DNA of 64,000 nt from contig NZ_JACHIV010000001.1 in NCBI RefSeq assembly GCF_014203325.1, positions 3,845,501 to 3,909,500 on the forward strand, given 5' to 3'. The notes beneath the pieces are model-generated. The model saw only the letters and a program-made list of their open reading frames with translations, was not told the origin of the DNA and made no database searches. The position numbers and the translations under genes are program-made. Of this stretch, positions 1 to 64,000 are shown in pieces. The stretch's first letter is position 1; each line of letters begins with the position of its first letter. The stretch comes from Saccharopolyspora gloriosae (lineage in GTDB: Bacteria > Actinomycetota > Actinomycetes > Mycobacteriales > Pseudonocardiaceae).

Positions 1-690
1 CTGCGGTTTGCCGAGGACGCGGAACTCCGATTCCGGCTTGAGCACCGCCTCGACCTGCTTGGTGACGTCGCTGGCGGCCTTCTCCGCGAGTTCCCCGTAG
101 GGCAGCTGGGTCCCGGCGACGGAGGTGATCACGCCGAGCTTGCTGGTCAGCAGCGACACGGGTTCGCCGAGTTGGGCGGACGCGGCCTGCAGCAGCCGTC
201 CGCGCGCGATGGCCGCCGCGACCCGGACCGGGGTGTAGATCGAGATCGCGGTGTTCGAACCGCCGGTGAACTGGTTGAACATCAGCTCCGGGCGCGCGTC
301 GGCGAGCGTCACGTCGACCTTCTCGACCGGCAGGTCCAGCTCCTCCGCGATGATCATCGCGACCATCGTGGTGATGCCCTGACCGCTTTCGACCCTGGGC
401 AGCGCGAACGACGCGGTGCCGTCGGGGTTGACCTGCACCGAGATGAGGTTCGACGTCGGCAAAGCCGCCTCGGTCAGCAGGTCGTTGAGGTCGAAGATGT
501 CCGACGGTTCCGGCAGCGCCGCGTGCGCGGCGGCCGGGTCGGCGAGCTGCCCGAGCTGCGCGGCGGCGGCCACGGTGGGTGCCGCGAGCAGCAGGCCGAG
601 GAATCGGCGGCGGCCCAGCCCCGCCGAGCCGGGCTCGGTTCCGGCGAGTGCGTCCGGGGTCTCGGGGTGGAGCGAACGGCGCTGTTCCAT
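1..690 (-). CDS. Molybdopterin-binding large subunit of a xanthine dehydrogenase/isoquinoline oxidoreductase-type hydroxylase (3'-truncated by window)
   Basis: The N-terminal 230 residues are present; the C-terminus lies beyond position 1. Residues about 26-50 form a twin-arginine signal (GRRRFLGLLLAAP) followed by an Ala-rich cleavage region, so the enzyme is probably exported by Tat. The following text (ISVQVNPDGTASFALPRVESGQGITTM and so on) matches the start of the IorB/CoxL-like molybdopterin domain, including the usual SGQG motif. ATG at 690 has an AAAGGA ribosome site just upstream. Family knowledge: these enzymes hydroxylate N-heterocycles or aldehydes and pair with a 2Fe-2S small subunit, which would lie outside the window. 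Divergent from the PucR-type gene at 958, a plausible regulator. The substrate cannot be read from this fragment. Confidence 0.8.
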   Translation of the reverse strand, partial: MEQRRSLHPETPDALAGTEPGSAGLGRRRFLGLLLAAPTVAAAAQLGQLADPAAAHAALPEPSDIFDLNDLLTEAALPTSNLISVQVNPDGTASFALPRVESGQGITTMVAMIIAEELDLPVEKVDVTLADARPELMFNQFTGGSNTAISIYTPVRVAAAIARGRLLQAASAQLGEPVSLLTSKLGVITSVAGTQLPYGELAEKAASDVTKQVEAVLKPESEFRVLGKPQ

Positions 691-957
691 CGAGTTCCTT
701 TCGCCGCCCCGGCCTGCGCGGCGGGACGGGCGATCGATCGGCGTTGATCGGTGGTGGGATCAGTGCCTCATCCTGATCAGCGCGACCGCTGTGATCGAGG
801 ACATATCGCCCAGCGATCTCGCTCGGATCTTGTGCGGATTGCTCCAATCCGGCGCCCGGACGGCCCAGCGGGCGCTCGCGCGAGTGGTGGACTTGCCGTG
901 ATCGGGTAACTAGCCTTCCCCGAACGGTGCTCGCGAGAGCCGCAAAGGAGCGGGCTC

Positions 958-2196
958 ATGGCCGACGGAACCAGCACGGACAGCTCGACGGTCGACGGTG
1001 TGGAACAGCGGATGCTCGCCGGTCTGGCGCACACCTCGCTGACCAGGCTGCCCGGACTCGCCGACGCGCTGGTGGAGCAGACCTGGGGCGACGTCTACAC
1101 GCCCGACGGGCCGGTGGGCAAGGACGACCTGTGGCGGTCCTGCCGGGACAACATCCACAGCATCCTCACCACGCTCGCGGGCTCCGGCCCGTCCCAGCAG
1201 GACCTGCTGCGCGCGGCTCGCGCCACGGGTTCGCGCCGGGCGCAGCAGCACTGCCCGCTGGATTGGGTGCTGCACGCCTGGCGGCTCGGCGGCCAAGTGC
1301 TGTGGACCGACCTGGCCTCCCGCAGCGGCGCGCAGAGCCCGGAGGAGTTGCGCCGGCTCGTCGGCGCCGCCGGTGAGCTGTGGGGCGTCACGGAGCGGTT
1401 CTCCACCGAGATGGCGCTGAGCTACCACACCTCGGAGCAGGAGATGCTCGGCGGCGTCGAGCTCCGGCACACCATGATCCTGGACGCGCTGCTGGACGGC
1501 CGGGCCGCCGAGGTCCGCGCCGAGGCGGAGCACCTGCTCGACCTGGGCCGGGGCCGCGGCTTCGTGGTCGCGGTCGCGGAGACCTCGGGCGAGCACCAGG
1601 TCTCCCCGCGCGGGCTCACCCAGGCGTTGCAGCGCCGCGGCCTGCGCTCGGCGTGGCGGCTGCGCACCGGGTGCCAGGTCGGCATCATCGGCGTCGACGA
1701 CGGCCGGGCGGGCGAGGTCGCCGCCGCGCTGCGCGAGCACGCGGTGGCGCGCATCGGCGTCTCGCAGGAGCTCACCGCGCTGATGGAGGTCGGCGCCGGG
1801 TACCGGATGGCGATGCTCGCGATGGCCACGCTGCCCGCGCACCGGCCGGGCGCGGTGGCGCTCGACGACTGCCTGCCGGACGCGCTGGCGCTGAGCTCGC
1901 CGCAGCTGGCGGACCGGATGGTCGCGGTGACGTTCGGCCCGGTGCTGGCCCTGCCCGCGGCCGAGCGGGAGGAGCTGCTGCGCACCACCTCGGTGTGGAT
2001 CAGGTCGCTGGGTTCGACGCTGCGCGCCGCGAAATCCCTGTACTGCCACCGGAACACGGTGCTCAACAGGCTGCGCAGGCTGGAGTCGCTGACCCACCTC
2101 GACCTCAGCGACGTGACGGTGTGGCCGCAGGTCCTGCTGGCGCTGTCCATCCTCCGCCGCGAAGGCCGCCTGCCCCCGGAACTCGACTCGGCGTGA
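958..2196 (+). CDS. PucR-family helix-turn-helix transcriptional regulator
   Basis: 412 residues. The C-terminal ~60 residues hold the PucR-type HTH (YCHRNTVLNRLRRLE, then LDLSDVTVWPQVLLAL), the hallmark of PucR/CdaR-like regulators. The middle resembles the GGDEF-derived region of this family, and the N-terminal ~170 residues are helical and probably sense a ligand. ATG at 958 follows a GGAG site. It is divergent from a molybdenum hydroxylase gene across 267 bp. PucR proteins often control purine or heterocycle catabolism, so regulation of that neighbour is a reasonable inference only. Confidence 0.85.
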   Translation: MADGTSTDSSTVDGVEQRMLAGLAHTSLTRLPGLADALVEQTWGDVYTPDGPVGKDDLWRSCRDNIHSILTTLAGSGPSQQDLLRAARATGSRRAQQHCPLDWVLHAWRLGGQVLWTDLASRSGAQSPEELRRLVGAAGELWGVTERFSTEMALSYHTSEQEMLGGVELRHTMILDALLDGRAAEVRAEAEHLLDLGRGRGFVVAVAETSGEHQVSPRGLTQALQRRGLRSAWRLRTGCQVGIIGVDDGRAGEVAAALREHAVARIGVSQELTALMEVGAGYRMAMLAMATLPAHRPGAVALDDCLPDALALSSPQLADRMVAVTFGPVLALPAAEREELLRTTSVWIRSLGSTLRAAKSLYCHRNTVLNRLRRLESLTHLDLSDVTVWPQVLLALSILRREGRLPPELDSA

Positions 2197-2215
2197 CTCC
2201 ATGGCAGCGACTCCC

Positions 2216-2261
2216 GCAGCGCCGCGATCGCGAACTCCGCACCGGTCGCCGGAGGCGCTGC
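2216..2261. terminator. Possible terminator between convergent genes
   Basis: GCAGCGCC at 2216-2223 is complementary to GGCGCTGC at 2254-2261, in the 70-bp gap between the convergent PucR and TetR genes. The loop is long and there is no T-tract, so this is weak. Confidence 0.3.
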
Positions 2262-2266
2262 GCGGC

Positions 2267-2875
2267 TCAGCTCGCGGTCGAGCCCGCCGCGGTGAGCGCC
2301 GCCCACGCCGCCGCCGTGACGAGATCGCGGTCCTGTTCGGACAATCCCGGGCCGATGCCGGATTCGGGCGGGCGGTTCAGCGCCAGCGCGTCGACGTCGC
2401 GGGCGGGGATGATCGCGCCCCGGATCGTGCCCAGCGCACACCGGGCCAGCAGCAGATCCGCGGCCTCGCCCGAGACCGCGAGGGCGCGCTCCAGGGCACC
2501 GAGCCCGCCGAAGAGGTCGTCCTCCGCCAGCAGGACCTGCCGGGCCGACGAATCGTAGAGGGTGCCGCGCAGGACGTGGCGGTTGTCGTCGAACAGGTCC
2601 ACCACCCGGCGCAGCAGGTCGCGCCGCGGCTCGGCGCGGGATTCGGCGGCGCGCACGCACGCGGTGAGTTCCACCGCGACCGGGGCGACCAGCTCGCGCA
2701 GCAGGTCCTCCTTCGCCGGGAAGTGGTAGTACAACGCCGCTTTCGTCATCTCCAGGTGTTCGGCGATGTCGCGGATCGACGTTCCCGCGTAGCCGCGTTC
2801 GAGGAACAACGCGCGGGCCGCCTCCAGCACCCGCTGCCGCGTGCGGATCGCCGAGCTTCCGGCCGTTCTCGCCAT
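2267..2875 (-). CDS. TetR-family repressor
   Basis: 202 residues. The N-terminal HTH is clear (VLEAARALFLERGYAGTSIRDIAEHL, then MTKAALYYHFPAKEDLL), the TetR signature; the remainder is the all-helical ligand domain. I prefer ATG at 2875 over GTG at 2881 because a GGGAGG site sits 6-7 bp before the ATG. Divergent from the methyltransferase at 2970, with a palindrome between them, so it probably represses itself and that gene. The ligand is unknown. Confidence 0.9.
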   Translation of the reverse strand: MARTAGSSAIRTRQRVLEAARALFLERGYAGTSIRDIAEHLEMTKAALYYHFPAKEDLLRELVAPVAVELTACVRAAESRAEPRRDLLRRVVDLFDDNRHVLRGTLYDSSARQVLLAEDDLFGGLGALERALAVSGEAADLLLARCALGTIRGAIIPARDVDALALNRPPESGIGPGLSEQDRDLVTAAAWAALTAAGSTAS

Positions 2876-2927
2876 GACCACCTCCCTGCCGTGGGCTCCG
2901 AGGTTAGCGGACCCTTGACGACCACAG

Positions 2928-2949
2928 TAATCTACCGGTCGTCCGATTA
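2928..2949. promoter_or_regulatory. Candidate TetR operator
   Basis: Perfect 5-bp arms TAATC (2928-2932) and GATTA (2945-2949) flank a 12-bp centre containing ACCGGT. The element lies between the divergent TetR and methyltransferase starts. A TTGACG hexamer occurs at 2915-2920. Binding is inferred from position and symmetry. Confidence 0.45.
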
Positions 2950-2969
2950 ATTACACGACGGAGGACGCG

Positions 2970-3698
2970 ATGCCGGACGACGAGCGCTTCGCCAAGACGA
3001 TCGACCTGGGACGAACCGACTTCGACGCCGTGTACCGCGGCGACGGACTGGCCGAAGTCCCCTTCGAGAAACCCCCGTGGGACATCGGTGAGCCGCAGCC
3101 GCAGGTGGTGCGGCTGGAACGGGACGGCGCGTTCCGGGGCCGGGTGCTCGACGCCGGCTGCGGAGCGGGCGAGAACGCGATCTTCCTCGCCGCGCGCGGA
3201 TACGCCGTGACCGGCGTGGACGGCTCCCCGAGCGCGATCGAGATCGCGCGGCGGCGAGCCTCCGACCACGGCGCCGACGTCACCTTCCAGGTCGCCGACG
3301 CGACCCGGATGGACGGGGTACCGCAGGAATTCGACACCGTCCTCGACAGCGCGCTCTACCACTGCCTGCCGGAGGACGCGCGGGCCGCGTACTCCGCGGC
3401 CCTGCACCAGGTCACGCGGCCCGGCGCCGGGCTGCACCTGCTGTGCTTCGCCGACGTCGAGCGGCGAACGCCGTTCATCCCTGCCGCGATCAGCCAGGAC
3501 GAGCTCCGCGCGAACTTCGGGGCGCACTGGCGGATCGCCGGCATCGAGGAGGTCGACTACTCCGCGGCGTTCGACGAGGAGACCGCGGTCCGCACCTTCG
3601 GGGAGCACTTCGCGAGCGCGCCCCCCGGGCGGATCACCACGGACGACGAAGGCCGCATCACCATCCCTATGTGGCACCTGCGGGCCGAGCGAGCCTGA
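2970..3698 (+). CDS. Class I SAM-dependent methyltransferase
   Basis: 242 residues. Motif I is VLDAGCGAGENAIFLAARG at about residues 61-79, followed by the acidic VTGVDGSP loop and a motif II-like FDTVLDSALYH. The N-terminal WDIGEPQPQVVRL is typical of the thiopurine S-methyltransferase-like/tellurite-resistance group. ATG at 2970 is preceded by GGAGG. Divergent from the TetR gene and probably repressed by it. The substrate is not evident; a detoxification role is a guess from the TetR pairing. Confidence 0.85.
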   Translation: MPDDERFAKTIDLGRTDFDAVYRGDGLAEVPFEKPPWDIGEPQPQVVRLERDGAFRGRVLDAGCGAGENAIFLAARGYAVTGVDGSPSAIEIARRRASDHGADVTFQVADATRMDGVPQEFDTVLDSALYHCLPEDARAAYSAALHQVTRPGAGLHLLCFADVERRTPFIPAAISQDELRANFGAHWRIAGIEEVDYSAAFDEETAVRTFGEHFASAPPGRITTDDEGRITIPMWHLRAERA

Positions 3699-3715
3699 CC
3701 GCCCCGATTCCCCCG

Positions 3716-3753
3716 CGCGCGGCGCACCCGCCCACCGGCGATTGCGCCGCGCG
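3716..3753. terminator. Hairpin between convergent genes
   Basis: Perfect 11-bp arms CGCGCGGCGCA (3716-3726) and TGCGCCGCGCG (3743-3753) with a 16-nt loop, in the gap between the convergent methyltransferase and Asp-box genes. No T-tract. Confidence 0.45.
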
Positions 3754-3791
3754 ACCCTCCGGGCGAACGCGCAGGTCCGCGGCCTACCGGA

Positions 3792-4952
3792 TCACAGCGC
3801 GCCCGTCGCGTAGTAGGCGCGGCACTTGCCGCTGTCGTCGTAGTCGGTGGCGATCTCCAGGATCTTCGACGTATCGGCCAGCGGGGTCAGCGCGGAGCTG
3901 TAGTTCGGGCAGGGTTCGTTGCGGGCGCCCGGGACCTGGACCGGCGCGAGGATCTCCGCGTTCTCGCCCGAGCCCGGCGCGTCGCTGACGAACAGGGTCG
4001 CGCCGTTGCCCTCGGCGACCGTGCCGTCGGGGTGCTTGAGCTCCTGGCCGACGGTCACCACCTTCCCGTCCGGCGTGCCGTCGTCCACGACGGTGATCTT
4101 CGGCGCGTGCGCGAAGAACCTGCCGTCCGGGAGGGTGAGCAGCGTTCCGGCGTCGGCCGGGTCGCCCCAGTTCGAGCCGTCCTCGGAGAGCCGGAAGTAC
4201 GCGGCGCAGTCGTGCGCGTCGCCGGTGCCGCAGATCTCGTAGGAGAAGTAGTACCGGTCGTCGGGCAACCGGCGGATCACCGGCATTCCCGGTCGCTGCC
4301 CCGGATTCTCCAGCGCCACCACGTTCTCCGGCGCTCCCCAGTTCACCCCGTCGGTGGACGTGGTGCGGCGCAGCACCTGGCTGTGCGCGGGCTGGTCGTT
4401 CTCGTCGGCGAAGTAGCAGCCCAGCGCGCCGCCCGCGTCCACCGCCAGCTCCGGCTCCCAGAATCCCTTGTCGCCCGAAGCGGTCCCGCAGGTCGACAGG
4501 TACGACCAGGTCCGGCCCTGGTCGCGGCTCTGGAACACCGGCAGGTGCATCCGCCGGTTCTCCTCCTCGGCGCCGACGCTCGCCGTCCACAGCAGTGTTC
4601 CTTCCGGCAGGTCGCCCACCTGCCGGGGCAGTTCGAGCATGCTGCCGCAGCACAACCCGGTCGCGAACGACGGATCGCTGATCCGCCCGACCTCGGTGAA
4701 CGTGGTGCCTTCGTCGGTGCTCTCGTAGATCGGGGCGGTGCCGCCGTCCGCGCCGAAGCTCACGGTGGCGGCCAGCACCGCGCCCGACGCTTCGCCTGCG
4801 TGCTGCAGCCGCACCGACGTCGGGTACAGCCCGACGTCGTCGGACAGCGGAGTTCCCGTCGCCGCGGGAGCGGCCGCCGCACCGGTGACGGGGAGCACCA
4901 ACGCCGCCAGCGCCGCGCACAGCAGCAGCGTTCTCGATTTCGCACCACGCAT
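3792..4952 (-). CDS. Secreted Asp-box (BNR) sialidase-like beta-propeller protein
   Basis: 386 residues. Residues 1-28 are a Sec signal peptide (KSRTLLLCAALAALVLP, then AAAAPA). Asp-box motifs recur: ESTDEGTTF, QSRDQGRTW, STDGVNW and SEDGSNW, indicating a six-bladed propeller as in sialidases and related glycosidases. Conserved Cys pairs (GLCCGS, STCG, CGTGDAHDC) suggest disulfides outside the cell. I do not see a convincing sialidase arginine triad, so glycoside hydrolase or carbohydrate-binding activity is only inferred. It is the downstream member of a tandem pair with the gene at 5167-6396, clearly a paralogue (PSFATGLCCGS and LELPRQVGD are shared). Confidence 0.8.
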   Translation of the reverse strand: MRGAKSRTLLLCAALAALVLPVTGAAAAPAATGTPLSDDVGLYPTSVRLQHAGEASGAVLAATVSFGADGGTAPIYESTDEGTTFTEVGRISDPSFATGLCCGSMLELPRQVGDLPEGTLLWTASVGAEEENRRMHLPVFQSRDQGRTWSYLSTCGTASGDKGFWEPELAVDAGGALGCYFADENDQPAHSQVLRRTTSTDGVNWGAPENVVALENPGQRPGMPVIRRLPDDRYYFSYEICGTGDAHDCAAYFRLSEDGSNWGDPADAGTLLTLPDGRFFAHAPKITVVDDGTPDGKVVTVGQELKHPDGTVAEGNGATLFVSDAPGSGENAEILAPVQVPGARNEPCPNYSSALTPLADTSKILEIATDYDDSGKCRAYYATGAL

Positions 4953-5166
4953 GGATTCACTCTCCCCAGAACAGGTTCGGCGAACGCACGGACCACCCGG
5001 CGATCACGCCGAAGTCTGCCCCGGCGAGCCCGCGCGCGGTGACCGCCACCGGGGTGGCGAGGGCTTTCCCCCGCACCGGAGCGGACTCAGGAGTCCTTTC
5101 AGAACGACCTGCGCGGCTGGTCGCTCTGACAAGACATCGATCGAAAGATCATTCTGAATGGCCCCC

Positions 5167-6396
5167 TCAGAGGGGACCGGTGGCGAAGTAGGCGTGGCAC
5201 CGCTCGCCTTCGTCCTGGTCCGCCGCGATCTCCAAGATCTGCGAGGGCTCGTCCAGCGGGACCAGCGCGGAGCTGTAGTTCCCGCACGACGCGCCGTCCG
5301 CGCTCGGCACGTGGACCGGGGCGGTCGAGGCGGTGAACTCCGCCGTTCCCGGATGTTCGCCGACCAGCAGGGTGCCGCCGTTGCCGTCCGCCGTCTTGCC
5401 GTCCGCGTTCTTGAGCTGCTGTCCGACGACGACGAGCAGCCCGTCGGGAGTGCCGTCGTCGATCACCGCGATCTTCGGGGCGTGCGCGAAGAACCTGCCG
5501 TCGTCCAGCTCGACCGGCGTGCCCCGGTCGGTCTCGGCGCCCCAGTCGACGCCGTCGGGCGACGTCCGCAAGTGCGCGGCGCAGTCGTGAGTGCCGGACC
5601 GGCCGCAGATCTCGTAGGACATGACCGATTTCCCGTTCGGCAGCCGCCGGACCACCGGCATCCCCGGCCGCCGGTCCTTCTCCGGCAAGACCACCACGTC
5701 TTCCGGCTCCGACCAGGTGCCGTCGCCGAAGGTGGTCCGGACGATCCGCTGGCTGTGCGCGAAGTCCTCGTTCTCCTCCGCGTACGAGAAGTAGCACTGC
5801 AACCGCCCTGCGTCGGTCACCGCCAACTCCGGTTCCCACAGCCCGTCCTTGTTCGCGGCCGTCGCGCAGGGCTGTTCGAGCCGGTTCCAGGTGAGCCCGT
5901 GGTCGTCGCTCCGGAACACCGGCGTCGACATCCGCCGATCGTCGTTCGGTTCGTCCGGGGGCCGCGGGTGGTCCGGATCCGGACCGTTCGCGCCGACGCT
6001 GGCCGACCACAGCAAGGTTCCCGGCGCCATGTCGCCGACCTGCCGGGGCAGTTCGAGCAGGCTGCCGCAGCACAACCCGGTCGCGAAGGACGGGTCGTGG
6101 ATCCGGGAGACCTCGGTGAACGTCGCGCCGCCGTCGGTGCTCCGGTAGATCGGCGCGACCCCCGCGGGGAAGCTGATGGTGGCGGCGAGCACCGTTCCGT
6201 CGGCCTCGCCCGAGTGCCGCAACCGCACCGCCGTCGGGAACTTCCCGTTGTCCTCCGCCAGCCGCGTACCGCCGGCCGACGTGTCCCGGGCGGCGGTCTC
6301 GGCGGCCGGATCGGCGACCGCCCCGCATCCCGTGGCCCCCAGCAGCAACGCGGCCAGCACCGCGCTCACCCGTGCTCCCGATTTCGGCACCGCCAT
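5167..6396 (-). CDS. Asp-box (BNR) sialidase-like lipoprotein, paralogue of the downstream gene
   Basis: 409 residues from ATG 6396, chosen because GGAGAGGGG precedes it and the protein then begins with a signal ending LLLGATGC, a lipobox-like site; longer upstream frames have no site and no coding character. Asp-boxes (RSTDGGATF, RSDDHGLTW, TSPDGVDW) and shared blocks (PSFATGLCCGS, LLELPRQVGD, MSYEICGRSGTHDCAAH) align collinearly with the protein encoded at 3792-4952. It differs by membrane anchoring and by an insertion of about 20 Pro/Asp-rich residues. The pair probably arose by tandem duplication; one product is released and one cell-bound. The substrate is unknown. Confidence 0.78.
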   Translation of the reverse strand: MAVPKSGARVSAVLAALLLGATGCGAVADPAAETAARDTSAGGTRLAEDNGKFPTAVRLRHSGEADGTVLAATISFPAGVAPIYRSTDGGATFTEVSRIHDPSFATGLCCGSLLELPRQVGDMAPGTLLWSASVGANGPDPDHPRPPDEPNDDRRMSTPVFRSDDHGLTWNRLEQPCATAANKDGLWEPELAVTDAGRLQCYFSYAEENEDFAHSQRIVRTTFGDGTWSEPEDVVVLPEKDRRPGMPVVRRLPNGKSVMSYEICGRSGTHDCAAHLRTSPDGVDWGAETDRGTPVELDDGRFFAHAPKIAVIDDGTPDGLLVVVGQQLKNADGKTADGNGGTLLVGEHPGTAEFTASTAPVHVPSADGASCGNYSSALVPLDEPSQILEIAADQDEGERCHAYFATGPL

Positions 6397-6513
6397 CGTC
6401 CCCTCTCCGGCGCGGTCGCACCGCGCACCTGCCCGCGACGTCACGCGGTGATCGGTGCTCAGTGTCGTCAGGGGCGCCGTCGCGCCATACCGCGACACGG
6501 CGCCACCCCGGGC

Positions 6514-6545
6514 GTCGATCGGGCATTCATCGCTGCCCGATCGAC
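6514..6545. repeat. Perfect inverted repeat upstream of the flavohemoglobin remnant
   Basis: GTCGATCGGGC (6514-6524) and GCCCGATCGAC (6535-6545) are perfect 11-bp arms with a 10-nt loop. The element ends about 20 bp before recognisable coding remnants of a decayed flavohemoglobin gene, so it may mark a deletion edge or be an old regulatory hairpin. Confidence 0.5.
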
Positions 6546-6559
6546 GTCTCGCCCCTCCG

Positions 6560-6761
6560 GCCGGTGAGCGAACGTTCCGCCAGTACAGCCTCACCGGCGC
6601 GCACGCCGACGCGGTGGAGTTCACCGTGTCGAGGTCCCGGACGGCGCGACCGCCTACCTCTGCGGTCCGCCCCCCCTTCCTGCGCGCGGTGCGCGGGCAA
6701 CTGCTGGACCGCGGAGTGGCCCTACGAGGTCTTCGGCCTCGACATGTGCCTGGCGCGGTAG
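6560..6761 (+). pseudogene. Decayed flavohemoglobin/globin-reductase (Hmp-type) remnant
   Basis: Pieces of the FAD/NAD domain of Hmp-type proteins survive in different frames. ERTFRQYSLTGA (from 6566) is the FAD-binding RxYS segment. VPDGATAYLCGPPP then gives way, within a run of seven C near 6670-6676, to PPFLRAVRGQLLDRGVA in another frame; this is the NAD-binding CGPxxFM-like segment. A third frame ends with WPYEVFGLDMCLAR and TAG at 6761, matching the HYEVFGPDxWL C-terminus of Hmp. The globin domain and most of the reductase domain are absent. So there is a large deletion and at least two frameshifts. No intact copy is in the window. Confidence 0.7.
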
Positions 6762-6765
6762 GGCC
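6718..6765. terminator. Hairpin at the end of the hmp remnant
   Basis: GGCCCTAC (6718-6725) pairs with GTAGGGCC (6758-6765), with an inner GAGG/CCTC stem. It lies between the remnant and the convergent fuconate dehydratase gene and could still act as a terminator. Confidence 0.35.
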
Positions 6766-6813
6766 CAGCTCCGCCGCCCGGCGCCGGTGGGGTTCCGGTG
6801 CCAGGGCGGCGGT

Positions 6814-8112
6814 TCAGGACCACTCCGGGCCGTCGGGAAAGCTGAAGCGGCGCAACGAATCCCGGCGGATCTCCGCGCTGTAGCCCGGCGCCTCCGGCGG
6901 CAGGTAGCGACCGTCGCGCATCCGGACCGGGTCGACGAAGTGCTCGTGCAGGTGGTCGACGTACTCGACGACGCGGTCGTCGAGCGAGCCGCTCACCGCC
7001 ACGTAGTCGAAGATCGACAAGTGCTGCACCAGCTCGCACAGGCCCACTCCCCCGGCGTGCGGGCACACCGGGACACCGCGCGCCGCCGCCAGCAGCAGCA
7101 CCGCGACGGCCTCGTTGACCCCGGCGAGCCGGCACGCGTCGAGCTGGCAGATGCCGATCGCCTCCGCCTGCAGGAACTGCTTGAACATCACCGCGTTGTG
7201 CCCGTGCTCTCCGGTGGCGACGTGCGTCGGGGCGATGGCGCGCTGGATCGCGGCGTGCCCGAGCACGTCGTCGGGGCTGGTGGGTTCCTCGAACCAGTGG
7301 ATGTCGAACTCGGAGAGGCCACGGTGCCAGCGGATCGCGTCCTGCACGCCGAGCGTCTGGTTCGCGTCGATCATCAGCCGCCGCTGCGGGCCGAGCACCT
7401 CGCGGGCGATGCGGCAGCGCCGCCGGTCGTCGTCGAGGTCCGCGCCGACCTTCAGCTTCACCGAACCCCACCCGGCGTCCACCGCTTCCCGGCACAGCCG
7501 CCGCAGCTTGTCGTCGTCGTAACCGAGCCAGCCCGCGCTGGTGGTGTAGGCGGGATAGCCGGACTCGCGGACGTGGCGCTCCCGTTCGGCGCGGCCGGGT
7601 TCCGCGGCGCGCAGCAGGTCCAGCGCCGCCGCCGGGCTCAGCTCGTCGCGCAGGTACCGCCAGTCCACCAGGTCGACCAGCTGCTCCGGGGGCATGTCGG
7701 CGAGCAGCTTCCACACCGGTTCGCCCGCGATCTTCGCCGCCAGGTCCCAGACGGCGTTGACCACGGCCGCCGTCGCCAAGTGCAGCACGCCCTTGTCCGG
7801 TCCGAGCCAGCGCAGCTGGCTGTCGGCGGCCAGGTGCCGGGCGAAGCCGCCGAGGTCCGCGGTGATCTCCTCGACGGGCAGCCCGGTCGCCCGCCGCGCG
7901 ACGGCCTCGACGGCGGCGACGACGAGCTCGTTGCCGCGGCCGATGGTGAAGGTGAACCCGTGGCCCTCGGGGGCGCGCGGGTGGTCGGTGCGCAGCACCA
8001 GGTAGGCCGCCGAGTAGTCCGGCGCCGGATTCATCGCGTCGGAACCGTCGAGCTCCCGCGACGTGGGGAACCGCAGGTCCACGGTCTCGAAGTCCAGGAT
8101 GCGGGCGGTCAT
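6814..8112 (-). CDS. L-fuconate dehydratase (enolase superfamily)
   Basis: 432 residues, the usual length of the FucD/ENOSF1 group. Enolase-superfamily signatures are in order: [15 protein letters not shown], the catalytic-Lys motif SVKLKVGAD at about 217-225, metal ligands in LMIDANQT and [10 protein letters not shown], the third ligand in THVATGEH, and the C-terminal catalytic region [15 protein letters not shown]. FucD removes water from L-fuconate to give 2-keto-3-deoxy-L-fuconate in oxidative L-fucose degradation. No fucose transporter or aldolase is adjacent, so the pathway context is missing here. Confidence 0.9.
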
Positions 8113-8281
8113 CGGCGGCTCCTCGCTGCGGTCGGCCCCGGCGCGTGCCGAGTCCTTGCGGAACGGTTCGCGTGACGGATCGGGGGCGGAATCTCAGCGG
8201 CCACCTCGCCGACGGGACGCGGAACGAAGACCATTCTGCAAAAACGCGCTCGCCCCCACCAGAGGGAACGCCCGACGGTAG

Positions 8282-8315
8282 GAGGAATCCCGTTGTCCCG
8301 CACGGGATTCCTCCC
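8282..8315 (-). terminator. Rho-independent-like hairpin after the PfpI-like gene
   Basis: GGAGGAATCCCGT (8282-8294) and ACGGGATTCCTCC (8303-8315) form a perfect 13-bp stem with an 8-nt loop, 17 bp beyond the stop of the gene on the minus strand. Confidence 0.6.
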
Positions 8316-8331
8316 TCCGGCGAGACGGAGC

Positions 8332-9048
8332 TCAGGCCACGGGGCGCCGGGCTCGCTCGACCGCCGCGACCAGCGGGGTCTCCGGGTCCGTCAGGGCCGC
8401 GCGGATCCACGCCACCTTCTCGGGATTCGCGCGCTCCGGGCTTCCCGCGTCGAACGGCGGCGCCGGGTCGTACTCCAGGGCGAGCTGCGCGAACTCGGCG
8501 GTGTCGTCGCCGAACATCCTCGCCACCAGCGTCAGCCCGAAGTCGATGCCCGCCGTGACACCACCGCCGGTGATCCGGTTGCCGTCCGCGCACACCCGCT
8601 GCGCGGCCACCTCCACCCCGAGCCGGCCCAGCAGCTCGCGGGTGCTCCAGTGCGTCGCCGCCCGGTGCCCGTCGAGCAGCCCGGCCGCCGCCAGCACCAT
8701 GGAACCGGTGCACACGGACGTGACGTACCCGGCGGTGGCGCCGCGGTCGGCGAGGAACGCCAGCGCCGCCTCGTCGGCCATCACCTCGCTGACGTCACCG
8801 CCGGGCACGAACAGCACGTCGACCTCGGCCGGGCAGTCCTCGGTGGTGGTCGTCGGCACGATCCGCACCCCGCTGTCGCAGCGCACCGGTCCCGGTGCGA
8901 CCGCGACCAGCGACACCCGCATGCCCGCTGCCGTGAACACCGCCTGCGGACCCACCAGGTCCAGCAGCGTCATGCCGTCGAACACCAGCATCGCCACCGT
9001 GCGGGCGGGCACGTCCGCGTCGAGGGCGGAAATCAGCTTGTCGGTCAT
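8332..9048 (-). CDS. DJ-1/PfpI family protein (isonitrile hydratase-like)
   Basis: 238 residues from ATG 9048, which has a GGAG site; the upstream in-frame start adds 12 unlikely residues. The fold is a class I glutamine amidotransferase-like domain: TVAMLVFDGMTLLDLVGP at the start, VLFVPGG, then the nucleophile elbow TSVCTGSMVLAAAGLLDG and THW. This pattern is typical of the isonitrile hydratase/AraC-N-terminal subgroup. No DNA-binding domain follows, so it is a stand-alone enzyme or stress protein. Substrate unproven. Confidence 0.85.
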   Translation of the reverse strand: MTDKLISALDADVPARTVAMLVFDGMTLLDLVGPQAVFTAAGMRVSLVAVAPGPVRCDSGVRIVPTTTTEDCPAEVDVLFVPGGDVSEVMADEAALAFLADRGATAGYVTSVCTGSMVLAAAGLLDGHRAATHWSTRELLGRLGVEVAAQRVCADGNRITGGGVTAGIDFGLTLVARMFGDDTAEFAQLALEYDPAPPFDAGSPERANPEKVAWIRAALTDPETPLVAAVERARRPVA

Positions 9049-9148
9049 CAGTTCTCCGTCGTTCGGTCGGTCCGATGACCTCACGCTAAGGATGATCGAC
9101 TCCGGGTGACCGGGGCGAAATGGACAGGTTCCGCCGAGTTCCCGCCGA

Positions 9149-10744
9149 TCACCGGCGGCCCGGGGCCGACGCGTCCAGACCGAACAGGTCGTAGAGCCGC
9201 TGCTGGACCTCGGTGCGATCGGTGATCACCCGGCGGGTGCGCGGCCTGCCTCCGGTAGACGGGTAGCGCAGCACCGTCTCCTGGATGTCGGCGAGCTGCT
9301 CGAACAGCTCCCGCACCGACAGGTCCAGTCCGGCCTCGGTCGCCTCCTGCCGCATCAGGTGCAGCACCGCCACCGCCAGCACCGAGATCATCCGGTGCAC
9401 CGCGATCGCGTCCCCGCCTCCCGGCGACTGCGGCGCGCTGAGCCTGCCGAACGTGGAGTCCAGGTGGTAGCGGGCGCGGTAGGCGGTGATCACGTCCGCG
9501 GCCCGCCACGAATCCCGGTCGGTGACCAGCAGCTGCTTGCCGAAGAACTCGGCGGCGACCCGGCGACGAGCGGTGCCGTCGATGTGCCAGTGCAGCCGCA
9601 TCTCGCCCGGCGTCGACCCGTGCAGCGCCGTCACCAGCACCCGCTCCACCCAGCGCACCCGGGTGATCCGGGAGATCTCCGCGAGCACGTGGTCCCGCGA
9701 ACGCCGGTTGCCGCCCGCGGCCAGCGCCTCGGCGAGCCCGTCCAGGCGCCGCGCCGCCTGGCCCAGCGCTTCGGTGAACCCGCGCGCCTGCGCCGCGTGC
9801 AGCGTCTCGGAGTGGGTGAGGATGACGCGCCTGCTCACCCCGTCCATCACGATCCGCGTGTCCAGCGCCGTCAGCCCCGGCAACCGCCGCTGGTCCACCG
9901 GGCGGCGCGCCGTCGCCGGGTACGCCAGCAGCTCGGGGTGGTCGCCGGGCAGCAGGCCGCCCACGAAACCGAGCCCCGAATCCGGGTGCGGCCGCGGGTG
10001 GGTGCCCGCGTCGTAGACCACGGTGATCTCCCCCGCGCCCGCGTGCTCGCGGTACCGCTCGGCGAGCCGGTGCGCGAGCACGCCGTAGGGCGCGCAGTCG
10101 TCCCGGTCGCGCAGGTGCTCGTGCGCCAGCAGCGGAATCGCGCCGTCCCGGCTCACCAGCACGCTCATCCCGGCGAGCTCACCGCGATCCGGGACCGCCG
10201 GTGCACCCAGGTGCGGCACGTCCACGATCAGCGCGGGCAGGCCGTCGGAGGCGCCCAGCTGATCGCGCACGGCCGCCGACACCCGCGCCTCGACCTCGCC
10301 GCGTTCCACCGGGCCCAGGCGGCGCATCGCGCGCCGGAAGCGAGCGCGGTCCCACAGCGGCACCGGCGGCTCCGGGCGGATCAGCCGGGAGACCTCCGGC
10401 CACCAGCGACCCGGATCGGTGCGGCCCGCGGTGGCCCGGTGCAGCACCGCCAGCGCCAGGCAGGTGCCCGCGGAGACCGCCGCGCGCTGCCTGCCGACGA
10501 CCTCGTCGACGATGCCCGCCAGGTCCAGGCGCCGGATCACGCCCCACACCGCGGCCACCTCGCCGAACGGGAGGTGGCGGGTGTGCTCCGGTTCCGCGGC
10601 CGCCCGGTTCAGCGCGGCTTCGACGTCCTCGGCCGTGCCCAGGTAGCGCTGGGCGACGATGCGCGGCTTGCCGTCGACCCGGGCCGAGTCGGCGGCGTAG
10701 TAGTACGTCCGGCCGTTCACCCGTTTGCCGATGATCGAAGACAC
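9149..10744 (-). mobile_element. IS1634-like transposase gene, probably catalytically degenerate
   Basis: 531 residues. The N-terminus (VNGRTYYYAADSARVDGKPRIVAQRYLGT) is typical of IS1634-type transposases of the IS4 superfamily. The first Asp lies in LIVDVPHLG and the second in VVYDAGTHP. At the expected third position the usual Y-x-x-RW-x-IE-x-F motif reads YRARYHLDSTFG, so Glu is replaced by Asp and the following basic residue is lost. I see no terminal inverted repeats or target duplications around it. The GTG start at 10744 has AAAGGG only 1 nt upstream, so initiation may be leaderless. It is either a decaying insertion sequence or a retained transposase-derived gene; the frame is fully open. 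Confidence 0.75.
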
Positions 10745-10889
10745 CCTTTAGGTAATACACCCGCCGACCCCGCCGGACAACCGGATGTGACGCGCTGATC
10801 AGGCAGAACACCGCACCCCGCAGGGCTCCGCCGATGACGCGCGTTCGTGTAGTGGCGGACGCGCGCGGCAGCCGCTTAGCGTTTCGCGC

Positions 10890-13499
10890 ATGGCTTCCGA
10901 CGACGTTCCCACCACCTCGGCCGCCCCGAACGCCTCCGCGATGCGCCGCGCGCTCGCCCGCGCGCGCGACGGCAAGGCGCTGGACCACGACGAGGTCACC
11001 GTGCTGCTGCAGGCGCGGGACTCCGACCTGGACCGGCTCGCCGAATACGCGGCCCGCACCCGCGACGCCGGGCTGGAGGGCGTCGGCCGGGAAGGCGTGA
11101 TCACCTACAGCCGCAAGGTCTTCATCCCGCTGACCCGGTTGTGCCGGGACCGCTGCGGGTACTGCACGTTCGTCACGGTGCCCGGGCGCGTCGAGTCGCC
11201 CTACCTCTCCCCCGACGAAGTGCTCGACATCGCCCGCAAGGGCGCGGCGATGGGCTGCAAGGAAGCCCTGTTCACCCTCGGCGACCGCCCCGAGGACCGT
11301 TGGACGGCCGCCCGCGACTGGCTCGACGCGCACGGCTACGACGACACGCTGTCCTACGTGCGGGCGATGGCGATCCGGGTGCTGGAAGAGACCGGCCTGC
11401 TCCCGCACCTCAACCCCGGCGTGATGAGCTGGCAGGACCTGCAGCGGCTCAAACCGGTCGCGCCGTCGATGGGCATGATGCTGGAGACCACCGCCAGCAG
11501 GCTCTACACCGAGAAGGGCGGGCCGCACTTCGGCTCCCCCGACAAGGACCCCGAGGTCCGGCTGCGGGTGCTCGACGACGCGGGCCGCACCACGGTGCCG
11601 TTCACCACCGGCATCCTCATCGGCATCGGCGAGAACCACGACGAACGCGCCGACACGATCTTCGCGATCCGCAAGGCGGCCCGCGCCTACGGCGGCATCC
11701 AGGAAGTCATCGTGCAGAACTTCCGCGCCAAACCCGACACCAAGATGCGCGCCACCCCGGACGCCGACCTGCAAGAGCTCGCCGCGACGATCGCCGTGAC
11801 CCGGCTGGTGCTGGGCCCGAAGATGCGCGTGCAGGCACCGCCGAACCTGATCGGCGACGAGTACGCGCTGATGATCCGCGCCGGCATCGACGACTGGGGC
11901 GGGGTGTCCCCGCTGACCCCGGACCACGTGAACCCGGAACGGGAATGGCCGCAGATCGACGAGCTGGAACGGCTCACCGAGCAGGCCGGATTCGCGCTGC
12001 GGGAACGGCTCACCATCTACCCGGAGTACGTGCGCGCGGGCGAACCGTGGCTGGACCCGCGGGTCAGCGCGCACGTCGCCGCGCTCGCCGATCCGGAAAC
12101 CGGGCTGGCGAAGGAAGGCGTGCAGCCGACCGGGATCACCTGGCAGGAACCGGACGGCGGCTGGCAGAACCTCGCGGGCAGCGGGCGCACCGACCTGCAC
12201 GTCGAGGTGGACACCGTGGGCCGCACCGGCGACCGCCGCGGCGACTTCGACTCCGTCTACGGCGACTGGGACGAACTGGCCGAGCGGGTGCCGAACGCGC
12301 CGGAGCGGATGGACACCGACGTGCGCGACGCGCTGCGCCGCGCCGAGCAGGACCCGGCGGGCCTGTCGAACGAGGACGCGCTGGCGCTGCTGCACGCCGA
12401 CGGCGCCGACCTCGACGCGGTGACCCGGCTGGCCGACGGACTGCGCCGCGACGCCGTCGGCGACGACGTCACGTTCATCGTCACCAGGAACATCAACTTC
12501 ACCAACGTCTGCTACACCGGCTGCCGGTTCTGCGCGTTCGCGCAGCGGCGCACCGACGCCGACGCCTACACGTTGTCGCTGTCGCAGGTGGGTGAGCGCG
12601 TCGACCAGGCGTGGGAGGCCGGCGCCACCGAGATCTGCATGCAGGGCGGCATCCACCCCGACATGCCCGGCACCGCGTACTTCGACCTCGCCGCCGAGGT
12701 CAAGCGCAGGCAGCCGGACATCCACCTGCACTCCTACAGCCCGATGGAGGTCGTCAACGGCGCCTCCCGCACGAACCTGTCCATCCGGGACTGGCTCACC
12801 AGGGCCAAGGAGTCCGGCGTCGACTCGCTGCCCGGCACGGCCGCGGAGATCCTCGACGACGACGTCCGCTGGGTGCTCACCAAGGGCAAGCTCCCCACGT
12901 CGAGCTGGGTCGAGGTCGTCGGCACCGCGCACGAGCTGGGCATCCCCACGACGTCGACGATGATGTACGGGCATGTCGACACCCCGGAGCACTGGGTGGG
13001 CCACATCAAGCTCATCGCCGAGCTCCAGCGCAACGCCCTCGACAAGACCGGCAAGCCCGGGTTCACCGAGTTCGTGCTGCTGCCGTTCATCCACCAGAAC
13101 TCGCCGATCTACCTGGCCGGGCTGGCGCGGGCGGGCACCACGCCGCGGGAGAACCGGGCGGTGCACGCCGTCGCCCGGATCCTGCTGCACGGGCTGATCG
13201 ACAACATCCAGTGCTCCTGGGTGAAGCTCGGCGTCGACGGCTGCCGCGACGTGCTCGCGGGCGGGGTCAACGACCTGGGCGGCACCCTGATGGAGGAGAC
13301 GATCAGCCGGATGGCGGGCGCCGACAACGGCTCCTACAAGACGATCAGCGACCTGGAGGAGCTCGTCGGGCCGACCGGGCGCCCGCTGCGGCAGCGCACC
13401 AGCCTCTACGGCACCCCCACCGCCGACCGCGTCGAAGCCGCCCGAGCCAGCGACGGCGTCACCCCCGCCGTCCGCAACTCCCTCCCCATCGTGAGCTGA
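10890..13499 (+). CDS. fbiC: Bifunctional FO synthase (CofG/CofH fusion), coenzyme F420 biosynthesis
   Basis: 869 residues, the normal length for actinobacterial FbiC. Two radical-SAM modules are fused. The CofG-like half has [10 protein letters not shown] near residue 85 and the CofH-like half has [14 protein letters not shown] near residue 541, each a CxxxCxxC 4Fe-4S site. Together they make 7,8-didemethyl-8-hydroxy-5-deazariboflavin from 5-amino-6-ribitylaminouracil and tyrosine. The ATG at 10890 lacks a good ribosome site and may be leaderless. Monocistronic here: no fbiA or fbiB neighbour. It is followed 22 bp later by the hairpin array. Confidence 0.97.
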
Positions 13500-13521
13500 C
13501 ACCCCGGCGCCTCGGTTTCCA

Positions 13522-13878
13522 GTGAACGGACCGTTCGCCCAACGCGCTTGGACGAACGGTCCGTTCACCTGCCCCAGCGCGAAGTCAACGGACCCTTCGT
13601 CCAACGGGATTGGTCGAACGGCCCGTTCACCACTTCTGGGATCGAGTCAACGGACCGTTCGTCCAACCGGCCTAGCCAAACGGGCCGTTCACCACTCCTG
13701 GGTTCGAGTGAACGGACCGTTCGTCCAACCGGTTTGGTCGAACGGTCCGTTCACCCACTCCGGTGCGAAGTCAACGGACCCTTTGCCCAACCGGTTCGGT
13801 CAAACGGGCCGTTCACCACTCCTGGGTTCGAGTGAACGGACCGTTCGTCCAACGGGGTTGGTCGAACGGTCCGTTCAC
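13522..13878. repeat. Array of six 47-bp hairpins at exact 62-bp period
   Basis: Copies are at 13522-13568, 13584-13630, 13646-13692, 13708-13754, 13770-13816 and 13832-13878. Each is a near-perfect inverted repeat with GTGAACGGACCGTTCG-like and CGAACGGTCCGTTCAC-like arms (about 21 bp) around a variable 5-bp loop region. The 15-bp spacers are also related; those after copies 3 and 5 are identical. Copies 1, 4 and 6 begin GTGAAC, and copies 2, 3 and 5 begin GTCAAC. Some arm changes break pairing, for example CCCTTC in copies 2 and 5. The period is not a multiple of three, so it is not a coding repeat. It lies directly downstream of fbiC. Confidence 0.95.
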
Positions 13879-14107
13879 TCCGCGAGGTCGTCGGGGGATG
13901 TGGCGGAATCGGTTCGGGCGGGCGGGGTGAGCCGATAGGGTCGCGGAAGCTGATCTTCCGGAGGCCGGGCCGATGCCGCGCCGGAGGCGTCGGCGACGAC
14001 GACCCCTACCCCGGAGCGCGACGCTTGGTGCCCGACGAGGCTGGACAGGAGCAGGCCCGCGCACAGCGAGCGGGCGCCCGGCGCATGTTCGCCCCCGGCG
14101 GGCGCCG

Positions 14108-15220
14108 ATGACCTCACCGCAGCTCATCGTGCTCATCGCGGCCTGCGAATCCGCGGGGGTCGGCCTGCTCGGGGCGACGGTGCTGCACCTGCTGCGGCGG
14201 CAGCCGCTGGGCCTGTCGCTGATCGCGGTCGTCGTGATCACCGTGTGCGCCACCAACATCAGCGTGATCACGGCGATGTTCGTGACCGAGTCCGACAGCA
14301 TGCCGGTGACGGTGAGCCTCGCGGTCAACTGCGTCGCCGGGGTCGTATCGGTCGGCGTGAGCCTGGTGCTGGGGCGATCGGTGATGACCGGTGGCAGGCG
14401 GCTGGCCGACGCCACCCGCGCCTTCGGCCGCGAGCAGCGGTTCAGCGCTCCGACGGACCTGCCGAGCGCCGAATTCGCCGAGCTGGCCCGCGAACTGCGG
14501 GTCACCAGCGAGAACCTCGCCGAGTCGCAGCGCAGGGAACGCGCCTTGGACGCGTCGCGGCGGCGGGTCGTGTCGTGGATCTCGCACGACCTGCGCGCTC
14601 CGCTGCACCGGATGCGCCTCAAGGCGGAGGCCGTCGAGGACGGGGTGTCGCCGGATTTGCCGCGCTACTTCCGGGAGGTCCGCGCCGACGTGGACCAGCT
14701 GACGGAGATGGCCCAGGACCTGTTCGAGCTCTCCAAGCTCCAGTCGGGGACGTTGCGGCTGAAACCAGTGCGGGTGCCGCTCGACGACCTGCTCAGCGAC
14801 GTGGTCGCCCGCACCGATGTGCTCACCGAGAAGCGCGACGTGCGGCTGCGGGCGGAACGGATCGACCCGGTGGTCGCGACCGTGGACTACGACGCGATGA
14901 GCAGGGTCTTCACCAACCTGCTGGTCAACTCGGCGCAGTACGGCCCGGTGGGCGGTGCGGTTTCGCTGGAGCTGCGGGCCGACGGCGAGCACGCGGTGGT
15001 CTCGGTGTCCGACGAGTGCGGCGGGATCCCGGCGGCGGACCTGGATTCGGTGTTCGACACGGGCTGGCGCGGTGGCGACCGCGACACGGCACCCCAGGGC
15101 GGTGGGCTCGGACTCGCGATCGTGCAGGGCATGGTCGAGGCCCACCACGGGCGGGTCAGGGTGTTCAACGTCGTGGGCGGATGTTGTTTCGAAGTCCGGA
15201 TTCCGCTGGCCACCGCATGA
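14108..15220 (+). CDS. Membrane sensor histidine kinase without an adjacent response regulator
   Basis: 370 residues. Three hydrophobic segments occupy about residues 5-80, with almost no extracellular sensor domain. The dimerisation/phosphoacceptor box is SWISHDLRAPLHRM near 155, followed by NLLVNSAQYG (N box), DECGGIP (G1, where Cys replaces the usual Gly) and GGGLGLAIVQG (G2). I chose ATG 14108 because the in-frame extension from 13973 is an Arg-rich, non-coding-like leader. No response regulator is within 8 kb, so its partner is unlinked or lost. Intramembrane-sensing kinases of this form often respond to envelope stress; that is family knowledge. Confidence 0.85.
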   Translation: MTSPQLIVLIAACESAGVGLLGATVLHLLRRQPLGLSLIAVVVITVCATNISVITAMFVTESDSMPVTVSLAVNCVAGVVSVGVSLVLGRSVMTGGRRLADATRAFGREQRFSAPTDLPSAEFAELARELRVTSENLAESQRRERALDASRRRVVSWISHDLRAPLHRMRLKAEAVEDGVSPDLPRYFREVRADVDQLTEMAQDLFELSKLQSGTLRLKPVRVPLDDLLSDVVARTDVLTEKRDVRLRAERIDPVVATVDYDAMSRVFTNLLVNSAQYGPVGGAVSLELRADGEHAVVSVSDECGGIPAADLDSVFDTGWRGGDRDTAPQGGGLGLAIVQGMVEAHHGRVRVFNVVGGCCFEVRIPLATA

Positions 15221-15304
15221 TCGTCCGGCCGCCGACCCCGGTTCACGCCCTACCGGCCCTGCGGTAGCGTCGGCGGGAAATCGATTGCCTTGCGTGAGAT
15301 TCGG

Positions 15305-16588
15305 ATGCGGATGCCTCGATTCGACGACCAGCCCGTTGACCAGCCCCAGGACGGGACGTCGCCGAATCACGGCTCCGAGCTTCCCGGCGCTCGCTCGGAC
15401 GGACCGCACCGGCAGCAGCGGACGGGGCTGCTGGTCGCCTCGGTCTGCGGGATCGCCTTGATCGCGGCTCCGCTGGTGTGGGCGGTCGCCACGCAACGGC
15501 CCGAGTACCCGTCGTCCGTTCCCGCCGGTCTCGGCGCGCAGGCCCCACCTCACTTGGCCGAGCACGCGGGGGCGTTGCCCGCGGGCCCCGCGAACCTCGA
15601 TTCCAGGGGCCGGCTGGTGCTGGTGGCCCGGCAGGCCGCCGGATCGGTCGGGCTGAAGTTCCAGCGCGAGTCCGACCGCGGCCAGTGGGACGGCTGGTAC
15701 GCGATCGGCCAGGACGCGGCGGGCGACGTGGTCGCGGCCCAGGACTCGCGCGGCGGCATGGGCGCGTTTTTGATCGACACCGGCGGCGCCCTCAAGTTCG
15801 CCGCGGAGACCGCCCCGGAGTCCCCGCGCCCGGCGCGGTGGACCGATTTGGGCGGCACCGACCTGCGCGGAACGCCCGCCGCCTCGCGCGATGCCGAGGG
15901 CCGTTTCGTCGTCGTGGCACGGGATTCCGGCGGGCGCCTGCACGAGACCCACCAGGTCGGCGGCGGCTGGAGCGACCTGCGCGAGTTGCCGGGACCGCCC
16001 GTCGACGGCGACCCGGTGCTGCGCCAGGACGACCGGCAACGGCTGACCCTGTTCGCGCTCGACCGCGAGCAGCGGTTGCGCGTCCAACGCGAATCCGACC
16101 CCGGTGAGTGGGCCCCGGCGCGAGCGGTCGGCGAGCGCTTCGCGGGGCGCCCCAGCGTGGTCCTCGACTGGGACGGCAAGCAGCGCATCTACGTGCGGGG
16201 CACGGGCGGCAGCGTGCGGGAGGTCGTGGAGACCGAAGCCGGTTCGGGCCAGTGGGCCGACTCGACCGAGCTTTCCGGGGAGGCACCTGCGAAGGGCGAT
16301 CCGATCGCCACCGTCGACCCCAACCGCACCGTCGTCGTGTTCGCCCTGGCCGGGGACGGGTCGGTGCACGAGCGCTTCATCGGCCCGAAGAAGAAGCGGT
16401 GGACGGACTGGCGTCCCCTCGACGGCCAGGTCGAACGGCTGCTGGCGGCGGTGCAGGACGGCGGCGGCACCCTGGTCGTGCTGGGGATCGGGAAGACCGG
16501 TTCGATGGAGCAGAACTTCCAGAGCCCCGGCCCCGCTCCGTGGGAAGGCTGGGAGCACGGCCTCGGCGGCCGGTTCGCGCCGCGGTGA
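15305..16588 (+). CDS. Membrane-anchored PLL/tectonin-like beta-propeller protein
   Basis: 427 residues. Residues about 1-40 are hydrophilic, then one transmembrane segment (TGLLVASVCGIALIAAPLVWAV) leaves about 360 residues outside. The outer part repeats a blade of about 45-50 residues with the form PxxxxDxxGRLVLVAR, then WDGWYAIG, EWAP, QWAD or RWTDWRPL. This resembles PLL-like/AAL-type lectin propellers that bind sugars. The start is the first of two adjacent ATGs (15305, 15311); the ribosome site is weak. A paralogue follows at 16758. A surface carbohydrate-binding role is inferred. Confidence 0.7.
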   Translation: MRMPRFDDQPVDQPQDGTSPNHGSELPGARSDGPHRQQRTGLLVASVCGIALIAAPLVWAVATQRPEYPSSVPAGLGAQAPPHLAEHAGALPAGPANLDSRGRLVLVARQAAGSVGLKFQRESDRGQWDGWYAIGQDAAGDVVAAQDSRGGMGAFLIDTGGALKFAAETAPESPRPARWTDLGGTDLRGTPAASRDAEGRFVVVARDSGGRLHETHQVGGGWSDLRELPGPPVDGDPVLRQDDRQRLTLFALDREQRLRVQRESDPGEWAPARAVGERFAGRPSVVLDWDGKQRIYVRGTGGSVREVVETEAGSGQWADSTELSGEAPAKGDPIATVDPNRTVVVFALAGDGSVHERFIGPKKKRWTDWRPLDGQVERLLAAVQDGGGTLVVLGIGKTGSMEQNFQSPGPAPWEGWEHGLGGRFAPR

Positions 16589-16757
16589 CGGCCCTGGTCG
16601 CCGCCCCGCTCGGCCGACCGCGCCGGGCGCGGATGCCCTCGGTTCCACCGGAACGCCACGGCATTCGTCGCAGCGCGGCAGGTGTTCGAGGCGGATCCCC
16701 TGGCCACACCCCACCCGGTACGGTCGAGGACGGCGATCATGGAACGAGCGCGGGGTG

Positions 16758-18014
16758 GTGTCGTTGCCGCAACCAGGGGGATCGGGGCCGGTGACCGGGC
16801 CGGAAGAGCACCCGCCCGCCGACCCCGACCGGGCACCGCGCAAGGACAGGCGGTTCATGCTGGCCGCGGGCCTCGGCGGGATCGGCCTGATCGTCACCCC
16901 GCCCGCCGTGTTCGCGCTGCTGACCAACGCCCGCCACGCGCAGGACGATCCCGCCGCCCGCCCGCGCCTGTCCCCCGACCCCGGCGGGCCGGTGCACTCG
17001 GACGAGCAGAACCGGATCGTGGTGCTGGCGAAGGGCACCGATCTCGCCGTGCTGCGCAACCACCAGTCGACTTCGCAAGAGGGGGCGACCGGCGACTGGC
17101 TGGACCTGGGCGAGCGCGCGGCGGGCCAGCCGATCGGCATCATCGACCGGGACGGCAGGCTCGCCGCGTTCGTGATCAACACCGCGGGGGTCCTGCGCTA
17201 CGCCGAGCAGATCGCGCCGAGCGAGCAGGCCGCGCCCCGGTGGCGGAGCCTCGGCGGCGGCGAACTCGTCGGATCGCCCGCCGCCGCGCAGAACTCCGCC
17301 GGACTGCTCGTCGTCGCCGCCCGGGACCGCGCTGGGGCGCTGTGGGAGACCCACCAGTACCCGTCCGGCGGCTGGAGCGAACCGCACCGCCTGCCCGGCC
17401 CGCCCGTGCGCGACGATCCGGTGCTCCGCACGAACCCCGGGGGTGCGCTGGCGCTGTTCGCCTTGGGCCGGGACGGCCGGGTGCGGGCGCATTCCGAGCA
17501 AGGGTCGAACTCCGGCGAGTGGCTGCCCGCCTCCGACATCCCGGGAACGGTCGAGACCTCCCCCGCGACCATCATCGACAAGCAGCAGCGGCAACGGCTC
17601 TACTCGATCCGCGCGGACGGGACGATGTGGGAGAACGTCGAGACCGCCGCGTCCTCCGGGCAGTGGCGGGGCTGGCGCGAGTTCGGGCTCGGCGGCCCGT
17701 TCGCGGGCAGGCCGGTCACCGTGGCGGACGGCAACAACACCCTGGTCGTGCTGGCGCGCCACGAGGACGGGACGGTGTGGGAACGCTTCCAGCGCGACCG
17801 GGCCGATGACCGCTGGTCGTTGTGGAAGCGTCTCCACGGCGACCTCGCCGAACTCGTCGGGGCCGCGCAGGACGCCAACGGCGTCCTCGTCGTGTTCGGA
17901 ATCGGCCGCGACGGGGTGATGCAGCGCAACTACCAGGTCAAGGGACAGCGCACGCCGTGGTCGGGGTGGCACGCGGACTTCGGTGGCGAATTCCCGAAAC
18001 AACGCACGCCGTGA
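16758..18014 (+). CDS. Paralogous membrane-anchored PLL/tectonin-like beta-propeller protein
   Basis: 418 residues from GTG 16758; GTG 16755 and GTG 16791 are also possible because no strong ribosome site is seen. A signal/anchor (KDRRFMLAAGLGGIGLIVTPPAVFALL) follows a short charged head; the RRF-like context could direct Tat export. Blades carry QNRIVVLAKG, GDWLDLG, RWRSLGGGELVGSP, GEWLPASDI and QWRGWREFGLGGPFAG. Block order and the motif ETHQ(Y/V)xxGGWS are shared with the preceding gene, so this is a local duplication. Function probably matches the neighbour; the ligand is unknown. Confidence 0.7.
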   Translation: MSLPQPGGSGPVTGPEEHPPADPDRAPRKDRRFMLAAGLGGIGLIVTPPAVFALLTNARHAQDDPAARPRLSPDPGGPVHSDEQNRIVVLAKGTDLAVLRNHQSTSQEGATGDWLDLGERAAGQPIGIIDRDGRLAAFVINTAGVLRYAEQIAPSEQAAPRWRSLGGGELVGSPAAAQNSAGLLVVAARDRAGALWETHQYPSGGWSEPHRLPGPPVRDDPVLRTNPGGALALFALGRDGRVRAHSEQGSNSGEWLPASDIPGTVETSPATIIDKQQRQRLYSIRADGTMWENVETAASSGQWRGWREFGLGGPFAGRPVTVADGNNTLVVLARHEDGTVWERFQRDRADDRWSLWKRLHGDLAELVGAAQDANGVLVVFGIGRDGVMQRNYQVKGQRTPWSGWHADFGGEFPKQRTP

Positions 18015-18543
18015 TCTCGCCTTTTCCGACACCGCAACCGGGAAATTCCCGGATTATGGGAATGGCGATCGAACCGCGCGGAAAGCGTTTGTCCGGCGCA
18101 ATGCCGCCGACGCCCGGGGACGCGGACGATTCACGAATTCCGGCACCCGCCGCGGGCCCGTCGAGGCGATCACCGAGCGGACGCGGCAAGCCCACCGGGG
18201 ACGCCCCCGAACGCATCTCCCCGAACTGCTCCCATCACTGGATTCCCCAGTGGTGAGACCGGAACGCGCCCCACACGCGCCCCGATCCGCACCGCTGCGG
18301 TCGACACCGCGAACGCCGGCCTCCGCGGTCCGCTCGAGCCGGTGAGCGGGCCGCGGCCGGTCGTTCAGCCACTCCTCACCGCACGGCCCCCGAAGCCGGG
18401 AGACGGGCTTCGGAACCGATTCCGATGACGAGCACCGCAGAGTTAACAACACGGCCATAGCAGCGTCAAGACCGAAGCCGTCGATCTACGCAAACCGCTC
18501 GTTCCCATTCACATTTCCGCGAACACCTCGGCCGATCACCCCC
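18015..18543. other. Intergenic stretch without a recognised gene
   Basis: About 530 bp of GC-rich sequence between the propeller gene and the promoter at 18544. Short open frames occur on both strands, but none has a ribosome site, a recognisable protein or consistent codon bias. I see no strong hairpin. Confidence 0.6.
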
Positions 18544-18587
18544 TTGACATTCCAGAATCGGCGCCTAAATTCGTGAGAGCGTTCTCA
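18544..18587 (+). promoter_or_regulatory. Consensus promoter with LacI-type operator
   Basis: TTGACA (18544-18549), a 16-bp spacer and TAAATT (18566-18571) make an unusually good housekeeping promoter for this DNA. The 14-bp near-palindrome TGAGAGCGTTCTCA (18574-18587, one mismatch between arms) covers the expected transcription start. It matches the TGxGAGCGCTCxCA form bound by actinobacterial LacI/CebR-like sugar repressors. The downstream gene is a secreted carbohydrate-enzyme-like protein, consistent with sugar induction. Binding is inferred. Confidence 0.65.
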
Positions 18588-18929
18588 TGGAGTGCGTTCC
18601 CCGCTCTGAGCACTCCGCGAGCAACGGCGAGCCGGATGGACCCCGCGTCGACCTTCGCTTCCGCGACGGTCGGCGAACGTCGTCGGAAGGGCTCGCCGTG
18701 CCGCTGTCGCCTCCTGTTCGTCCCCCGGACGTCGCGCGCCGCTCGACCGCTCGCGGCCGGCGCGCCGAGGAGTTCAGCGCGCCCGGATCCGACGACCCCC
18801 GAACCACCCGCCTCCGGGCGGGTCTCCCGCCATCCCCGACGAAAGGACGAGACCACCTCCCTCCCCTTCGCAACACGATTCACCGGCGAGGAGCCGACCG
18901 GCTCCTCACCCCGTCAGACAGGCAGAACC
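18588..18929 (+). other. Long 5' leader between operator-promoter and the beta-helix gene
   Basis: If transcription starts near 18578 and translation at 18930, the leader is about 350 nt. Open frames run through it in two registers (for example from ATG 18587), but the predicted peptides are Arg/Pro-rich and unlike proteins. AAAGGA near 18840 is not followed by a suitable start. No known riboswitch is recognised. Confidence 0.4.
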
Positions 18930-20741
18930 ATGAAGATCTTCGGTAGAACCGAGACCCGCCCCCGGCAGGCGGTGATGGCGCTGGCGACGGCGTCGGCCGT
19001 GGCCGCCGGGCTCGTCACCGTCACCGCTGCGGGAGCAGAGCCGCAGGCTCCGGCGCCGCAACCGGCGCAGGCGGTGCGCGACACCGACCCGAAGAACCCG
19101 GACCTCGGTCCCAACACCTACATCGCGACCCCGTCCACTCCCGCGGGCGAGTTGCAGGGCAAGCTCGACGAGATCGCCGAGCGCCAGCACACCAACCAGT
19201 TCGGCCCGGAACGCGACGCGGTCCTGTTCCAGCCCGGTGATTACAACGCCGACGTCAACCTCGGCTTCAACACGCAGGTCGCCGGTCTGGGCATGTCGCC
19301 CGACGACGTGAACCTCAACGGCCACGTGCGGGTCGAGGCGGACTGGCTGGGCGAAGGCAACGCCACGCAGAACTTCTGGCGCTCGGCGGAGAACCTGGCG
19401 GTCACGCCGCCCTCCGGCGAGATCGAGCGCTGGGCGGTCTCCCAGGCCGCCCCGTACCGCCGGATGCACATGCGCGGTCAGATGCAGTTGTGGAACGGCT
19501 ACGACGGCTGGGCCAGCGGCGGCTACATCGCCGACTCCAAGATCGACGGCCTGGTCGAGTCCGGTTCGCAGCAGCAGTTCCTCACCCGCAACAGCGAACT
19601 GGCCGGTGGCTGGTCCGGTTCGGTGTGGAACATGATGTTCACCGGCACGGTCGGCGCTCCGGCGCAGCACTTCCCGGACCCGTCGCACACCAACGTGCCG
19701 GAAACCCCGAAGTTGCGGGAGAAGCCGTTCCTGAACATCGGCGAGGACGGCAACTACAACGTGTTCGTCCCCGCGCTGCGGGAGAACACGCAGGGAGTCA
19801 GCTGGGCGAACGGCGCACCGGAAGGTGAGCAGATCTCCCTGGCGGACTTCTACGTCGCCAAGGAGGGCGACAACGCCGCGACCATCAACGCGGCGCTGGC
19901 CGAGGGCAAGCACCTGCTGTTCTCCCCCGGTGTCTACCACTTGGACGACACCATCAAGGTGGACAACCCGAACACGGTGGTGCTCGGCATCGGCATGGCC
20001 TCGTTGGTGCCGGACACCGGCAAGCCCGCGATGTCGGTGGCCGATGTGGACGGTGTGAAGCTCGCCGGTCTGTTCATCGACGCGGGTGAGCAGAACTCGC
20101 CCGCGCTGATGACGCTCGGCGAGGAGGACGCGAACGCGAGCCACGCGGAGAACCCGACGCAGCTCTCGGACGTGTTCTTCCGCATCGGCGGCCCCTGGGC
20201 GGGCAAGGCGACGACGACGCTGGACATCAACAGCAACGACGTCCTGCTCGACCACTCCTGGCTCTGGCGCGGCGACCACGGCGAAGGTGTCGGCTGGGAC
20301 GTCAACACGGCGGAGACCGGGCTGATCGTGGACGGTGACAACGTCACCGCGCACGGGCTGTTCGTGGAGCACTACCAGAAGAACAACGTGGTGTGGAACG
20401 GCAACGGCGGCCGCACCTACTTCTTCCAGAACGAGTTCCCCTACGACCCGCCGGACCAGGCGGCGTGGGGCGGCGACGGCGGCTGGGCGGCCTACAAGGT
20501 CGCCGACGACGTCACCGACCACGAGGCGTGGGGCCTGGGCAGCTACTGCTTCTTCGACACGAACCCGGCGGTCACGGCCCCGCGTTCCTTCGAAGTGCCG
20601 GTGAACCCGGGCGTCAAGATGCACGACCTCGTGTCCGTCTCGCTGGGAGGCACGGGCACCATCAACAAGGTCATCAACGACCAAGGTGACACGGCGAACG
20701 CTGACAACCAGATCAGCTACGTCCCCGAGTACGGCGGCTGA
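18930..20741 (+). CDS. Secreted parallel beta-helix protein (pectate-lyase-like fold), putative carbohydrate-active
   Basis: 603 residues from ATG 18930. A signal peptide spans residues 1-36 (RPRQAVMALATASAVAAGLVTVTAAGAEP). The mature part has right-handed beta-helix features: short repeated beta-strands rich in Gly, Asn, Asp and Val (LLFSPGVYHLDDTIKV, TVVLGIGMASLVPD, GVKLAGLFIDAG, NDVLLDHSWLWRGDHG, NVTAHGLFVEHYQKNNVVWNGNGG). Polysaccharide lyases and hydrolases share this fold. I do not recognise the exact family or catalytic residues. A LacI-type operator at its promoter supports a sugar-induced polysaccharide enzyme. It ends before a strong bidirectional terminator. Confidence 0.7.
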   Translation: MKIFGRTETRPRQAVMALATASAVAAGLVTVTAAGAEPQAPAPQPAQAVRDTDPKNPDLGPNTYIATPSTPAGELQGKLDEIAERQHTNQFGPERDAVLFQPGDYNADVNLGFNTQVAGLGMSPDDVNLNGHVRVEADWLGEGNATQNFWRSAENLAVTPPSGEIERWAVSQAAPYRRMHMRGQMQLWNGYDGWASGGYIADSKIDGLVESGSQQQFLTRNSELAGGWSGSVWNMMFTGTVGAPAQHFPDPSHTNVPETPKLREKPFLNIGEDGNYNVFVPALRENTQGVSWANGAPEGEQISLADFYVAKEGDNAATINAALAEGKHLLFSPGVYHLDDTIKVDNPNTVVLGIGMASLVPDTGKPAMSVADVDGVKLAGLFIDAGEQNSPALMTLGEEDANASHAENPTQLSDVFFRIGGPWAGKATTTLDINSNDVLLDHSWLWRGDHGEGVGWDVNTAETGLIVDGDNVTAHGLFVEHYQKNNVVWNGNGGRTYFFQNEFPYDPPDQAAWGGDGGWAAYKVADDVTDHEAWGLGSYCFFDTNPAVTAPRSFEVPVNPGVKMHDLVSVSLGGTGTINKVINDQGDTANADNQISYVPEYGG

Positions 20742-20756
20742 GCCGAAGCTCGACCG

Positions 20757-20795
20757 ACCGGTGCCCCAGGTGCGATCCGCACCTGGGGCACCGGT
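20757..20795. terminator. Very strong bidirectional terminator hairpin
   Basis: Perfect 18-bp arms (20757-20774 and 20778-20795) around the 3-nt loop ATC; the core arm is GTGCCCCAGGTGCG. It lies between the beta-helix gene and the convergent VOC gene, ideally placed to stop transcription from both sides. Confidence 0.85.
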
Positions 20796-20805
20796 GTTCC
20801 CGGTG

Positions 20806-21186
20806 TCAGAGCTGAGGAATCCGGGCTCGCAGGAGGCAGAACTCGTTGCCCTCCGGGTCGGCGAGGACGTGCCAGGGCTCCTCGCCGGTCTGGCCGATGT
20901 CCGCCGGGCGCGCGCCGAGCGACAGGAGGCGTTCGAGTTCGGCCTCGTGATCGCGGTCGGTGGCGTTGACGTCTATGTGCAGCCGGGTTTTGCCCGGTTC
21001 CGGCGCGTCCCTGCGGCTGAGGATGATCGTCGGCTGCGCGCCGCCGAACCCCTCGCGCGGACCGATCTCCACCATCTCGCCGTCCTCGCGGTCGAGCACG
21101 ACGAAGTCCAGCACCTCGCACCAGAACCGCGCCAGCAGCTCCGGGTCGTGACAACCGAGCACGAGCTCACTGATCCGACACGCCAT
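20806..21186 (-). CDS. VOC (glyoxalase/bleomycin-resistance-like) family protein
   Basis: 126 residues, a single VOC domain: ISELVLGCHDPELLARFWCEVLDF at the start, then KTRLHIDVNATD and the end WHVLADPEGNEFCLL, which supplies the usual metal-ligand Glu and His positions. ATG 21186 follows GCAGG. Members of this short group are often annotated as glyoxalase-like; the substrate is unknown. Convergent with the beta-helix gene, separated by the hairpin at 20757-20795. Confidence 0.85.
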   Translation of the reverse strand: MACRISELVLGCHDPELLARFWCEVLDFVVLDREDGEMVEIGPREGFGGAQPTIILSRRDAPEPGKTRLHIDVNATDRDHEAELERLLSLGARPADIGQTGEEPWHVLADPEGNEFCLLRARIPQL

Positions 21187-21308
21187 CGATGAAACCTGCT
21201 CTCGGCTCGCGAACCGCACGTGCTCCCCCAGCGGGAACCTGCCCGGAACCGTAGCTGGCGGCGACCACGGCCGCGACGGATTTTCCCACCCCGTGCCGAA
21301 TCCGCTTC

Positions 21309-22076
21309 TCACCCCACGGCCCCGAAAGCCCCGGCGGTGAGAACGGGAACGACGACCGACTCGTCGAGCTCGACCGCGATGCCGACATCGTCGGCGAACC
21401 CCCCGTCCGCGAGTTCCCGACCGGAGGCGCTCGCCCGGACCGCGGTGCGGACGTCCGAGGTCGCAGTGAAGGCGGCGGCCGCCACCGCGGCCTCCGGCGA
21501 CCACGTTCCACCGCCGTGGGAGTGCAGCGACGCGATCACCGCACCCGCGCCGAGCAGGTCCTCCACCGCGGGCCGGAGGCCGTCGTCGGGCCACCGCTCC
21601 CCCGCGGCGACCACGCCGACGGGACGAACAGCGGTGCCGTACCCGTGCGCCGCGAGCCATTGCCCCACCGCGTCCGCGTTGCGCAGGCACGCGGCGAGGA
21701 CGATGGCCGTGCCCGCCGCGGCGGCGATGGCCGAGCCGTTGGGCGACGGGAGGACCAGGCGAGGGGGCGCCGGAGCCCGCCGCAGCGCCGCCGGGGACAA
21801 CGACCACGGACGCGCCGCCGTCGCCATCCGGCGCCCCACCGCCAACTCGGCGTCCCGCTCGGCGGCGTAGGCGGCAGCACTGCCGTCCCGCCACCGGTAA
21901 GGCAGAACACGGGTGCCCGACTCGACCGCCACCGACACCGACGTCGTGAACGAGAGCACGTCGACCACCACCAGGCAGGCGACGCCCGCAGCGAGCCGTT
22001 CCGCGCCCACCGGCCCCCATTCGAACCGCGTCCCGAACCCGACCTGCGCAAAGCACTCGTCCACACCCCGGATCAT
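21309..22076 (-). CDS. 2-phosphosulfolactate phosphatase (ComB) family protein
   Basis: 255 residues. The conserved blocks are VVVDVLSFTTSVSVAVESG (catalytic Asp region) near residue 40, LVLPSPNGSAIAAAA, and VGVVAAGERWPDDGLRPAVEDLLGAGA. These are the ComB signatures known from coenzyme M synthesis in methanogens. Actinobacterial members lack the rest of that pathway and their real substrate is unsettled. I chose ATG 22076 (MIRGVDECF) because similarity starts just after it. Divergent from the two-component system at 22363. Confidence 0.8.
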   Translation of the reverse strand: MIRGVDECFAQVGFGTRFEWGPVGAERLAAGVACLVVVDVLSFTTSVSVAVESGTRVLPYRWRDGSAAAYAAERDAELAVGRRMATAARPWSLSPAALRRAPAPPRLVLPSPNGSAIAAAAGTAIVLAACLRNADAVGQWLAAHGYGTAVRPVGVVAAGERWPDDGLRPAVEDLLGAGAVIASLHSHGGGTWSPEAAVAAAAFTATSDVRTAVRASASGRELADGGFADDVGIAVELDESVVVPVLTAGAFGAVG

Positions 22077-22362
22077 GCCGGACCCGAGCAACGGCGACGG
22101 CGGAACTCCGCATCTCCGCAGGACGTGCACGACCCACATCCGGCCGAGGTCCTGGCTTCCCCGCCAGACCGGTACTTCCTGCGTGAGGGAGGGCTCGCGT
22201 CGGGTGTGCGTTCCGCGTCCGACGGTCGGGACGGTCGGACGCCGGGGGGTTCGAACCGTCGGCGCGCACGCTGGTCGTCGTCCGTTGACCAGGAACGGAA
22301 CCGTGCGCCGCGAACGTGCCTAATCTGGGTTGCGGAAGATCAGGGATACGGGTGAGGACGGT

Positions 22363-23052
22363 ATGGGGTCGCGGAATTTGCTGGTGGTGGATGACGAGCC
22401 GACGGTGCGGGAGCTGCTGGCGGCGACGTTGCGGTTCGCGGGGTTCCGGGTGACGGCCGCCGCGACCGGGGCCGAGGCGGTGCGGGCGGCGGTGGACGAA
22501 CGTCCGGATCTGGTGCTGCTGGACGTGATGTTGCCGGACGTGGACGGCTTCGAGGTGCTGCGGCGCCTGCGGGAGCAGCGCGGCGGGCAGGTGCCGGTCC
22601 TGTTCCTCACCGCTCGCGACGCGCCTCGGGACAAGGTGCAGGGGCTGACGCTGGGCGGTGACGACTACGTGACCAAGCCCTTCGACCCGGAGGAGCTGAT
22701 CGCCCGCATCCACGCGGTGCTGCGCCGTTCCGGGCACGCCGGGACCTCGGGGGCGATGACCGTCGCGGACCTGGAGGTCGACCCGGACAGCCACCAGGTG
22801 CTGCGCGGCGGGGAGCCGATCCGGTTGTCCCCCACCGAGTTCCGGCTGCTGACCTACCTGGTGCGCAACTCCGGGCAGGTGGTGTCGAAGCGGCAGATCC
22901 TCGACGAGGTGTGGCAGTACGACTTCGGCGGTGATCCGAGCATCGTGGACACCTACATCAGCTACCTGCGGCGCAAGGTGGACAACGCCGAACCCAAGCT
23001 GATCCACACGGTGCACGGGGTGGGTTACGTCCTGCGCGGGCCGCGCTCGTGA
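22363..23052 (+). CDS. OmpR/PhoB-family response regulator
   Basis: 229 residues. The receiver domain has the acidic pair in LLVVDDEPTV, the phosphoacceptor Asp in LVLLDVMLPD near residue 53, and KPFDPEEL. The C-terminal winged helix is complete (IRLSPTEFRLLTYLVRNSGQVVSKRQIL, SYLRRKVD, HTVHGVGYVLR). ATG 22363 has a GAGG site. It overlaps the kinase start (TGATG), so the two are translationally coupled. Confidence 0.95.
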   Translation: MGSRNLLVVDDEPTVRELLAATLRFAGFRVTAAATGAEAVRAAVDERPDLVLLDVMLPDVDGFEVLRRLREQRGGQVPVLFLTARDAPRDKVQGLTLGGDDYVTKPFDPEELIARIHAVLRRSGHAGTSGAMTVADLEVDPDSHQVLRGGEPIRLSPTEFRLLTYLVRNSGQVVSKRQILDEVWQYDFGGDPSIVDTYISYLRRKVDNAEPKLIHTVHGVGYVLRGPRS

Positions 23053-24506
23053 TGGCCCGGCTGTCGCTGCGCGCCCGCGTGCTGCTGATCGCGATCGGCC
23101 TGCTCGCCGCGGGCCTCGCGATCGGCAGCGTCGTGGTGATCGGCGCGCTGGAGCGCAACCTGGTCGGCAAGCTCGACGCGCAAGTGGTGGCGACCGCCGA
23201 AGCGGGCGCGACGATCTACAAGGTGCCCGGTCCCGGCGCGTCCGACCCGATGCCGAGCCCCGGCCCGACCGATCCGGGCGGCGCCGGGCGGGGAACGGTC
23301 GTGGTGCGGGACAACTTCGCACTGCCCGGCTCCACCGTCTACACCGCGCGGCTGCGCGCGGACGGCACGATCGCCGACGAGGACCGGGGCGCGGGGCGGG
23401 ACGCGGCCGGGCCGGACCTCGCGGGGATCACCACCACCGCGCAGCCGGTCGACGTGCGGAGCCGGTCGGGTTCGCAGCACTGGCGGCTGGTGGCGCATGC
23501 CGGCCCGGACGGGCTGGTCGTCACCGCGATCTCGCGGGCCGAGGTGGACGACACCGTCGGTCAGCTGCGGGCGGTGTCCGCCGGTACGGCCGCGGTGCTG
23601 CTGACCGTGCTGGCGCTGGCCGGGTGGTTCGCGATGCGCGCCGGATTGCGACCGCTGCGCCGGATCGAGCAGACCTCGGCGGCCGTCGCGGCGGGCGACC
23701 TCGCCAGCCGCGTTCCCGAAGCGGGCGGGCCGGGCACCGAGATCGGGCGGCTGTCGCGGGCGCTGAACGTGATGCTCGGCCAGAACGAGGCCGCGTTCGC
23801 CGCGCGCAGCGAGTCGGAGGCGCGGATGCGCCGCTTCGTCGCGGACGCCAGCCACGAGCTGCGCACCCCGCTCGCCGGGATCAAGGGGTTCAGCAAGCTG
23901 CACCGGATGGGCGCGCTGCCCACCGGAGTGGACGCGATGTCCCGGATCGAGAAGGAGTCCGACCGGCTGGAACGCCTCGTGGAGGACCTGCTGCTGCTGG
24001 CGCGGCTGGACGAGCAGATCCCGTTGCAGCTCGCCCCCATGGACCTGCGGACACTGGCCGCCGACGCGCTGCACGACGTGCACGCGCTCGACCCGACCCG
24101 GACCGCCGAACTCACCGGTCCGGGCGGCGGCCCGCCCGCGGCCGCACCCGCGCTGGCCGACGAGGAGCGGTTGCGGCAGGTCGTGACGAACCTCGTCGGC
24201 AACGCGATCCGCCACACGCCGCAGGGCACGCCCGTGCGGATCGGCGTCGGCGCGGTGGAGGACGGCGCGGTGCTGGAGGTCGCCGACGACGGCCCCGGAC
24301 TCGCCGCCGAACAGGCGGAGCGGGTGTTCCAGCGGTTCTACCGGGCCGACGACTCCCGCAACCGCTCCAGCGGCGGATCGGGGCTGGGCCTGGCGATCGT
24401 GCGCTCGCTGGTGGAGGCGCACCGCGGGCGCATCGAGCTCGACACCGCCCCCGGGGCGGGCACGCGGGTCCGGGTAGTGCTGCCGCCGGCCGTCGAGTCG
24501 GAGTGA
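23052..24506 (+). CDS. Sensor histidine kinase, partner of the preceding regulator
   Basis: 484 residues. Two transmembrane helices (about 10-32 and 175-197) enclose an extracytoplasmic sensor of about 140 residues rich in Gly/Pro. A HAMP segment (RPLRRIEQTSAAVAAGDLASRVPE) leads to the H box DASHELRTPLAGIKG, N box NLVGNAIRHTP, G1 DDGPGL and G2 SGLGLAIVRS. ATG 23052 overlaps the regulator stop; GTG 23049 is an alternative. The signal is unknown. The secreted small protein immediately downstream may be a target or modulator. Confidence 0.95.
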   Translation: MARLSLRARVLLIAIGLLAAGLAIGSVVVIGALERNLVGKLDAQVVATAEAGATIYKVPGPGASDPMPSPGPTDPGGAGRGTVVVRDNFALPGSTVYTARLRADGTIADEDRGAGRDAAGPDLAGITTTAQPVDVRSRSGSQHWRLVAHAGPDGLVVTAISRAEVDDTVGQLRAVSAGTAAVLLTVLALAGWFAMRAGLRPLRRIEQTSAAVAAGDLASRVPEAGGPGTEIGRLSRALNVMLGQNEAAFAARSESEARMRRFVADASHELRTPLAGIKGFSKLHRMGALPTGVDAMSRIEKESDRLERLVEDLLLLARLDEQIPLQLAPMDLRTLAADALHDVHALDPTRTAELTGPGGGPPAAAPALADEERLRQVVTNLVGNAIRHTPQGTPVRIGVGAVEDGAVLEVADDGPGLAAEQAERVFQRFYRADDSRNRSSGGSGLGLAIVRSLVEAHRGRIELDTAPGAGTRVRVVLPPAVESE

Positions 24507-24515
24507 TCTCGGGGA

Positions 24516-24602
24516 ATTCCTGGGAGTTCTCCTGGAGAACCATCCCCGTCGGGCCACCGCTGCCGCAGCGTCCGGGAGGAACGTGGCGCGGTTCCCAGGA
24601 AT
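24516..24602. promoter_or_regulatory. Palindrome-rich region before the small secreted protein gene
   Basis: ATTCCTGGGA (24516-24525) is inversely repeated as TCCCAGGAAT (24593-24602). Between them is GTTCTCC-T-GGAGAAC. The block lies downstream of the kinase and 80 bp before the small secreted-protein gene. It could be an attenuating hairpin or regulator sites. Confidence 0.35.
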
Positions 24603-24682
24603 CTCCCAGATCCGCTCCGATTTCACCAAGATCGACCGGTCAACCTGAGTGGGTCAGCTGCTCCACGAGGAAAGGAAATCCC

Positions 24683-25075
24683 ATGCGGCTCAACACTCTG
24701 CGACGCACCTCCGCGATCGCCGGACTCGCCCTGGTCCCCGCGCTGGCCTTCGGCGCCGCGGCGCAGGCCGCGCCCGCCGCCCCCGCCGCGCCGACCTCCG
24801 CGTCCGCCGAGCAGGCCCCGGCGTCGGCGCCCCAGGAGGCCATCGCCGAGACCGGCACGATCTCCCAGGTCGGGCAGGTCGAGACGCCGGAAGGCCGGTT
24901 CACCGCGTTCCAGTTCGGCCCCGAGGGCACCTGGTGGCTCGCGGGTGCGGACACCGTCGTGACCAAGGGCGGCCAGGTCGTCGCGCCGGAGGCCCTCCAG
25001 GTGGGCGACGACGTCACCGCCGAGGGCGAGTTCGACGGCCGGACCGCTTCCGCGTCGCGCGTCGAGGTTCGCTGA
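24683..25075 (+). CDS. Small secreted DUF5666-like protein
   Basis: 130 residues. The signal peptide is clear (RRTSAIAGLALVPALAFGAAAQA). After an Ala/Pro linker, the rest is a small beta-rich domain (ETGTISQVGQVETPEGRFTAF, then VVAPEALQVGDDVTAEGEFD) similar to OB-like DUF5666 repeats. AAAGGA precedes ATG 24683. It follows a two-component operon, which may control it. Function unknown. Confidence 0.75.
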   Translation: MRLNTLRRTSAIAGLALVPALAFGAAAQAAPAAPAAPTSASAEQAPASAPQEAIAETGTISQVGQVETPEGRFTAFQFGPEGTWWLAGADTVVTKGGQVVAPEALQVGDDVTAEGEFDGRTASASRVEVR

Positions 25076-25086
25076 GACCGGCCGGG

Positions 25087-25112
25087 CCGCGGAGGACCCA
25101 GGTCCTCCGCGG
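25087..25112 (+). terminator. Terminator hairpin after the small secreted protein
   Basis: CCGCGGAGGACC (25087-25098) and GGTCCTCCGCGG (25101-25112) are perfect 12-bp arms, 12 bp after the stop codon. Confidence 0.65.
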
Positions 25113-25158
25113 CTCGGCTACCGAGCTCTGCCCGCGACCCCGAAGCGGGCAGGGCGGC

Positions 25159-25214
25159 GGGTTCTCGGCGGCTTCCTCGCCGCGGAAGCGATCGCGAGGA
25201 AGTCGCCGAGAACC
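25159..25214. repeat. Dispersed palindromic repeat (GGTTCTC-x-GC family), copy 1
   Basis: Near-perfect arms of about 21 bp: GGTTCTCGGCGGCTTCCTCG on the left and its complement ending CGCCGAGAACC on the right, with one mismatch and a short loop. The same GTTCTC(A/G)GC plus CTTCCTCG signature recurs at 38.3, 38.9, 39.4 and 63.6-63.8 kb. It lies just beyond the 3' end of the minus-strand methyltransferase gene. Confidence 0.7.
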
Positions 25215-25249
25215 GCCGGTAGTCCCTACTGCTCCACCGCCGGAACGTC

Positions 25250-26086
25250 CTAGGGCTTGCGCGCCACCGCTGCGAAGCACACCGCGTTCTGCGGGTTCTC
25301 CGCGGCGAACTCGTCGACCTCGGTCAGGTCGGAACGCCATTCCGAGGTGAACTCGACGCCCGGTTCCAGCAGTTCCCAGCCGGTGAAGAAGCGGCGGAAC
25401 TCCAGTTCGTCGCGGGCGGTGAAACCGGGGTTCTGGGTGTCCTTGTAGGAGTCGATGAAGTCCAGCGTCTGCGACCGGACGGGTTCCGCGACGCCGTCGA
25501 CGGTGGCGTGGCTGATCGCGAGCCTGCTGCCCGCGGGCAGCGCTTCCTTGTAGCGCTCCAGCGCGGCCTCCGGGTGCTGCTCGCGGGGGATGAAGTGCAG
25601 CAGCGCCACCGCGAGCACGCCGATCGGGCGGCTGAAGTCGAGCAGTTCCCGGGTGGCCGGTGCGGCGAGGATGCTGTCGGGTTCGAGGAAATCCCCCTGC
25701 ACCACACCGGTTCCGGGCACCGCGTCGAGCAGCTCCTTGGTCTGCACGACCGCCACCGGCTCGTTGTCCGCGTAGAGCACGCGCGCGTCCGGGTTCACCT
25801 GGTGGGCGATCTCGTGCGTGTTGCCCACGGTGGGCAGGCCGGCGCCGATGTCGAGGAACTGGTCGATGCCCTCTTCGGCCATCGTCTGCACCGCGCGGCG
25901 CAGGAAGGTGCGGTTCCACCGGGCCACGTCGGCGATGTGCGGCAGCTTCTCCTTGGCCTGGGCCACGAAAGCCCGGTCCGACGCGAAGTTGTGCGCTCCG
26001 CCGAGGTACGCGTCGTACACGCGGGCCGCGCTCGGGAGCTCCACGTCCACACCGAGCTCCCGCCACCTGTCTTGATCACCAGCCAT
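25250..26086 (-). CDS. Methyltransf_19 (DUF574) SAM-dependent methyltransferase
   Basis: 278 residues, the normal length. Signatures of this actinobacterial family are PSAARVYDAYLGGAHNFASD near the start, the SAM loop FLDIGAGLPTVGNTHE near residue 78, VLYADNEPVAV, and ISHATVDG. Members are numerous in streptomycetes and relatives and often sit near WhiJ/DUF397 systems; none is seen here. The substrate is unknown. Confidence 0.92.
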   Translation of the reverse strand: MAGDQDRWRELGVDVELPSAARVYDAYLGGAHNFASDRAFVAQAKEKLPHIADVARWNRTFLRRAVQTMAEEGIDQFLDIGAGLPTVGNTHEIAHQVNPDARVLYADNEPVAVVQTKELLDAVPGTGVVQGDFLEPDSILAAPATRELLDFSRPIGVLAVALLHFIPREQHPEAALERYKEALPAGSRLAISHATVDGVAEPVRSQTLDFIDSYKDTQNPGFTARDELEFRRFFTGWELLEPGVEFTSEWRSDLTEVDEFAAENPQNAVCFAAVARKP

Positions 26087-26244
26087 TCACCCAAAGTAGT
26101 GATCACCAGAGGTGACGACAACCACCCGTTGGACGGTCGGGTTCCCCCTCCCAGCACTGGAGAACCGGCTTGACCTGGGTAATCCCGATCTTGAAACTTC
26201 GCTCAGTAACGAACCTCACCAGCGCCCCCGGGTCGTCGCCGTGA

Positions 26245-27828
26245 TCAGACCGCTGCCTGCTCGCGGGACCGCTGGCGTTCGAGACCGCTCTCGGTCTGCA
26301 GCGGGATCTCCTTGATGCCGAGCACGGCGATCAGCGACACCGCGCCCAGCACGGCGGCCACCACGAAGATCGTCGCGGTGCCGTTGCCGTACGCGCCCCG
26401 CACGATGTCGGCGAGCGCGGGCGGCAGCTGGTTGAGGCTGCCCAGCCCCACCCCGGCCGAGTCGCCGCCCGCCGGGACCTGGACGCCGATCGCGGCCAGC
26501 CCCCGCGCGATCCGGTCGCTCACCTCGGTCGCCAGCACCGCGCCCAGCACCGACACCCCGACGGTGCCGCCGAGCGAGCGGAAGAACGTCACCGTGGAGC
26601 TCGCCGCGCCCAAGTCCGAGGGGGCGACGGTGTTCTGCACGGCCAGCACCAGGTTCTGCATCATCATGCCCATGCCGCTGCCGAGCAGGAACAGGTAGCA
26701 GCCGAGCAGCACCATGCTCGTGCTCTCGGTGATCGTGCCCAGCAGGCCGAACCCCACGACCGTGAGCGCACCGCCGCCGACCAGGTAGCCCTTCCAGCGG
26801 CCGAAGCGGGTGATCAGCGCGCCGGACCCGGCCGAGGAGAGCATCGATCCGATCACCATCGGCAGCGTCAGCAGACCGGCCGCGGTCGGGCTGTAGCCGC
26901 GGGCGATCTGGAAGTACTGCCCGAGGAACACCGCCCCGCCGAACATGGCGATGCCGACGGCGATGCTCGCGACGGTGGCCAGGACGGTGGTGCGGTCCCG
27001 GAACAGGCGCAGCGGGATGATCGGCTCCGGAACCCGCGCCTCCACGACGACGGCCAGCGCCAGCAGCGCCGCGCCGAACCCGGCCAGCGCCCAGGACGTG
27101 CCCGAGGCCCAGGCGAACTGCTTGCCGCCGAGCGTCACCCAGATCAGCAGCGCGCACACGCCGCCCGCGATGAGCGCCGCGCCGAGGTAGTCGACCCGCA
27201 CCTCCCGCTTGATCACGGGCAGGTCGAGGGTGCGCTGCACGACGATCAGCGCGACCACCGCGAGCGGCACCCCGGTGAAGAAGCACCACCGCCAGCCGAG
27301 CCAGCTCGTGTCCACGATGAAACCGCCCAGCAGCGGCCCGGCGACGGTGGCCACCGACATGACCGCGGCGATGGGCCCGGTGTACTTGCCGCGTTCCCGC
27401 GGGCTGATCATGGCCGCGACCACGATCATCACCAGGGACTGCAGGCCACCGAGCCCGAGCCCTTGCAGCGCGCGCCACGCGATCAGCGTGCCGACGGACT
27501 GCGCGAGGCCCGCCGCGACGGAACCGGCGGTGAAGATGCCGATCGCGATCTGCACCAGCAGCTTCTTGCTGAACAGGTCGGCGAGCTTGCCCCAGATCGG
27601 GGTGCTCGCGGTGGAGGCGAGCAGGGTCGCGGTGACCACCCAGGTGTACTGGTCCTGGCTGCCGCGCAGCTCGGTGATGATCGTGGGAAGCGCGGTGGAC
27701 ACGATGGTCGACGACAGCAGGGCCGTCATCATCGCCAGCAGCATCCCGGTGAGCGCCTTGATGATCTGGGGCTGCGTCATCCGGCCGCTCTCCTCGGCCG
27801 TGGACTCCGGTACGGGCGCGTCGGGCAC
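26245..27828 (-). CDS. DHA2-type MFS drug exporter (EmrB/QacA family)
   Basis: 527 residues from GTG 27828, chosen because AGGAG lies 7 bp upstream. After about 16 hydrophilic residues there are 14 predicted transmembrane helices. Family motifs are STIVSTALPTIITEL in TM1, WVVTATLLASTASTPIWGKLADLFSKK (motif A region) and the GPLLGGFIVD antiporter motif in TM5. Exports drugs by proton antiport. Two palindromes upstream suggest repressor control; no regulator gene is adjacent, so the repressor is unlinked. Confidence 0.92.
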   Translation of the reverse strand: MPDAPVPESTAEESGRMTQPQIIKALTGMLLAMMTALLSSTIVSTALPTIITELRGSQDQYTWVVTATLLASTASTPIWGKLADLFSKKLLVQIAIGIFTAGSVAAGLAQSVGTLIAWRALQGLGLGGLQSLVMIVVAAMISPRERGKYTGPIAAVMSVATVAGPLLGGFIVDTSWLGWRWCFFTGVPLAVVALIVVQRTLDLPVIKREVRVDYLGAALIAGGVCALLIWVTLGGKQFAWASGTSWALAGFGAALLALAVVVEARVPEPIIPLRLFRDRTTVLATVASIAVGIAMFGGAVFLGQYFQIARGYSPTAAGLLTLPMVIGSMLSSAGSGALITRFGRWKGYLVGGGALTVVGFGLLGTITESTSMVLLGCYLFLLGSGMGMMMQNLVLAVQNTVAPSDLGAASSTVTFFRSLGGTVGVSVLGAVLATEVSDRIARGLAAIGVQVPAGGDSAGVGLGSLNQLPPALADIVRGAYGNGTATIFVVAAVLGAVSLIAVLGIKEIPLQTESGLERQRSREQAAV

Positions 27829-27920
27829 GGGTGGTCTCCTGTGGGGAACGTCGTGGGAGTCAACCTGGACCGCCCGACGGCCCCTCCAGACCGCCACCGC
27901 TGCACGGTGACCCGCGGGCA

Positions 27921-27941
27921 ATGGTTGATACCTTCAACCAT
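27921..27941. promoter_or_regulatory. Palindromic operator upstream of the MFS exporter
   Basis: Perfect arms ATGGTTGA and TCAACCAT separated by TACCT, 93 bp before the exporter start. The TTGA-n-TCAA form resembles MarR/TetR-type operators found before efflux pumps. Confidence 0.6.
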
Positions 27942-27950
27942 ACGCGAGCC

Positions 27951-27965
27951 GTTGCATCGTGCAAC
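27951..27965. promoter_or_regulatory. Second palindrome upstream of the MFS exporter
   Basis: GTTGCA-TCG-TGCAAC, perfect 6-bp arms, 9 bp from the preceding palindrome. Different half-site, so possibly a second regulator. Confidence 0.45.
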
Positions 27966-28036
27966 CAGTCGCCCGGAGTCCGACCCCGCGCGGTGGCCCG
28001 ATCCCGCGACGAGCGGGCCACCGCACGCGCGACGCA

Positions 28037-28789
28037 TCAACGCCCGGCGGCATCCCTGATCCCGGCCAGGTACCGGTCGAAGGTCCACTGCCCCTGGACG
28101 TGCTCCCCGCGCGGCAGCAACCCGCCGCCGCGCATGCGGGCGCCGACCTCACCGGGCGCGGAGATCGGCAGCACGAGCTTGCGCAGCCCGCGCGCCTCGA
28201 CCAGGCGGCGCGCCATGTCGACCACGTCCATCCGCTCGGGGCCCGCGAGCTCCGGCGCGTAGCCCGTCGCGTCCTGCTCCGCGTGCGCGACCAAGCTCGC
28301 CGCCACCTCCTCCGCCGCCACGGGCCGCGACAGCATCCGCGGCACCACCGCGACGGGCGAGCGGTTCGCGAGCAGCGGCTCCGGGAACTCGAAGAACTGC
28401 GTGGCACGCAAGATCGTCCACGGAACGCCGCCGCCCGCGACGACCTCTTCCTGCGCCCGCTTCCCGTGGTAGTAACCGAAATCGACGGCGTCGCAGCCCA
28501 CGATCGACAACGCGACCAGGTGGCGCACACCGGATCGCCGCGCCGCCGCGAGCAGGTTCCCGCTCGCGCGGGCGAAGAACTCGACCGAGACCCGCTTGCG
28601 GACCGTGACCACGTTGCTCACGTCGATCACCGCCCGGCAACCGGACAAGGTCCCCTCCAGCCCGGCGCCCGTGACCAGGTCGACGCCCTGCGCACGCGCC
28701 AGCACCACCGGCTCGTGCGCCGCGGCCAGCAGCCGCGCCACGACCATGCGCCCCACCAGCCCGGTGCCTCCCGCTACCGCGATCCTCAT
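28037..28789 (-). CDS. NmrA-like atypical SDR, NAD(P)-binding protein
   Basis: 250 residues from ATG 28789, which has GGAGGAGG upstream; the longer frame from 28822 is unlikely. The Rossmann motif RIAVAGGTGLVGRMVV opens the protein. SVEFFARASGNLLAAARRSGVRHLVALSIVG and YYHGKRAQEEVV follow the NmrA/SDR_a5 pattern without the classical YxxxK. Such proteins act as redox sensors or reductases. Divergent from the small membrane protein at 29030. Confidence 0.85.
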   Translation of the reverse strand: MRIAVAGGTGLVGRMVVARLLAAAHEPVVLARAQGVDLVTGAGLEGTLSGCRAVIDVSNVVTVRKRVSVEFFARASGNLLAAARRSGVRHLVALSIVGCDAVDFGYYHGKRAQEEVVAGGGVPWTILRATQFFEFPEPLLANRSPVAVVPRMLSRPVAAEEVAASLVAHAEQDATGYAPELAGPERMDVVDMARRLVEARGLRKLVLPISAPGEVGARMRGGGLLPRGEHVQGQWTFDRYLAGIRDAAGR

Positions 28790-29029
28790 CGGCTCCTCCT
28801 CCCGCGTTCGGCCGGTGCTCACCGGCGTCGAGTCGGGGACGAGACGGCCCGCGGCCGATGTGACAGCAGGTGATCGGAGTCACCGCCACGAGCCGCCCTG
28901 TCACACCGGCGGTGCCGCTCTCGTCCTCCGAGCACCGGGGGACGAGCGTCGCTCCCACGGGACGCGGTCTCCCGCCCGTTCGCTCGCGAGCCGGAGTCCG
29001 AGCGCCGAAGACCGGGAAGGTCACCGAAC

Positions 29030-29473
29030 ATGTCGAACGAAGCACCGACCGAACGCAGCGGCCGGACGAAGGTCGCCGTCGACCGAGCCGCCCTGGTGGC
29101 ACTGATGCTGGTCGCGGCCGGCACCGGCTGCTGGGCGTACCTCGCCCCGCTGTCCTGGCACCTGTCGTTCCCCGGTTTCGGCCTGAGCTGGCTGCCGCAG
29201 CTCGGCCCGTACAACGAGCACCTCGCGAAGGACACCGGTGCGATGTTCCTGGCGCTGGCCGTGCTCAGCGCGATCGCGCTCCGGCGGGCCGCCGATAGGG
29301 CGCTCGTGCGCGTCGCCGGGGCGGCATGGCTGGTGTTCGACGTCCTGCACCTCGGCTACCACCTGACGATGCTGCACATGTACGGCCCGCTGGACCAGGT
29401 GCTCAACGTGCTCAGCCTCGGATTCCTGGTGGTGCTGGCGCTCGTCCTCGTCCTGCCCGCACGCCACCGCTGA
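29030..29473 (+). CDS. Four-helix membrane protein of unknown function
   Basis: 147 residues with four hydrophobic segments (about 20-38, 66-84, 92-110 and 122-143). A loop between helices 1 and 2 (SWHLSFPGFGLSWLPQLGPYNEHLAKD) is conserved-looking and probably extracytoplasmic. It resembles DoxX-size integral membrane proteins, but I do not recognise a specific family. ATG 29030 is divergent from the NmrA-like gene. The iron box follows 55 bp after its stop. Confidence 0.7.
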   Translation: MSNEAPTERSGRTKVAVDRAALVALMLVAAGTGCWAYLAPLSWHLSFPGFGLSWLPQLGPYNEHLAKDTGAMFLALAVLSAIALRRAADRALVRVAGAAWLVFDVLHLGYHLTMLHMYGPLDQVLNVLSLGFLVVLALVLVLPARHR

Positions 29474-29527
29474 GCGACCGGCGGGCGGCATGCGCGATCT
29501 CACAGGTCATTGCGACTTGCCGGAAAG

Positions 29528-29546
29528 AATGGTTAGGCTAACCTAA
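29528..29546 (+). promoter_or_regulatory. DtxR/IdeR-type iron box
   Basis: AATGGTTAGGCTAACCTAA matches the 19-bp consensus TTAGGTTAGGCTAACCTAA at 16 positions, including the whole palindromic core and right arm. TTGCCG (29517-29522) with TAACCT (29539-29544) at 16 bp is a plausible overlapping promoter. It lies 150 bp before the giant secreted-type protein, which is therefore expected to be induced under iron limitation. Confidence 0.8.
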
Positions 29547-29696
29547 CCAAGATCTCCGGCCGATGCGATGCACCATCGGCGGCCCTCGATCCCCACCCCG
29601 CCACCAGGCGACCAGCGCGCAGCTGCTCGTCGCGATGCCGCCTGCCTCGCTCCGGTTCGCCCGGCGCGGCCCAGGTTCGATGGAGAGAACCAGCGC

Positions 29697-32600
29697 ATGC
29701 CCACCGAACTACCCGCCGGGCTCCAGAAGGCCCTGGAGATCGTCGGCGGCCAGCCGTGGCCCGAGGGCGACGAAGCAGGACTGGAACGCATCGCCGGCGC
29801 TTGGGAGTCGCTGATCGGCGCGATCGACGAGACCGCCGCCGCGCTGCGGAAATCGGTGCACGGGCTGCAGGAGCACATGCGCGGCGAATTCGCCGAGTCC
29901 TACGGGGACCACGTCCGCGGCACGCTGCTGCCGACGCTCGACGGCCTGCGGGAGACCGCGCGCGGACTCGCCGACCAGGCGCAGAACACCGCCGCGGACA
30001 TCCAGTACGCCCGGATCATGATCGTGGTGCAGCTGGTGATGCTGGCGGCGACGATCGCGCTGGCCTGGATCCCGGGGATCGGGCAGGCGCTGGTGGCCGC
30101 GGCGGCATCGGTGGCGCGCGTGGTCATCGGCCGGGTGCTCTCGCAGGTGCTGGCGAACATCATCGCGCGGGCGGGCACCACCGTGGCCGGGCGCGTCGCG
30201 TTGAACGCCGCTTCCGGCGCGGTCGTCAACGAAGTCGTCGAGCTGTCGCTGGACGCCACCGTCCAGGGATTGCAGCTGGCCACCGGCAAGCGCACCGACT
30301 GGAACGAGCAGTTCACCAAGGGAGCGGCCATCAGCGGCGCGGTCGGCGGAGCCGCGGCCGGGGCGGCCGGTTCGCTCGTGCACGAGCTGACCCGGATCGG
30401 CGGTGCCGCGCTGAAGAAGTCCGCGAGCGCACCCGGTGCGGGTGGCGGCCTCGGCCGCGACGCGGTGCGCGGGATGGACCGGTTCGCGGACAGCCGGGCC
30501 GGGAAGGAGGCGAACCGGGCCCTCGGCGCCGGAGCTCAGGGCGCCGCGGCGCTGGCCGGGGACGCGGCGGCGAACGCGGCCGGCGGGATGCAGGGCGTGG
30601 GCGCGTACACGTTCACCTCGGCCGCGTTGGAGAGCCTTGCGGGCGGACGCGGTCGAGGACGCGGCGGTGCCGGGGCCTACGGCCCGGTGCAGGCGGCGCC
30701 CGACGTGGGCGACGCGATCGGCGGGCTGGATTCGGTGACCACCGAGTCGACCGGGCCGGACCTGCCCAGCGCGGAATCCGCCGCGCGCGGCGACACGACG
30801 GCGTCCGATGCCGCCGCGGGCGGTGACCCGGTCAGGACGGTCTCGCGGGACGCCGTGCCGGAATCAGGTCCGGAGCGCGCGGACGGCGTTGCCGAAACAC
30901 GTCCCCGCGCCGCACCGGATCCGCGCTTGTCCACAGTGGAGTCGAATTCATCGAGCGCGGCTCGATCGACCTCGGGAGCCGAAGCGATCGCGGACGCGGT
31001 TCCCGCCACGCGACGGTCCGACGACGACTCCGGCACGGCTCCGGCACCGGCTTCGACCACGGGTTCGGACGCGCCGCGGGGCCGATCCGAGGCGGAGGGC
31101 ATCTCCAGCAGTGGTGCGAGAAGTGCCGAGCCGAGCCAGGAGCGTCGCGAGGAGTCCACCCCGGCGACGCCCCGGGAACGAGCCGCCGCACTGCACCGGG
31201 AGTCGCCCGCTCAGGATTCCGCGATCGAAGACCACCGGAATACCGGTTTCCCTGAGAACACCGCGCAGAATTTCACCGCAGGGCAACGGGAAACGCCGGT
31301 CGAACATCGCGCGTCGGAGTCGGCACGGCAGTTCGCCGCGGCCGAGCGGGCGGAGACCGCGACCGAGCAGACGCCCCGCGATCCGCGATCGGAATCCGCC
31401 GAACCGGCGCGCGGAACCGGACACCCGCACCCGGCGGAATCCGGCGCGGCACAGGGGCGGAACGCCACCGCCGGGGACGACACGGCTTCCCCCTCCCGCA
31501 CCTCGACGTCGGCGGAGTCGGCGCCGGACGCATCCGCCCGGCAGGACTCGCCGACCGCCGACACGACGACGGAGCCCGCGCCCCGTGTCGCACCGCAGGA
31601 ACCCGCTGGCATCGCGCCGCACGACCCGGCCACCGCGGACGGCGCGCGGCACGACGACACCGCATCGCCGCAGCGCGCCGTCGGCGAATCCGCGCGGAGC
31701 GAAACGGCTTTCGCGCGACCCGCGAGTGATTCAGTGTCGTCCGACTCCACCGATGTGCTCGCCGGGGAGCACTCGCGCACAGCTCCCGTGCCGCACTCCC
31801 CAGTCGACCGCGCAGCTCCGTCCGAACTGAGCTCCGCTCAGGACGGCGACGCGCCCAGCGCCGCCGCGCGTGCGCGGGGCGACTCGGCATCGCCCCCGGT
31901 CGCGCCGCGCGAAGCGGCACCTGAGGCCGAAATCGCCGCGACCACCGCCACCGAGCGCGCACCGCACGAGCAGGACGACACGGCCCCGGCCGAGCCTCGC
32001 CAGCGCGACGTGGAACGCGCCGAGCCGCACGACCGGGAGACTCCGCAGGAGCAGCACCGCGACCACCGCATTGCACCGGCCCAGCCGGACGGAACCGACC
32101 GGTCGGTGATCCAGCACGCCACCGACCACTCGGATCCGGGCTCCCGGAGCGAAACCGGCCAGCGGGAGCCGACGATCCAGAACGAGACCCGCCCGCCGGA
32201 GTCGACGATCCACAGCATCACCGCCCGACCGGAGCCAGGAGCCCGGAGCGAGACGGATCAGCCCGGCTTCCGGCAGCGGGGTGACACCGCCCAGGTGGCG
32301 CGAGACAGCGCCGAACGGGTCGCGCCGCCGGAGCAGCGCGTCGGCCAGGAGGGGACCCGATCCGCTGAGCCCTCAGCGGTTCCGGCCACGACTCCGCTGC
32401 CGAACCACTCGGTCGCGACGCACTCCGCACCGTCCTCCGCACCTACGACGGCGAGCCCTTCCGGCACCGCGAGCACCCCCGGCATCACGAGCGCTCCCGG
32501 CACCCCTCGCGATGCGCACACGCGACCGGCTACCAGCAGCGACCCGAGCGGACCGGCGGGGAACGCGACGCGCCGCCCGGTCACGACCTCGGCGACGGCC

Positions 32601-35600
32601 GAGACCGGCGCCGCCCCTCCAGACCGGCGACCGGACGCGCCCGCCCCGCCGCCGCGCGCGCACCTGCGTCAGGAACGCGCAGCGGAGCCCGCCCCGCGCG
32701 CGCACGAGGATTCGGCGCCGCCCGCCCGCGAGCACGCGCCCCGCTCGGGACTCCCGACCGTTCCCGAGCGGGCGCACCTGTCCGACGCGGACGGCATCCC
32801 GCTGCGCGAGCTCCCCACCCGATCCAGGGGCGCGGAGCTCGACCCGGCGTCCGAACCCGACCGGGCACCGCTCGCGGCGACACGGCTCCAGGAGGGTTCC
32901 GGCGACGTCGTCCTGGACATCGACGGCACCGCTCCGCGCGAAGGCCCGGTCACCGAGCGGACCCAGCGCGTCCACGACCTGGTGCGGCACAACGCGGTCA
33001 TCGCCGACGCCATCGACGGCACCGCGCTGCGAGCGGACGCGCGGGCCGCGCTGCACCGAGCGGAGGTCCCGGCGGCGCGCGTCGACCGGTTGCTCGACGG
33101 CCTGTCCGACATCGCGCTGAAGGACGACTTCAAGGTGCTCACCCAGGAAGGACTTCGGTTGCGCACCGGGCAGGGCGCGGACGCGGTGGAGGTCCACGTC
33201 CGGCTGCGGCCCGGTGACGACACCTCGGACGGCGCCTCGCCGGAACCGACCTCGGGCAAGCAGGACTTCGCGCACGGCACGGATTCGGTGGCGGGCGGCG
33301 CCTACGGCAAGGCCGCCGGGGACAAGCAGTCCGGTCCGCGCCGCGACGGCGGATTCAACCACTTCCTGTCGCTGCCGCCCCCGACGGGCACCTCGAACCC
33401 GCACCGCACGATCGACCCGTCGTTCGGGTTCCGCGGCGCCACCCCGCAACCGTCCTGGGCGCACGGCGACACCACCGAGCTGGAGCACAGCGCGAGCTAC
33501 ACCCCGCCGAACACGTGGTCCGGCAGCACCCACGACCTCGTGCACGACCTGGTCGTGCGGCGCCCCGACCGGACCACGGCGAGTTCGGGGACGCAGCCGG
33601 GCGGCGCGAAGCTGACCATGCCGGAGGTGCTGGTGCAGGTCGACGCGGCCGAGGCGAAGTCAGCGGGCGGCCCGCGCGCGACCTTCGTGCGGGGTGATCA
33701 GGGACTGTTCGACGTGCTGAGCGATCTGGTGGGCGGTCATCCGCGGTGGACGGCCGCGACCGGCGCCGTGAACTCGCCGGTGCGCAACGACCTGCTGGAG
33801 CTCACGGGGAGCAAGAGCCTGTCGCACCTGGGCAACGACGTGCTCGACGGCTCGACGCTGACGAAGGCGCTGGAGATGCACGACGACGCGGGCCGCAGGC
33901 GCACCGCGCAGGTGGAGATCCGGTTCCGGCAAGGCGGCGCGCGGGGGTTCACCACTCCGCCGCGCCCTGAACCGGCGACCTCGGAGGCCGGATCGCAGCG
34001 GCCCGGCACGTCCGCGGGCACGAGCCCGGCGGAGCGCAGCGATCCCGGCTCATCCGAGCTCCGTCCCCCGCCGGACTCGGAAGAAGCGGCACGCAGCGTC
34101 CCGGCCACGGCGGAGACCAGCGCATCCGACGAGACGTCCGGATCGGCGGAAACCGCGCGGAAATCCGGGAAGGACGCCGAACCGGACGACGAGCCGAAAC
34201 CGACGATGCTCACCGAGCAGGGCCGCGGCTACAAGAACGAGGCCTCGCACACGGCGGGGTCCGCGCAGCCGTTCAACGTCAACGCCGGGCTCGGGCTCGG
34301 CTTCACCTGGAGCCTGTTCGACAAGCCGGGCACCGCGCAGCCGAGCTACACCCACGGCGACCGGCTGGACCTGCGGCTGGACGGTCGGGCGTTCCGGTCC
34401 AGCGGCACCGACCGCTCCACCGTGCGCACGGTGGAGAACACCGCCGCGACCACGTGGTTCGGCAGCGGACGGCTGCACGGCGTGGTCGGCGACCTCACCT
34501 ACGACGTCACGGTCCGCTTCGACGACGGCCAGGTCCGCCACGCGGGCCACCACGTTCCGGAAGGCGCCACGACCTGGTCGCTGGCCGAGCCCGACGCCCC
34601 GGACAAGCCGGCGGACGACCCGGGCCACCTCGCCGAGGACAACACGGCCCCGTTCGCTCCGCACCGGGTGATCGGGGCCGCGGAGACCCACTTCCCCAAC
34701 GCCGACGGCCTGCGCACGGCGCTGCGGGACCGGTTGCCCGCCGCCGTGCTGCGCGATGACGCGGGGACCGCCGGGAACGTGCGCGCCTCGGACAACGAGG
34801 TGGCGTTGCGCTACTTCACCTCGCCGCGCGGGTTGCTGTCGCACTCCCCCGAGCTCAACGGCGACGGCATGTCGTTCCTGCTGAACCGGGGGACGCACGC
34901 CGGCACCGGCACCCCGGACGACTTCGTGCGCGTCGTGATCCGGGCGGTGCCGCGCGAAGGCTCCGCCGTCGAAGCCGGCACCGCGAGGGCATCCGCGGCG
35001 GGGAGCTCACCCGACGCGCGGGACACCGCCGACGCGAGCACCACCGACTCTGACGACTCCGGGAGCACGCGACCCGTCGGCCTCGCCGGCTCAGCGGACG
35101 GCGTGGTTCCTCCCAGCAGCGCGCAACGCCGCTACACGCCCGAAACCGACCGCTCCCGCGAGGGATCCGGTTGGGAGGACACGACGTTGCGCGGCGAACT
35201 GCAGGAGAAGGGCCGCATCGACCACTCCGAAACGGTCCGCGGCGCGACCACCGCCGGCGGCGGTTCCGGGGTTCGCGCGGGCATCGGCTCCGAGCGCATC
35301 AACCGCACCCTGGAGTTCACCGCCGGGTACAACCGGTCGTTCGGCGGCGAGCAGCGCACCGTGGACTCCTCCAGCGGGCAGGGACGCGGGTTCGGCTGGT
35401 CCGGGAAGAAGTTCACCGCGCACCAGCGCCCGATCGACTACGAGATCTCGTTGCGCGACAACGGGATCGTGGAGCGCTTCACCGTCGACGGCGGCGCGGC
35501 CACCACCTACCGCAGCGGGCGCACCGCGCTCACCGAGCCCGCCACCGACGGCAACTCCGAGTACCGCGCGGTCGACCACGACGCCCCGGCGCGCCCGGAC

Positions 35601-38219
35601 GGCTGGGCGCCCGGCTCGTTGCCGGACCACTTCGCCGTGCACGGGCTCGACCTGCCCGCGGGCCGCGCCGATCGGCTCAGCGGCGAGCTGCTGGGCGAAC
35701 ACCCGGACGGCGCGCAGGTTGCGGAGCAGCAGGTGCACGTCTTCGCGGGCGAGGACAAGGTCGCGGTGAACCTGGACCGCGCCACGACCGGCACGTACAC
35801 CACCCCGGTGCACCGGTACGCCGAAGGCGAATGGCTCGGTTTCCGCAACCGGCTCGGCGACGCCGCGATGCACGTGGCGCTGAGCAATCCGCGCGTCTCC
35901 GGCCCGCCGACGAAGATGACGTTGACGTTCATCGGCAAGTCGACCGGCTCCACCGGGCACGGTTCGGAACGCGGCAGGACCGACTACACCTTCGGCAACG
36001 GCCGGATGAGTGTGGCGCCGATCAAGCAGTTCTACCTGCTGCCGCAGCCCGGTTACGGGTACGCGCGCAACGACTCCGAAGGCGGTTCGGTCAAGCAGGA
36101 GCACGAGCACACCACGACGACCACCTACGACGGTCCGGCGTACCTGGTCACCTACGACACGACGACGCTGCTGTCCGGGCGCGACGTCGTCCACACCGGG
36201 GTCGGCCCGTACGACGGGCGCGGTGTCGGCGAGTGGCGGCACGCGCAGGCGGACCGGCGGGACTCGGTGCAGGTGTGGGTGCCCGCGCGGGAGATCGACC
36301 AGGTCGGGTTGCCGCCCGGCTGGGACGACGGTCACGACCGCGCGGACGCCGAGCCGCGCACGTCCGGCGAACGCGCGCCCGCCTCCGACCGCGCGGGCGA
36401 GGGCGACGACGCGTCCCGCGGCACCGCCGAGGAGCGGCCGGTGCCGAGGCTGGTCCTCGACGGGCACGCCTCGCCGAGCGTGCGTCCCGAGGTGACCGAA
36501 CGACTCGTCTCGCAGATCAAGGACTCGCTGCTGCGGGTGCCTCCCGCCGAGGTCCCGCAGGCCGCGCTGGCCCGGTTCACCCGCTTCCTCACCTCCGGCA
36601 TCGCCGACGCCGCGGGACGCGTCGTCCACGGTTCCGGGCAGCGGGTCGCGGCCGAGGACCTGGCTCGGCAGGTCCTCGGTGACGTCTCGCCGCGCGGCCT
36701 CGCGACGTTGCTGCCCGACCTGGTGGGGCTCGGCAAGGAGTGGTCGACGTCGGTGGACGGCCCGCTCGGCTCGACCCGGCTGAGCCTGCTGCTGCGGGCT
36801 CGGCTCGGCGAAGGCCGTTTCACCGGGACCGACGAGGGCTGGTCGGACAACCACCAGTCGAAGGCCACGACGACCACGAGCGCGGTCGTGTCGTCGAGCC
36901 GTTCGCACAACGGCAACTTCTCGCTGCGCACCCCGATCTACACGGACGCGCAGATCGCTCGCTCGGTCGGGGCGGGCGCGATGACGACGGGTTCGCTCGC
37001 GGACACGCGCAAGCGCACCGAGGAGTCGGTCACCGAACGCACCACGTCCCAGTTCACCTCCGGCGACATCGCCTGGTTCAGCCACCCGATCGAACTGGAG
37101 CTGGAGGTCCGCCGGACCGCGCACGCCAACCACGCGGCGCGCGCGCTCACGGGCGGCCTCGTCGACAACATCATGCCCGGGGCGGACGTGCGGCATCCGC
37201 GCGTCGACGCCATCCCGGACGCGGTGCACAGCTACCACCCCGCCGGAGAGAGCGCCCCCGGTGACCGCGAGGCGCAGCCGGTCACCGGATTCCCCGACGC
37301 GCACTACTCCCGCGCCGGCGGCGGCTCGATCGCCGGGGTGGTGCGGGACGTCCTCGACGGTGTCCCGGCGGGCGAGCACACCGGGCAGGCTCCCCCGGCG
37401 GTCCCGCCGGAGGCGACCTCGGCCCGCCAGGCCATCAACACCGGGGCGAGCCCGTCGGCGCTGTCGGCGCACCTGCCGGACGCGCTCGGCGACACCGGCT
37501 ACCGCTTGGACGGGCTCGACCACGACGCCCGTTACCGGACCGCGTTCGGGCAGCGGCACCCGTTGCGGTCGCTGACCTTCCACGTCCGGCTGGAGCAGGC
37601 GCGGGTGACGCCCGCCGGGTACACGCCGCTGGAAGGCTTGGAGATCAACAAGACGGAGGTCTCGAAGAGCTCGGTGAACGACGAACGCACTTCCGGTCCG
37701 ATGTGGAACACGCTGATGGCTTCGGCTCCGCTGACCCTGTTCCCGCGGCCGACGGCGGGCAGCAGCTTCGAACCGGGCACCGCGCTGACCGAGATGGGCG
37801 AGGTGCGCGGCAGCGGCCCGGCGCTGAGCTGGCAGCGCACCGACACCGCCGCCCTCAACGGCAAGAAGACCGAGGACATCGAGCTCTCCGACGGGGAGAT
37901 CTACCTGGTCGAGGCCCGCGCGCGGTGGACCATCACCCCCGGATACCGGGGCGAGGTCCCCTCGGAGTGGACTGCGCCCCGGACCGCGCGGGACGCGGTG
38001 CACGTGCGCACCGACGAGAACGGCTTGCGCGCGATGGGCCTGGAACCACCGCCGAAGACCGAGGACGACTCCGACGCGGAGTCCGACGTGTTCTTCGACG
38101 CGGTGTCGGACTTCGGCGAGGACGTCTTCCACGACGCCCCCACAGACCCGGCCCCACCAGGAGACGAACCCACCTCGGAGCTGGCGCACTTCCTCACCCC
38201 GAGCAGAGAGAACCGTTGA
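29697..38219 (+). CDS. Giant WXG100/CpnT-like N-terminal, multi-module surface or secreted protein (2,840 aa)
   Basis: ATG 29697 has GGAGAG upstream; the extension from 29568 is not protein-like. Residues 1-100 are a helical WXG100/CpnT-N-like domain (IAGAWESLIGAIDETAAAL, FAESYGDHV). Residues about 106-165 are strongly hydrophobic, then Ala/Gly-rich to about 330. Residues about 340-1085 are low-complexity Ser/Ala/Pro/Glu/Arg. From about 1086 there are four to five beta-rich modules separated by acidic linkers (near 1180-1430, 1500-1770, 1820-2215, 2245-2500 and 2580-2775). They share turns such as NTWSGS, TTWFGS and FGWSGKK. The tail is acidic (DDSDAESDVFFDAVSDFGEDVF). No known toxin domain is visible. 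An ESX-type secretion route is inferred from the N-terminus; no ESX genes are in the window. The iron box at 29528 suggests iron-starvation expression. Confidence 0.8.
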   Translation: MPTELPAGLQKALEIVGGQPWPEGDEAGLERIAGAWESLIGAIDETAAALRKSVHGLQEHMRGEFAESYGDHVRGTLLPTLDGLRETARGLADQAQNTAADIQYARIMIVVQLVMLAATIALAWIPGIGQALVAAAASVARVVIGRVLSQVLANIIARAGTTVAGRVALNAASGAVVNEVVELSLDATVQGLQLATGKRTDWNEQFTKGAAISGAVGGAAAGAAGSLVHELTRIGGAALKKSASAPGAGGGLGRDAVRGMDRFADSRAGKEANRALGAGAQGAAALAGDAAANAAGGMQGVGAYTFTSAALESLAGGRGRGRGGAGAYGPVQAAPDVGDAIGGLDSVTTESTGPDLPSAESAARGDTTASDAAAGGDPVRTVSRDAVPESGPERADGVAETRPRAAPDPRLSTVESNSSSAARSTSGAEAIADAVPATRRSDDDSGTAPAPASTTGSDAPRGRSEAEGISSSGARSAEPSQERREESTPATPRERAAALHRESPAQDSAIEDHRNTGFPENTAQNFTAGQRETPVEHRASESARQFAAAERAETATEQTPRDPRSESAEPARGTGHPHPAESGAAQGRNATAGDDTASPSRTSTSAESAPDASARQDSPTADTTTEPAPRVAPQEPAGIAPHDPATADGARHDDTASPQRAVGESARSETAFARPASDSVSSDSTDVLAGEHSRTAPVPHSPVDRAAPSELSSAQDGDAPSAAARARGDSASPPVAPREAAPEAEIAATTATERAPHEQDDTAPAEPRQRDVERAEPHDRETPQEQHRDHRIAPAQPDGTDRSVIQHATDHSDPGSRSETGQREPTIQNETRPPESTIHSITARPEPGARSETDQPGFRQRGDTAQVARDSAERVAPPEQRVGQEGTRSAEPSAVPATTPLPNHSVATHSAPSSAPTTASPSGTASTPGITSAPGTPRDAHTRPATSSDPSGPAGNATRRPVTTSATAETGAAPPDRRPDAPAPPPRAHLRQERAAEPAPRAHEDSAPPAREHAPRSGLPTVPERAHLSDADGIPLRELPTRSRGAELDPASEPDRAPLAATRLQEGSGDVVLDIDGTAPREGPVTERTQRVHDLVRHNAVIADAIDGTALRADARAALHRAEVPAARVDRLLDGLSDIALKDDFKVLTQEGLRLRTGQGADAVEVHVRLRPGDDTSDGASPEPTSGKQDFAHGTDSVAGGAYGKAAGDKQSGPRRDGGFNHFLSLPPPTGTSNPHRTIDPSFGFRGATPQPSWAHGDTTELEHSASYTPPNTWSGSTHDLVHDLVVRRPDRTTASSGTQPGGAKLTMPEVLVQVDAAEAKSAGGPRATFVRGDQGLFDVLSDLVGGHPRWTAATGAVNSPVRNDLLELTGSKSLSHLGNDVLDGSTLTKALEMHDDAGRRRTAQVEIRFRQGGARGFTTPPRPEPATSEAGSQRPGTSAGTSPAERSDPGSSELRPPPDSEEAARSVPATAETSASDETSGSAETARKSGKDAEPDDEPKPTMLTEQGRGYKNEASHTAGSAQPFNVNAGLGLGFTWSLFDKPGTAQPSYTHGDRLDLRLDGRAFRSSGTDRSTVRTVENTAATTWFGSGRLHGVVGDLTYDVTVRFDDGQVRHAGHHVPEGATTWSLAEPDAPDKPADDPGHLAEDNTAPFAPHRVIGAAETHFPNADGLRTALRDRLPAAVLRDDAGTAGNVRASDNEVALRYFTSPRGLLSHSPELNGDGMSFLLNRGTHAGTGTPDDFVRVVIRAVPREGSAVEAGTARASAAGSSPDARDTADASTTDSDDSGSTRPVGLAGSADGVVPPSSAQRRYTPETDRSREGSGWEDTTLRGELQEKGRIDHSETVRGATTAGGGSGVRAGIGSERINRTLEFTAGYNRSFGGEQRTVDSSSGQGRGFGWSGKKFTAHQRPIDYEISLRDNGIVERFTVDGGAATTYRSGRTALTEPATDGNSEYRAVDHDAPARPDGWAPGSLPDHFAVHGLDLPAGRADRLSGELLGEHPDGAQVAEQQVHVFAGEDKVAVNLDRATTGTYTTPVHRYAEGEWLGFRNRLGDAAMHVALSNPRVSGPPTKMTLTFIGKSTGSTGHGSERGRTDYTFGNGRMSVAPIKQFYLLPQPGYGYARNDSEGGSVKQEHEHTTTTTYDGPAYLVTYDTTTLLSGRDVVHTGVGPYDGRGVGEWRHAQADRRDSVQVWVPAREIDQVGLPPGWDDGHDRADAEPRTSGERAPASDRAGEGDDASRGTAEERPVPRLVLDGHASPSVRPEVTERLVSQIKDSLLRVPPAEVPQAALARFTRFLTSGIADAAGRVVHGSGQRVAAEDLARQVLGDVSPRGLATLLPDLVGLGKEWSTSVDGPLGSTRLSLLLRARLGEGRFTGTDEGWSDNHQSKATTTTSAVVSSSRSHNGNFSLRTPIYTDAQIARSVGAGAMTTGSLADTRKRTEESVTERTTSQFTSGDIAWFSHPIELELEVRRTAHANHAARALTGGLVDNIMPGADVRHPRVDAIPDAVHSYHPAGESAPGDREAQPVTGFPDAHYSRAGGGSIAGVVRDVLDGVPAGEHTGQAPPAVPPEATSARQAINTGASPSALSAHLPDALGDTGYRLDGLDHDARYRTAFGQRHPLRSLTFHVRLEQARVTPAGYTPLEGLEINKTEVSKSSVNDERTSGPMWNTLMASAPLTLFPRPTAGSSFEPGTALTEMGEVRGSGPALSWQRTDTAALNGKKTEDIELSDGEIYLVEARARWTITPGYRGEVPSEWTAPRTARDAVHVRTDENGLRAMGLEPPPKTEDDSDAESDVFFDAVSDFGEDVFHDAPTDPAPPGDEPTSELAHFLTPSRENR

Positions 38220-38229
38220 GAATTTCTAG

Positions 38230-38248
38230 TCACCGGCGAAGCCGGTGA
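38230..38248 (+). terminator. Hairpin after the giant gene
   Basis: TCACCGGC-GAA-GCCGGTGA, perfect 8-bp stem starting 11 bp after the stop codon. Confidence 0.55.
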
Positions 38249-38278
38249 GCAGCGACCACCAAAGCAACTGGAACACCC

Positions 38279-38380
38279 GCGGGTTCTCAGCTGTCTTCTC
38301 GCGAGGACAGCTTTTTCCCTCGTGGCGGAGCCACTCGGGAAAAAGATCCCGCAGCGAGAAGACAGCTGAGGTTCCGCCAA
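38279..38380. repeat. Dispersed palindromic repeat, copy 2: two nested hairpins
   Basis: The outer stem CTCAGCTGTCTTCTCGC (38286-38302) pairs perfectly with 38354-38370. Inside it, CTTTTTCCC-tc-GTGGC-gga-GCCAC-tc-GGGAAAAAG (38311-38345) forms a second stem. The outer ends read GGGTTCTCAGC and GCTGAGGTTCC, the family signature. The flank GCAGCGACCA (38249-38258) recurs before the copy at 63.7 kb. Confidence 0.85.
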
Positions 38381-38414
38381 GCGACCCACCAAGCAAAAAG
38401 ACCCCGACCCCCCA

Positions 38415-38849
38415 TCACAAGTCGGATTCGCCGAGGCGGTGCAGGAGGCGGGTGAGCTCGGCGACGTCGTCGGGGTTCCAGCCGCCCAGCGCTTCCCGCC
38501 ACCGCCGCGCCTGGTCGGCGAGCTGCTCGGCGACCTTCGCGCGGCCGTCCTCGGTGAGCACGACGAGGCGGGCGCGGGCGTCGCTGGGGTCGGGCACCCG
38601 TTCGGCGAGGCCGATCCGCACGACGGCGTCGACCTGCCTGCTCACGGTGGACTTGTCCAGCGACAGCGCCCCGGCGATGGCCGACATGCGCATCGCCCCC
38701 TCCTTCGACAGGAGGACGACCAGCGGATAGGCGGTCGGGTCGAGCCGGGGGTGCACGGCGCGGGCGAGCTCGCGGGTGCGCAACCGCGTGCGGCGCCCCA
38801 GTTCGCGCATCTCCTCTTCCAGGGCTGGCAGGTACTCCTCCGCGGACAC
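38415..38849 (-). CDS. MarR-family transcriptional regulator
   Basis: 144 residues. The winged helix is typical: MSAIAGALSLDKSTVSRQVDAVVRIGLAERVPDPSDARARLVVLTEDG at about residues 54-102, with the conserved DxRxxxVxLT wing. The GTG start at 38849 has GGAG 7-8 bp upstream. It stands alone between palindromic repeats; its targets and ligand are unknown. Confidence 0.9.
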   Translation of the reverse strand: MSAEEYLPALEEEMRELGRRTRLRTRELARAVHPRLDPTAYPLVVLLSKEGAMRMSAIAGALSLDKSTVSRQVDAVVRIGLAERVPDPSDARARLVVLTEDGRAKVAEQLADQARRWREALGGWNPDDVAELTRLLHRLGESDL

Positions 38850-39183
38850 CTGGCTCCTTCCGTGCCGAACCGATCAGTTGATCTTACGGCTCGTCTTCGC
38901 TCTCGGCCTGCGCAGCGGGGCGAGCACCGGAACCTCAGCGGCGACGCCGGTCAACGGCTTCGCCGCTGACGAGAACACGATCGACCATGCTGCTCATCCG
39001 GCACGACGAGTTCACGGGCGAGCAGTGGGAGACCCCGCCGCGGATCGATCAGGTCATCACCTGATCACCCAGGGTGCACGCGACGCCCTCCCCGGTGCTC
39101 ACACCCGGTGCGAGACCAGGCATCCTGGGCACCGTGCCGCCAGGCGGCACCCACTGAGGAACCGGAACCAGAGGAGGCACGGC
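38850..39183. other. Intergenic stretch with a short palindromic repeat (copy 3)
   Basis: No convincing gene. GGAACCTCAGCGGCGA (38929-38944) with TCGCCGCTGA (38960-38969) is a short member of the dispersed palindrome family. An ATG-TGA frame of 25 codons at 38987 lacks a ribosome site and is not called. Confidence 0.5.
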
Positions 39184-39342
39184 ATGAGCGAGCCCGACCC
39201 GTTGATCGACCCGACCCGCGACCCGAACCCCGGCGTCGCCGACCACGCCGCCCCCGAGGGCGCCGACATCGATCCCCTGATCGACCTGTCCCGCGACCCG
39301 AACCCCGGCGTCCCCAACCACGCCAAGCCGGACGAGGACTGA
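39184..39342 (+). CDS. 52-residue protein with an internal tandem duplication
   Basis: ATG 39184 follows a good GGAGG site. The protein consists of two copies of an acidic 18-residue unit, DPLIDPTRDPNPGVADHA and DPLIDLSRDPNPGVPNHA, each followed by a short Pro/Asp tail. No signal peptide or membrane segment. I do not recognise it. It could be a disordered acidic protein or a repeat-type peptide precursor; no maturation enzyme is adjacent. Convergent with smpB. Confidence 0.65.
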   Translation: MSEPDPLIDPTRDPNPGVADHAAPEGADIDPLIDLSRDPNPGVPNHAKPDED

Positions 39343-39381
39343 ACGTCCTTCTCCGCAGCGACTTGCGCGGCGGTCGAGTAG

Positions 39382-39477
39382 CGGAACCTCAGCGGCTTCC
39401 TCGGTGCGGGATCGATCTCTCATGCATGCCGTACACAGCGAAATCGGTGCCCTCACGAGGAAGCCGCTGAGAACCCG
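39382..39477. repeat. Dispersed palindromic repeat, copy 4
   Basis: CTCAGCGGCTTCCTCG (39388-39403) and CGAGGAAGCCGCTGAG (39456-39471) are perfect 16-bp arms about 52 bp apart. The outer ends are GGAAC on the left and GAACC on the right, so this copy is inverted relative to the one at 38.3 kb. It lies between the small acidic protein and smpB, both of which end toward it. Confidence 0.8.
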
Positions 39478-39545
39478 ACCGCTCGGGGTGACCTTCGCCG
39501 CTGCCGGGGTTCCGAACCGATGACCGCTGTGGCCACCGGCGGGTC

Positions 39546-40076
39546 CTACGGGCTGTAGCGCAGCACCGGGTCCTCCGGGGGTCTGCGCCTGCCCTTCTCG
39601 GCCGGGCGGCCCTTGAGCTGCCAGCCGATGCCGCGGGCCATCTCGCGTTCGGCGTCGCGGGCCGCGATGTCGCGGCGCTTGTCCCAGTTCTTCTTGCCGC
39701 GGGCCAGCGCGAGCTCGACCTTGACCCAGCCGTCGCTGAAGTACATCGACAGCGGGACCAGCGCGAACCCGGTCTCCCGGGCGCGCACGTTCAGGGCCCG
39801 GATCTCCTTGGCGTGCAGCAGCATCTTGCGGGTGCGGCGCGGCGTGTGGTTGGTCCAGCTGCCGTGCCAGTACTCGGCGATGTGCAGGTTGCGCAGCCAC
39901 ACCTCCCCGCCGTCGACGGTGGCGAAGGCCTCCGCCAGCGAGGCGCGGCCGAGCCGCAGGCTCTTCACCTCGGTGCCGACCAGGACGAGTCCGGCCTCGT
40001 AGGTGTCGACGATCGTGTAGTGGTGCCGCGCCCGGCGATTCGTCGCGATCACCGAGCGGTCCCCGTGCTGGACCAT
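39546..40076 (-). CDS. smpB: SsrA-binding protein SmpB
   Basis: 176 residues from ATG 40076, giving VIATNRRARHHYTIVDTYEAGLVLVGTEVKSLR, the SmpB oligonucleotide-binding fold. Conserved motifs include SLAEAFA, LRNLHIAEY, RRTRKMLLH and the C-terminal basic tail (KKNWDKRRDIAARDAEREMARG) that enters the ribosomal A site. It delivers tmRNA to stalled ribosomes for trans-translation. Neither the usual ftsEX neighbours nor a tmRNA gene is visible in the window. Confidence 0.96.
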   Translation of the reverse strand: MVQHGDRSVIATNRRARHHYTIVDTYEAGLVLVGTEVKSLRLGRASLAEAFATVDGGEVWLRNLHIAEYWHGSWTNHTPRRTRKMLLHAKEIRALNVRARETGFALVPLSMYFSDGWVKVELALARGKKNWDKRRDIAARDAEREMARGIGWQLKGRPAEKGRRRPPEDPVLRYSP

Positions 40077-40223
40077 GCCTCCGACTCTACGACCTCCGCC
40101 CGAGGTCGTGTTCCGGCCGCCATGATCATCCGATCGGGTGGGTTCGGCCCCGACCGTGCGGTGATCGACCGCCCGCCTGCTGGACTGGCCGTGATCGATT
40201 TCCGCCTTCCGGGAGGAACCACG

Positions 40224-41063
40224 GTGCGACTCCGACTCGACCGCCTGCGCGGTGCGGCCCTGCTGCTGCTCGTGCCCACCCTGATCGCGCTCGGCTGCCC
40301 GCCGGCGAGCGCGGCTCCCGTCCGCGACGGGCGGTCCTGCGCGGCGGCGCTGGACTGCTCGGCGCTGGAGCTGGAGCGGTTGCCGCTGAGCGAGCGGCTG
40401 GTGTTCGTGCGCGCGATCCAGGACGAGATCGCCGCCGAGTACATCCCCGGATTCCGGCACTGGCGCAACATCGAAGGGGTCATCCGGTTCTTCGACGAGA
40501 ACGGCTTCGGCGCCCCCGGCACCTGGGTGTCCTACGTGGACGCGGCGATCCTGGAGGGCGTCGAGCGCGGCGCGGCCATCGCGCTGGGCCGCTCCGAGGA
40601 CGACTTCGGCAACCCCGGTTCCGAGCTGTGGGCGGACTACCTGCGCCGTTCGCACCGCGGCGAGCTCACCGACCGGTGGGTGCACGACCCGGCGTGGGGC
40701 AACGCCGAGCAGGCCTCCACCGAGCACGGCCTGCGCTTGGCGGCGGCTCACGGCGCGGTGGCGAGCAGGGTGGACGAGCAGATCTACGAGTTCTCCGAGT
40801 TCTACCGGTGGTTGCTGCGCAACCCGCAGACCGCGTTGCTCGCGCTGAACGAGGCGCTGCGCGGAACGGTCGGGCTGCCGCTGCCCCCGGCGGACTTCCT
40901 GCGCTGGTTCACCGACGTCACGATCTCCGAACCGACCTACCGGGGCGGGCACCTGGCGAGGGACGTCGCGGTGCCCGACCCGGTGGCCGCCCCGATCAGC
41001 GCGTTGCGGCTGCTGCTGGCCTACGCTCCGGAGCTGCTCGCCGACGACCGGGTCAGTCCGTAG
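40224..41063 (+). CDS. Secreted protein of unknown function
   Basis: 279 residues from GTG 40224, chosen because GGGAGG lies 7 bp upstream and a signal peptide follows directly (LRGAALLLLVPTLIALGCPPASA). The mature part begins with a Cys pair (RSCAAALDC) and is then acidic and helical. Trp/Tyr-rich segments (FRHWRNIEGVIRFFDENGFG, FSEFYRWLLRNPQTALLALNE) may form a helical bundle. I recognise no family. Divergent from smpB; its last 11 bp overlap the convergent acyl-CoA-dehydrogenase-like gene. Confidence 0.75.
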   Translation: MRLRLDRLRGAALLLLVPTLIALGCPPASAAPVRDGRSCAAALDCSALELERLPLSERLVFVRAIQDEIAAEYIPGFRHWRNIEGVIRFFDENGFGAPGTWVSYVDAAILEGVERGAAIALGRSEDDFGNPGSELWADYLRRSHRGELTDRWVHDPAWGNAEQASTEHGLRLAAAHGAVASRVDEQIYEFSEFYRWLLRNPQTALLALNEALRGTVGLPLPPADFLRWFTDVTISEPTYRGGHLARDVAVPDPVAAPISALRLLLAYAPELLADDRVSP

Positions 41064-42216
41064 GCCAGCGGGGTTCGGCGAGCGGGTCGATGCCGAGCGC
41101 GCTCTTGCCGATCGTCTCCAGCGCCACGTCGTTGTTCGGCGGGTGGAACTGCCCGGCCCGCACGTCGCGGTAGAACCGCTCCAGCGGCAGCTTCCGGAAG
41201 ATGCCGTGCCCGCCGACCATCCGCACGCACTGGTCCACCGCCTCGTCCGCGGCGTTCACGGCCACGTACTTGAGGGTGTTGAGGTCGGCGGGCGCCAGCA
41301 CCTCGCCCGCCGCGCGCCTGCGCAGCCCGTCGGAGACCAGGGCCTCCGCCGGTCGCAGCAGCAGTTCGATCCGGCTGGCGTTGAACACCTGGGCGGGCTG
41401 GCGCGCCATCGGCAGGCTCGCCCCGGTGACGGTCCGGTTCGTGACGTAGTCGTAGGCGAACCGCGCCGCGGCCCGCGCCACGCCCAGGTAGATCGACGCG
41501 ACGGTGAACGCGAACCAGGCGAATCCCCGTTCCTGCACCTCGTCCCACACCGCCGGGTCGCTGGGCTTGCGACCGCGCTGCACGGCGGCGTCGGGCACGA
41601 ACACGTCGTCGAACTTGACGTCCCACGAACCGGTGCCGCGCATCGCCATCGTGTCCCAGGTGTCCACGAAGTCCAGGCCCGGAGCGTCGCGCCGCAGCCC
41701 GAACAGCAGCAGCTCACCGGTCTCGGTGTCGGCGGCCGTCCCCCAGAAGAAGCCGAGCACCGGCGCCAGCGAGCAGAACGATTTGCGCCCGCTGATGACG
41801 TAGCCGCCGTCGGTGCGCTTCGCCGGGGTCGACGAGGTGCGCACGTTGAGGCCGGTGGCGGCGTCGGTGAGGCTCCCGCCGACGATGGTGCCGCCCGCGG
41901 CGAGCCGGAAGATCGGTTCGGTGGCGGGATCACCGGCGGCCCAGCTCTCCGCGGCCGAGCCCAGGCCGAACACGTGCATGTTCGCGGCCAGCGCCGTCGA
42001 GGCGCAGCCGCCCGCGAGGATCCGCTGGCATTCGGCGACGGTGGCGAGGTCCGCGCCGCCACCGCCGAACTCCGCGGGCACCGCGATGGTCAGGTATCCG
42101 GTCTCCCGCAGGCGCTCCAGGTTCTCGACCGGAAATCGGCCGGTGCGGTCGATCTCGGCCGCCCGTTCGGCGAATTCCGCCGCCAGGTCGGTGGCGAGCG
42201 CGGTCCAGTTCGTCAT
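41053..42216 (-). CDS. Acyl-CoA dehydrogenase-like flavoprotein
   Basis: 387 residues. N-terminal helices (FPVENLERLRETGYLTIAVPAEFGGGGADL), then the FAD segment around SLTDAATGLNV and GRKSFCSLAPVLGFF, and the C-terminal VRMVGGHGIFRKLPLERFYRDVRAGQFHPPNNDVALETIG. This follows the acyl-CoA dehydrogenase fold but is closer in layout to the DszC/HsaA-like monooxygenase subgroup; I cannot see the usual catalytic Glu with certainty. Last gene of the four-gene operon, 4 bp after the alcohol dehydrogenase. With an LLM oxygenase upstream it may be an oxygenase or a true dehydrogenase. Confidence 0.8.
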   Translation of the reverse strand: MTNWTALATDLAAEFAERAAEIDRTGRFPVENLERLRETGYLTIAVPAEFGGGGADLATVAECQRILAGGCASTALAANMHVFGLGSAAESWAAGDPATEPIFRLAAGGTIVGGSLTDAATGLNVRTSSTPAKRTDGGYVISGRKSFCSLAPVLGFFWGTAADTETGELLLFGLRRDAPGLDFVDTWDTMAMRGTGSWDVKFDDVFVPDAAVQRGRKPSDPAVWDEVQERGFAWFAFTVASIYLGVARAAARFAYDYVTNRTVTGASLPMARQPAQVFNASRIELLLRPAEALVSDGLRRRAAGEVLAPADLNTLKYVAVNAADEAVDQCVRMVGGHGIFRKLPLERFYRDVRAGQFHPPNNDVALETIGKSALGIDPLAEPRWPTD

Positions 42217-42220
42217 TGCT

Positions 42221-43255
42221 TCACGGCTCCACGATGATCTTGCAGTGTTCTTCGGGATCGCCGAGGGCGTCGAACGCCCACGGCACGTCGTCCAGCCCGA
42301 CCCGCGCGGTCACCAGCGGGGCGACGTCGACGTCCCCGTCGGCGATCGCCCGCAACGACTCCGCGAACTCCGCGGGTTCGTAGCCGAAGGCGAACCGGAC
42401 GGCGAGCTGCTTGGTGACGGCGAAGTAGGGGTTGATCACGTCGTCGCCCATGCACACGCCCACCACGACGACCTGGGACCCGGCCGGCGCGTGGCGCAGC
42501 ACGTCGTTGAGCACGCCGGGCACGCCGACCGCCTCGAACACGACGAGCCGCCGATCACCGCCGACCCGGCGCCACGCGGCCCACCCGGTCTCGGCGGCGG
42601 GATCGACGACGTGGTGGGCGCCGAGACGTCCGGCGAGCCGGCGTCGCGCCGGGGAGAAGTCCGCGGCCACGATCGGCGCGACGCCTCGGGTTCGCAGCGC
42701 GGCGATCACGGCGAGACCGACCGGCCCGCAGCCGAGCACGACGGCGCCTTCGCCGGTGGGTGCGGCGAGGTTCACCGCGTGCAGCCCGACGGCCATCGGC
42801 TCGGTGAGCGCGGCGTGGTGCGCGGGCAGCCCGTTGGGCACCGGGAGCACCAGTGGCGCCGACAGCAGCATCCGCTCGCCGTAGCCGCCGTGCACCGTGT
42901 TCGAGTACACGATCGGCGCCGGCCCGTTCTCGGCCAGCAGCAGGGGGAAGGACGTCACGAGCTCGCCCGGGCTCAGGTCGGTCTCGGTGTCCGGCCCCAC
43001 TTCGAGCACCTCGGCCGCGAACTCGTGTCCCATGTGGACATCGCGGGCCAGGTCCACCTCGTCGGCTTGGAACGGGAGTCCGCTCATCTGGCGGCCCAGC
43101 GCCAGCATTTCCGCGCCGTGCCGGGCGAAGTGCAGGTCCGATCCGCAGATCCCGCAGGCCTTCACCCGCACCAACACCTGGCCCGCGCCCGGTCGGGGTT
43201 CGGCGATGTCGTCGCGGACGAACACGCGGCCCGAGTTGAGCACCGCCGCGCGCAT
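42221..43255 (-). CDS. Zinc-dependent medium-chain alcohol dehydrogenase
   Basis: 344 residues. Catalytic zinc motif ACGICGSDLHF near residues 34-44, then MGHEFAAEVLEVG, and the NAD-binding loop VVLGCGPVGLAVIAAL. The usual four-Cys structural-zinc loop is shortened, as in several secondary-alcohol dehydrogenases. The start overlaps the stop of the LLM gene (ATGA), indicating coupling. In this operon it could oxidise the diol formed by epoxide hydrolysis; that is inference from gene order. Confidence 0.9.
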   Translation of the reverse strand: MRAAVLNSGRVFVRDDIAEPRPGAGQVLVRVKACGICGSDLHFARHGAEMLALGRQMSGLPFQADEVDLARDVHMGHEFAAEVLEVGPDTETDLSPGELVTSFPLLLAENGPAPIVYSNTVHGGYGERMLLSAPLVLPVPNGLPAHHAALTEPMAVGLHAVNLAAPTGEGAVVLGCGPVGLAVIAALRTRGVAPIVAADFSPARRRLAGRLGAHHVVDPAAETGWAAWRRVGGDRRLVVFEAVGVPGVLNDVLRHAPAGSQVVVVGVCMGDDVINPYFAVTKQLAVRFAFGYEPAEFAESLRAIADGDVDVAPLVTARVGLDDVPWAFDALGDPEEHCKIIVEP

Positions 43256-44436
43256 CAGGAGCGCTCCTGCTCGGCGGCGTGCGACTTGATGGCGTTGCCG
43301 ATCGCCTCGCCCGCCCGGCCGAACAGTTCCTCACGCTTGCCGGTGGCCCACTCGTGCGAGGCCCGCGGCGCGCTCAGCCTGCCCTTGAAGTGCGGCAGGA
43401 CGTACTGAGCGAACAGCCGGTACGAGTTGAGCGTGCGCTCGGGGCTCGCCCAGTCGTGGCCCAGCATCAGGAACGTGCCGAAGCCGCCGGACTGATCGAG
43501 CAGCATCTCGATGTGCGCGATGGCGTCGTCCGGCGTGCCGATCACCACGCTGTCGGATTCCGCGTAGGCCGCCGCGTACTCGTGACGGGACCGCGGCTCG
43601 CCGTCGACCTGCTGGGCCAGCGGCACGAACCCGGCGCCGCCGCCGAAGTACGCGCCGAACTCCGGCAATCCGTAGGCGCAGTCCGCGATGGCCTGCTCCT
43701 TGGTCTCGGCCAAGTGCATCGCTCCCAGGACTCGCCAGCTCGCCCGGTCCGGCGCGGGACGACCGGCCTTCGCCGCCTCCTCCTCGACGACGCCCCAGGC
43801 TCGCCCGATCGCGGCGAACCCGTCGGCGAGCGCGGACATCGACAGCGACAACAGCGAGGCGCCGTGCAGCCCGGCCAGCCGCGGCCCGGACGGCGAGACC
43901 ATCGCCGCCACCGCGACCTCCGGATGCGGCCACGAGTACGGGCGCAGCTGGAGCCGCGCCTCGTTCATCTCGAACCAGTCGGTGCGGCGGGTGACCGGCC
44001 CGTCCTCGGTGAACAGCGCGAGGATCGCCTCCAGCGACTCGGCCATCATGCGGCGCTGCTCGACGGGGTCGATGCCGAGGATGGCGGCGTCGGTGGGCAG
44101 CGCGCCGGGCCCGGCACCGAAGATGAGCCGACCGCGGGTGAGGTGGTCCAGCAGCACCAGCCGGTCCGCCAACAGCCACGGGTGGTGGTACGGCAGCGAC
44201 ACCACACCGGTGCCGAGCTTGATGTGCAGGGTGCGCTGCGCGGCGGCGGCGATGAAGATCTCCGGGGAGCCGATGATCTCGTAGCCGCCGGAGTGGTGTT
44301 CGCCGAACCACGCCTCGTCGAACCCGTACTCGTCGAGCGCTTCGACGCGCCGCAGGTCGTACTCCAGGGCCAGCGTCGGGTCTTGGCCGGTCGGGTGGAA
44401 GGGGGCGTAGAAAACGCCGAAGTTCATGGGTTTCAC
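43255..44436 (-). CDS. LLM-class flavin-dependent monooxygenase, limonene 1,2-monooxygenase-like
   Basis: 393 residues. The N-terminus (MNFGVFYAPFHPTGQDPTLALEYDLRRVEALDEYGFDEAWFGEHHSGG) and KLGTGVVSLPYHHPWLLADR, GRLIFGAGPGALPTDAAILGIDP closely follow, from memory, the limonene 1,2-monooxygenase group, which is also about 390 residues. The luciferase-like TIM barrel uses reduced flavin supplied by a separate reductase, absent here. The GTG start at 44436 overlaps the epoxide hydrolase stop (GTGA); ATG 44427 is the alternative. An alkene-epoxidising role fits the adjacent epoxide hydrolase. Confidence 0.88.
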   Translation of the reverse strand: MKPMNFGVFYAPFHPTGQDPTLALEYDLRRVEALDEYGFDEAWFGEHHSGGYEIIGSPEIFIAAAAQRTLHIKLGTGVVSLPYHHPWLLADRLVLLDHLTRGRLIFGAGPGALPTDAAILGIDPVEQRRMMAESLEAILALFTEDGPVTRRTDWFEMNEARLQLRPYSWPHPEVAVAAMVSPSGPRLAGLHGASLLSLSMSALADGFAAIGRAWGVVEEEAAKAGRPAPDRASWRVLGAMHLAETKEQAIADCAYGLPEFGAYFGGGAGFVPLAQQVDGEPRSRHEYAAAYAESDSVVIGTPDDAIAHIEMLLDQSGGFGTFLMLGHDWASPERTLNSYRLFAQYVLPHFKGRLSAPRASHEWATGKREELFGRAGEAIGNAIKSHAAEQERS

Positions 44437-45392
44437 GCGCGCTCCTGCTCTGCGACGAAGTCGAGGAACGCCAGCAGCGCCGCGTTCACCTCATCCGGCT
44501 TCTCCTGCTGCACCCAGTGCCCCGCGTCCGGCACCAGCACGTCGCCCTGATGCCGGGTGAGCCATCCGTCCTGAGTAGACGGTGGTGCGCCGACGAGCAC
44601 CGGATCGAGCGCGCCGCCGATGAACGCGCTCGGCACCCGCACCTTCGCTCCCGCCAGCTCGGGAGTGATCTCCCAGTTGCGGTCGAAGTTGCGGTACCAG
44701 TTCAGGCCTCCGGTGAACCCGGTGCGGGCGAACTCCGCCGCGTAGTGGTCCAGTTCGGCCTGACTCAACCAGGCGGGCAGCCCGGCGGGTTCCGGGGAGC
44801 GCTCGATGAACCCGCGCCCGTCGGCCGCGGATACCATCCCGCTTTCCGCGCCCGGCTCGACGCGGACGCCGGAGAGCAGCCTGCGCATCGTGCTCGCCGG
44901 GTCGGCGGCCAACTCGGCGTCGGCCACGCCGGGTTCCTGGAAGTGCAGGATGTAGAAGAACTTGCCCCGGAACGCCTCCCGCCACAGTTCGGTCGGCGGG
45001 CGCGGCGGTCGCGGCGAGAACGGCACGCTCATGCCGCACACCCCGGCGACGCGCTCCGGGTGCAGCAGCGCCGTCTGCCACACCACCATCGATCCCCAGT
45101 CGTGGCCGACGAACACGGCCCGCTGCTCCCCGAGGTCGTCGAGCAGCGCGATGAGGTCGTCGGCGAGGTGCCGGATGTCGTAGGCGGCGATGTCCTCCGG
45201 CTTGCCGGAGCGGCCGTATCCGCGCTGGTCCGGCGCCACCGCGCGGTATCCGGCGGCGGCGATGGCGGGCAGCTGGTGGCGCCACGAGTAGGCGAGTTCC
45301 GGGAAGCCGTGCGCGAAGATCACCGGCGGGCCGGCTCCCTCCTCCACGACGTGCAGCTCGACGCCGTTGACGGCGACGGTGCGCTCAGGCAT
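44433..45392 (-). CDS. Alpha/beta-hydrolase, epoxide hydrolase type
   Basis: 319 residues from ATG 45392, with AAAGGAG upstream. The oxyanion-hole motif is FAHGFPELAYSWRHQLPAIAAAGYRAVAPDQRGYG. The nucleophile elbow VGHDWGSMVVW has Asp as nucleophile, which marks epoxide hydrolases. The catalytic His lies in DAGHWVQQEKP. It adds water to an epoxide to give a diol. First gene of the operon; its promoter region carries several operators shared with the divergent TetR gene. Confidence 0.92.
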   Translation of the reverse strand: MPERTVAVNGVELHVVEEGAGPPVIFAHGFPELAYSWRHQLPAIAAAGYRAVAPDQRGYGRSGKPEDIAAYDIRHLADDLIALLDDLGEQRAVFVGHDWGSMVVWQTALLHPERVAGVCGMSVPFSPRPPRPPTELWREAFRGKFFYILHFQEPGVADAELAADPASTMRRLLSGVRVEPGAESGMVSAADGRGFIERSPEPAGLPAWLSQAELDHYAAEFARTGFTGGLNWYRNFDRNWEITPELAGAKVRVPSAFIGGALDPVLVGAPPSTQDGWLTRHQGDVLVPDAGHWVQQEKPDEVNAALLAFLDFVAEQERA

Positions 45393-45495
45393 CGGCGGGT
45401 CTCCTTTGACATGAGCCGGGAGCGTGCGGGCTGCTCGACCAGGCGGCCGGAGCGGATTTTCCTTGCCGTGCGGTCGAAAACGTCGGCCCTTTATT

Positions 45496-45544
45496 TTGGC
45501 AACGCCTGTGTCCAAATATAGGACATGGCAACACCCGTTGCCAA
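45496..45544. promoter_or_regulatory. Operator cluster and promoter for the epoxide hydrolase operon
   Basis: Three TTGGCAAC-type half-sites occur: 45496-45504, 45526-45532 and, inverted, 45537-45544. The last two form TGGCAAC-accc-GTTGCCA. A separate palindrome, TGTCC-7-GGACA, spans 45509-45525. On the minus strand TTGGCA (45544-45539) and TATATT (45520-45515) at 18 bp form a good promoter that these palindromes overlap. The divergent TetR protein is the likely repressor. Confidence 0.7.
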
Positions 45545-45629
45545 TACCCGATCACTCGCGGACACCCACGGCCCTCGACGCCGCCGCCGTGCACGGCGGG
45601 GCGACCGCCGCGAAGTAGGGTGAGCACCG

Positions 45630-46277
45630 TTGTCCACCACCGATGAACCCGGCAAACCCGGCCGCTGGGCCGGAAAACCGCCCGCGGACCGAGTCGCGGA
45701 GCGGCGAGCGCTGCTGCTCGACGCCGCCCTCGACCTGCTCGGCACCGAAGGCTGGACCGGTACCTCGGTGCGCGCGGTCTGCCAGCACGCCCGGCTGAAC
45801 CCGCGCTACTTCTACGAGAGCTTCCCCGACCTCAACGCCCTGGTCATCGCCCTCTACGACCGCCTCATCGACGACCTGCACACCGAAGTCCGCGCCGCCG
45901 CCGAAGCCGCCGGGAACGAACCGCACGAGCGGGTCCGCGCCGTCGTCGACTCCACGACCCGCTTCGTCGCCGAAGACCACCGCCGCGCCCGCGTCCTCTA
46001 CGTGGAAGCGCTCGGCAACGAGGCCCTCAACCGCCGCCGCATCGAAACCGGCCACCTCATCGCCCGCTACGTCGAAGCCGACGCCACACGCGGCGCCCCC
46101 GGAGACCCCGTCGTCGGCATCACCGCCGCCGTCCTCGTCGGCGGCTTCAGCGAACTCCTCATGAGCTGGCTCGACGGCCGCGTCCCCGTCACCCGCGACC
46201 ACCTCGTGGACGACGCCACAGCCCTGTTCACCAGCCTCGGCGACACGGCGGCGAGGATCGTCGGCGAGCGGGGTTGA
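45630..46277 (+). CDS. TetR-family regulator divergent from the epoxide hydrolase operon
   Basis: 215 residues. HTH: RALLLDAALDLLGTEGWTGTSVRAVCQHARLNPRYFYESFPDLNALV; note NPRYFYESF in place of the usual kgtLYyHF. The start is TTG at 45630 behind GGGTGAG; no ATG or GTG fits. Position and the operators at 45496-45544 suggest it controls the divergent operon and itself. Its 3' end (RDHLVDDATALFTSLGD) is repeated downstream of the STAND gene at 48926-48977. Confidence 0.88.
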   Translation: MSTTDEPGKPGRWAGKPPADRVAERRALLLDAALDLLGTEGWTGTSVRAVCQHARLNPRYFYESFPDLNALVIALYDRLIDDLHTEVRAAAEAAGNEPHERVRAVVDSTTRFVAEDHRRARVLYVEALGNEALNRRRIETGHLIARYVEADATRGAPGDPVVGITAAVLVGGFSELLMSWLDGRVPVTRDHLVDDATALFTSLGDTAARIVGERG

Positions 46278-46429
46278 TCCCGCACTTCCGGAAGCGGAAT
46301 CGGCAACGTGCAACCGAATACCGCCGCTCATGCCACTCCACACCGACGCATTCTCCGCCGGGTCGCCACAACTGATCTTTTCGAGTGATTCGCGGTTGGT
46401 GGCATTGCAGGTTCGGCACACTGAGGCGC

Positions 46430-48913
46430 ATGTCCGAGACGGAGAACGTCCGCAACGACATCAGCGGCACTGTCGAGAACGCCCTCCAGGTCGGAGTCGT
46501 CCACGGCGACATCTACCAGAGCGGAGTGCATCAGCATCACCATCACGGTCAGCGGCTGGAATGGCCGTGCCGGGTCGGGGTGATGCCACCGCGCGCGAAC
46601 TGCTTCCAGCAACGCGATCTCAGCGCCATGCTGACCGAAGCCACGGGCACGGGCGGCACCACCCCGCTGAGCCACGTCCTCGCAGGGCTCGGCGGTGTGG
46701 GCAAGACCCAGCTCGCGGCCGAATACGCTCGACAGCGCTGGGGCGACCGCGAGGTCGATCTGCTGGCGTGGATCACTGCGGGCTCACGTGAGGCGATCGT
46801 GTCGGGCTATGCCGCCGCCGCGCTCAAAGTCGGGCAGAACACCAACACCGCGGAGCGCGACGATGAGGAAGCGAGCAGGCGCTTCCTGGAATGGCTGGAA
46901 ACGACCGACCGCCGGTGGCTGCTCGTCCTGGACGACGTCCAGAACCCGCGGGACCTCAACGAGCTGTGGCCACCGCAGCAGCCGACCGGGCAAGTGCTCG
47001 TGACCACCCGTCGTCAGGACTCCGCCCTCACGCAGCTCGGACGGCGCATCGAAGTCGGCTTGTTCACCCCGGCTGAATCGACCGCCTACCTGCACGCGAA
47101 GCTCGCCGACCGGTCGGCTTCCGCCGCAGGAGCCGAAGAACTGGCCGAATCGCTCGGGTTTCTTCCGCTGGCGTTGGCCCAGGCCGCCGCCTACCTCAAC
47201 GATCGGGATCTGACCTGCTCGGCATACCTGCGGCGATTCGCCGATCGGCGCCGCCTGCACGAGTTGGTGCCCGAGTCTGAAAGCCTGCCGGACGCGCACC
47301 GCACCACCCTCGCGACCACGTGGTCGTTGTCCGTGGAGCTCGCCGACCAGCTCGCGCCGTCCGGACTGGCACGTCCGCTGCTGGAAATCGCCGCCGTGCT
47401 CGACTCCAACGGCATCCCCGACGCCGTACTGACCTCTCCCGCTGCGTTGGCCTACATCACCGCGAGGTCCGGCCGGACGAGTCCGGTGCGGGCCGACGAC
47501 GTGCGGGACGCAGCGCATTCCTTGAACCGCCTGAGCCTGGCCACCGTCGATCCCGACGACCCGCACCGCAGCGTGCGGGCGCACGCCCTCGTCCAACGCG
47601 CCACCCGCGACCAGCTCACCGAACAGCACCTCGCGGAAGTGGCCCGCGCCGCGGCCGACGCGCTCACCGAGACGTGGCCGGAGATCGAGCACGACGCCGG
47701 ATACGGGCAGATCCTGCGGACCAACACCGACACGTTGCGCATCAACGCCCACGACCACCTCTGGAATCCTCGCTGCCATCGGGTGCTCTTCCGCGCGGGC
47801 GCGAGCAGGGGCGAGGCCGGACTCGCCGCCGAAGCCGTCAACTACTTCCGCCACCTCTACGACCACACCAGCCGACTCCTCGGCCCCGACCACCTCGACG
47901 CCCTGGCCGCGCGTGGCGACCTGGCCGATTGGCAGGGCGAGGCCGGAGACGTCAGCGGTGCGATCACCGAGTTGAGCGAGCTGCTCGACGATCGATCTCG
48001 CGTGCTCGGCCCCGACCACCTCGCCACCCTGGCCACCCGGAGCAACCTGGCCCTGTGGCGAGGCAGATCGGGAGATGTCGCCGGGGCGATCGAGGAATTC
48101 GAGCAACTGCTCACCGACCGGTGCCACGCACTGGGGCCCAGGCACCCCCACTCGTTGACCGCACGCAGCAACCTGGCGCTCTGGCGCGGCGAGGCCGGGG
48201 ATGCCGCCGGAGCGATCGCCGAATACGAGCAACTGCTCACCGACCGGACCCACGCGCTAGGGCACGACCATCCGGACACCCTGGCCACCCGCAACAACCT
48301 GGCGCATTGGCGAGGCGAGGCAGGCGACGCCGCCGGGGCGATCACCGAATACGAGCAACTGCTCACCGACCAGACCGAGGTCTTGGGGCCCGATCACCCC
48401 CGTACGCTGACCGCACGCAACAACCTGGCCAACTGGAAGGGCCGTGCAGGAGACGTCACCGGGGCGATCAGTGACTGCCAGCTGCTGCTCACCGCGATGC
48501 TCGAAGTGCTGGGCCCCGACCATCCCCACACCCTGACCGCACGCAGCAACCTGGCGAACTGGAAGGGCGAGGCCGGCGACGTCACCGAGGCCATCACCGA
48601 ATACGAACAACTGCTCACCGACCGGTCCCGCATACAGGGGCCCGACCATCCCCGCACCCTGACCGCACGAGGCAATTTGGCCCATTGGCGAGGCGAATCG
48701 GGAGACATCGCCGGAGCCATCACCGAATACGAACGGCTCCTCGCCGACCGCCACCGCCTGCTCGGCCCCGACCATCCACGCACCCGGACCACCCGCGACA
48801 ACCTCGCCCATTGGCGCGGGAACTCGGATGCCGCAGCGATCACCGAGCACGAGCAGCTGCTCGCCGACCGATCCGACGTTCTGCGCCTCGACCGCCCCGA
48901 CACACGAACCTGA
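46430..48913 (+). CDS. STAND NTPase (NB-ARC-like) with C-terminal TPR repeats
   Basis: 827 residues from ATG 46430 (GAGG upstream). The first 40 residues (NDISGTVENALQVGVVHGDIYQSG plus a His run) are the short leader common to actinobacterial NB-ARC/TPR proteins. Walker A is GLGGVGKTQ at 86-94; Walker B is WLLVLDDV near 165; LVTTRR and GFLPLALAQAAAYL (GxP motif) follow. Residues about 482-817 are eight 42-residue TPR units. No signal peptide or membrane segment: a cytoplasmic signalling or defence switch. No effector domain is fused. It lies between two copies of a tetR 3' end. Confidence 0.9.
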   Translation: MSETENVRNDISGTVENALQVGVVHGDIYQSGVHQHHHHGQRLEWPCRVGVMPPRANCFQQRDLSAMLTEATGTGGTTPLSHVLAGLGGVGKTQLAAEYARQRWGDREVDLLAWITAGSREAIVSGYAAAALKVGQNTNTAERDDEEASRRFLEWLETTDRRWLLVLDDVQNPRDLNELWPPQQPTGQVLVTTRRQDSALTQLGRRIEVGLFTPAESTAYLHAKLADRSASAAGAEELAESLGFLPLALAQAAAYLNDRDLTCSAYLRRFADRRRLHELVPESESLPDAHRTTLATTWSLSVELADQLAPSGLARPLLEIAAVLDSNGIPDAVLTSPAALAYITARSGRTSPVRADDVRDAAHSLNRLSLATVDPDDPHRSVRAHALVQRATRDQLTEQHLAEVARAAADALTETWPEIEHDAGYGQILRTNTDTLRINAHDHLWNPRCHRVLFRAGASRGEAGLAAEAVNYFRHLYDHTSRLLGPDHLDALAARGDLADWQGEAGDVSGAITELSELLDDRSRVLGPDHLATLATRSNLALWRGRSGDVAGAIEEFEQLLTDRCHALGPRHPHSLTARSNLALWRGEAGDAAGAIAEYEQLLTDRTHALGHDHPDTLATRNNLAHWRGEAGDAAGAITEYEQLLTDQTEVLGPDHPRTLTARNNLANWKGRAGDVTGAISDCQLLLTAMLEVLGPDHPHTLTARSNLANWKGEAGDVTEAITEYEQLLTDRSRIQGPDHPRTLTARGNLAHWRGESGDIAGAITEYERLLADRHRLLGPDHPRTRTTRDNLAHWRGNSDAAAITEHEQLLADRSDVLRLDRPDTRT
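47875..48880 (+). repeat. Eight tandem 126-bp coding repeats (TPR units)
   Basis: Each unit encodes 42 residues with the frame LGPDHPxTLTARxNLAxWRGEAGDxAGAITEYEQLLTDR; the last unit is about 40 residues. Units are very similar at DNA level as well, implying recent expansion or ongoing homogenisation. Confidence 0.9.
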
Positions 48914-48925
48914 ACGTCCGCCGCA

Positions 48926-49008
48926 GCGACCAATTCGTCAACGACGCCACTGCGCTGTTCACCAGCCTCGGCGACACATCCGAAACCATCGCGACAGTAC
49001 GTGCGTAG
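48926..49008 (+). pseudogene. Remnant of a tetR 3' end
   Basis: Positions 48926-48977 match 46195-46246, the last part of the tetR gene, at 46 of 52 bases. They encode SDQFVNDATALFTSLGD versus RDHLVDDATALFTSLGD. The frame continues to TAG at 49008. The rest of a tetR gene is absent, so this is a diverged partial copy that closes the STAND gene segment. Confidence 0.75.
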
Positions 49009-49076
49009 GGCGACGGCGTCCCAGCAAGACGAGCCGGCCGCCGATCTCTGTTTCACAACCGAGCCCGCAAAACCCT

Positions 49077-50159
49077 TTACACGGCCTCCCACACCTCGCG
49101 GGTGTACCAAGAGATGCCCAGTTTCCCGGTCAAGTACTGGCAACTGGGGCAGGCGTCGGCGGGCTTGCCTGCCGGCTCACCGCTCTTCTTGCCCGGCCTG
49201 TGCGCCGTCGTCGCCGCTCCGACCCGTTCGAAGTGGCGCTTGGCCTCCTCGACCGTCCAGGTGTTCCGTCGGTCGTTGTTGTGCAGATAGTCCGAGATTG
49301 CGCCGACCTCGGCGCACTTGCCGTGCTGTGGCCGACTACGCAGGTTCTCAGGCGCGTTGTCCATGACCTGCCGCACGACGCCGTGCAGGTTAGGGTCCCC
49401 GCTCTTCCACTTCATACTGCTGTGCGGGATCACATGATCGCCGATCAGCAGGGCACTTCCCATACCCGGCCGGTTCTTCCCACCGAAATCATGCATCAGG
49501 TTCTGCGCGTTCATGTACGAAGCGGTGGTCAGGCCGCCGTCATCAGCTCGGAGCGGGTGGTTTCCCGACTCAGGGGCCCCGGTGAGGCTGTGCGAATTCC
49601 TCCCGGTGACGTGCTGGAAATTCCCGGATTGCAGCGCCGCGTTGCCGGGTACACGGGATGCTTGCTGGCCGTCCTGCCCGATGAGCGCCCCGGAATGCTG
49701 CGTGTATGCCGGGACTGCCCCATACCGATCGTCGCGTCGGACCTCGGTTTCCTGATCGAAGTGGTACTCCTGTGTCTCCTGATCGAACCCGACCGGGTGC
49801 CGAGGCTGTTTGGGCGAGCTCAGTGACTGCATCCGCTCGCGCTCGCTGAACACCTGGTCATGCATACCGGGGTCCTTTTCGAGGTTCTCCATGGAGGAGA
49901 GGACCTTCAACTTCATGGGTACCACACGCTGGACCGACCGACCGTGTTCGATCCCGTGCTCACACGAATCTGGTTGTCGTCGCTGGGCTTCGAGCAGGTG
50001 GGCCACACAAGCGTTGCCGACGGTGCGCTGCAGGTGCAGGATCTCGTGCTGGGTCAGGGGAGCGGCCGGGTGGACCTGCATCTGGCCGACGGCCGAGGAA
50101 GGTGCCCGCGGTGACCGTGATCGAGACGAGCCGGCTGGTTCCCAGTCCTGCGCACGCAT
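49077..50159 (-). CDS. Putative deaminase-type toxin with a contractile-injection-cargo-like leader
   Basis: 360 residues from ATG 50159, behind a strong GGGAGG site. The N-terminus has PLTQHEILHLQRTVGNACVAHLLE at about 34-57, the LQRTxGNxxVxxLL leader common on actinobacterial DUF4157/eCIS-linked proteins. The middle is Gln/His/Asp-rich and low in hydrophobics. The C-terminal ~90 residues carry GKCAEVGAISDYL (CAE at 282-284) and ADACPSCQYLTGKLGI (CPSC at 337-340), the zinc/catalytic pattern of YwqJ/BURPS-type deaminases found in polymorphic toxins. No immunity gene, VgrG or sheath gene is adjacent. The TAA stop and weaker GC bias suggest transfer. Confidence 0.7.
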   Translation of the reverse strand: MRAQDWEPAGSSRSRSPRAPSSAVGQMQVHPAAPLTQHEILHLQRTVGNACVAHLLEAQRRQPDSCEHGIEHGRSVQRVVPMKLKVLSSMENLEKDPGMHDQVFSERERMQSLSSPKQPRHPVGFDQETQEYHFDQETEVRRDDRYGAVPAYTQHSGALIGQDGQQASRVPGNAALQSGNFQHVTGRNSHSLTGAPESGNHPLRADDGGLTTASYMNAQNLMHDFGGKNRPGMGSALLIGDHVIPHSSMKWKSGDPNLHGVVRQVMDNAPENLRSRPQHGKCAEVGAISDYLHNNDRRNTWTVEEAKRHFERVGAATTAHRPGKKSGEPAGKPADACPSCQYLTGKLGISWYTREVWEAV

Positions 50160-50235
50160 GAGGCGGCCTCCCTGGCGGCCCGGCTGCAGGCCGCGCATCT
50201 GACACTCCCAGTCAGGACCACGCCACGGAAAGGGC

Positions 50236-50264
50236 TACATGGGTACGAATTCCCCATTCGTCAA
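50236..50264 (-). promoter_or_regulatory. Promoter with internal palindrome upstream of the toxin-like gene
   Basis: On the minus strand TTGACG (50264-50259) and CATGTA (50241-50236) are 17 bp apart. ACGAAT-tcccc-ATTCGT (50245-50261) lies between and over them, a position suited to a repressor. Confidence 0.4.
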
Positions 50265-50390
50265 TACCCGGAAGGCACCCTTCAACCGACCCGCACACCA
50301 GGCGGAGGTACCGCGCGCCCCTCCCCTTATCCGACTCTTCGGCAGCGGAATCCGCCGCTCGCGTTGAAACCAATCTTGATGGTGATACAG

Positions 50391-51713
50391 CTATTCGGCC
50401 ACGTCCGCCGCTTCACTCGACTCCGCTGCTGCCAGCCCCACCGCCAGGTCCGCGAGCAGGTCCTGCACGTCCTCCAGGCCCACCGACAGGCGGATCAGAC
50501 CAGGTGTCACTCCCGCTGCGCGTTGGTCGGGTTCGGGGAGTTGGGCGTGGGTGGTGGAGGCGGGGTGGATGACGAGGCTGCGGACGTCGCCGATGTTGGC
50601 CAGGTGGCTGAACAGGGTCAGGGCGTCGACGAAACGGCGGCCGGCGGCCACTCCCCCGGCGAGGTCGAAGGCGAGGACCGCGCCGGCGCCTTCGGTGAGG
50701 TAGCGCTTCGCCGAGGCGTGCCACGGGCTCGACGGGAGGCCCGCGTAGTGGACTCGCGTCACGCCGGGCTGGTCTTCGAGCCAGTTCGCGACGGCGCGCG
50801 CGTTCGCGGTGTGGCGGGTCATTCGCAGCGACAGCGTCTCGATTCCTTGCAGCAGCAGGAAGCTGTTGAACGGGGACACCGCCGGGCCCAGGTCGCGCAC
50901 CAGCCTCGTGCGGACCCGCATCAGGTAGGCGAGTTCGCCGAATTCGGCGTCGAAGATCAGGCCGTGGTAGCTCGGATCGGGGCGGGTCAGCTGCGGCCAG
51001 CGCTCCGGCTCGGCGGCGTAGTCGAACCGGCCGCTGTCGACGATGATGCCGCCGATCCCGGTGCCGTGGCCGGAGAGGAACTTCGTCGTCGAGTGCACCA
51101 CGACGTCCGCTCCGTGGTCGAGCGGGCGGCACAGGTACGGGGTGGCCACGGTGTTGTCCACGATCAGCGGGACGCCCGCGGTGTGCGCGACGGAGGCGAC
51201 GCCTTCGACGTCGAGCACGCCGCCGCTCGGGTTCGCGATGGTCTCCGCGTACAACGCCCTGGTCCGGGGGCGCAGCGCCGCGCGCCACTGGTCGAGGTCG
51301 TCGGGGTCGGCGACGAAATCGACGGTGATGCCGAGGTCGGCGAGGGTGTGGGCGAACAGGTTGTAGGTGCCGCCGTAGAGCGCCGAGGACGCCACCACGT
51401 GATCTCCGGCCTTCGCGATCGCCAGCAGCGCCAGCGTCGAAGCGGCCTGGCCGCTGGCCACCGCGACCGCGCCCAGCGCGTTCTCCAGGTCGGCGATGCG
51501 CTGCTCGACGACCGACGTCGTCGGGTTCGACAACCTGCTGTAGGCGTAGGTGTCCAGGTCCTGCAGGGCGAACGCGGCGGCGGCGTGCTCGGCGTCGTCG
51601 AAGACGAACGAGCTCGTCTGGTAGATCGGGGTCGCGCGCGCCCCGGTCGTCGCGTCCGGTGCGGAGCCGGCGTGCACCTGCCGGGTTTCGAAGGACCAGC
51701 GTCGATCGGTCAC
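50391..51713 (-). CDS. metY: O-acetylhomoserine sulfhydrylase (homocysteine synthase)
   Basis: 440 residues from GTG 51713, with AGGAGG 10 bp upstream. PLP-dependent Cys/Met-metabolism fold: [13 protein letters not shown] at the start, [35 protein letters not shown], and the Schiff-base lysine in [18 protein letters not shown]. The length and [11 protein letters not shown] near the C-terminus mark MetY rather than cystathionine gamma-synthase. It makes homocysteine from O-acetylhomoserine and sulfide. Two bp downstream of the 2-oxoglutarate oxygenase gene, hence one operon. Confidence 0.93.
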
Positions 51714-51715
51714 GG

Positions 51716-52729
51716 TCAGCGCACCTCCTGCGCGTCGAGCACGTCGGACCACCAGCGCCGCGCCACCTCCGGGTGCGAGCGCACCCAGCCGAGCACCGCG
51801 TTCTCCCCGAACGCCGCAAGCAGCGGGTTGTCCGCGTCCGCGCTGACCCCGCGCGCCTCGGCGGCGAGTTCGGGTGGCAGTTCCAGCGGTTCCACGACGG
51901 CGTCCAGGCGCGGCGCCAGGAAGAACGGCACCGAGTAGCGGTCCACCCCGGCGGCGGGACTGCGCACGCGGTGCCGGGTCGCGGTGAGGTAGCCGCCGGT
52001 GGCGATCTCCAGCATCTCCCCGATGTTGACGACGAACGCGCCCGGCACCGGATCAGCGTCGATCCAGCCGCCCTCGTCGTCCTGCACCTGGAGCCCGGCG
52101 ATCGAGTCCTGGTGCAGCAGCGCCAGGTAGCCGTAGTCCTTGTGCGCTCCGACGCCCTGTTCGGAATCCGCGGTGCCCGGGTAGTGGATCAGCTTGAGGT
52201 GGGTGCTCGCCTCCTCGTCGAACCACGCGTCGAAGTGGTCCTCGGCCTGCCCGAGGGAGGCGGCCAGCGCGCGCAGCACCTCGCGGCTCACCCGCAGCAC
52301 CTCCGCCTGCCAGGCCAACGTGGTCTCGCGCAGCTCCGGCAGCGCCGCCGGCCACTGGTTCGGGCCGATCAGCCGCCGCCACGCCGGATCTCCGGGCCCG
52401 GTCGGCACCGCGTCGCGCTCCGGGCCGATGTCGAGCTGCTCCCGCTGGTCCGGGGCGCCGCCGGTGAGTTCGCGGCCGGTGGCGGTGTAGCCGCGGAACT
52501 GCGGCGAGCGCACGTTCTCGATCTCCCTGCGCTGCTCCAGCGGCAACGCGAAGAACCGGCGGGTCGCGGTGAAGATCCCGCGCATGAGCTCGTCGGGCAC
52601 GCCGTGGCCCACCACGTAGAAGAACCCGACGTCGTGCGCGGCGTGGCGTAGCTCCGCCAGCAGCGCCTCGCGTTCGCGGGGGTCGCGGAACCGGGACAGG
52701 TCGATCAGCGGGAGCGCGGGCTGCGACAT
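51716..52729 (-). CDS. 2-oxoglutarate/Fe(II) oxygenase, isopenicillin N synthase-like
   Basis: 337 residues from ATG 52729 (GGAGG upstream). The N-terminal DIOX_N segment (PLIDLSRFRD, HDVGFFYVVGHGVP) precedes the jelly-roll core with iron ligands HxD in GVGAHKDYG and His in ATRHRVRSP, and the RxS cosubstrate motif in DRYSVPFF. All catalytic residues appear present. Co-transcribed with metY, so a role in sulfur-compound or amino-acid oxidation is possible but unproven. Confidence 0.9.
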   Translation of the reverse strand: MSQPALPLIDLSRFRDPREREALLAELRHAAHDVGFFYVVGHGVPDELMRGIFTATRRFFALPLEQRREIENVRSPQFRGYTATGRELTGGAPDQREQLDIGPERDAVPTGPGDPAWRRLIGPNQWPAALPELRETTLAWQAEVLRVSREVLRALAASLGQAEDHFDAWFDEEASTHLKLIHYPGTADSEQGVGAHKDYGYLALLHQDSIAGLQVQDDEGGWIDADPVPGAFVVNIGEMLEIATGGYLTATRHRVRSPAAGVDRYSVPFFLAPRLDAVVEPLELPPELAAEARGVSADADNPLLAAFGENAVLGWVRSHPEVARRWWSDVLDAQEVR

Positions 52730-52885
52730 GGTGGCACCTCCGAGCGGGAGCGTAGGCCGCGAAGATCCACCTGTGGTGATCTCCCACTGGACGGGACCCG
52801 ATCGGGTCACGTGATGCCGCCGGGCGCGTGATCCGGCGCGACACGGGAAAAGCCACCGCTCGACGGAGCACACCTGCAACCTTTC

Positions 52886-52900
52886 TGAAAATGATTTCCA
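52886..52900 (+). promoter_or_regulatory. Zur box upstream of the zinc-free L36 gene
   Basis: TGAAAATGATTTCCA matches the actinobacterial Zur consensus TGAAAATGATTTTCA at 13-14 of 15 bases. It overlaps a TGAAAA-17-TACACT promoter-like pair and lies 45 bp before the L36 start. Zinc-bound Zur would block transcription when zinc is sufficient. Confidence 0.85.
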
Positions 52901-52944
52901 TCTTCAGTTACACTGGTGCCGTCATCGCGAGAACGGGAGGACGG

Positions 52945-53067
52945 ATGAAGGTTCGGGCATCGCTCAAGTCGCTCAAGGAGAAGGACGGCTCCCAGGTCGT
53001 GCGCAGGCGCGGCAAGCTCTACGTGGTCAACAAGCGCAACCCCCGCTGGAAGGGCCGCCAGGGCTGA
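52945..53067 (+). CDS. rpmJ: Ribosomal protein L36, zinc-independent (C-minus) paralogue
   Basis: 40 residues: [27 protein letters not shown] and so on, L36 without the Cys/His zinc ribbon. ATG 52945 follows GGGAGG. C-minus paralogues replace zinc-bearing L36 during zinc starvation, freeing zinc. The Zur-like box directly upstream fits that role. The zinc-binding copy should be elsewhere in the genome. Confidence 0.96.
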
Positions 53068-53072
53068 CCGGA

Positions 53073-53105
53073 GGCCGGGGTTCGGCGATCCGGCGAGCCC
53101 CGGCC
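53073..53105 (+). terminator. Hairpin after rpmJ
   Basis: GGCCGGGG (53073-53080) pairs with CCCCGGCC (53098-53105), starting 6 bp after the stop. Confidence 0.5.
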
Positions 53106-53324
53106 GAGCGGCCACCGCGACGGAGACCACATCGAACCGGACTTTCCGCGATGAACCACCCACGCGATCTCCGCAGCTCAGCACGCCCCTCGCCCCGGCA
53201 CCCCGCGCCCCACCTGCGGCGCGAGGTGTAACGCCGAGATCAGCGATCTCGAAAAGCTGATGAGCGACAGCGAACAGCGCCACCTCGGGGCTGTTCGTCG
53301 CGGCGGACAGCGAGGGGACCTGTC

Positions 53325-54329
53325 ATGTCCTGGGGTTATGCGGTGATCGACGTCGAGACGACGGGCCTGCTGCCGAGCGCGGGCCATCGCGTCGCGGAGA
53401 TCGGCGTCGTGCTGCTCGATCCGGCCGGTGCGGTCCAGGACGAGTGGCGCACGCTCGTCGACCCCGGGCGCGACCTCGGCGCGCAGCACCTGCACGGGAT
53501 CACCACCGCCGACGCGCGGTCGGCCCCCGCGTTCGCCGCGATCGCCCCCGAACTCACCCGCCTGCTGACCGGCCGGGTGCTGGTGGCGCACAACCTGAGC
53601 TCCGACGCCCGGTTCCTCGCCGCCGAGTACGAGCGCATCGGCTACGGCGCGCTGCACGTGCCCGCCGCCGGCCTGTGCACGATGAAGCTGTCCAACAGCT
53701 TCCTGTACGCGGCCGGGCGCAGCCTCACCGCGTGTTGCGAGGCCGCGGGCGTACCGCCGGCCGAAGCGCGCTCCGCGCTGCACGAAGCGCGGGCCGCCGC
53801 CGGGCTGCTGCGCTACTACCTGCAGCTGTCGCCCGACGATCCGCGCTGGACGTGGGCGGAGCGGACCGCGCGGTCCTGGCCGTGGCCGGTGCTCGACGGA
53901 CCCGTCGCGGCGCCGGCGCCGCGACGGCACCCCGACGCGGTGCCGGACCACTTCCTGGCCCGGATCGTCGAAGTGCTCCCGAGCGTGCCCGAACCGCCGC
54001 AGGCCGACGAGTACCTGACCGCGCTCGACGCGACGCTGGTCGACCGGAACCTGTCGATCGACGGGCAGGACGCGCTGTCGCAGGCCGCCGAGCACTGCGG
54101 CCTGGAGCAGGAGCAGGTCTCGGCGCTGCACGCCGACTACTTGCGCGCGCTGGCCGCGGCGGCCACCGCCGGAGGTGTGCTCGACGAGCCGGAACGCGAG
54201 GACCTGGTGCTCGTGGCCGAGCTGCTCGGCTCGTCGCGGGCCGATCTCGATGCGGCGCTCGCCGCGGACCACCCGGCGTTGGCGCCGCGCGTCCGGCAGG
54301 CACCGGACACCGCCGTGCTCACCTGCTAG
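53325..54329 (+). CDS. DnaQ-like DEDD exonuclease-domain protein with altered last motif
   Basis: 334 residues. ExoI is YAVIDVETTGLLPSAGHRVAEIGVVLLD (D9, E11); ExoII is VLVAHNLSSDARFL. The third motif, normally HxAxxDA, reads RSALHEARAAAGLL, so the expected His and final Asp appear replaced by Arg and Glu. Residues about 185-334 form an extra helical C-terminal domain (DEYLTALDATLVDRNLSIDGQDALSQAAEHCGL, and GVLDEPEREDLVLVAELLG) found in actinobacterial exonuclease/TerB-like proteins. It may be inactive or use shifted residues. Role in DNA or RNA processing unproven. Confidence 0.8.
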   Translation: MSWGYAVIDVETTGLLPSAGHRVAEIGVVLLDPAGAVQDEWRTLVDPGRDLGAQHLHGITTADARSAPAFAAIAPELTRLLTGRVLVAHNLSSDARFLAAEYERIGYGALHVPAAGLCTMKLSNSFLYAAGRSLTACCEAAGVPPAEARSALHEARAAAGLLRYYLQLSPDDPRWTWAERTARSWPWPVLDGPVAAPAPRRHPDAVPDHFLARIVEVLPSVPEPPQADEYLTALDATLVDRNLSIDGQDALSQAAEHCGLEQEQVSALHADYLRALAAAATAGGVLDEPEREDLVLVAELLGSSRADLDAALAADHPALAPRVRQAPDTAVLTC

Positions 54330-54366
54330 GCCCGTCCCGCCGAACCCCGGCCGGGCGGAACGGGCC
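54329..54366. terminator. Bidirectional hairpin between the exonuclease and FAH genes
   Basis: The left arm begins GGCCCGTCCCGCC and pairs, with one mismatch, with the right arm ending GGCGGAACGGGCC; the gap between the two convergent stops is 51 bp. Confidence 0.55.
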
Positions 54367-54380
54367 ACGTAGGCGGTGGA

Positions 54381-55553
54381 TCAGGTCCGGGCGGGCAGGA
54401 TCAGATTGGTGAGCTCACCGAAACCGAGGCGAGCGCCCGAAGCGGTGGGCGCCGAAGCGGTGAGGGTGATCTCGTCGCCGTCCTCCAGGAACGTCCGCTC
54501 GGCACCGTTGACCAGCACCGGTTCCGCGCCGCCCCAGGTGAGTTCGATGAACGCGCCGCGCTGGTCCCGCGCCGGCCCGGAGACGGTGCCGGAGGCGAAC
54601 AGGTCCCCGGTGCGGCAGGTGGCGCCGTTGACGGTCAGGTGCGCGAGCATCTGCGCCGGGGACCAGTACATCTCGCGGTACGGCGGGCGGCTGACCTCCT
54701 GTCCGTTCCACCGCACGCTGAACTCGACGTCCAGGCCCCACGGTTCGGGCTCGCGCAGGTACGGCAGCGGCTCCGGGTCCTGGCGCGGCGTGGGCACCCT
54801 GGCCCCTTCCAAGGCGAGCAGCGGAACCACCCACGGCGAGATCGAGGTGGCGAAGCTCTTGCCGAGGAACGGCCCCAGCGGCACGTACTCCCAGGCCTGC
54901 AGGTCGCGCGCGGACCAGTCGTTGACGAGCACGGCCCCGAAGACGTGCGAGGCGAACTCCTCCACCGGCACCGGAACACCCAGGTCGGAACCGGTGCCGA
55001 CGACGAAACCGAGCTCCGCCTCGATGTCCAGCCGCCTGCTCGGCCCGAAACCGGGAGCGGACTCGTCCGGTGCCTTGCGCTGACCGCTGGGCCGCACGAT
55101 CGGCGTGCCGGAGGAGATGACGGTGCCCGCGCGGCCGTGGTAGGCGACGGGCAGGTGCTTCCAGTTCGGCATCAGCGGTTCCGAATCGGGCCGGAACAAC
55201 CTGCCCAGGTTCGTCGCGTGGTGCTCGGAGGCGTAGAAGTCGACGTAGTCGGCGACCTCGAACGGCAGGTGCATCGTCACCTGCTCCACCGGGTGCACGG
55301 CGGCGTCGGGCACGTCGCCGGACACCAGCTCGGTGAGCCGGTCGCGGGCCTCCCGCCACTCCCGCGCGCCGCGGCGCAGGAACGGGTTCAGCGACGGGGC
55401 CGCGAAGACGTCGTCGTGCAGCGCCTCAGCCAGGTCGATGACCTGGTCCGCGAGCCGGACCCCGACCCGCGGCGGCGCTCCGGGCGTGCTGAACACGCCG
55501 TAGGGCAGGTTCTCGGTGCCGTAGGGGGAATCGGCGGGAACGTCGATGATCAC
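54381..55553 (-). CDS. fahA: Fumarylacetoacetase
   Basis: 390 residues from GTG 55553, overlapping the preceding stop (GTGA). N-terminal domain: YGTENLPYGVFSTPGAPPRVGVRL. The catalytic region includes VDFYASEHHATNLGRLFRP, PVAYHGRAGTVISSGTPIVRPSGQ, ELGFVVGTGS and VNDWSARDLQAWEYVPLGPFLGKSF, with the metal ligands and catalytic His of FAH. It splits fumarylacetoacetate into fumarate and acetoacetate, the last step of homogentisate degradation. Third gene of the hmgA set. Confidence 0.96.
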   Translation of the reverse strand: MIIDVPADSPYGTENLPYGVFSTPGAPPRVGVRLADQVIDLAEALHDDVFAAPSLNPFLRRGAREWREARDRLTELVSGDVPDAAVHPVEQVTMHLPFEVADYVDFYASEHHATNLGRLFRPDSEPLMPNWKHLPVAYHGRAGTVISSGTPIVRPSGQRKAPDESAPGFGPSRRLDIEAELGFVVGTGSDLGVPVPVEEFASHVFGAVLVNDWSARDLQAWEYVPLGPFLGKSFATSISPWVVPLLALEGARVPTPRQDPEPLPYLREPEPWGLDVEFSVRWNGQEVSRPPYREMYWSPAQMLAHLTVNGATCRTGDLFASGTVSGPARDQRGAFIELTWGGAEPVLVNGAERTFLEDGDEITLTASAPTASGARLGFGELTNLILPART

Positions 55554-56407
55554 GCGGTGGCTCCTCGTGGGTGCGCCAGGTCGTCGGGGGTGAGGCCGAG
55601 CTCGGCGAGCTCGACGAGCGGGTCGGTGATGCTGCAGGTGCCGAAGGAGGCGAACCGCTCGCGCGCGGCGCGCACCCGCGGCTCGCCCAGGCCGGTGATC
55701 CGCGCGGCGATGCCCGCCGCGTCCCGGTCCGCCAGCACCCGCTCCAGGTCGGCGGCGGTCCCGCCGCGCAGCGCCGAGTCCACGGCGAGCAGGATGTTCA
55801 GGAACCCGTGTTGGTCGAACCCGGTCTCCGGGTCGGTGTTGCGGACGGCGTGGTGCAGGCCCGCGGTGGCCTTGAAGGGGATTCCGGCGCGCACCACCGC
55901 CTCGATCGCCGCGGCGAGCTCGGGCACCGGCGGGTAGAGCTCGGCGCGGACGCCGCCGGTGCGGAACTTCGCCCGGCAGCCCAGCGGCGCCAGCGACGCG
56001 AGCACGCCGGGGCGCCGGCCGTCCCGCGGGACCTCGACGAACACCTCGGCGCCGGTGGTCGCCCGCACCCGTTCCAGCTCGGCGCGCAGGACGTCCACCG
56101 CCATGCCCTCCGGGGCCGGAATCTCCAGCGCGCGCAAGGAGAACCGCCCGGAGACCGCGTCGAGCACGCCGGGCACGCCCGCCGGGCCTTCCGGCACGGT
56201 CACCGACAGCGGCGCGTCGCCCACCGGTTCCAGGTCCTGCGGCGTCGCCAGTGCGGAGGCGGGCACCACCAGCGGCCCGACGATCTCCGCGCGGGCCGCG
56301 GCGCGGTGCCGGGCGTGCGCCCGCGCGGCCTGCGGCAGCGGCAGCAGGCCGGGCGGGAACACCGCCGCGTCGTCGAGCAGCCCCCGCACCAGGGCGGGCA
56401 CCGTCAT
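55550..56407 (-). CDS. Conserved-looking protein of unknown function between HGD and FAH
   Basis: 285 residues from ATG 56407, overlapping the HGD stop (ATGA) and the FAH start (GTGA), so it is tightly coupled to both. Alternating strands and helices suggest a TIM barrel: IVGPLVVPASAL, SVTVPE, RALEIPAPEGM, TGAEVFVEVPRDGRR, CRAKFRTGGVRAELYPPVPELAA, GIPFKATAGLHHAVR and FDQHGFLNILLAV. I recognise no family. The pathway's maleylacetoacetate isomerase is not visible nearby, so this protein is a candidate for that or an accessory step. That is inference from position only. Confidence 0.75.
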   Translation of the reverse strand: MTVPALVRGLLDDAAVFPPGLLPLPQAARAHARHRAAARAEIVGPLVVPASALATPQDLEPVGDAPLSVTVPEGPAGVPGVLDAVSGRFSLRALEIPAPEGMAVDVLRAELERVRATTGAEVFVEVPRDGRRPGVLASLAPLGCRAKFRTGGVRAELYPPVPELAAAIEAVVRAGIPFKATAGLHHAVRNTDPETGFDQHGFLNILLAVDSALRGGTAADLERVLADRDAAGIAARITGLGEPRVRAARERFASFGTCSITDPLVELAELGLTPDDLAHPRGATA

Positions 56408-57600
56408 GATCGCTTCCCGCCCGCCCAGGTCCACGCGTACTTCCCGTCGTCGCAGGCGGTGCCGCCTTCGCCGAGCTCCAGCGGCCGGAACGTATCGACC
56501 ATGACGGCCAGCTCGTCGAAGAACTCCACGCCGATGCTGCGCTCGTAGGCGCCCGGCTGCGGACCGTGCGAATGCCCGCCGGGATGCACCGAGACCGAGC
56601 CCTGCCCGATGCCGGACCCCTTGCGCGCCTCGTAGTTCCCGCCGCAGTAGAACATGATCTCGTCGCTGTCGACGTTGGAGTGGTAGTACGGCACCGGGAT
56701 CGACAGCGGGTGGTAGTCGACCTTGCGCGGGACGAAGTTGCAGATCACGAAGTTCTCGCCCTCGAACGCCTGGTGCACCGGCGGCGGCTGGTGCACCCGG
56801 CCGGTGATCGGCTCGAAGTCGTGCACGCTGAACGTGTACGGGTACAGGCAGCCGTCCCAGCCGACGACGTCGAACGGGTGCTGCGGGTAGACCAGGCTGG
56901 TGCCCACGATGCCGGTGGAGCCGCGGTGCTTGAGCAGCACCTCCACGTCGGTGCCCTCCCGCAGCAGCGGCTCACCGGGCCCGTGCAGGTCGCGTTCGCA
57001 GTACGGCGCGTTCTCCAGCAGCTGCCCGAAGCGGGACAGGTAGCGCTTCGGCGGCACGATGTGCCCGTTGCCCTCGATGGCGTAGGCCCGCAGCGGTTCG
57101 CCGTCGTGCGGCAGCCAGCGGTGCGTCGTCGCCCGCGGCAGCAGCACGTAGTCCCCGGTCTTCGCCTCCAGCGCGCCGAACACCGTCTCCACGGTCGCCG
57201 CACCGGACTCGACGTAGACGATCTCGTCGCCGATCCCGTTGCGGTACAACGGGGAATCCTTGCTCGCCACCACGTAGGAGATCCGCACGTCCGCGTTGCC
57301 CAGCACCAGCCTGCGGCCGGTGACGACGTCGGTGGAACCGGCCGCCTCGGCCGTGAACAGGTCGTGCAGCTTCAGGTGGCGCGGCGTGAGCGGGTGGTTC
57401 GGCGTCGTCGCCTGCTCCGGCAGCTCCCACACCCCCGAGTCCACGATCGCCGACGGGAGGTTGCGGTGGTAGAGCAGCGAGGAGTCCGAGGAGAAGCCCT
57501 CCTCCCCCATCAACTCCTCGTAGTACAGCCGGCCCTGGTCGTCCCGGTGCTGGGTGTGCCGCTTCGGCGGCACCGCACCGACCTGGCGGTAGTACGCCAT
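56404..57600 (-). CDS. hmgA: Homogentisate 1,2-dioxygenase
   Basis: 398 residues from ATG 57600 (GAGGAGGGG upstream). Cupin-type enzyme: YYRQVGAVPPKRHTQHRD at the start, GDEIVYVESGAATVETVFG, YLSRFGQLLENAPYCERDLHGP, VVGWDGCLYPYTFSVHDFEPITGRVHQPPPVHQ, and the iron-site region PYYHSNVDSDEIMFYCGGNYEAR with SVSVHPGGHSHGPQPG. It opens the homogentisate ring to maleylacetoacetate. First gene of the hmgA-unknown-fahA set, 86 bp after the MFS gene. Confidence 0.96.
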   Translation of the reverse strand: MAYYRQVGAVPPKRHTQHRDDQGRLYYEELMGEEGFSSDSSLLYHRNLPSAIVDSGVWELPEQATTPNHPLTPRHLKLHDLFTAEAAGSTDVVTGRRLVLGNADVRISYVVASKDSPLYRNGIGDEIVYVESGAATVETVFGALEAKTGDYVLLPRATTHRWLPHDGEPLRAYAIEGNGHIVPPKRYLSRFGQLLENAPYCERDLHGPGEPLLREGTDVEVLLKHRGSTGIVGTSLVYPQHPFDVVGWDGCLYPYTFSVHDFEPITGRVHQPPPVHQAFEGENFVICNFVPRKVDYHPLSIPVPYYHSNVDSDEIMFYCGGNYEARKGSGIGQGSVSVHPGGHSHGPQPGAYERSIGVEFFDELAVMVDTFRPLELGEGGTACDDGKYAWTWAGGKRS

Positions 57601-57686
57601 GACTTCCCCTCCTCGATCCTTCGTCCACGCTGCGCGGTCATTGCACAGAACGAGCCGCGAGCCCACCACCGCTGAACGCCTGAGGC

Positions 57687-59030
57687 TCACCCGACCGCGG
57701 AGGCCGAGCCCTCGGACCGCTTCCGCTCAGCACCGTCGTCCCTGGGTACCCGCACCGCCAGCAGCATCACCGCGCACACGATCAAGCACCCGATCGGGAA
57801 GTACAGGCCTACCGACACGTCGCCCTCGCCCGCGTTGACGCCGATCACGTACGGCCCGAGGAACCCGCCCAGCGCCGCGATCGAGTTGATCGCCGCGAGG
57901 CCGACGGCGGTGTGCTCGCGGGAGAGCACCCGCGCGGCCATCGCCCAGTACGGCGCCATGTAGCCGAGCACCCCGATCGCCACCAGCGACAGGCACACCA
58001 GCGCGGGCACCGGCTGCTCGCGGAAGGCGATGGTGCCCGCGAGGCCCGCCGCGGCCAGCACCATCAGCGCCACCACGTGCCCGCGCCGCTCCCCGGTGCG
58101 GTCGGAGTTGCGCGCCACCAGCAGCATGCCGACGGCGCCGACCAGGAACGGGATCGCGCCGAGCACGCCGATGTTGGTGGCCGAGTAGGACGGGTCGAGC
58201 TGGCTGATGATCTGCGGCAGGAAGAACGTGAAGCCGTAGAGCCCGCAGGCCGCGAACAGGTTCGCCACCGCCAGGTACAGCACCTTGCGGTTCTTCAGGA
58301 TTCGCAGCTGACCGAGGAAGGTCTCGGGTTCCTCCGAGTGGTATTCGGAGCGGATCTCCCGTTCCAGCCATTCGCTCTCCTGCTTGCTCAGGAACCGGGC
58401 CTGGCTGGGCACGTTGGGCAGGTACAGCAGGGTGAGCGCGCCCAGCAGCAGCGCCGGGGCGCCTTGGAGGATGAACACCCAGCGCCAGCCGCTGAGCCCG
58501 AACCACTGCACGTGGTCGAGGATCACGCCGCCGGTGAGGCTGCCCAGCACCATCGCCACGGGCTGCGCGAGCGCGAGCGCCGCGATGGCCCTGCCCCGTT
58601 CCCGCGTGCGGAACCACAGCGTCATGTACAGCAGCAGGCCGGGGAACAGCCCGGCTTCGGCGATGCCGAGCAGGATGCGCGCGCCGTAGAGCTGCGGCAC
58701 GTTCTGCACGAAGCCGGTGAGCACGGTGACCAGGCCCCAGCTGATCGCGATGCGCGCCAGCCAGACCCGGGCGCCGATCTTCTTCATGATCATGTTGCTG
58801 GGGATCTCGAACAGCACGTACACCAGGAAGAAGATCGACGCGGCGACGCCGAAGGTGGCGGTCGTGATCGCGAGCTCGTGCTGCATGCCCAGCTGGGCGT
58901 AGCTGATGTTGGCCCGGTCCATGTAGTTGAACACGTAGAGCAGGCCCACGATCGGCAAGATCCGGGTGGAGACCTTCCGGACCGTTCTCCTGCCGATGTC
59001 ACCGCCTTCTACCTCGGCGGGTGCTGGCAT
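57687..59030 (-). CDS. MFS transporter, anion:cation symporter type (aromatic acid uptake)
   Basis: 447 residues with 12 transmembrane segments. The first is PIVGLLYVFNYMDRANISYAQLGM, the YxDRxNIxxA motif of the ACS/phthalate permease family. GIAEAGLFPGLLLYMTLWFRTRERGRAIA is the usual loop, and a hydrophilic central loop (SKQESEWLEREIRSEYHSEEPETFLGQL) separates two halves. ATG 59030 has GAGGAG upstream. Probably imports the organic acid degraded by the cluster. Confidence 0.9.
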   Translation of the reverse strand: MPAPAEVEGGDIGRRTVRKVSTRILPIVGLLYVFNYMDRANISYAQLGMQHELAITTATFGVAASIFFLVYVLFEIPSNMIMKKIGARVWLARIAISWGLVTVLTGFVQNVPQLYGARILLGIAEAGLFPGLLLYMTLWFRTRERGRAIAALALAQPVAMVLGSLTGGVILDHVQWFGLSGWRWVFILQGAPALLLGALTLLYLPNVPSQARFLSKQESEWLEREIRSEYHSEEPETFLGQLRILKNRKVLYLAVANLFAACGLYGFTFFLPQIISQLDPSYSATNIGVLGAIPFLVGAVGMLLVARNSDRTGERRGHVVALMVLAAAGLAGTIAFREQPVPALVCLSLVAIGVLGYMAPYWAMAARVLSREHTAVGLAAINSIAALGGFLGPYVIGVNAGEGDVSVGLYFPIGCLIVCAVMLLAVRVPRDDGAERKRSEGSASAVG

Positions 59031-59093
59031 GACGTTCTCCTCGACGTTGAGCAGGTGAGTCCTCGCCCTGGACGAGTCGCCCAGGGACGGTGT

Positions 59094-60515
59094 TCAGGCG
59101 CGGTCGGCGCGGATCGCCGCCGTCCGGCCCGCGATGCGGCCCATGGTCACGGCGTTCGCCACGGCGTTGCCGCCGCCGACGTAGCGGGCGCCGAGCACGC
59201 CCGCGCCGGCCTCACCGGCGGCGAACAGGCCGGGCACGACCGCCCCGTCCTGGTCCAGCACGGCCGCCGAGCCGTTGATCTCCAGCCCGGCGTGCGTGCA
59301 GACGAGTTCCGCGGGCAGGGTGCGCACCGCGTAGAACGGCGGTTCCGAGATCGGTTCGGGGGGCGCGGCGGATCCCTTGTTGCGCAAGGTCTCGTGGCGC
59401 CGGAAGTCCTCGTCGGTGCCGTGCGGGAGCTGCTCGTTCCAGCGCCGCACCGCCGCGCTCAGCGCCGCCGGGGGCACCCCGATCAGCTCCGCCAGCGCGG
59501 GCAGGCTCCCGGCTCGCGCGGTGCGGCCCGCTTCGGCTTCGTCGTGGACCTTCGCTGCGTCCCAGTCGGCGTACCCGGCGGGCAGCGCGCGGCGGGCCCG
59601 GTCGTCGAAGACCGCCCACACCGGGCCGGGCTGGGCCTCGATGATGCCGGTGGACACCGCGTAGGAGGCGTCCTCGTCCATGAAGCGGCGGCCGTGCGCG
59701 TTGACGTGGATGCGGGACTTAGGCGGGAAACCGGACTGCCAGTGGTGCTTGCGCTGGAAGTACGCGGTGGGCAGCATCAGCCCCCAGCCGTCCCCGGCGA
59801 GCCCGGCGCGGACCTGCTCGCCGAACCGCAGGTGATCGCCCCTGCTGCCCTCGGCGGCGACGACGAACAGCGCCTCGCCCGCCCGATTCGCGGCCGGGTA
59901 GTACCGCGCCACCAGCTCCGGATCGCGGGCGAAACCGCCGGAGGCGACGACCACGGCGTCGGCCGACACCGCCACGTCGTCGGCGACGACACCGGTGACC
60001 CGATCGCCGTCGGTCAGCAACCGTTGCACGCGGGTGGCGAGCACGGTCTCCACGCGGTGCGCGCGACGAGCCGCGTCCAGCGCCAGCACCACGCCGTAGC
60101 CCTGGTCCTTCGGCACGTGCCCGCGCCACACGTCCTCCACCCCGGCCTGGCACAGCCCCGGCTGGTGCGCGTTCCCGGATACCTGCGCGGGAATCTCCAC
60201 GCCGAGCTCGATCAGCCATTCCAGCGCCGCCCCGGCGTGCGCGCAGAACGCGCGGATCAGGCCGGGTCGCAGCAGCCACTGGTTGAGGTCCATGTAGTGC
60301 TGGAAGAACGCCTCCGGCGAGTCCCGCACGTCCAGCGCCGCCTGCACGCTGGTGCCCGCGGCGGTGAACATGCCCGCCGACAGCCGCGTGGAGCCGCCGA
60401 GTTCGCGCTCCGATTCGAACAGCAGCACCGAGGCGCCCCGTTCGGCGGCCGAGACGGCCGCGGCCAGCCCCGCTCCGCCGCCGCCCACGACGATCACGTC
60501 GTAGTGCTCGGTCAT
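59094..60515 (-). CDS. FAD-dependent dehydrogenase of the fumarate reductase/ketosteroid dehydrogenase family
   Basis: 473 residues. Dinucleotide-binding VIVVGGGGAGLAAAVSAAERGASVLLFE opens it; GGSTRLSAGMF, ADAVVVASGGFARDPELVARYYP and the C-terminal GLFAAGEAGAGVLGARYVGGGNAVANAVTMGRIAG complete the FAD_binding_2 pattern. Family members dehydrogenate or reduce C-C bonds next to a carbonyl or carboxylate. Start overlaps the stop of the SDR upstream (ATGA). With two SDRs beside it, ring dehydrogenation of an alicyclic substrate is possible (inference). Confidence 0.9.
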   Translation of the reverse strand: MTEHYDVIVVGGGGAGLAAAVSAAERGASVLLFESERELGGSTRLSAGMFTAAGTSVQAALDVRDSPEAFFQHYMDLNQWLLRPGLIRAFCAHAGAALEWLIELGVEIPAQVSGNAHQPGLCQAGVEDVWRGHVPKDQGYGVVLALDAARRAHRVETVLATRVQRLLTDGDRVTGVVADDVAVSADAVVVASGGFARDPELVARYYPAANRAGEALFVVAAEGSRGDHLRFGEQVRAGLAGDGWGLMLPTAYFQRKHHWQSGFPPKSRIHVNAHGRRFMDEDASYAVSTGIIEAQPGPVWAVFDDRARRALPAGYADWDAAKVHDEAEAGRTARAGSLPALAELIGVPPAALSAAVRRWNEQLPHGTDEDFRRHETLRNKGSAAPPEPISEPPFYAVRTLPAELVCTHAGLEINGSAAVLDQDGAVVPGLFAAGEAGAGVLGARYVGGGNAVANAVTMGRIAGRTAAIRADRA

Positions 60516-61306
60516 CAGAGCTCACCTCCGGTGTCGGCGAGGATGCGGTGGTACAGGCCGTTGGACACGAGCCCGCCGTCCACGGTCACCTCGCTGCCGG
60601 TCATGTACGCCGAGCGGTCGGAGAGCAGGAACAGGACCGCGTCGGTGACCTCCTCCGGCGTGCCGGTGCGCCCGGCGGGGATGCTGGCCACCGCGGATTC
60701 CACGAACGCGTCCGACCCGGCCAGCAATCCGGTGTCCACCAGCCCCGGGTGCACCGAGTTGACCCGGATGCCCCACTCGGCGAAGTTGCCCGCCGCCGAC
60801 TTCGACAGCCCCGTCAGTCCCCACTTGCTCGCCGAGTAGGCGGGTGAGAAGTAGCCGATCTGCCCGGAGATCGACGAGATGTTCACGATCGAACCGCCGC
60901 CGGAGTCCCGCATCAGCCCGGACGCGGCCTTCATCCCGTGGAACGGCCCGTGCAGGTTCACCCGCAGCACCAGGTCCCAGATCTCGGTCGTGGTCTCGGA
61001 GAACTCCAGCCGCCGCGAGATGCCCGCGTTGTTCACCAGTCCGCCCAGCGCGCCGCGATCCGCGCGGATCTCGTCCACCACGCGCTCCCACGCCGCGGGG
61101 TCGGTGACGTCGAGGTCGTGCGCGGAGGCGGACCCGCCCACCGCGGCGATCTCGGCCGCCACCGGTGCCGCGTCGACGACGTCGGCCAGGCACACGTGCA
61201 CGCCGCGCCGCGCCAGCGCCCGCGCGTGCGCGGCGCCCATCCCGGCCGCGGCGCCGGTGATCAGCACGACGTCCGGGTAGCGCACGGGCTCGGTCGCCTC
61301 AGACAT
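60515..61306 (-). CDS. Short-chain dehydrogenase/reductase
   Basis: 263 residues. Classical SDR: VVLITGAAAGMGAAHARALARRG (TGxxxGxG), LVNNAGIS, catalytic Ser in SIVNISSISGQIG, YxxxK as YSASKWG, and VHPGLVDTG. It overlaps both neighbours (8 bp with the upstream SDR, ATGA with the FAD enzyme), indicating a coupled pathway. Probably NAD-dependent oxidation of a secondary alcohol; the substrate is unknown. Confidence 0.93.
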   Translation of the reverse strand: MSEATEPVRYPDVVLITGAAAGMGAAHARALARRGVHVCLADVVDAAPVAAEIAAVGGSASAHDLDVTDPAAWERVVDEIRADRGALGGLVNNAGISRRLEFSETTTEIWDLVLRVNLHGPFHGMKAASGLMRDSGGGSIVNISSISGQIGYFSPAYSASKWGLTGLSKSAAGNFAEWGIRVNSVHPGLVDTGLLAGSDAFVESAVASIPAGRTGTPEEVTDAVLFLLSDRSAYMTGSEVTVDGGLVSNGLYHRILADTGGEL

Positions 61307-62126
61307 GCCGGGACCCGCCGTCGACGGCGATGCTGTGCCCGGTCACGTAGCGGGCGCTGTCGGACAGCAGGAACAGCAGCGCGCCGAACACCTCCTCCGG
61401 GGAGCCGATCCGGTGCAGCGGCACGGTGTCGACCGCGTGCTTGAGCGCCACCGGGTCCTCCTTGACCCAGCGGGTCATGTCGGTGTCGATGTAGCCGGGG
61501 GCGATGGAGTTGACCCGGATGCCCTTGTCGCCGAGCTCCACCGCGAGCGATTCGGTCAGGTGCGCCACCGCCGCCTTCGAGCTGCAGTAGGCGCCCCGGC
61601 CGCGACGCACCCTGGTCGCCGACACCGAGGACATGTTCACGATCGCGCCGCCGGGCGCGAGGTGGCGCGCGGCGGCCTGCGCGCCGTAGAGGACGCCTTC
61701 GACGTTGACCTTGAGGGTGCCGCCGAACTGGTCCGGGGTGATCTCCTCGGCGAGCGCGAACGGGAAGATTCCCGCGTTGTTGACCCAGAAGTCGAGCCCG
61801 CCGAACTCCGCGAGCGCCGTCGCGGCGAGGTGCTCGTGCTGCTCGGCGAGCGTCACGTCCACCTCCTGTCCGACAACGCGCCCCGGAACATCCACATAGG
61901 ATTCGTCTGCGACGGCCGCGTTGATCCGCTCGGCTTCGGCCGCCATCCCGGCGGCGTCGATGTCACCGCCGACCACGTGCACGCCGCGCGCCGCGAGGCC
62001 GCGCGCGAACACCGCTCCCATTCCGCGGGCGGCGCCCGTCACGACGGCCACCTTGCCGGGCAGTTCCGGGTAGACGGCGCCGATCGGCCGGTGCAGCGCC
62101 CCGCCGGGGCCGGTCGCAGTGCTCAT
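61299..62126 (-). CDS. Short-chain dehydrogenase/reductase
   Basis: 275 residues. VAVVTGAARGMGAVFARGLAARG, FWVNNAGIF, AIVNMSSVSATRVR and YCSSKAAV are the SDR cofactor, structural and catalytic motifs. A short extra insertion (DESYVDVPGRVVGQEVDV) precedes the DV motif. Second gene of the operon, 25 bp after the NTF2-like gene. Related to but distinct from the following SDR; the two may act on successive intermediates. Confidence 0.93.
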   Translation of the reverse strand: MSTATGPGGALHRPIGAVYPELPGKVAVVTGAARGMGAVFARGLAARGVHVVGGDIDAAGMAAEAERINAAVADESYVDVPGRVVGQEVDVTLAEQHEHLAATALAEFGGLDFWVNNAGIFPFALAEEITPDQFGGTLKVNVEGVLYGAQAAARHLAPGGAIVNMSSVSATRVRRGRGAYCSSKAAVAHLTESLAVELGDKGIRVNSIAPGYIDTDMTRWVKEDPVALKHAVDTVPLHRIGSPEEVFGALLFLLSDSARYVTGHSIAVDGGSRHV

Positions 62127-62151
62127 GGTTTCTCCTTGCGGTGTCAGGGGA

Positions 62152-62583
62152 TCAGCGCGGTTCGTCGTCGCGGCGCACCACGCGGCGGCGAATTCGCCAC
62201 CGCCCGTCGAGGCGCACCAGGTCGTCGATGAAGGTCGTCATCCGCGCCAGCCGCGACGCACCGCCCGCTTCGGTGACGACGATCTGGAGGTAGCCGCGCA
62301 CGACGAGACCGGCGCCGTCCGCCGATGCGACGTCGAGGTTCGTGATCACGTGCCGCGTCCTGGTGCCCGCCTGCTCATCGGCGGCGGCGAAGCGCTCGGC
62401 GAAGGCGACCAGCGCGGCGGTGCCGACGGCGGGCTCGGGGTAGCTCGGCGACCAGAACTCGCCGTCCGGGGTGAACGTCGCCGCCCATTCCTGCGCGCGC
62501 CCGCCGTCGATGCGGTGGCTCTGCGCGCCGTAGAGGCGGTGGACGTGCCCGAGCACCTCGTCGCTGACGTCTCCCACCGGCAC
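62152..62583 (-). CDS. NTF2/SnoaL-like protein
   Basis: 143 residues from GTG 62583 (AGGAAGG upstream). The alpha+beta cone fold is indicated by HRLYGAQSHRIDGGRAQEWAATFTPDGEFWSPSYPEPAVG, RTRHVITNLDV and the C-terminal DLVRLDGRWRIRRRVVRRDD. Such proteins act as small isomerases, cyclases or dioxygenase beta-subunit-like partners. First gene of the catabolic operon. No Rieske alpha subunit is present, so a ring-hydroxylase role is unlikely here. Confidence 0.85.
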   Translation of the reverse strand: MPVGDVSDEVLGHVHRLYGAQSHRIDGGRAQEWAATFTPDGEFWSPSYPEPAVGTAALVAFAERFAAADEQAGTRTRHVITNLDVASADGAGLVVRGYLQIVVTEAGGASRLARMTTFIDDLVRLDGRWRIRRRVVRRDDEPR

Positions 62584-62645
62584 GGAGCACCTTCCTGAGC
62601 TCGGACGTCCGGGTCGGGTCGATCACCCGAAGCAGACGTGCTATT

Positions 62646-62664
62646 ATCGCACTCGGCGTGCGAT
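62646..62664. promoter_or_regulatory. Candidate IclR operator in the divergent promoter
   Basis: ATCGCAC-TCGGC-GTGCGAT, perfect 7-bp arms, between the catabolic operon (start 62583) and the IclR gene (start 62723). It abuts a GATAAT-like minus 10 for the operon on the minus strand. Confidence 0.6.
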
Positions 62665-62722
62665 TCCACTGGACTGTAAGCGGGCTCACCCACCCCGTCA
62701 AGAGCCGTACGAGAGGTGCAGC

Positions 62723-63436
62723 ATGTCCGAGACCAGCGCGGAACCGACCGCGCCCAGCGGCGTCGAACTCGACTCGGGAATGTCGAAGACCCTGCACAAC
62801 GGGCTGCGCATCCTCGAAGTGCTCGCCGAACACCCGCGCGGGCTCACCCTCAACGAGATCGCCGAACGCGTCGCCGTGCACCGCACCGTCGCGCACCGGC
62901 TGGTCCGCACCCTCGAAGCGCACCGGCTGTGCCGCCGCGACGACGTCAAGCGCATCTCGCTCGGCACCGGCCTCGTGCACCTGAGCGAGCCCGTCGAGCA
63001 GGACCTGCGCACGCTCGCCCGGCCCGTGCTGGAAGAGCTCACCGAACGCACCCAGGCGACCGCGCACCTGGTGGTGCAGGAGGACGAGCAGCAGGTCCGG
63101 ATGCTCATGATCGTCGAGCCGCGCCGCGCCCGGATGCACGTGTCGTTCCGGCCCGGCCAGGTCGACCCGATCGACCGCGGCTCCGCGGGCCTCGCGCTGC
63201 TGGCCGCCGCACCCGCCCGCGAGCACGAACGCGACGAGGTGCGCAGCACCCGCGAACGCGGATTCGCCGTGTCCTACGGGGAGATCGCGCCGTCGATCAC
63301 CGGGATCTCCGCGCTGGTACCGGGAACCGAACGCCCCACCAGCCTCGGGCTGTCGCTGTTCGAAGTCGACGACGAACGCGAACTCGGCCGCATCGTCCTC
63401 GACGCCGCACACCGCCTGGGTGCGCTCCTGCGATGA
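62723..63436 (+). CDS. IclR-family transcriptional regulator
   Basis: 237 residues from ATG 62723 (GAGAGG upstream). The N-terminal winged helix is clear (LHNGLRILEVLAEHPRGLTLNEIAERVAVHRTVAHRLVRTLEAHRLCRRDD). The effector domain includes LEELTERTQATAHLVVQEDEQQ, DRGSAGLALLAA and GEIAPSITGISALVPG. Divergent from the catabolic operon, with a palindrome between; probably its repressor or activator responding to an aromatic or pathway intermediate. Confidence 0.92.
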   Translation: MSETSAEPTAPSGVELDSGMSKTLHNGLRILEVLAEHPRGLTLNEIAERVAVHRTVAHRLVRTLEAHRLCRRDDVKRISLGTGLVHLSEPVEQDLRTLARPVLEELTERTQATAHLVVQEDEQQVRMLMIVEPRRARMHVSFRPGQVDPIDRGSAGLALLAAAPAREHERDEVRSTRERGFAVSYGEIAPSITGISALVPGTERPTSLGLSLFEVDDERELGRIVLDAAHRLGALLR

Positions 63437-63824
63437 CCGAGGCGCGTCAGCCGGGAAATCGCTGGGCAGGGGCCACCGGGCAACCGTCATCGCCGCGGAT
63501 TCTCGAACGACCTTCGCGCGAGAGCGGCGAGCGGCCTTGAGCAACCGGACCGCCCGCGCGTTCTCAGCGGCTGGCTTCCGACGACATTCACCCCGGCGCA
63601 CAAGAGAAATCGCTCCCGCAGCGGGAAGAGCGCTGACTACCGCTGCTTGAGCTCGTCATTCCAGGTGCGTTTTCGGTCGTCGCCCCGTCAGCAGCGACCA
63701 CGGGCCACCGGCGGGTCCTCAGCGATTTCCTCGCGAGGACAACACCTTTCCGCGTGGGTGAGCCACCGGGACGAACCGCCGAGGTTCCGCCGCCCGGCCC
63801 GCAGAGCAGGCCGGGTGCGGCGGA
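63437..63824. repeat. Intergenic region with two degenerate copies of the dispersed palindromic repeat
   Basis: No gene is seen in this stretch of about 390 bp. Copy 5 starts GTTCTCAGCGGC (63560-63571) and ends near GCGCTGA (63630-63636). Copy 6 (63711-63790) reads GCGGGTCCTCAGC, TTTCCTCGCGAGGACA, GTGAGCCACCGGG and GAGGTTCCGCC. It keeps the order seen at 38.28-38.38 kb and shares the flank GCAGCGACCA (63691-63700), but inner stems are broken. Confidence 0.6.
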
Positions 63825-64000
63825 TCAGTCCTCTTCGTCGGGGTCGCGGATGTAGAGCGCCTTGCCGCGCAGGACCGTGCGCTGGCAGCGCGGCAGCGGA
63901 GCTCCGGGGCTCAGGTCCGGCAGCGGCGGCACGCCCGCGCGCGGATCCGTCGACCAGCGCTGCACCCGCGAATCCGGTGCGGTCACGACCAGATCGCCCG
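63825..64000 (-). CDS. C-terminal end of an unidentified protein (5' part beyond window)
   Basis: The last 58 codons of a minus-strand gene, ending in TGA at 63825. The fragment reads GDLVVTAPDSRVQRWSTDP, then PLPRCQRTVLRGKALYIRDPDEED. Codon bias is normal for the window. The stretch is too short to assign a family. Confidence 0.6.
   Translation of the reverse strand, partial: GDLVVTAPDSRVQRWSTDPRAGVPPLPDLSPGAPLPRCQRTVLRGKALYIRDPDEED

What the first reader, a model, noticed from the sequence alone, without database searches (positions are those of the whole stretch)
29528..38219. Giant CpnT-like protein under a near-perfect iron box
A 19-bp sequence matching the DtxR/IdeR consensus at 16 positions lies 150 bp before a 2,840-codon gene with a WXG100/CpnT-like N-terminus. 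I know of no established iron-regulated protein of this architecture. It could act in iron or haem capture, or be deployed in competition when iron is short. The link between iron box and architecture is the most system-like signal in the window.
Basis: partly seen in the sequence, partly recalled or inferred. Interest (0 to 1): 0.78.

Follow-up and report, generated by a model that had tools for sequence, protein, structure and literature searches.

The report
Giant secreted protein under iron switch
A very large protein, probably exported by a type VII secretion system in a soil actinomycete, sits in a strain-specific DNA insert behind a switch that normally turns on iron-scavenging genes, which suggests it is made when iron runs short, although its job is still unknown.

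Summary
The site at 29528-29546 matches the DtxR/IdeR consensus at 16 of 19 positions, 150 bp before a 2,840-aa gene (29697-38219) whose only recognised domain is WXG100_2. By sequence the box belongs to this genome's IdeR regulon: 7 of the 8 other such places lie within 53 bp of a called gene start, mostly of iron-uptake, siderophore or haem genes; a congener has the identical 19-mer before an acetyltransferase gene, and the window promoter resembles that gene's promoter in three genomes. A close IdeR homologue is encoded.
The protein is a compact relative of far larger proteins (frames of 8,000-17,000 codons) of the same genus. It shares their N-terminal region and a ~1,700-aa internally repetitive module; no toxin or iron-binding domain was recognised and no other gene was called in the unit. 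Box and gene lie in one ~8.95-kb unit missing from a clean site in congener G005 (inferred Saccharopolyspora sp. NFXS83). No relative examined has the box, so conservation gives no support. Best reading: a type VII effector-like paralogue recruited to the low-iron response; a role in competition is favoured over iron capture, but function is open.

The parts
29510..29515 (+). -35-like hexamer TTGCGA, 18 bp before a TAGGCT (29534-29539) that lies inside the box
   Evidence: ATTGC at the same distance before the box in the window and in 3 of 3 acetyltransferase promoters (G004, G003, own genome), but in 0 of the 8 other oriented box promoters of the own genome. A sigma-70 consensus scan called no promoter.
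29528..29546 (+). IdeR/DtxR-type operator, 16/19 to consensus
   Evidence: identical 19-mer in G004 before an Acetyltransf_8 gene
29697..38219 (+). 2,840-aa WXG100_2 protein (P0001)
29748..30137 (+). WXG100_2 domain (PF25547), aa 18-147
   Evidence: E 7.9e-17
30000..30143 (+). only segment over the hydrophobicity threshold used, aa 102-149
   Evidence: Kyte-Doolittle scan
30630..32876 (+). low-complexity hydrophilic linker, about aa 312-1060
   Evidence: composition table
32931..38066 (+). core module, aa 1079-2790, shared with the giant proteins and internally repetitive (unit about 320 aa)
29478..38427 (.). unit absent from the same site in congener G005 (box plus gene)
   Evidence: window 29477 meets L107:5172 and window 38428 meets L107:5193
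38234..38380 (.). dispersed palindromic repeat at the right end of the unit; contains a terminator-like stem

Best explanation
The gene encodes a compact, orphan member of the giant WXG100_2 proteins that this genus carries in type VII-like gene neighbourhoods. It most likely arrived in this strain as one ~8.95-kb unit together with a promoter of the IdeR type. With iron plentiful, Fe-IdeR sits on the box over the promoter and blocks transcription; when iron falls the gene is expressed along with siderophore and haem-oxygenase genes. The WXG100_2/hydrophobic N-terminus takes the protein through one of the genome's type VII systems. The repetitive ~1,700-aa C-terminal module then acts at or beyond the cell surface, most likely in contact with neighbouring cells. 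Shown: box, its regulon by sequence, a clean empty site, module homology. Inferred: that the unit was gained rather than lost elsewhere, IdeR binding, export, and action on other cells.
For: Box and regulon. Promoter resemblance to the acetyltransferase promoters of three genomes. IdeR present, closest in the PDB to S. erythraea IdeR 7B1V (E 1.2e-121; first 60 residues identical as printed). IdeR of S. erythraea was shown to bind sites of this kind (PMC8464063, passages). EccB (type VII) at three places. Homology of N-terminal region and core to giants; small WXG100 gene (over Pfam cut-off) just before the giants of G004 and G005, and WXG100 and EccB genes near that of the own genome. The own-genome giant carries two Gln_deamidase_2 domains. 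Tree groups the core with own-genome copy 1 and the G003 giant (100/100). Empty site.
Against: No recognised catalytic domain in P0001 and no other gene called in the unit, so no candidate immunity gene (a simple composition-based caller). The gene is not beside an EccB locus, and no box at 16 of 19 or better lies near the three EccB places, so the machinery itself shows no such control. No relative examined has the box. The -35-like match is absent from the other own-genome box promoters and a consensus scan calls no promoter. The box lies 150 bp from the start, against at most 53 bp for the other promoter-placed boxes. AlphaFold models of the core are poor (mean pLDDT 30.8 and 34.4).
Confidence: 0.53

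Rival explanations
1. The protein captures iron, haem or siderophores at the surface, as the T7SS-secreted iron-binding effector ExsI does in Corynebacterium glutamicum.
For: Most genes with a recognised family at the other promoter-placed boxes of this genome are siderophore, iron-uptake or haem genes. A T7SS-secreted iron-binding effector is published (PMC12607788, abstract and passages).
Against: No iron, haem or siderophore family matched in P0001; no cysteines. Relatives with the same module, where examined, lack the box, and the own-genome giant carries effector-type domains.
Confidence: 0.2
2. It is a toxin: the core module itself, which is at or near the C-terminus in P0001 and in three relatives (G133, G017, G074), is an unrecognised toxic or pore-forming end.
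For: The core ends the protein in G133, ends 7 residues before the stop in G017, and about 80 and 50 residues before it in G074 and P0001. Giant WXG proteins of actinobacteria are described as polymorphic toxins; the longest toxin listed has 13,652 aa (PMC3482391, passages).
Against: The module is internally repetitive and lies in the interior of the genus giants, which suits a stalk or translocator better. No immunity gene candidate.
Confidence: 0.2
3. The box is a chance palindrome or a transcription terminator; the insert is a silent relic.
For: The palindrome can be read as a terminator-like stem on the minus strand. One of nine box places in the genome lies between convergent genes, not at a promoter. 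The consensus scan calls no promoter.
Against: Pattern control 0 in six genomes; resemblance to the acetyltransferase promoters; no minus-strand gene was called that would need a terminator here; the frame is open over 2,840 codons with conserved module sequence.
Confidence: 0.07

Closest known systems
Giant WXG-type polymorphic toxins of actinobacteria (PMC3482391, passages)
   Same: WXG-type N-terminus, low-complexity linker, very large size; the own-genome giant carries Gln_deamidase_2 domains and stands near WXG100 and EccB genes
   Different: P0001 has no recognised toxin domain, no candidate immunity gene, no ESX neighbourhood, and an IdeR-type box
CpnT (Mycobacterium), N-terminal channel domain plus C-terminal toxin (recalled)
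   Same: WXG100_2-type N-terminus with a hydrophobic segment
   Different: Far longer, repetitive C-terminal module, no toxin domain found; CpnT itself was not fetched or compared
ExsI of Corynebacterium glutamicum, a Fur-regulated T7SS with an iron-binding effector (PMC12607788, abstract and passages)
   Same: Couples type VII export to iron limitation
   Different: There the T7SS is under Fur; here one orphan gene has an IdeR-type box; no known iron-binding family; no sequence comparison with ExsI was run
IdeR regulon of Saccharopolyspora erythraea (PMC8464063, 12 of 43 passages)
   Same: Same operator consensus and a very close IdeR
   Different: The passages read name iron uptake and storage, a siderophore cluster and Nuo; 'secretion' does not occur in the main text; the supplementary target table was not read
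IdeR-controlled ESX-3 of mycobacteria (recalled; PMC3796483 and PMC9505556 seen as search listings)
   Same: Iron control of type VII secretion
   Different: There the secretion machine is controlled, here an orphan putative substrate

Membership tests
IdeR/DtxR regulon | 19-bp palindromic box close to consensus | tested here: met
   16/19
IdeR/DtxR regulon | Box upstream of the gene | tested here: met
   150 bp before the start; the other 7 promoter-placed boxes of the genome lie within 53 bp of a called start
IdeR/DtxR regulon | Box over the promoter | tested here: inconclusive
   ATTGC offset shared with 3 acetyltransferase promoters only; consensus scan calls no promoter
IdeR/DtxR regulon | IdeR encoded in the genome | tested here: met
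IdeR/DtxR regulon | Box conserved before orthologues | tested here: inconclusive
   No box in the relatives examined, but the four congeners inspected have no orthologue at this locus
IdeR/DtxR regulon | IdeR binding and iron response | not testable with these tools
   needs gel shift and transcript measurement
WXG-type polymorphic toxins / CpnT-like proteins | WXG100_2 N-terminus | tested here: met
WXG-type polymorphic toxins / CpnT-like proteins | C-terminal toxin domain | tested here: not met
   none in Pfam or NCBIfam; unrecognised domains are not excluded
WXG-type polymorphic toxins / CpnT-like proteins | Immunity gene next to the toxin gene | tested here: not met
   No other gene called inside the unit; the two flanking genes are present in G005 without it
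WXG-type polymorphic toxins / CpnT-like proteins | Type VII secretion system in the genome | tested here: met
   EccB at three places, (other components were not searched)
WXG-type polymorphic toxins / CpnT-like proteins | Export by that system | not testable with these tools
   needs a secretion assay
Siderophore, haem or iron uptake proteins | A recognised iron, haem or siderophore family | tested here: not met
   no cysteines

The most novel reading that the evidence does not exclude
A horizontally inserted unit has wired a giant type VII effector paralogue into the strain's IdeR siderophore regulon, so that iron starvation itself triggers a contact-dependent attack on, or feeding from, neighbouring cells. 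It would be a 'take iron from your neighbour' device built from a polymorphic-toxin scaffold with a new repetitive C-terminal module.
Probability: 0.22. Interest if true: 0.72.

Novelty: new variant of a known kind. Interest (0 to 1): 0.5.

Why it matters
If the gene answers to IdeR, it would be an orphan type VII effector-like protein, away from any secretion locus, placed by insertion under the general iron-starvation switch. That would show how a giant WXG100_2 protein can be rewired to a nutrient signal, and it gives a simple inducer (an iron chelator) with which to express and study a protein family that is otherwise hard to approach. Seven literature searches that joined iron or iron-regulator terms with type VII, CpnT or polymorphic-toxin terms showed no such case among the 10 to 20 papers listed by each; the searches hit 19 to 708 papers each, and only the open-licence part of PubMed Central was searched.

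Tried and rejected
Whole P0001 as a degenerate-pattern query in genome contigs found 47 pattern matches and no relative; with alignment A1 it found 2 loci. No match among plasmids, none in solved structures with the core profile, none in PADLOC. AlphaFold of the core with 3-row alignments gave mean pLDDT 30.8 and 34.4, too poor for a fold search, so none was run. A tRNA-Thr call at 42254-42347 lies inside an open reading frame and was set aside. Rejected: the box belongs to the neighbouring genes (they stand in G005 without it); the box is only a terminator. Corrected on checking: a -35-like ATTGC first seen in four of four compared promoters is shared only with the three acetyltransferase promoters, not with the 8 other oriented box promoters of the genome, and the confidence was lowered slightly for it; the small gene just before the giants of G003 and the own genome matches no WXG100 model. 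Dropped before a count: G145, whose core match is weak (25% over aa 1964-2790), was left out of the tree (10 rows) and of the repeat profile (10 rows).
Full report
WHAT IS THERE. The 19-mer at 29528-29546 matches TTAGGTTAGGCTAACCTAA at 16 of 19 positions and is the only such site in the window (0 in 100 shuffles). The gene behind it runs 29697-38219 and encodes 2,840 aa. Its first 24 residues equal those of an 8,333-aa reading in congener G003, which supports the start. Pfam finds one domain, WXG100_2 (aa 18-147, E 7.9e-17); NCBIfam and PADLOC find none. There follow a single hydrophobic stretch (aa 102-149), a low-complexity linker, and a core module, aa 1079-2790, 34-42% identical to internal parts of giant frames of the same genus. 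There are no cysteines.

THE ORGANISM. One contig of congener G005 has the length (203,412 bases) of a Saccharopolyspora sp. NFXS83 contig found with the same module. I infer that G005 is NFXS83 and that the window comes from Saccharopolyspora or a genus split from it.

THE BOX IS A REGULON MEMBER BY SEQUENCE. The own genome holds 11 strand-matches at up to 3 mismatches, which are 9 separate places, and none with the reversed pattern. The six genomes of the genus hold 8-13 strand-matches each and none reversed. Of the 8 other places in the own genome, 7 lie within 53 bp of a called gene start and 1 lies between convergent genes. Pfam/NCBIfam names at the 7: Acetyltransf_8; 2,3-dihydro-2,3-dihydroxybenzoate dehydrogenase with isochorismate synthase behind it; PNPOx_N; Peripla_BP_2 and siderophore-interacting protein on either side of one box; haem oxygenase; FecCD permease; DUF2470. 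That the acetyltransferase is a siderophore enzyme is recalled, not tested. The very 19-mer of the window occurs in G004 before an Acetyltransf_8 gene. ATTGC stands 19 to 15 bp before the box, 18 bp before a TAGGCT inside the box, in the window and in the acetyltransferase promoters of G004, G003 and the own genome (4 of 4), but in none of the 8 other oriented box promoters of the own genome. ATTGC occurs at about 1.5 per 10,000 positions per strand in the window. So the window promoter looks like the acetyltransferase promoter in particular; it is not a general -35 of the regulon, and a sigma-70 consensus scan calls nothing here. The genome encodes an IdeR whose best PDB match is S. erythraea IdeR 7B1V (E 1.2e-121, the first 60 residues identical as printed). 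That protein was shown to bind such sites, with 37 sites at 23 gene clusters predicted in S. erythraea (PMC8464063, passages). IdeR binding here is inferred.

ONE UNIT, ONE STRAIN. In G005 the upstream gene and the downstream MarR gene meet: window 29477 aligns up to L107:5172 and window 38428 from L107:5193. Box and gene therefore lie together in a unit of about 8.95 kb that is absent there. G003, G004 and G001 also lack it between conserved flanks, but there the upstream gene is missing from that place as well, so only 1 of the 4 inspected sites is a clean empty site. G002 was not inspected. The unit holds no other called gene. Its right end is a dispersed palindromic repeat found at many other places. 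Gain in this lineage is the simpler reading; loss in the others is not excluded.

THE FAMILY. In this genus the same module sits inside very long frames: 8,338, 17,426 and at least 6,029 codons in G003, G004 and G005, and twice in a second giant of the own genome (10,782-codon frame, part of which reads N in the held copy). G001 and G002 have frames of about 16,000 codons with a related N-terminus but no match to the C-terminal query. The own-genome giant stands near EccB and small genes of which one passes the WXG100 cut-offs; the gene directly before it matches no WXG100 model. Downstream are three similar genes, one of which was tested and matches NF033532, type VII secretion system-associated protein. 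The small gene directly before the giant passes the Pfam WXG100 cut-off in G004 and G005 but matches nothing in G003. Pfam finds two Gln_deamidase_2 domains in the readable part of the own-genome giant and a sub-threshold Fic match in G003. Outside the genus the module is rare: of 150 genomes drawn from the family 8 matched, 4 of them from this genus (own genome included) and 4 from other genera; an earlier draw of 60 with a longer query and a stricter limit gave 2. Compact proteins like P0001 occur in G133 (2,285 aa, ending with the core) and G017 (3,352 aa as read, ending 7 residues after it). The tree groups P0001's module with own-genome copy 1 and the G003 giant (support 100/100; the G003 branch is long). 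With 34-42% identity, P0001 is an old paralogue of the giants, not a fresh copy.

WHAT THE CORE LOOKS LIKE. A profile of 10 relatives aligned to itself gives off-diagonal matches (columns 415-748 against 173-489, score 59.5, probability 73%, E 3.1e-5; 523-1018 against 1059-1563, score 46.1, probability 21%). The controls reached 25.8 (reversed) and 45.0 (best of 8 local shuffles). The first repeat is thus above the controls, the second barely. A ~320-aa unit repeated with strong divergence suits a stalk, scaffold or translocator. AlphaFold models are too poor to use.

CONSERVATION OF THE BOX. No site better than 13 of 19 was found near any relative examined; 13 upstream stretches of 12 WXG100_2-type genes in the genus, best 12 of 19. 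G017, S. elongata and further congener loci, best 12. G133, G074, G145, G005 and G004, best 12. At the syntenic places in four congeners the best is 13. For G074 the start of the gene was not reached; for the own genome's second giant the start lies in a part that reads N, so its promoter was not seen. The association of box and gene is therefore known from one genome.

MECHANISM. Iron replete: Fe-IdeR on the box covers the promoter and blocks transcription. Iron poor: the gene is transcribed with the siderophore genes. The protein is exported by a type VII system (EccB at three places, none with a box at up to 3 mismatches nearby) and displays or delivers its repetitive module outside. Links between type VII export and iron are in print: an iron-binding effector of a Fur-controlled system in C. 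glutamicum (PMC12607788, abstract and passages), ESX-4 in haem use (PMC10117145, passages), and haem control of the S. aureus system (PMC5845736, abstract). I favour a role in cell contact or competition because the own-genome giant carries effector-type domains and no iron-binding family was found, but this step is inference. The absence of a recognised toxin domain and of an immunity gene counts against a plain toxin.

VERDICT. Observation confirmed; interpretation partly supported; new variant of a known kind. The finding deserves a bench test of iron control, which is simple; the function of the core module is the open question.

Noticed in passing
window 38234-38380; copies in L113, L020, L022, L001, L102, L107, L118, L005: A ~147-bp palindromic repeat dispersed in several genomes of the genus, one copy forming the right end of the insert; it may be a small mobile or terminator element.
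   Followed up: partly
window 39184-39339 (+): Small frame MSEPDPLIDPTRDPNPGVADHAAPEGADIDPLIDLSRDPNPGVPNHAKPDED with two similar repeats of about 25 aa; similar frames in G005, G003 and G001 beside the same MarR gene.
   Followed up: no
L001 2150-2168 and counterparts in the other five genomes: A 17/19 IdeR-like box that in the own genome lies between convergent superoxide-dismutase-like (by eye) and MFS-like genes. 17/19 boxes of nearly the same letters occur in 6 of 6 genomes, in each within 2 kb of a MarR-like match. Not at an obvious promoter.
   Followed up: partly
G004 contig 1, 807284-859513: A 17,409-aa open frame with a WXG100_2-like N-terminus, longer than the longest toxin (13,652 aa) listed in PMC3482391.
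   Followed up: partly
window 42254-42347 (-): ARAGORN calls a 94-nt tRNA-Thr inside an open reading frame (42221-43255 -); probably false.
   Followed up: no
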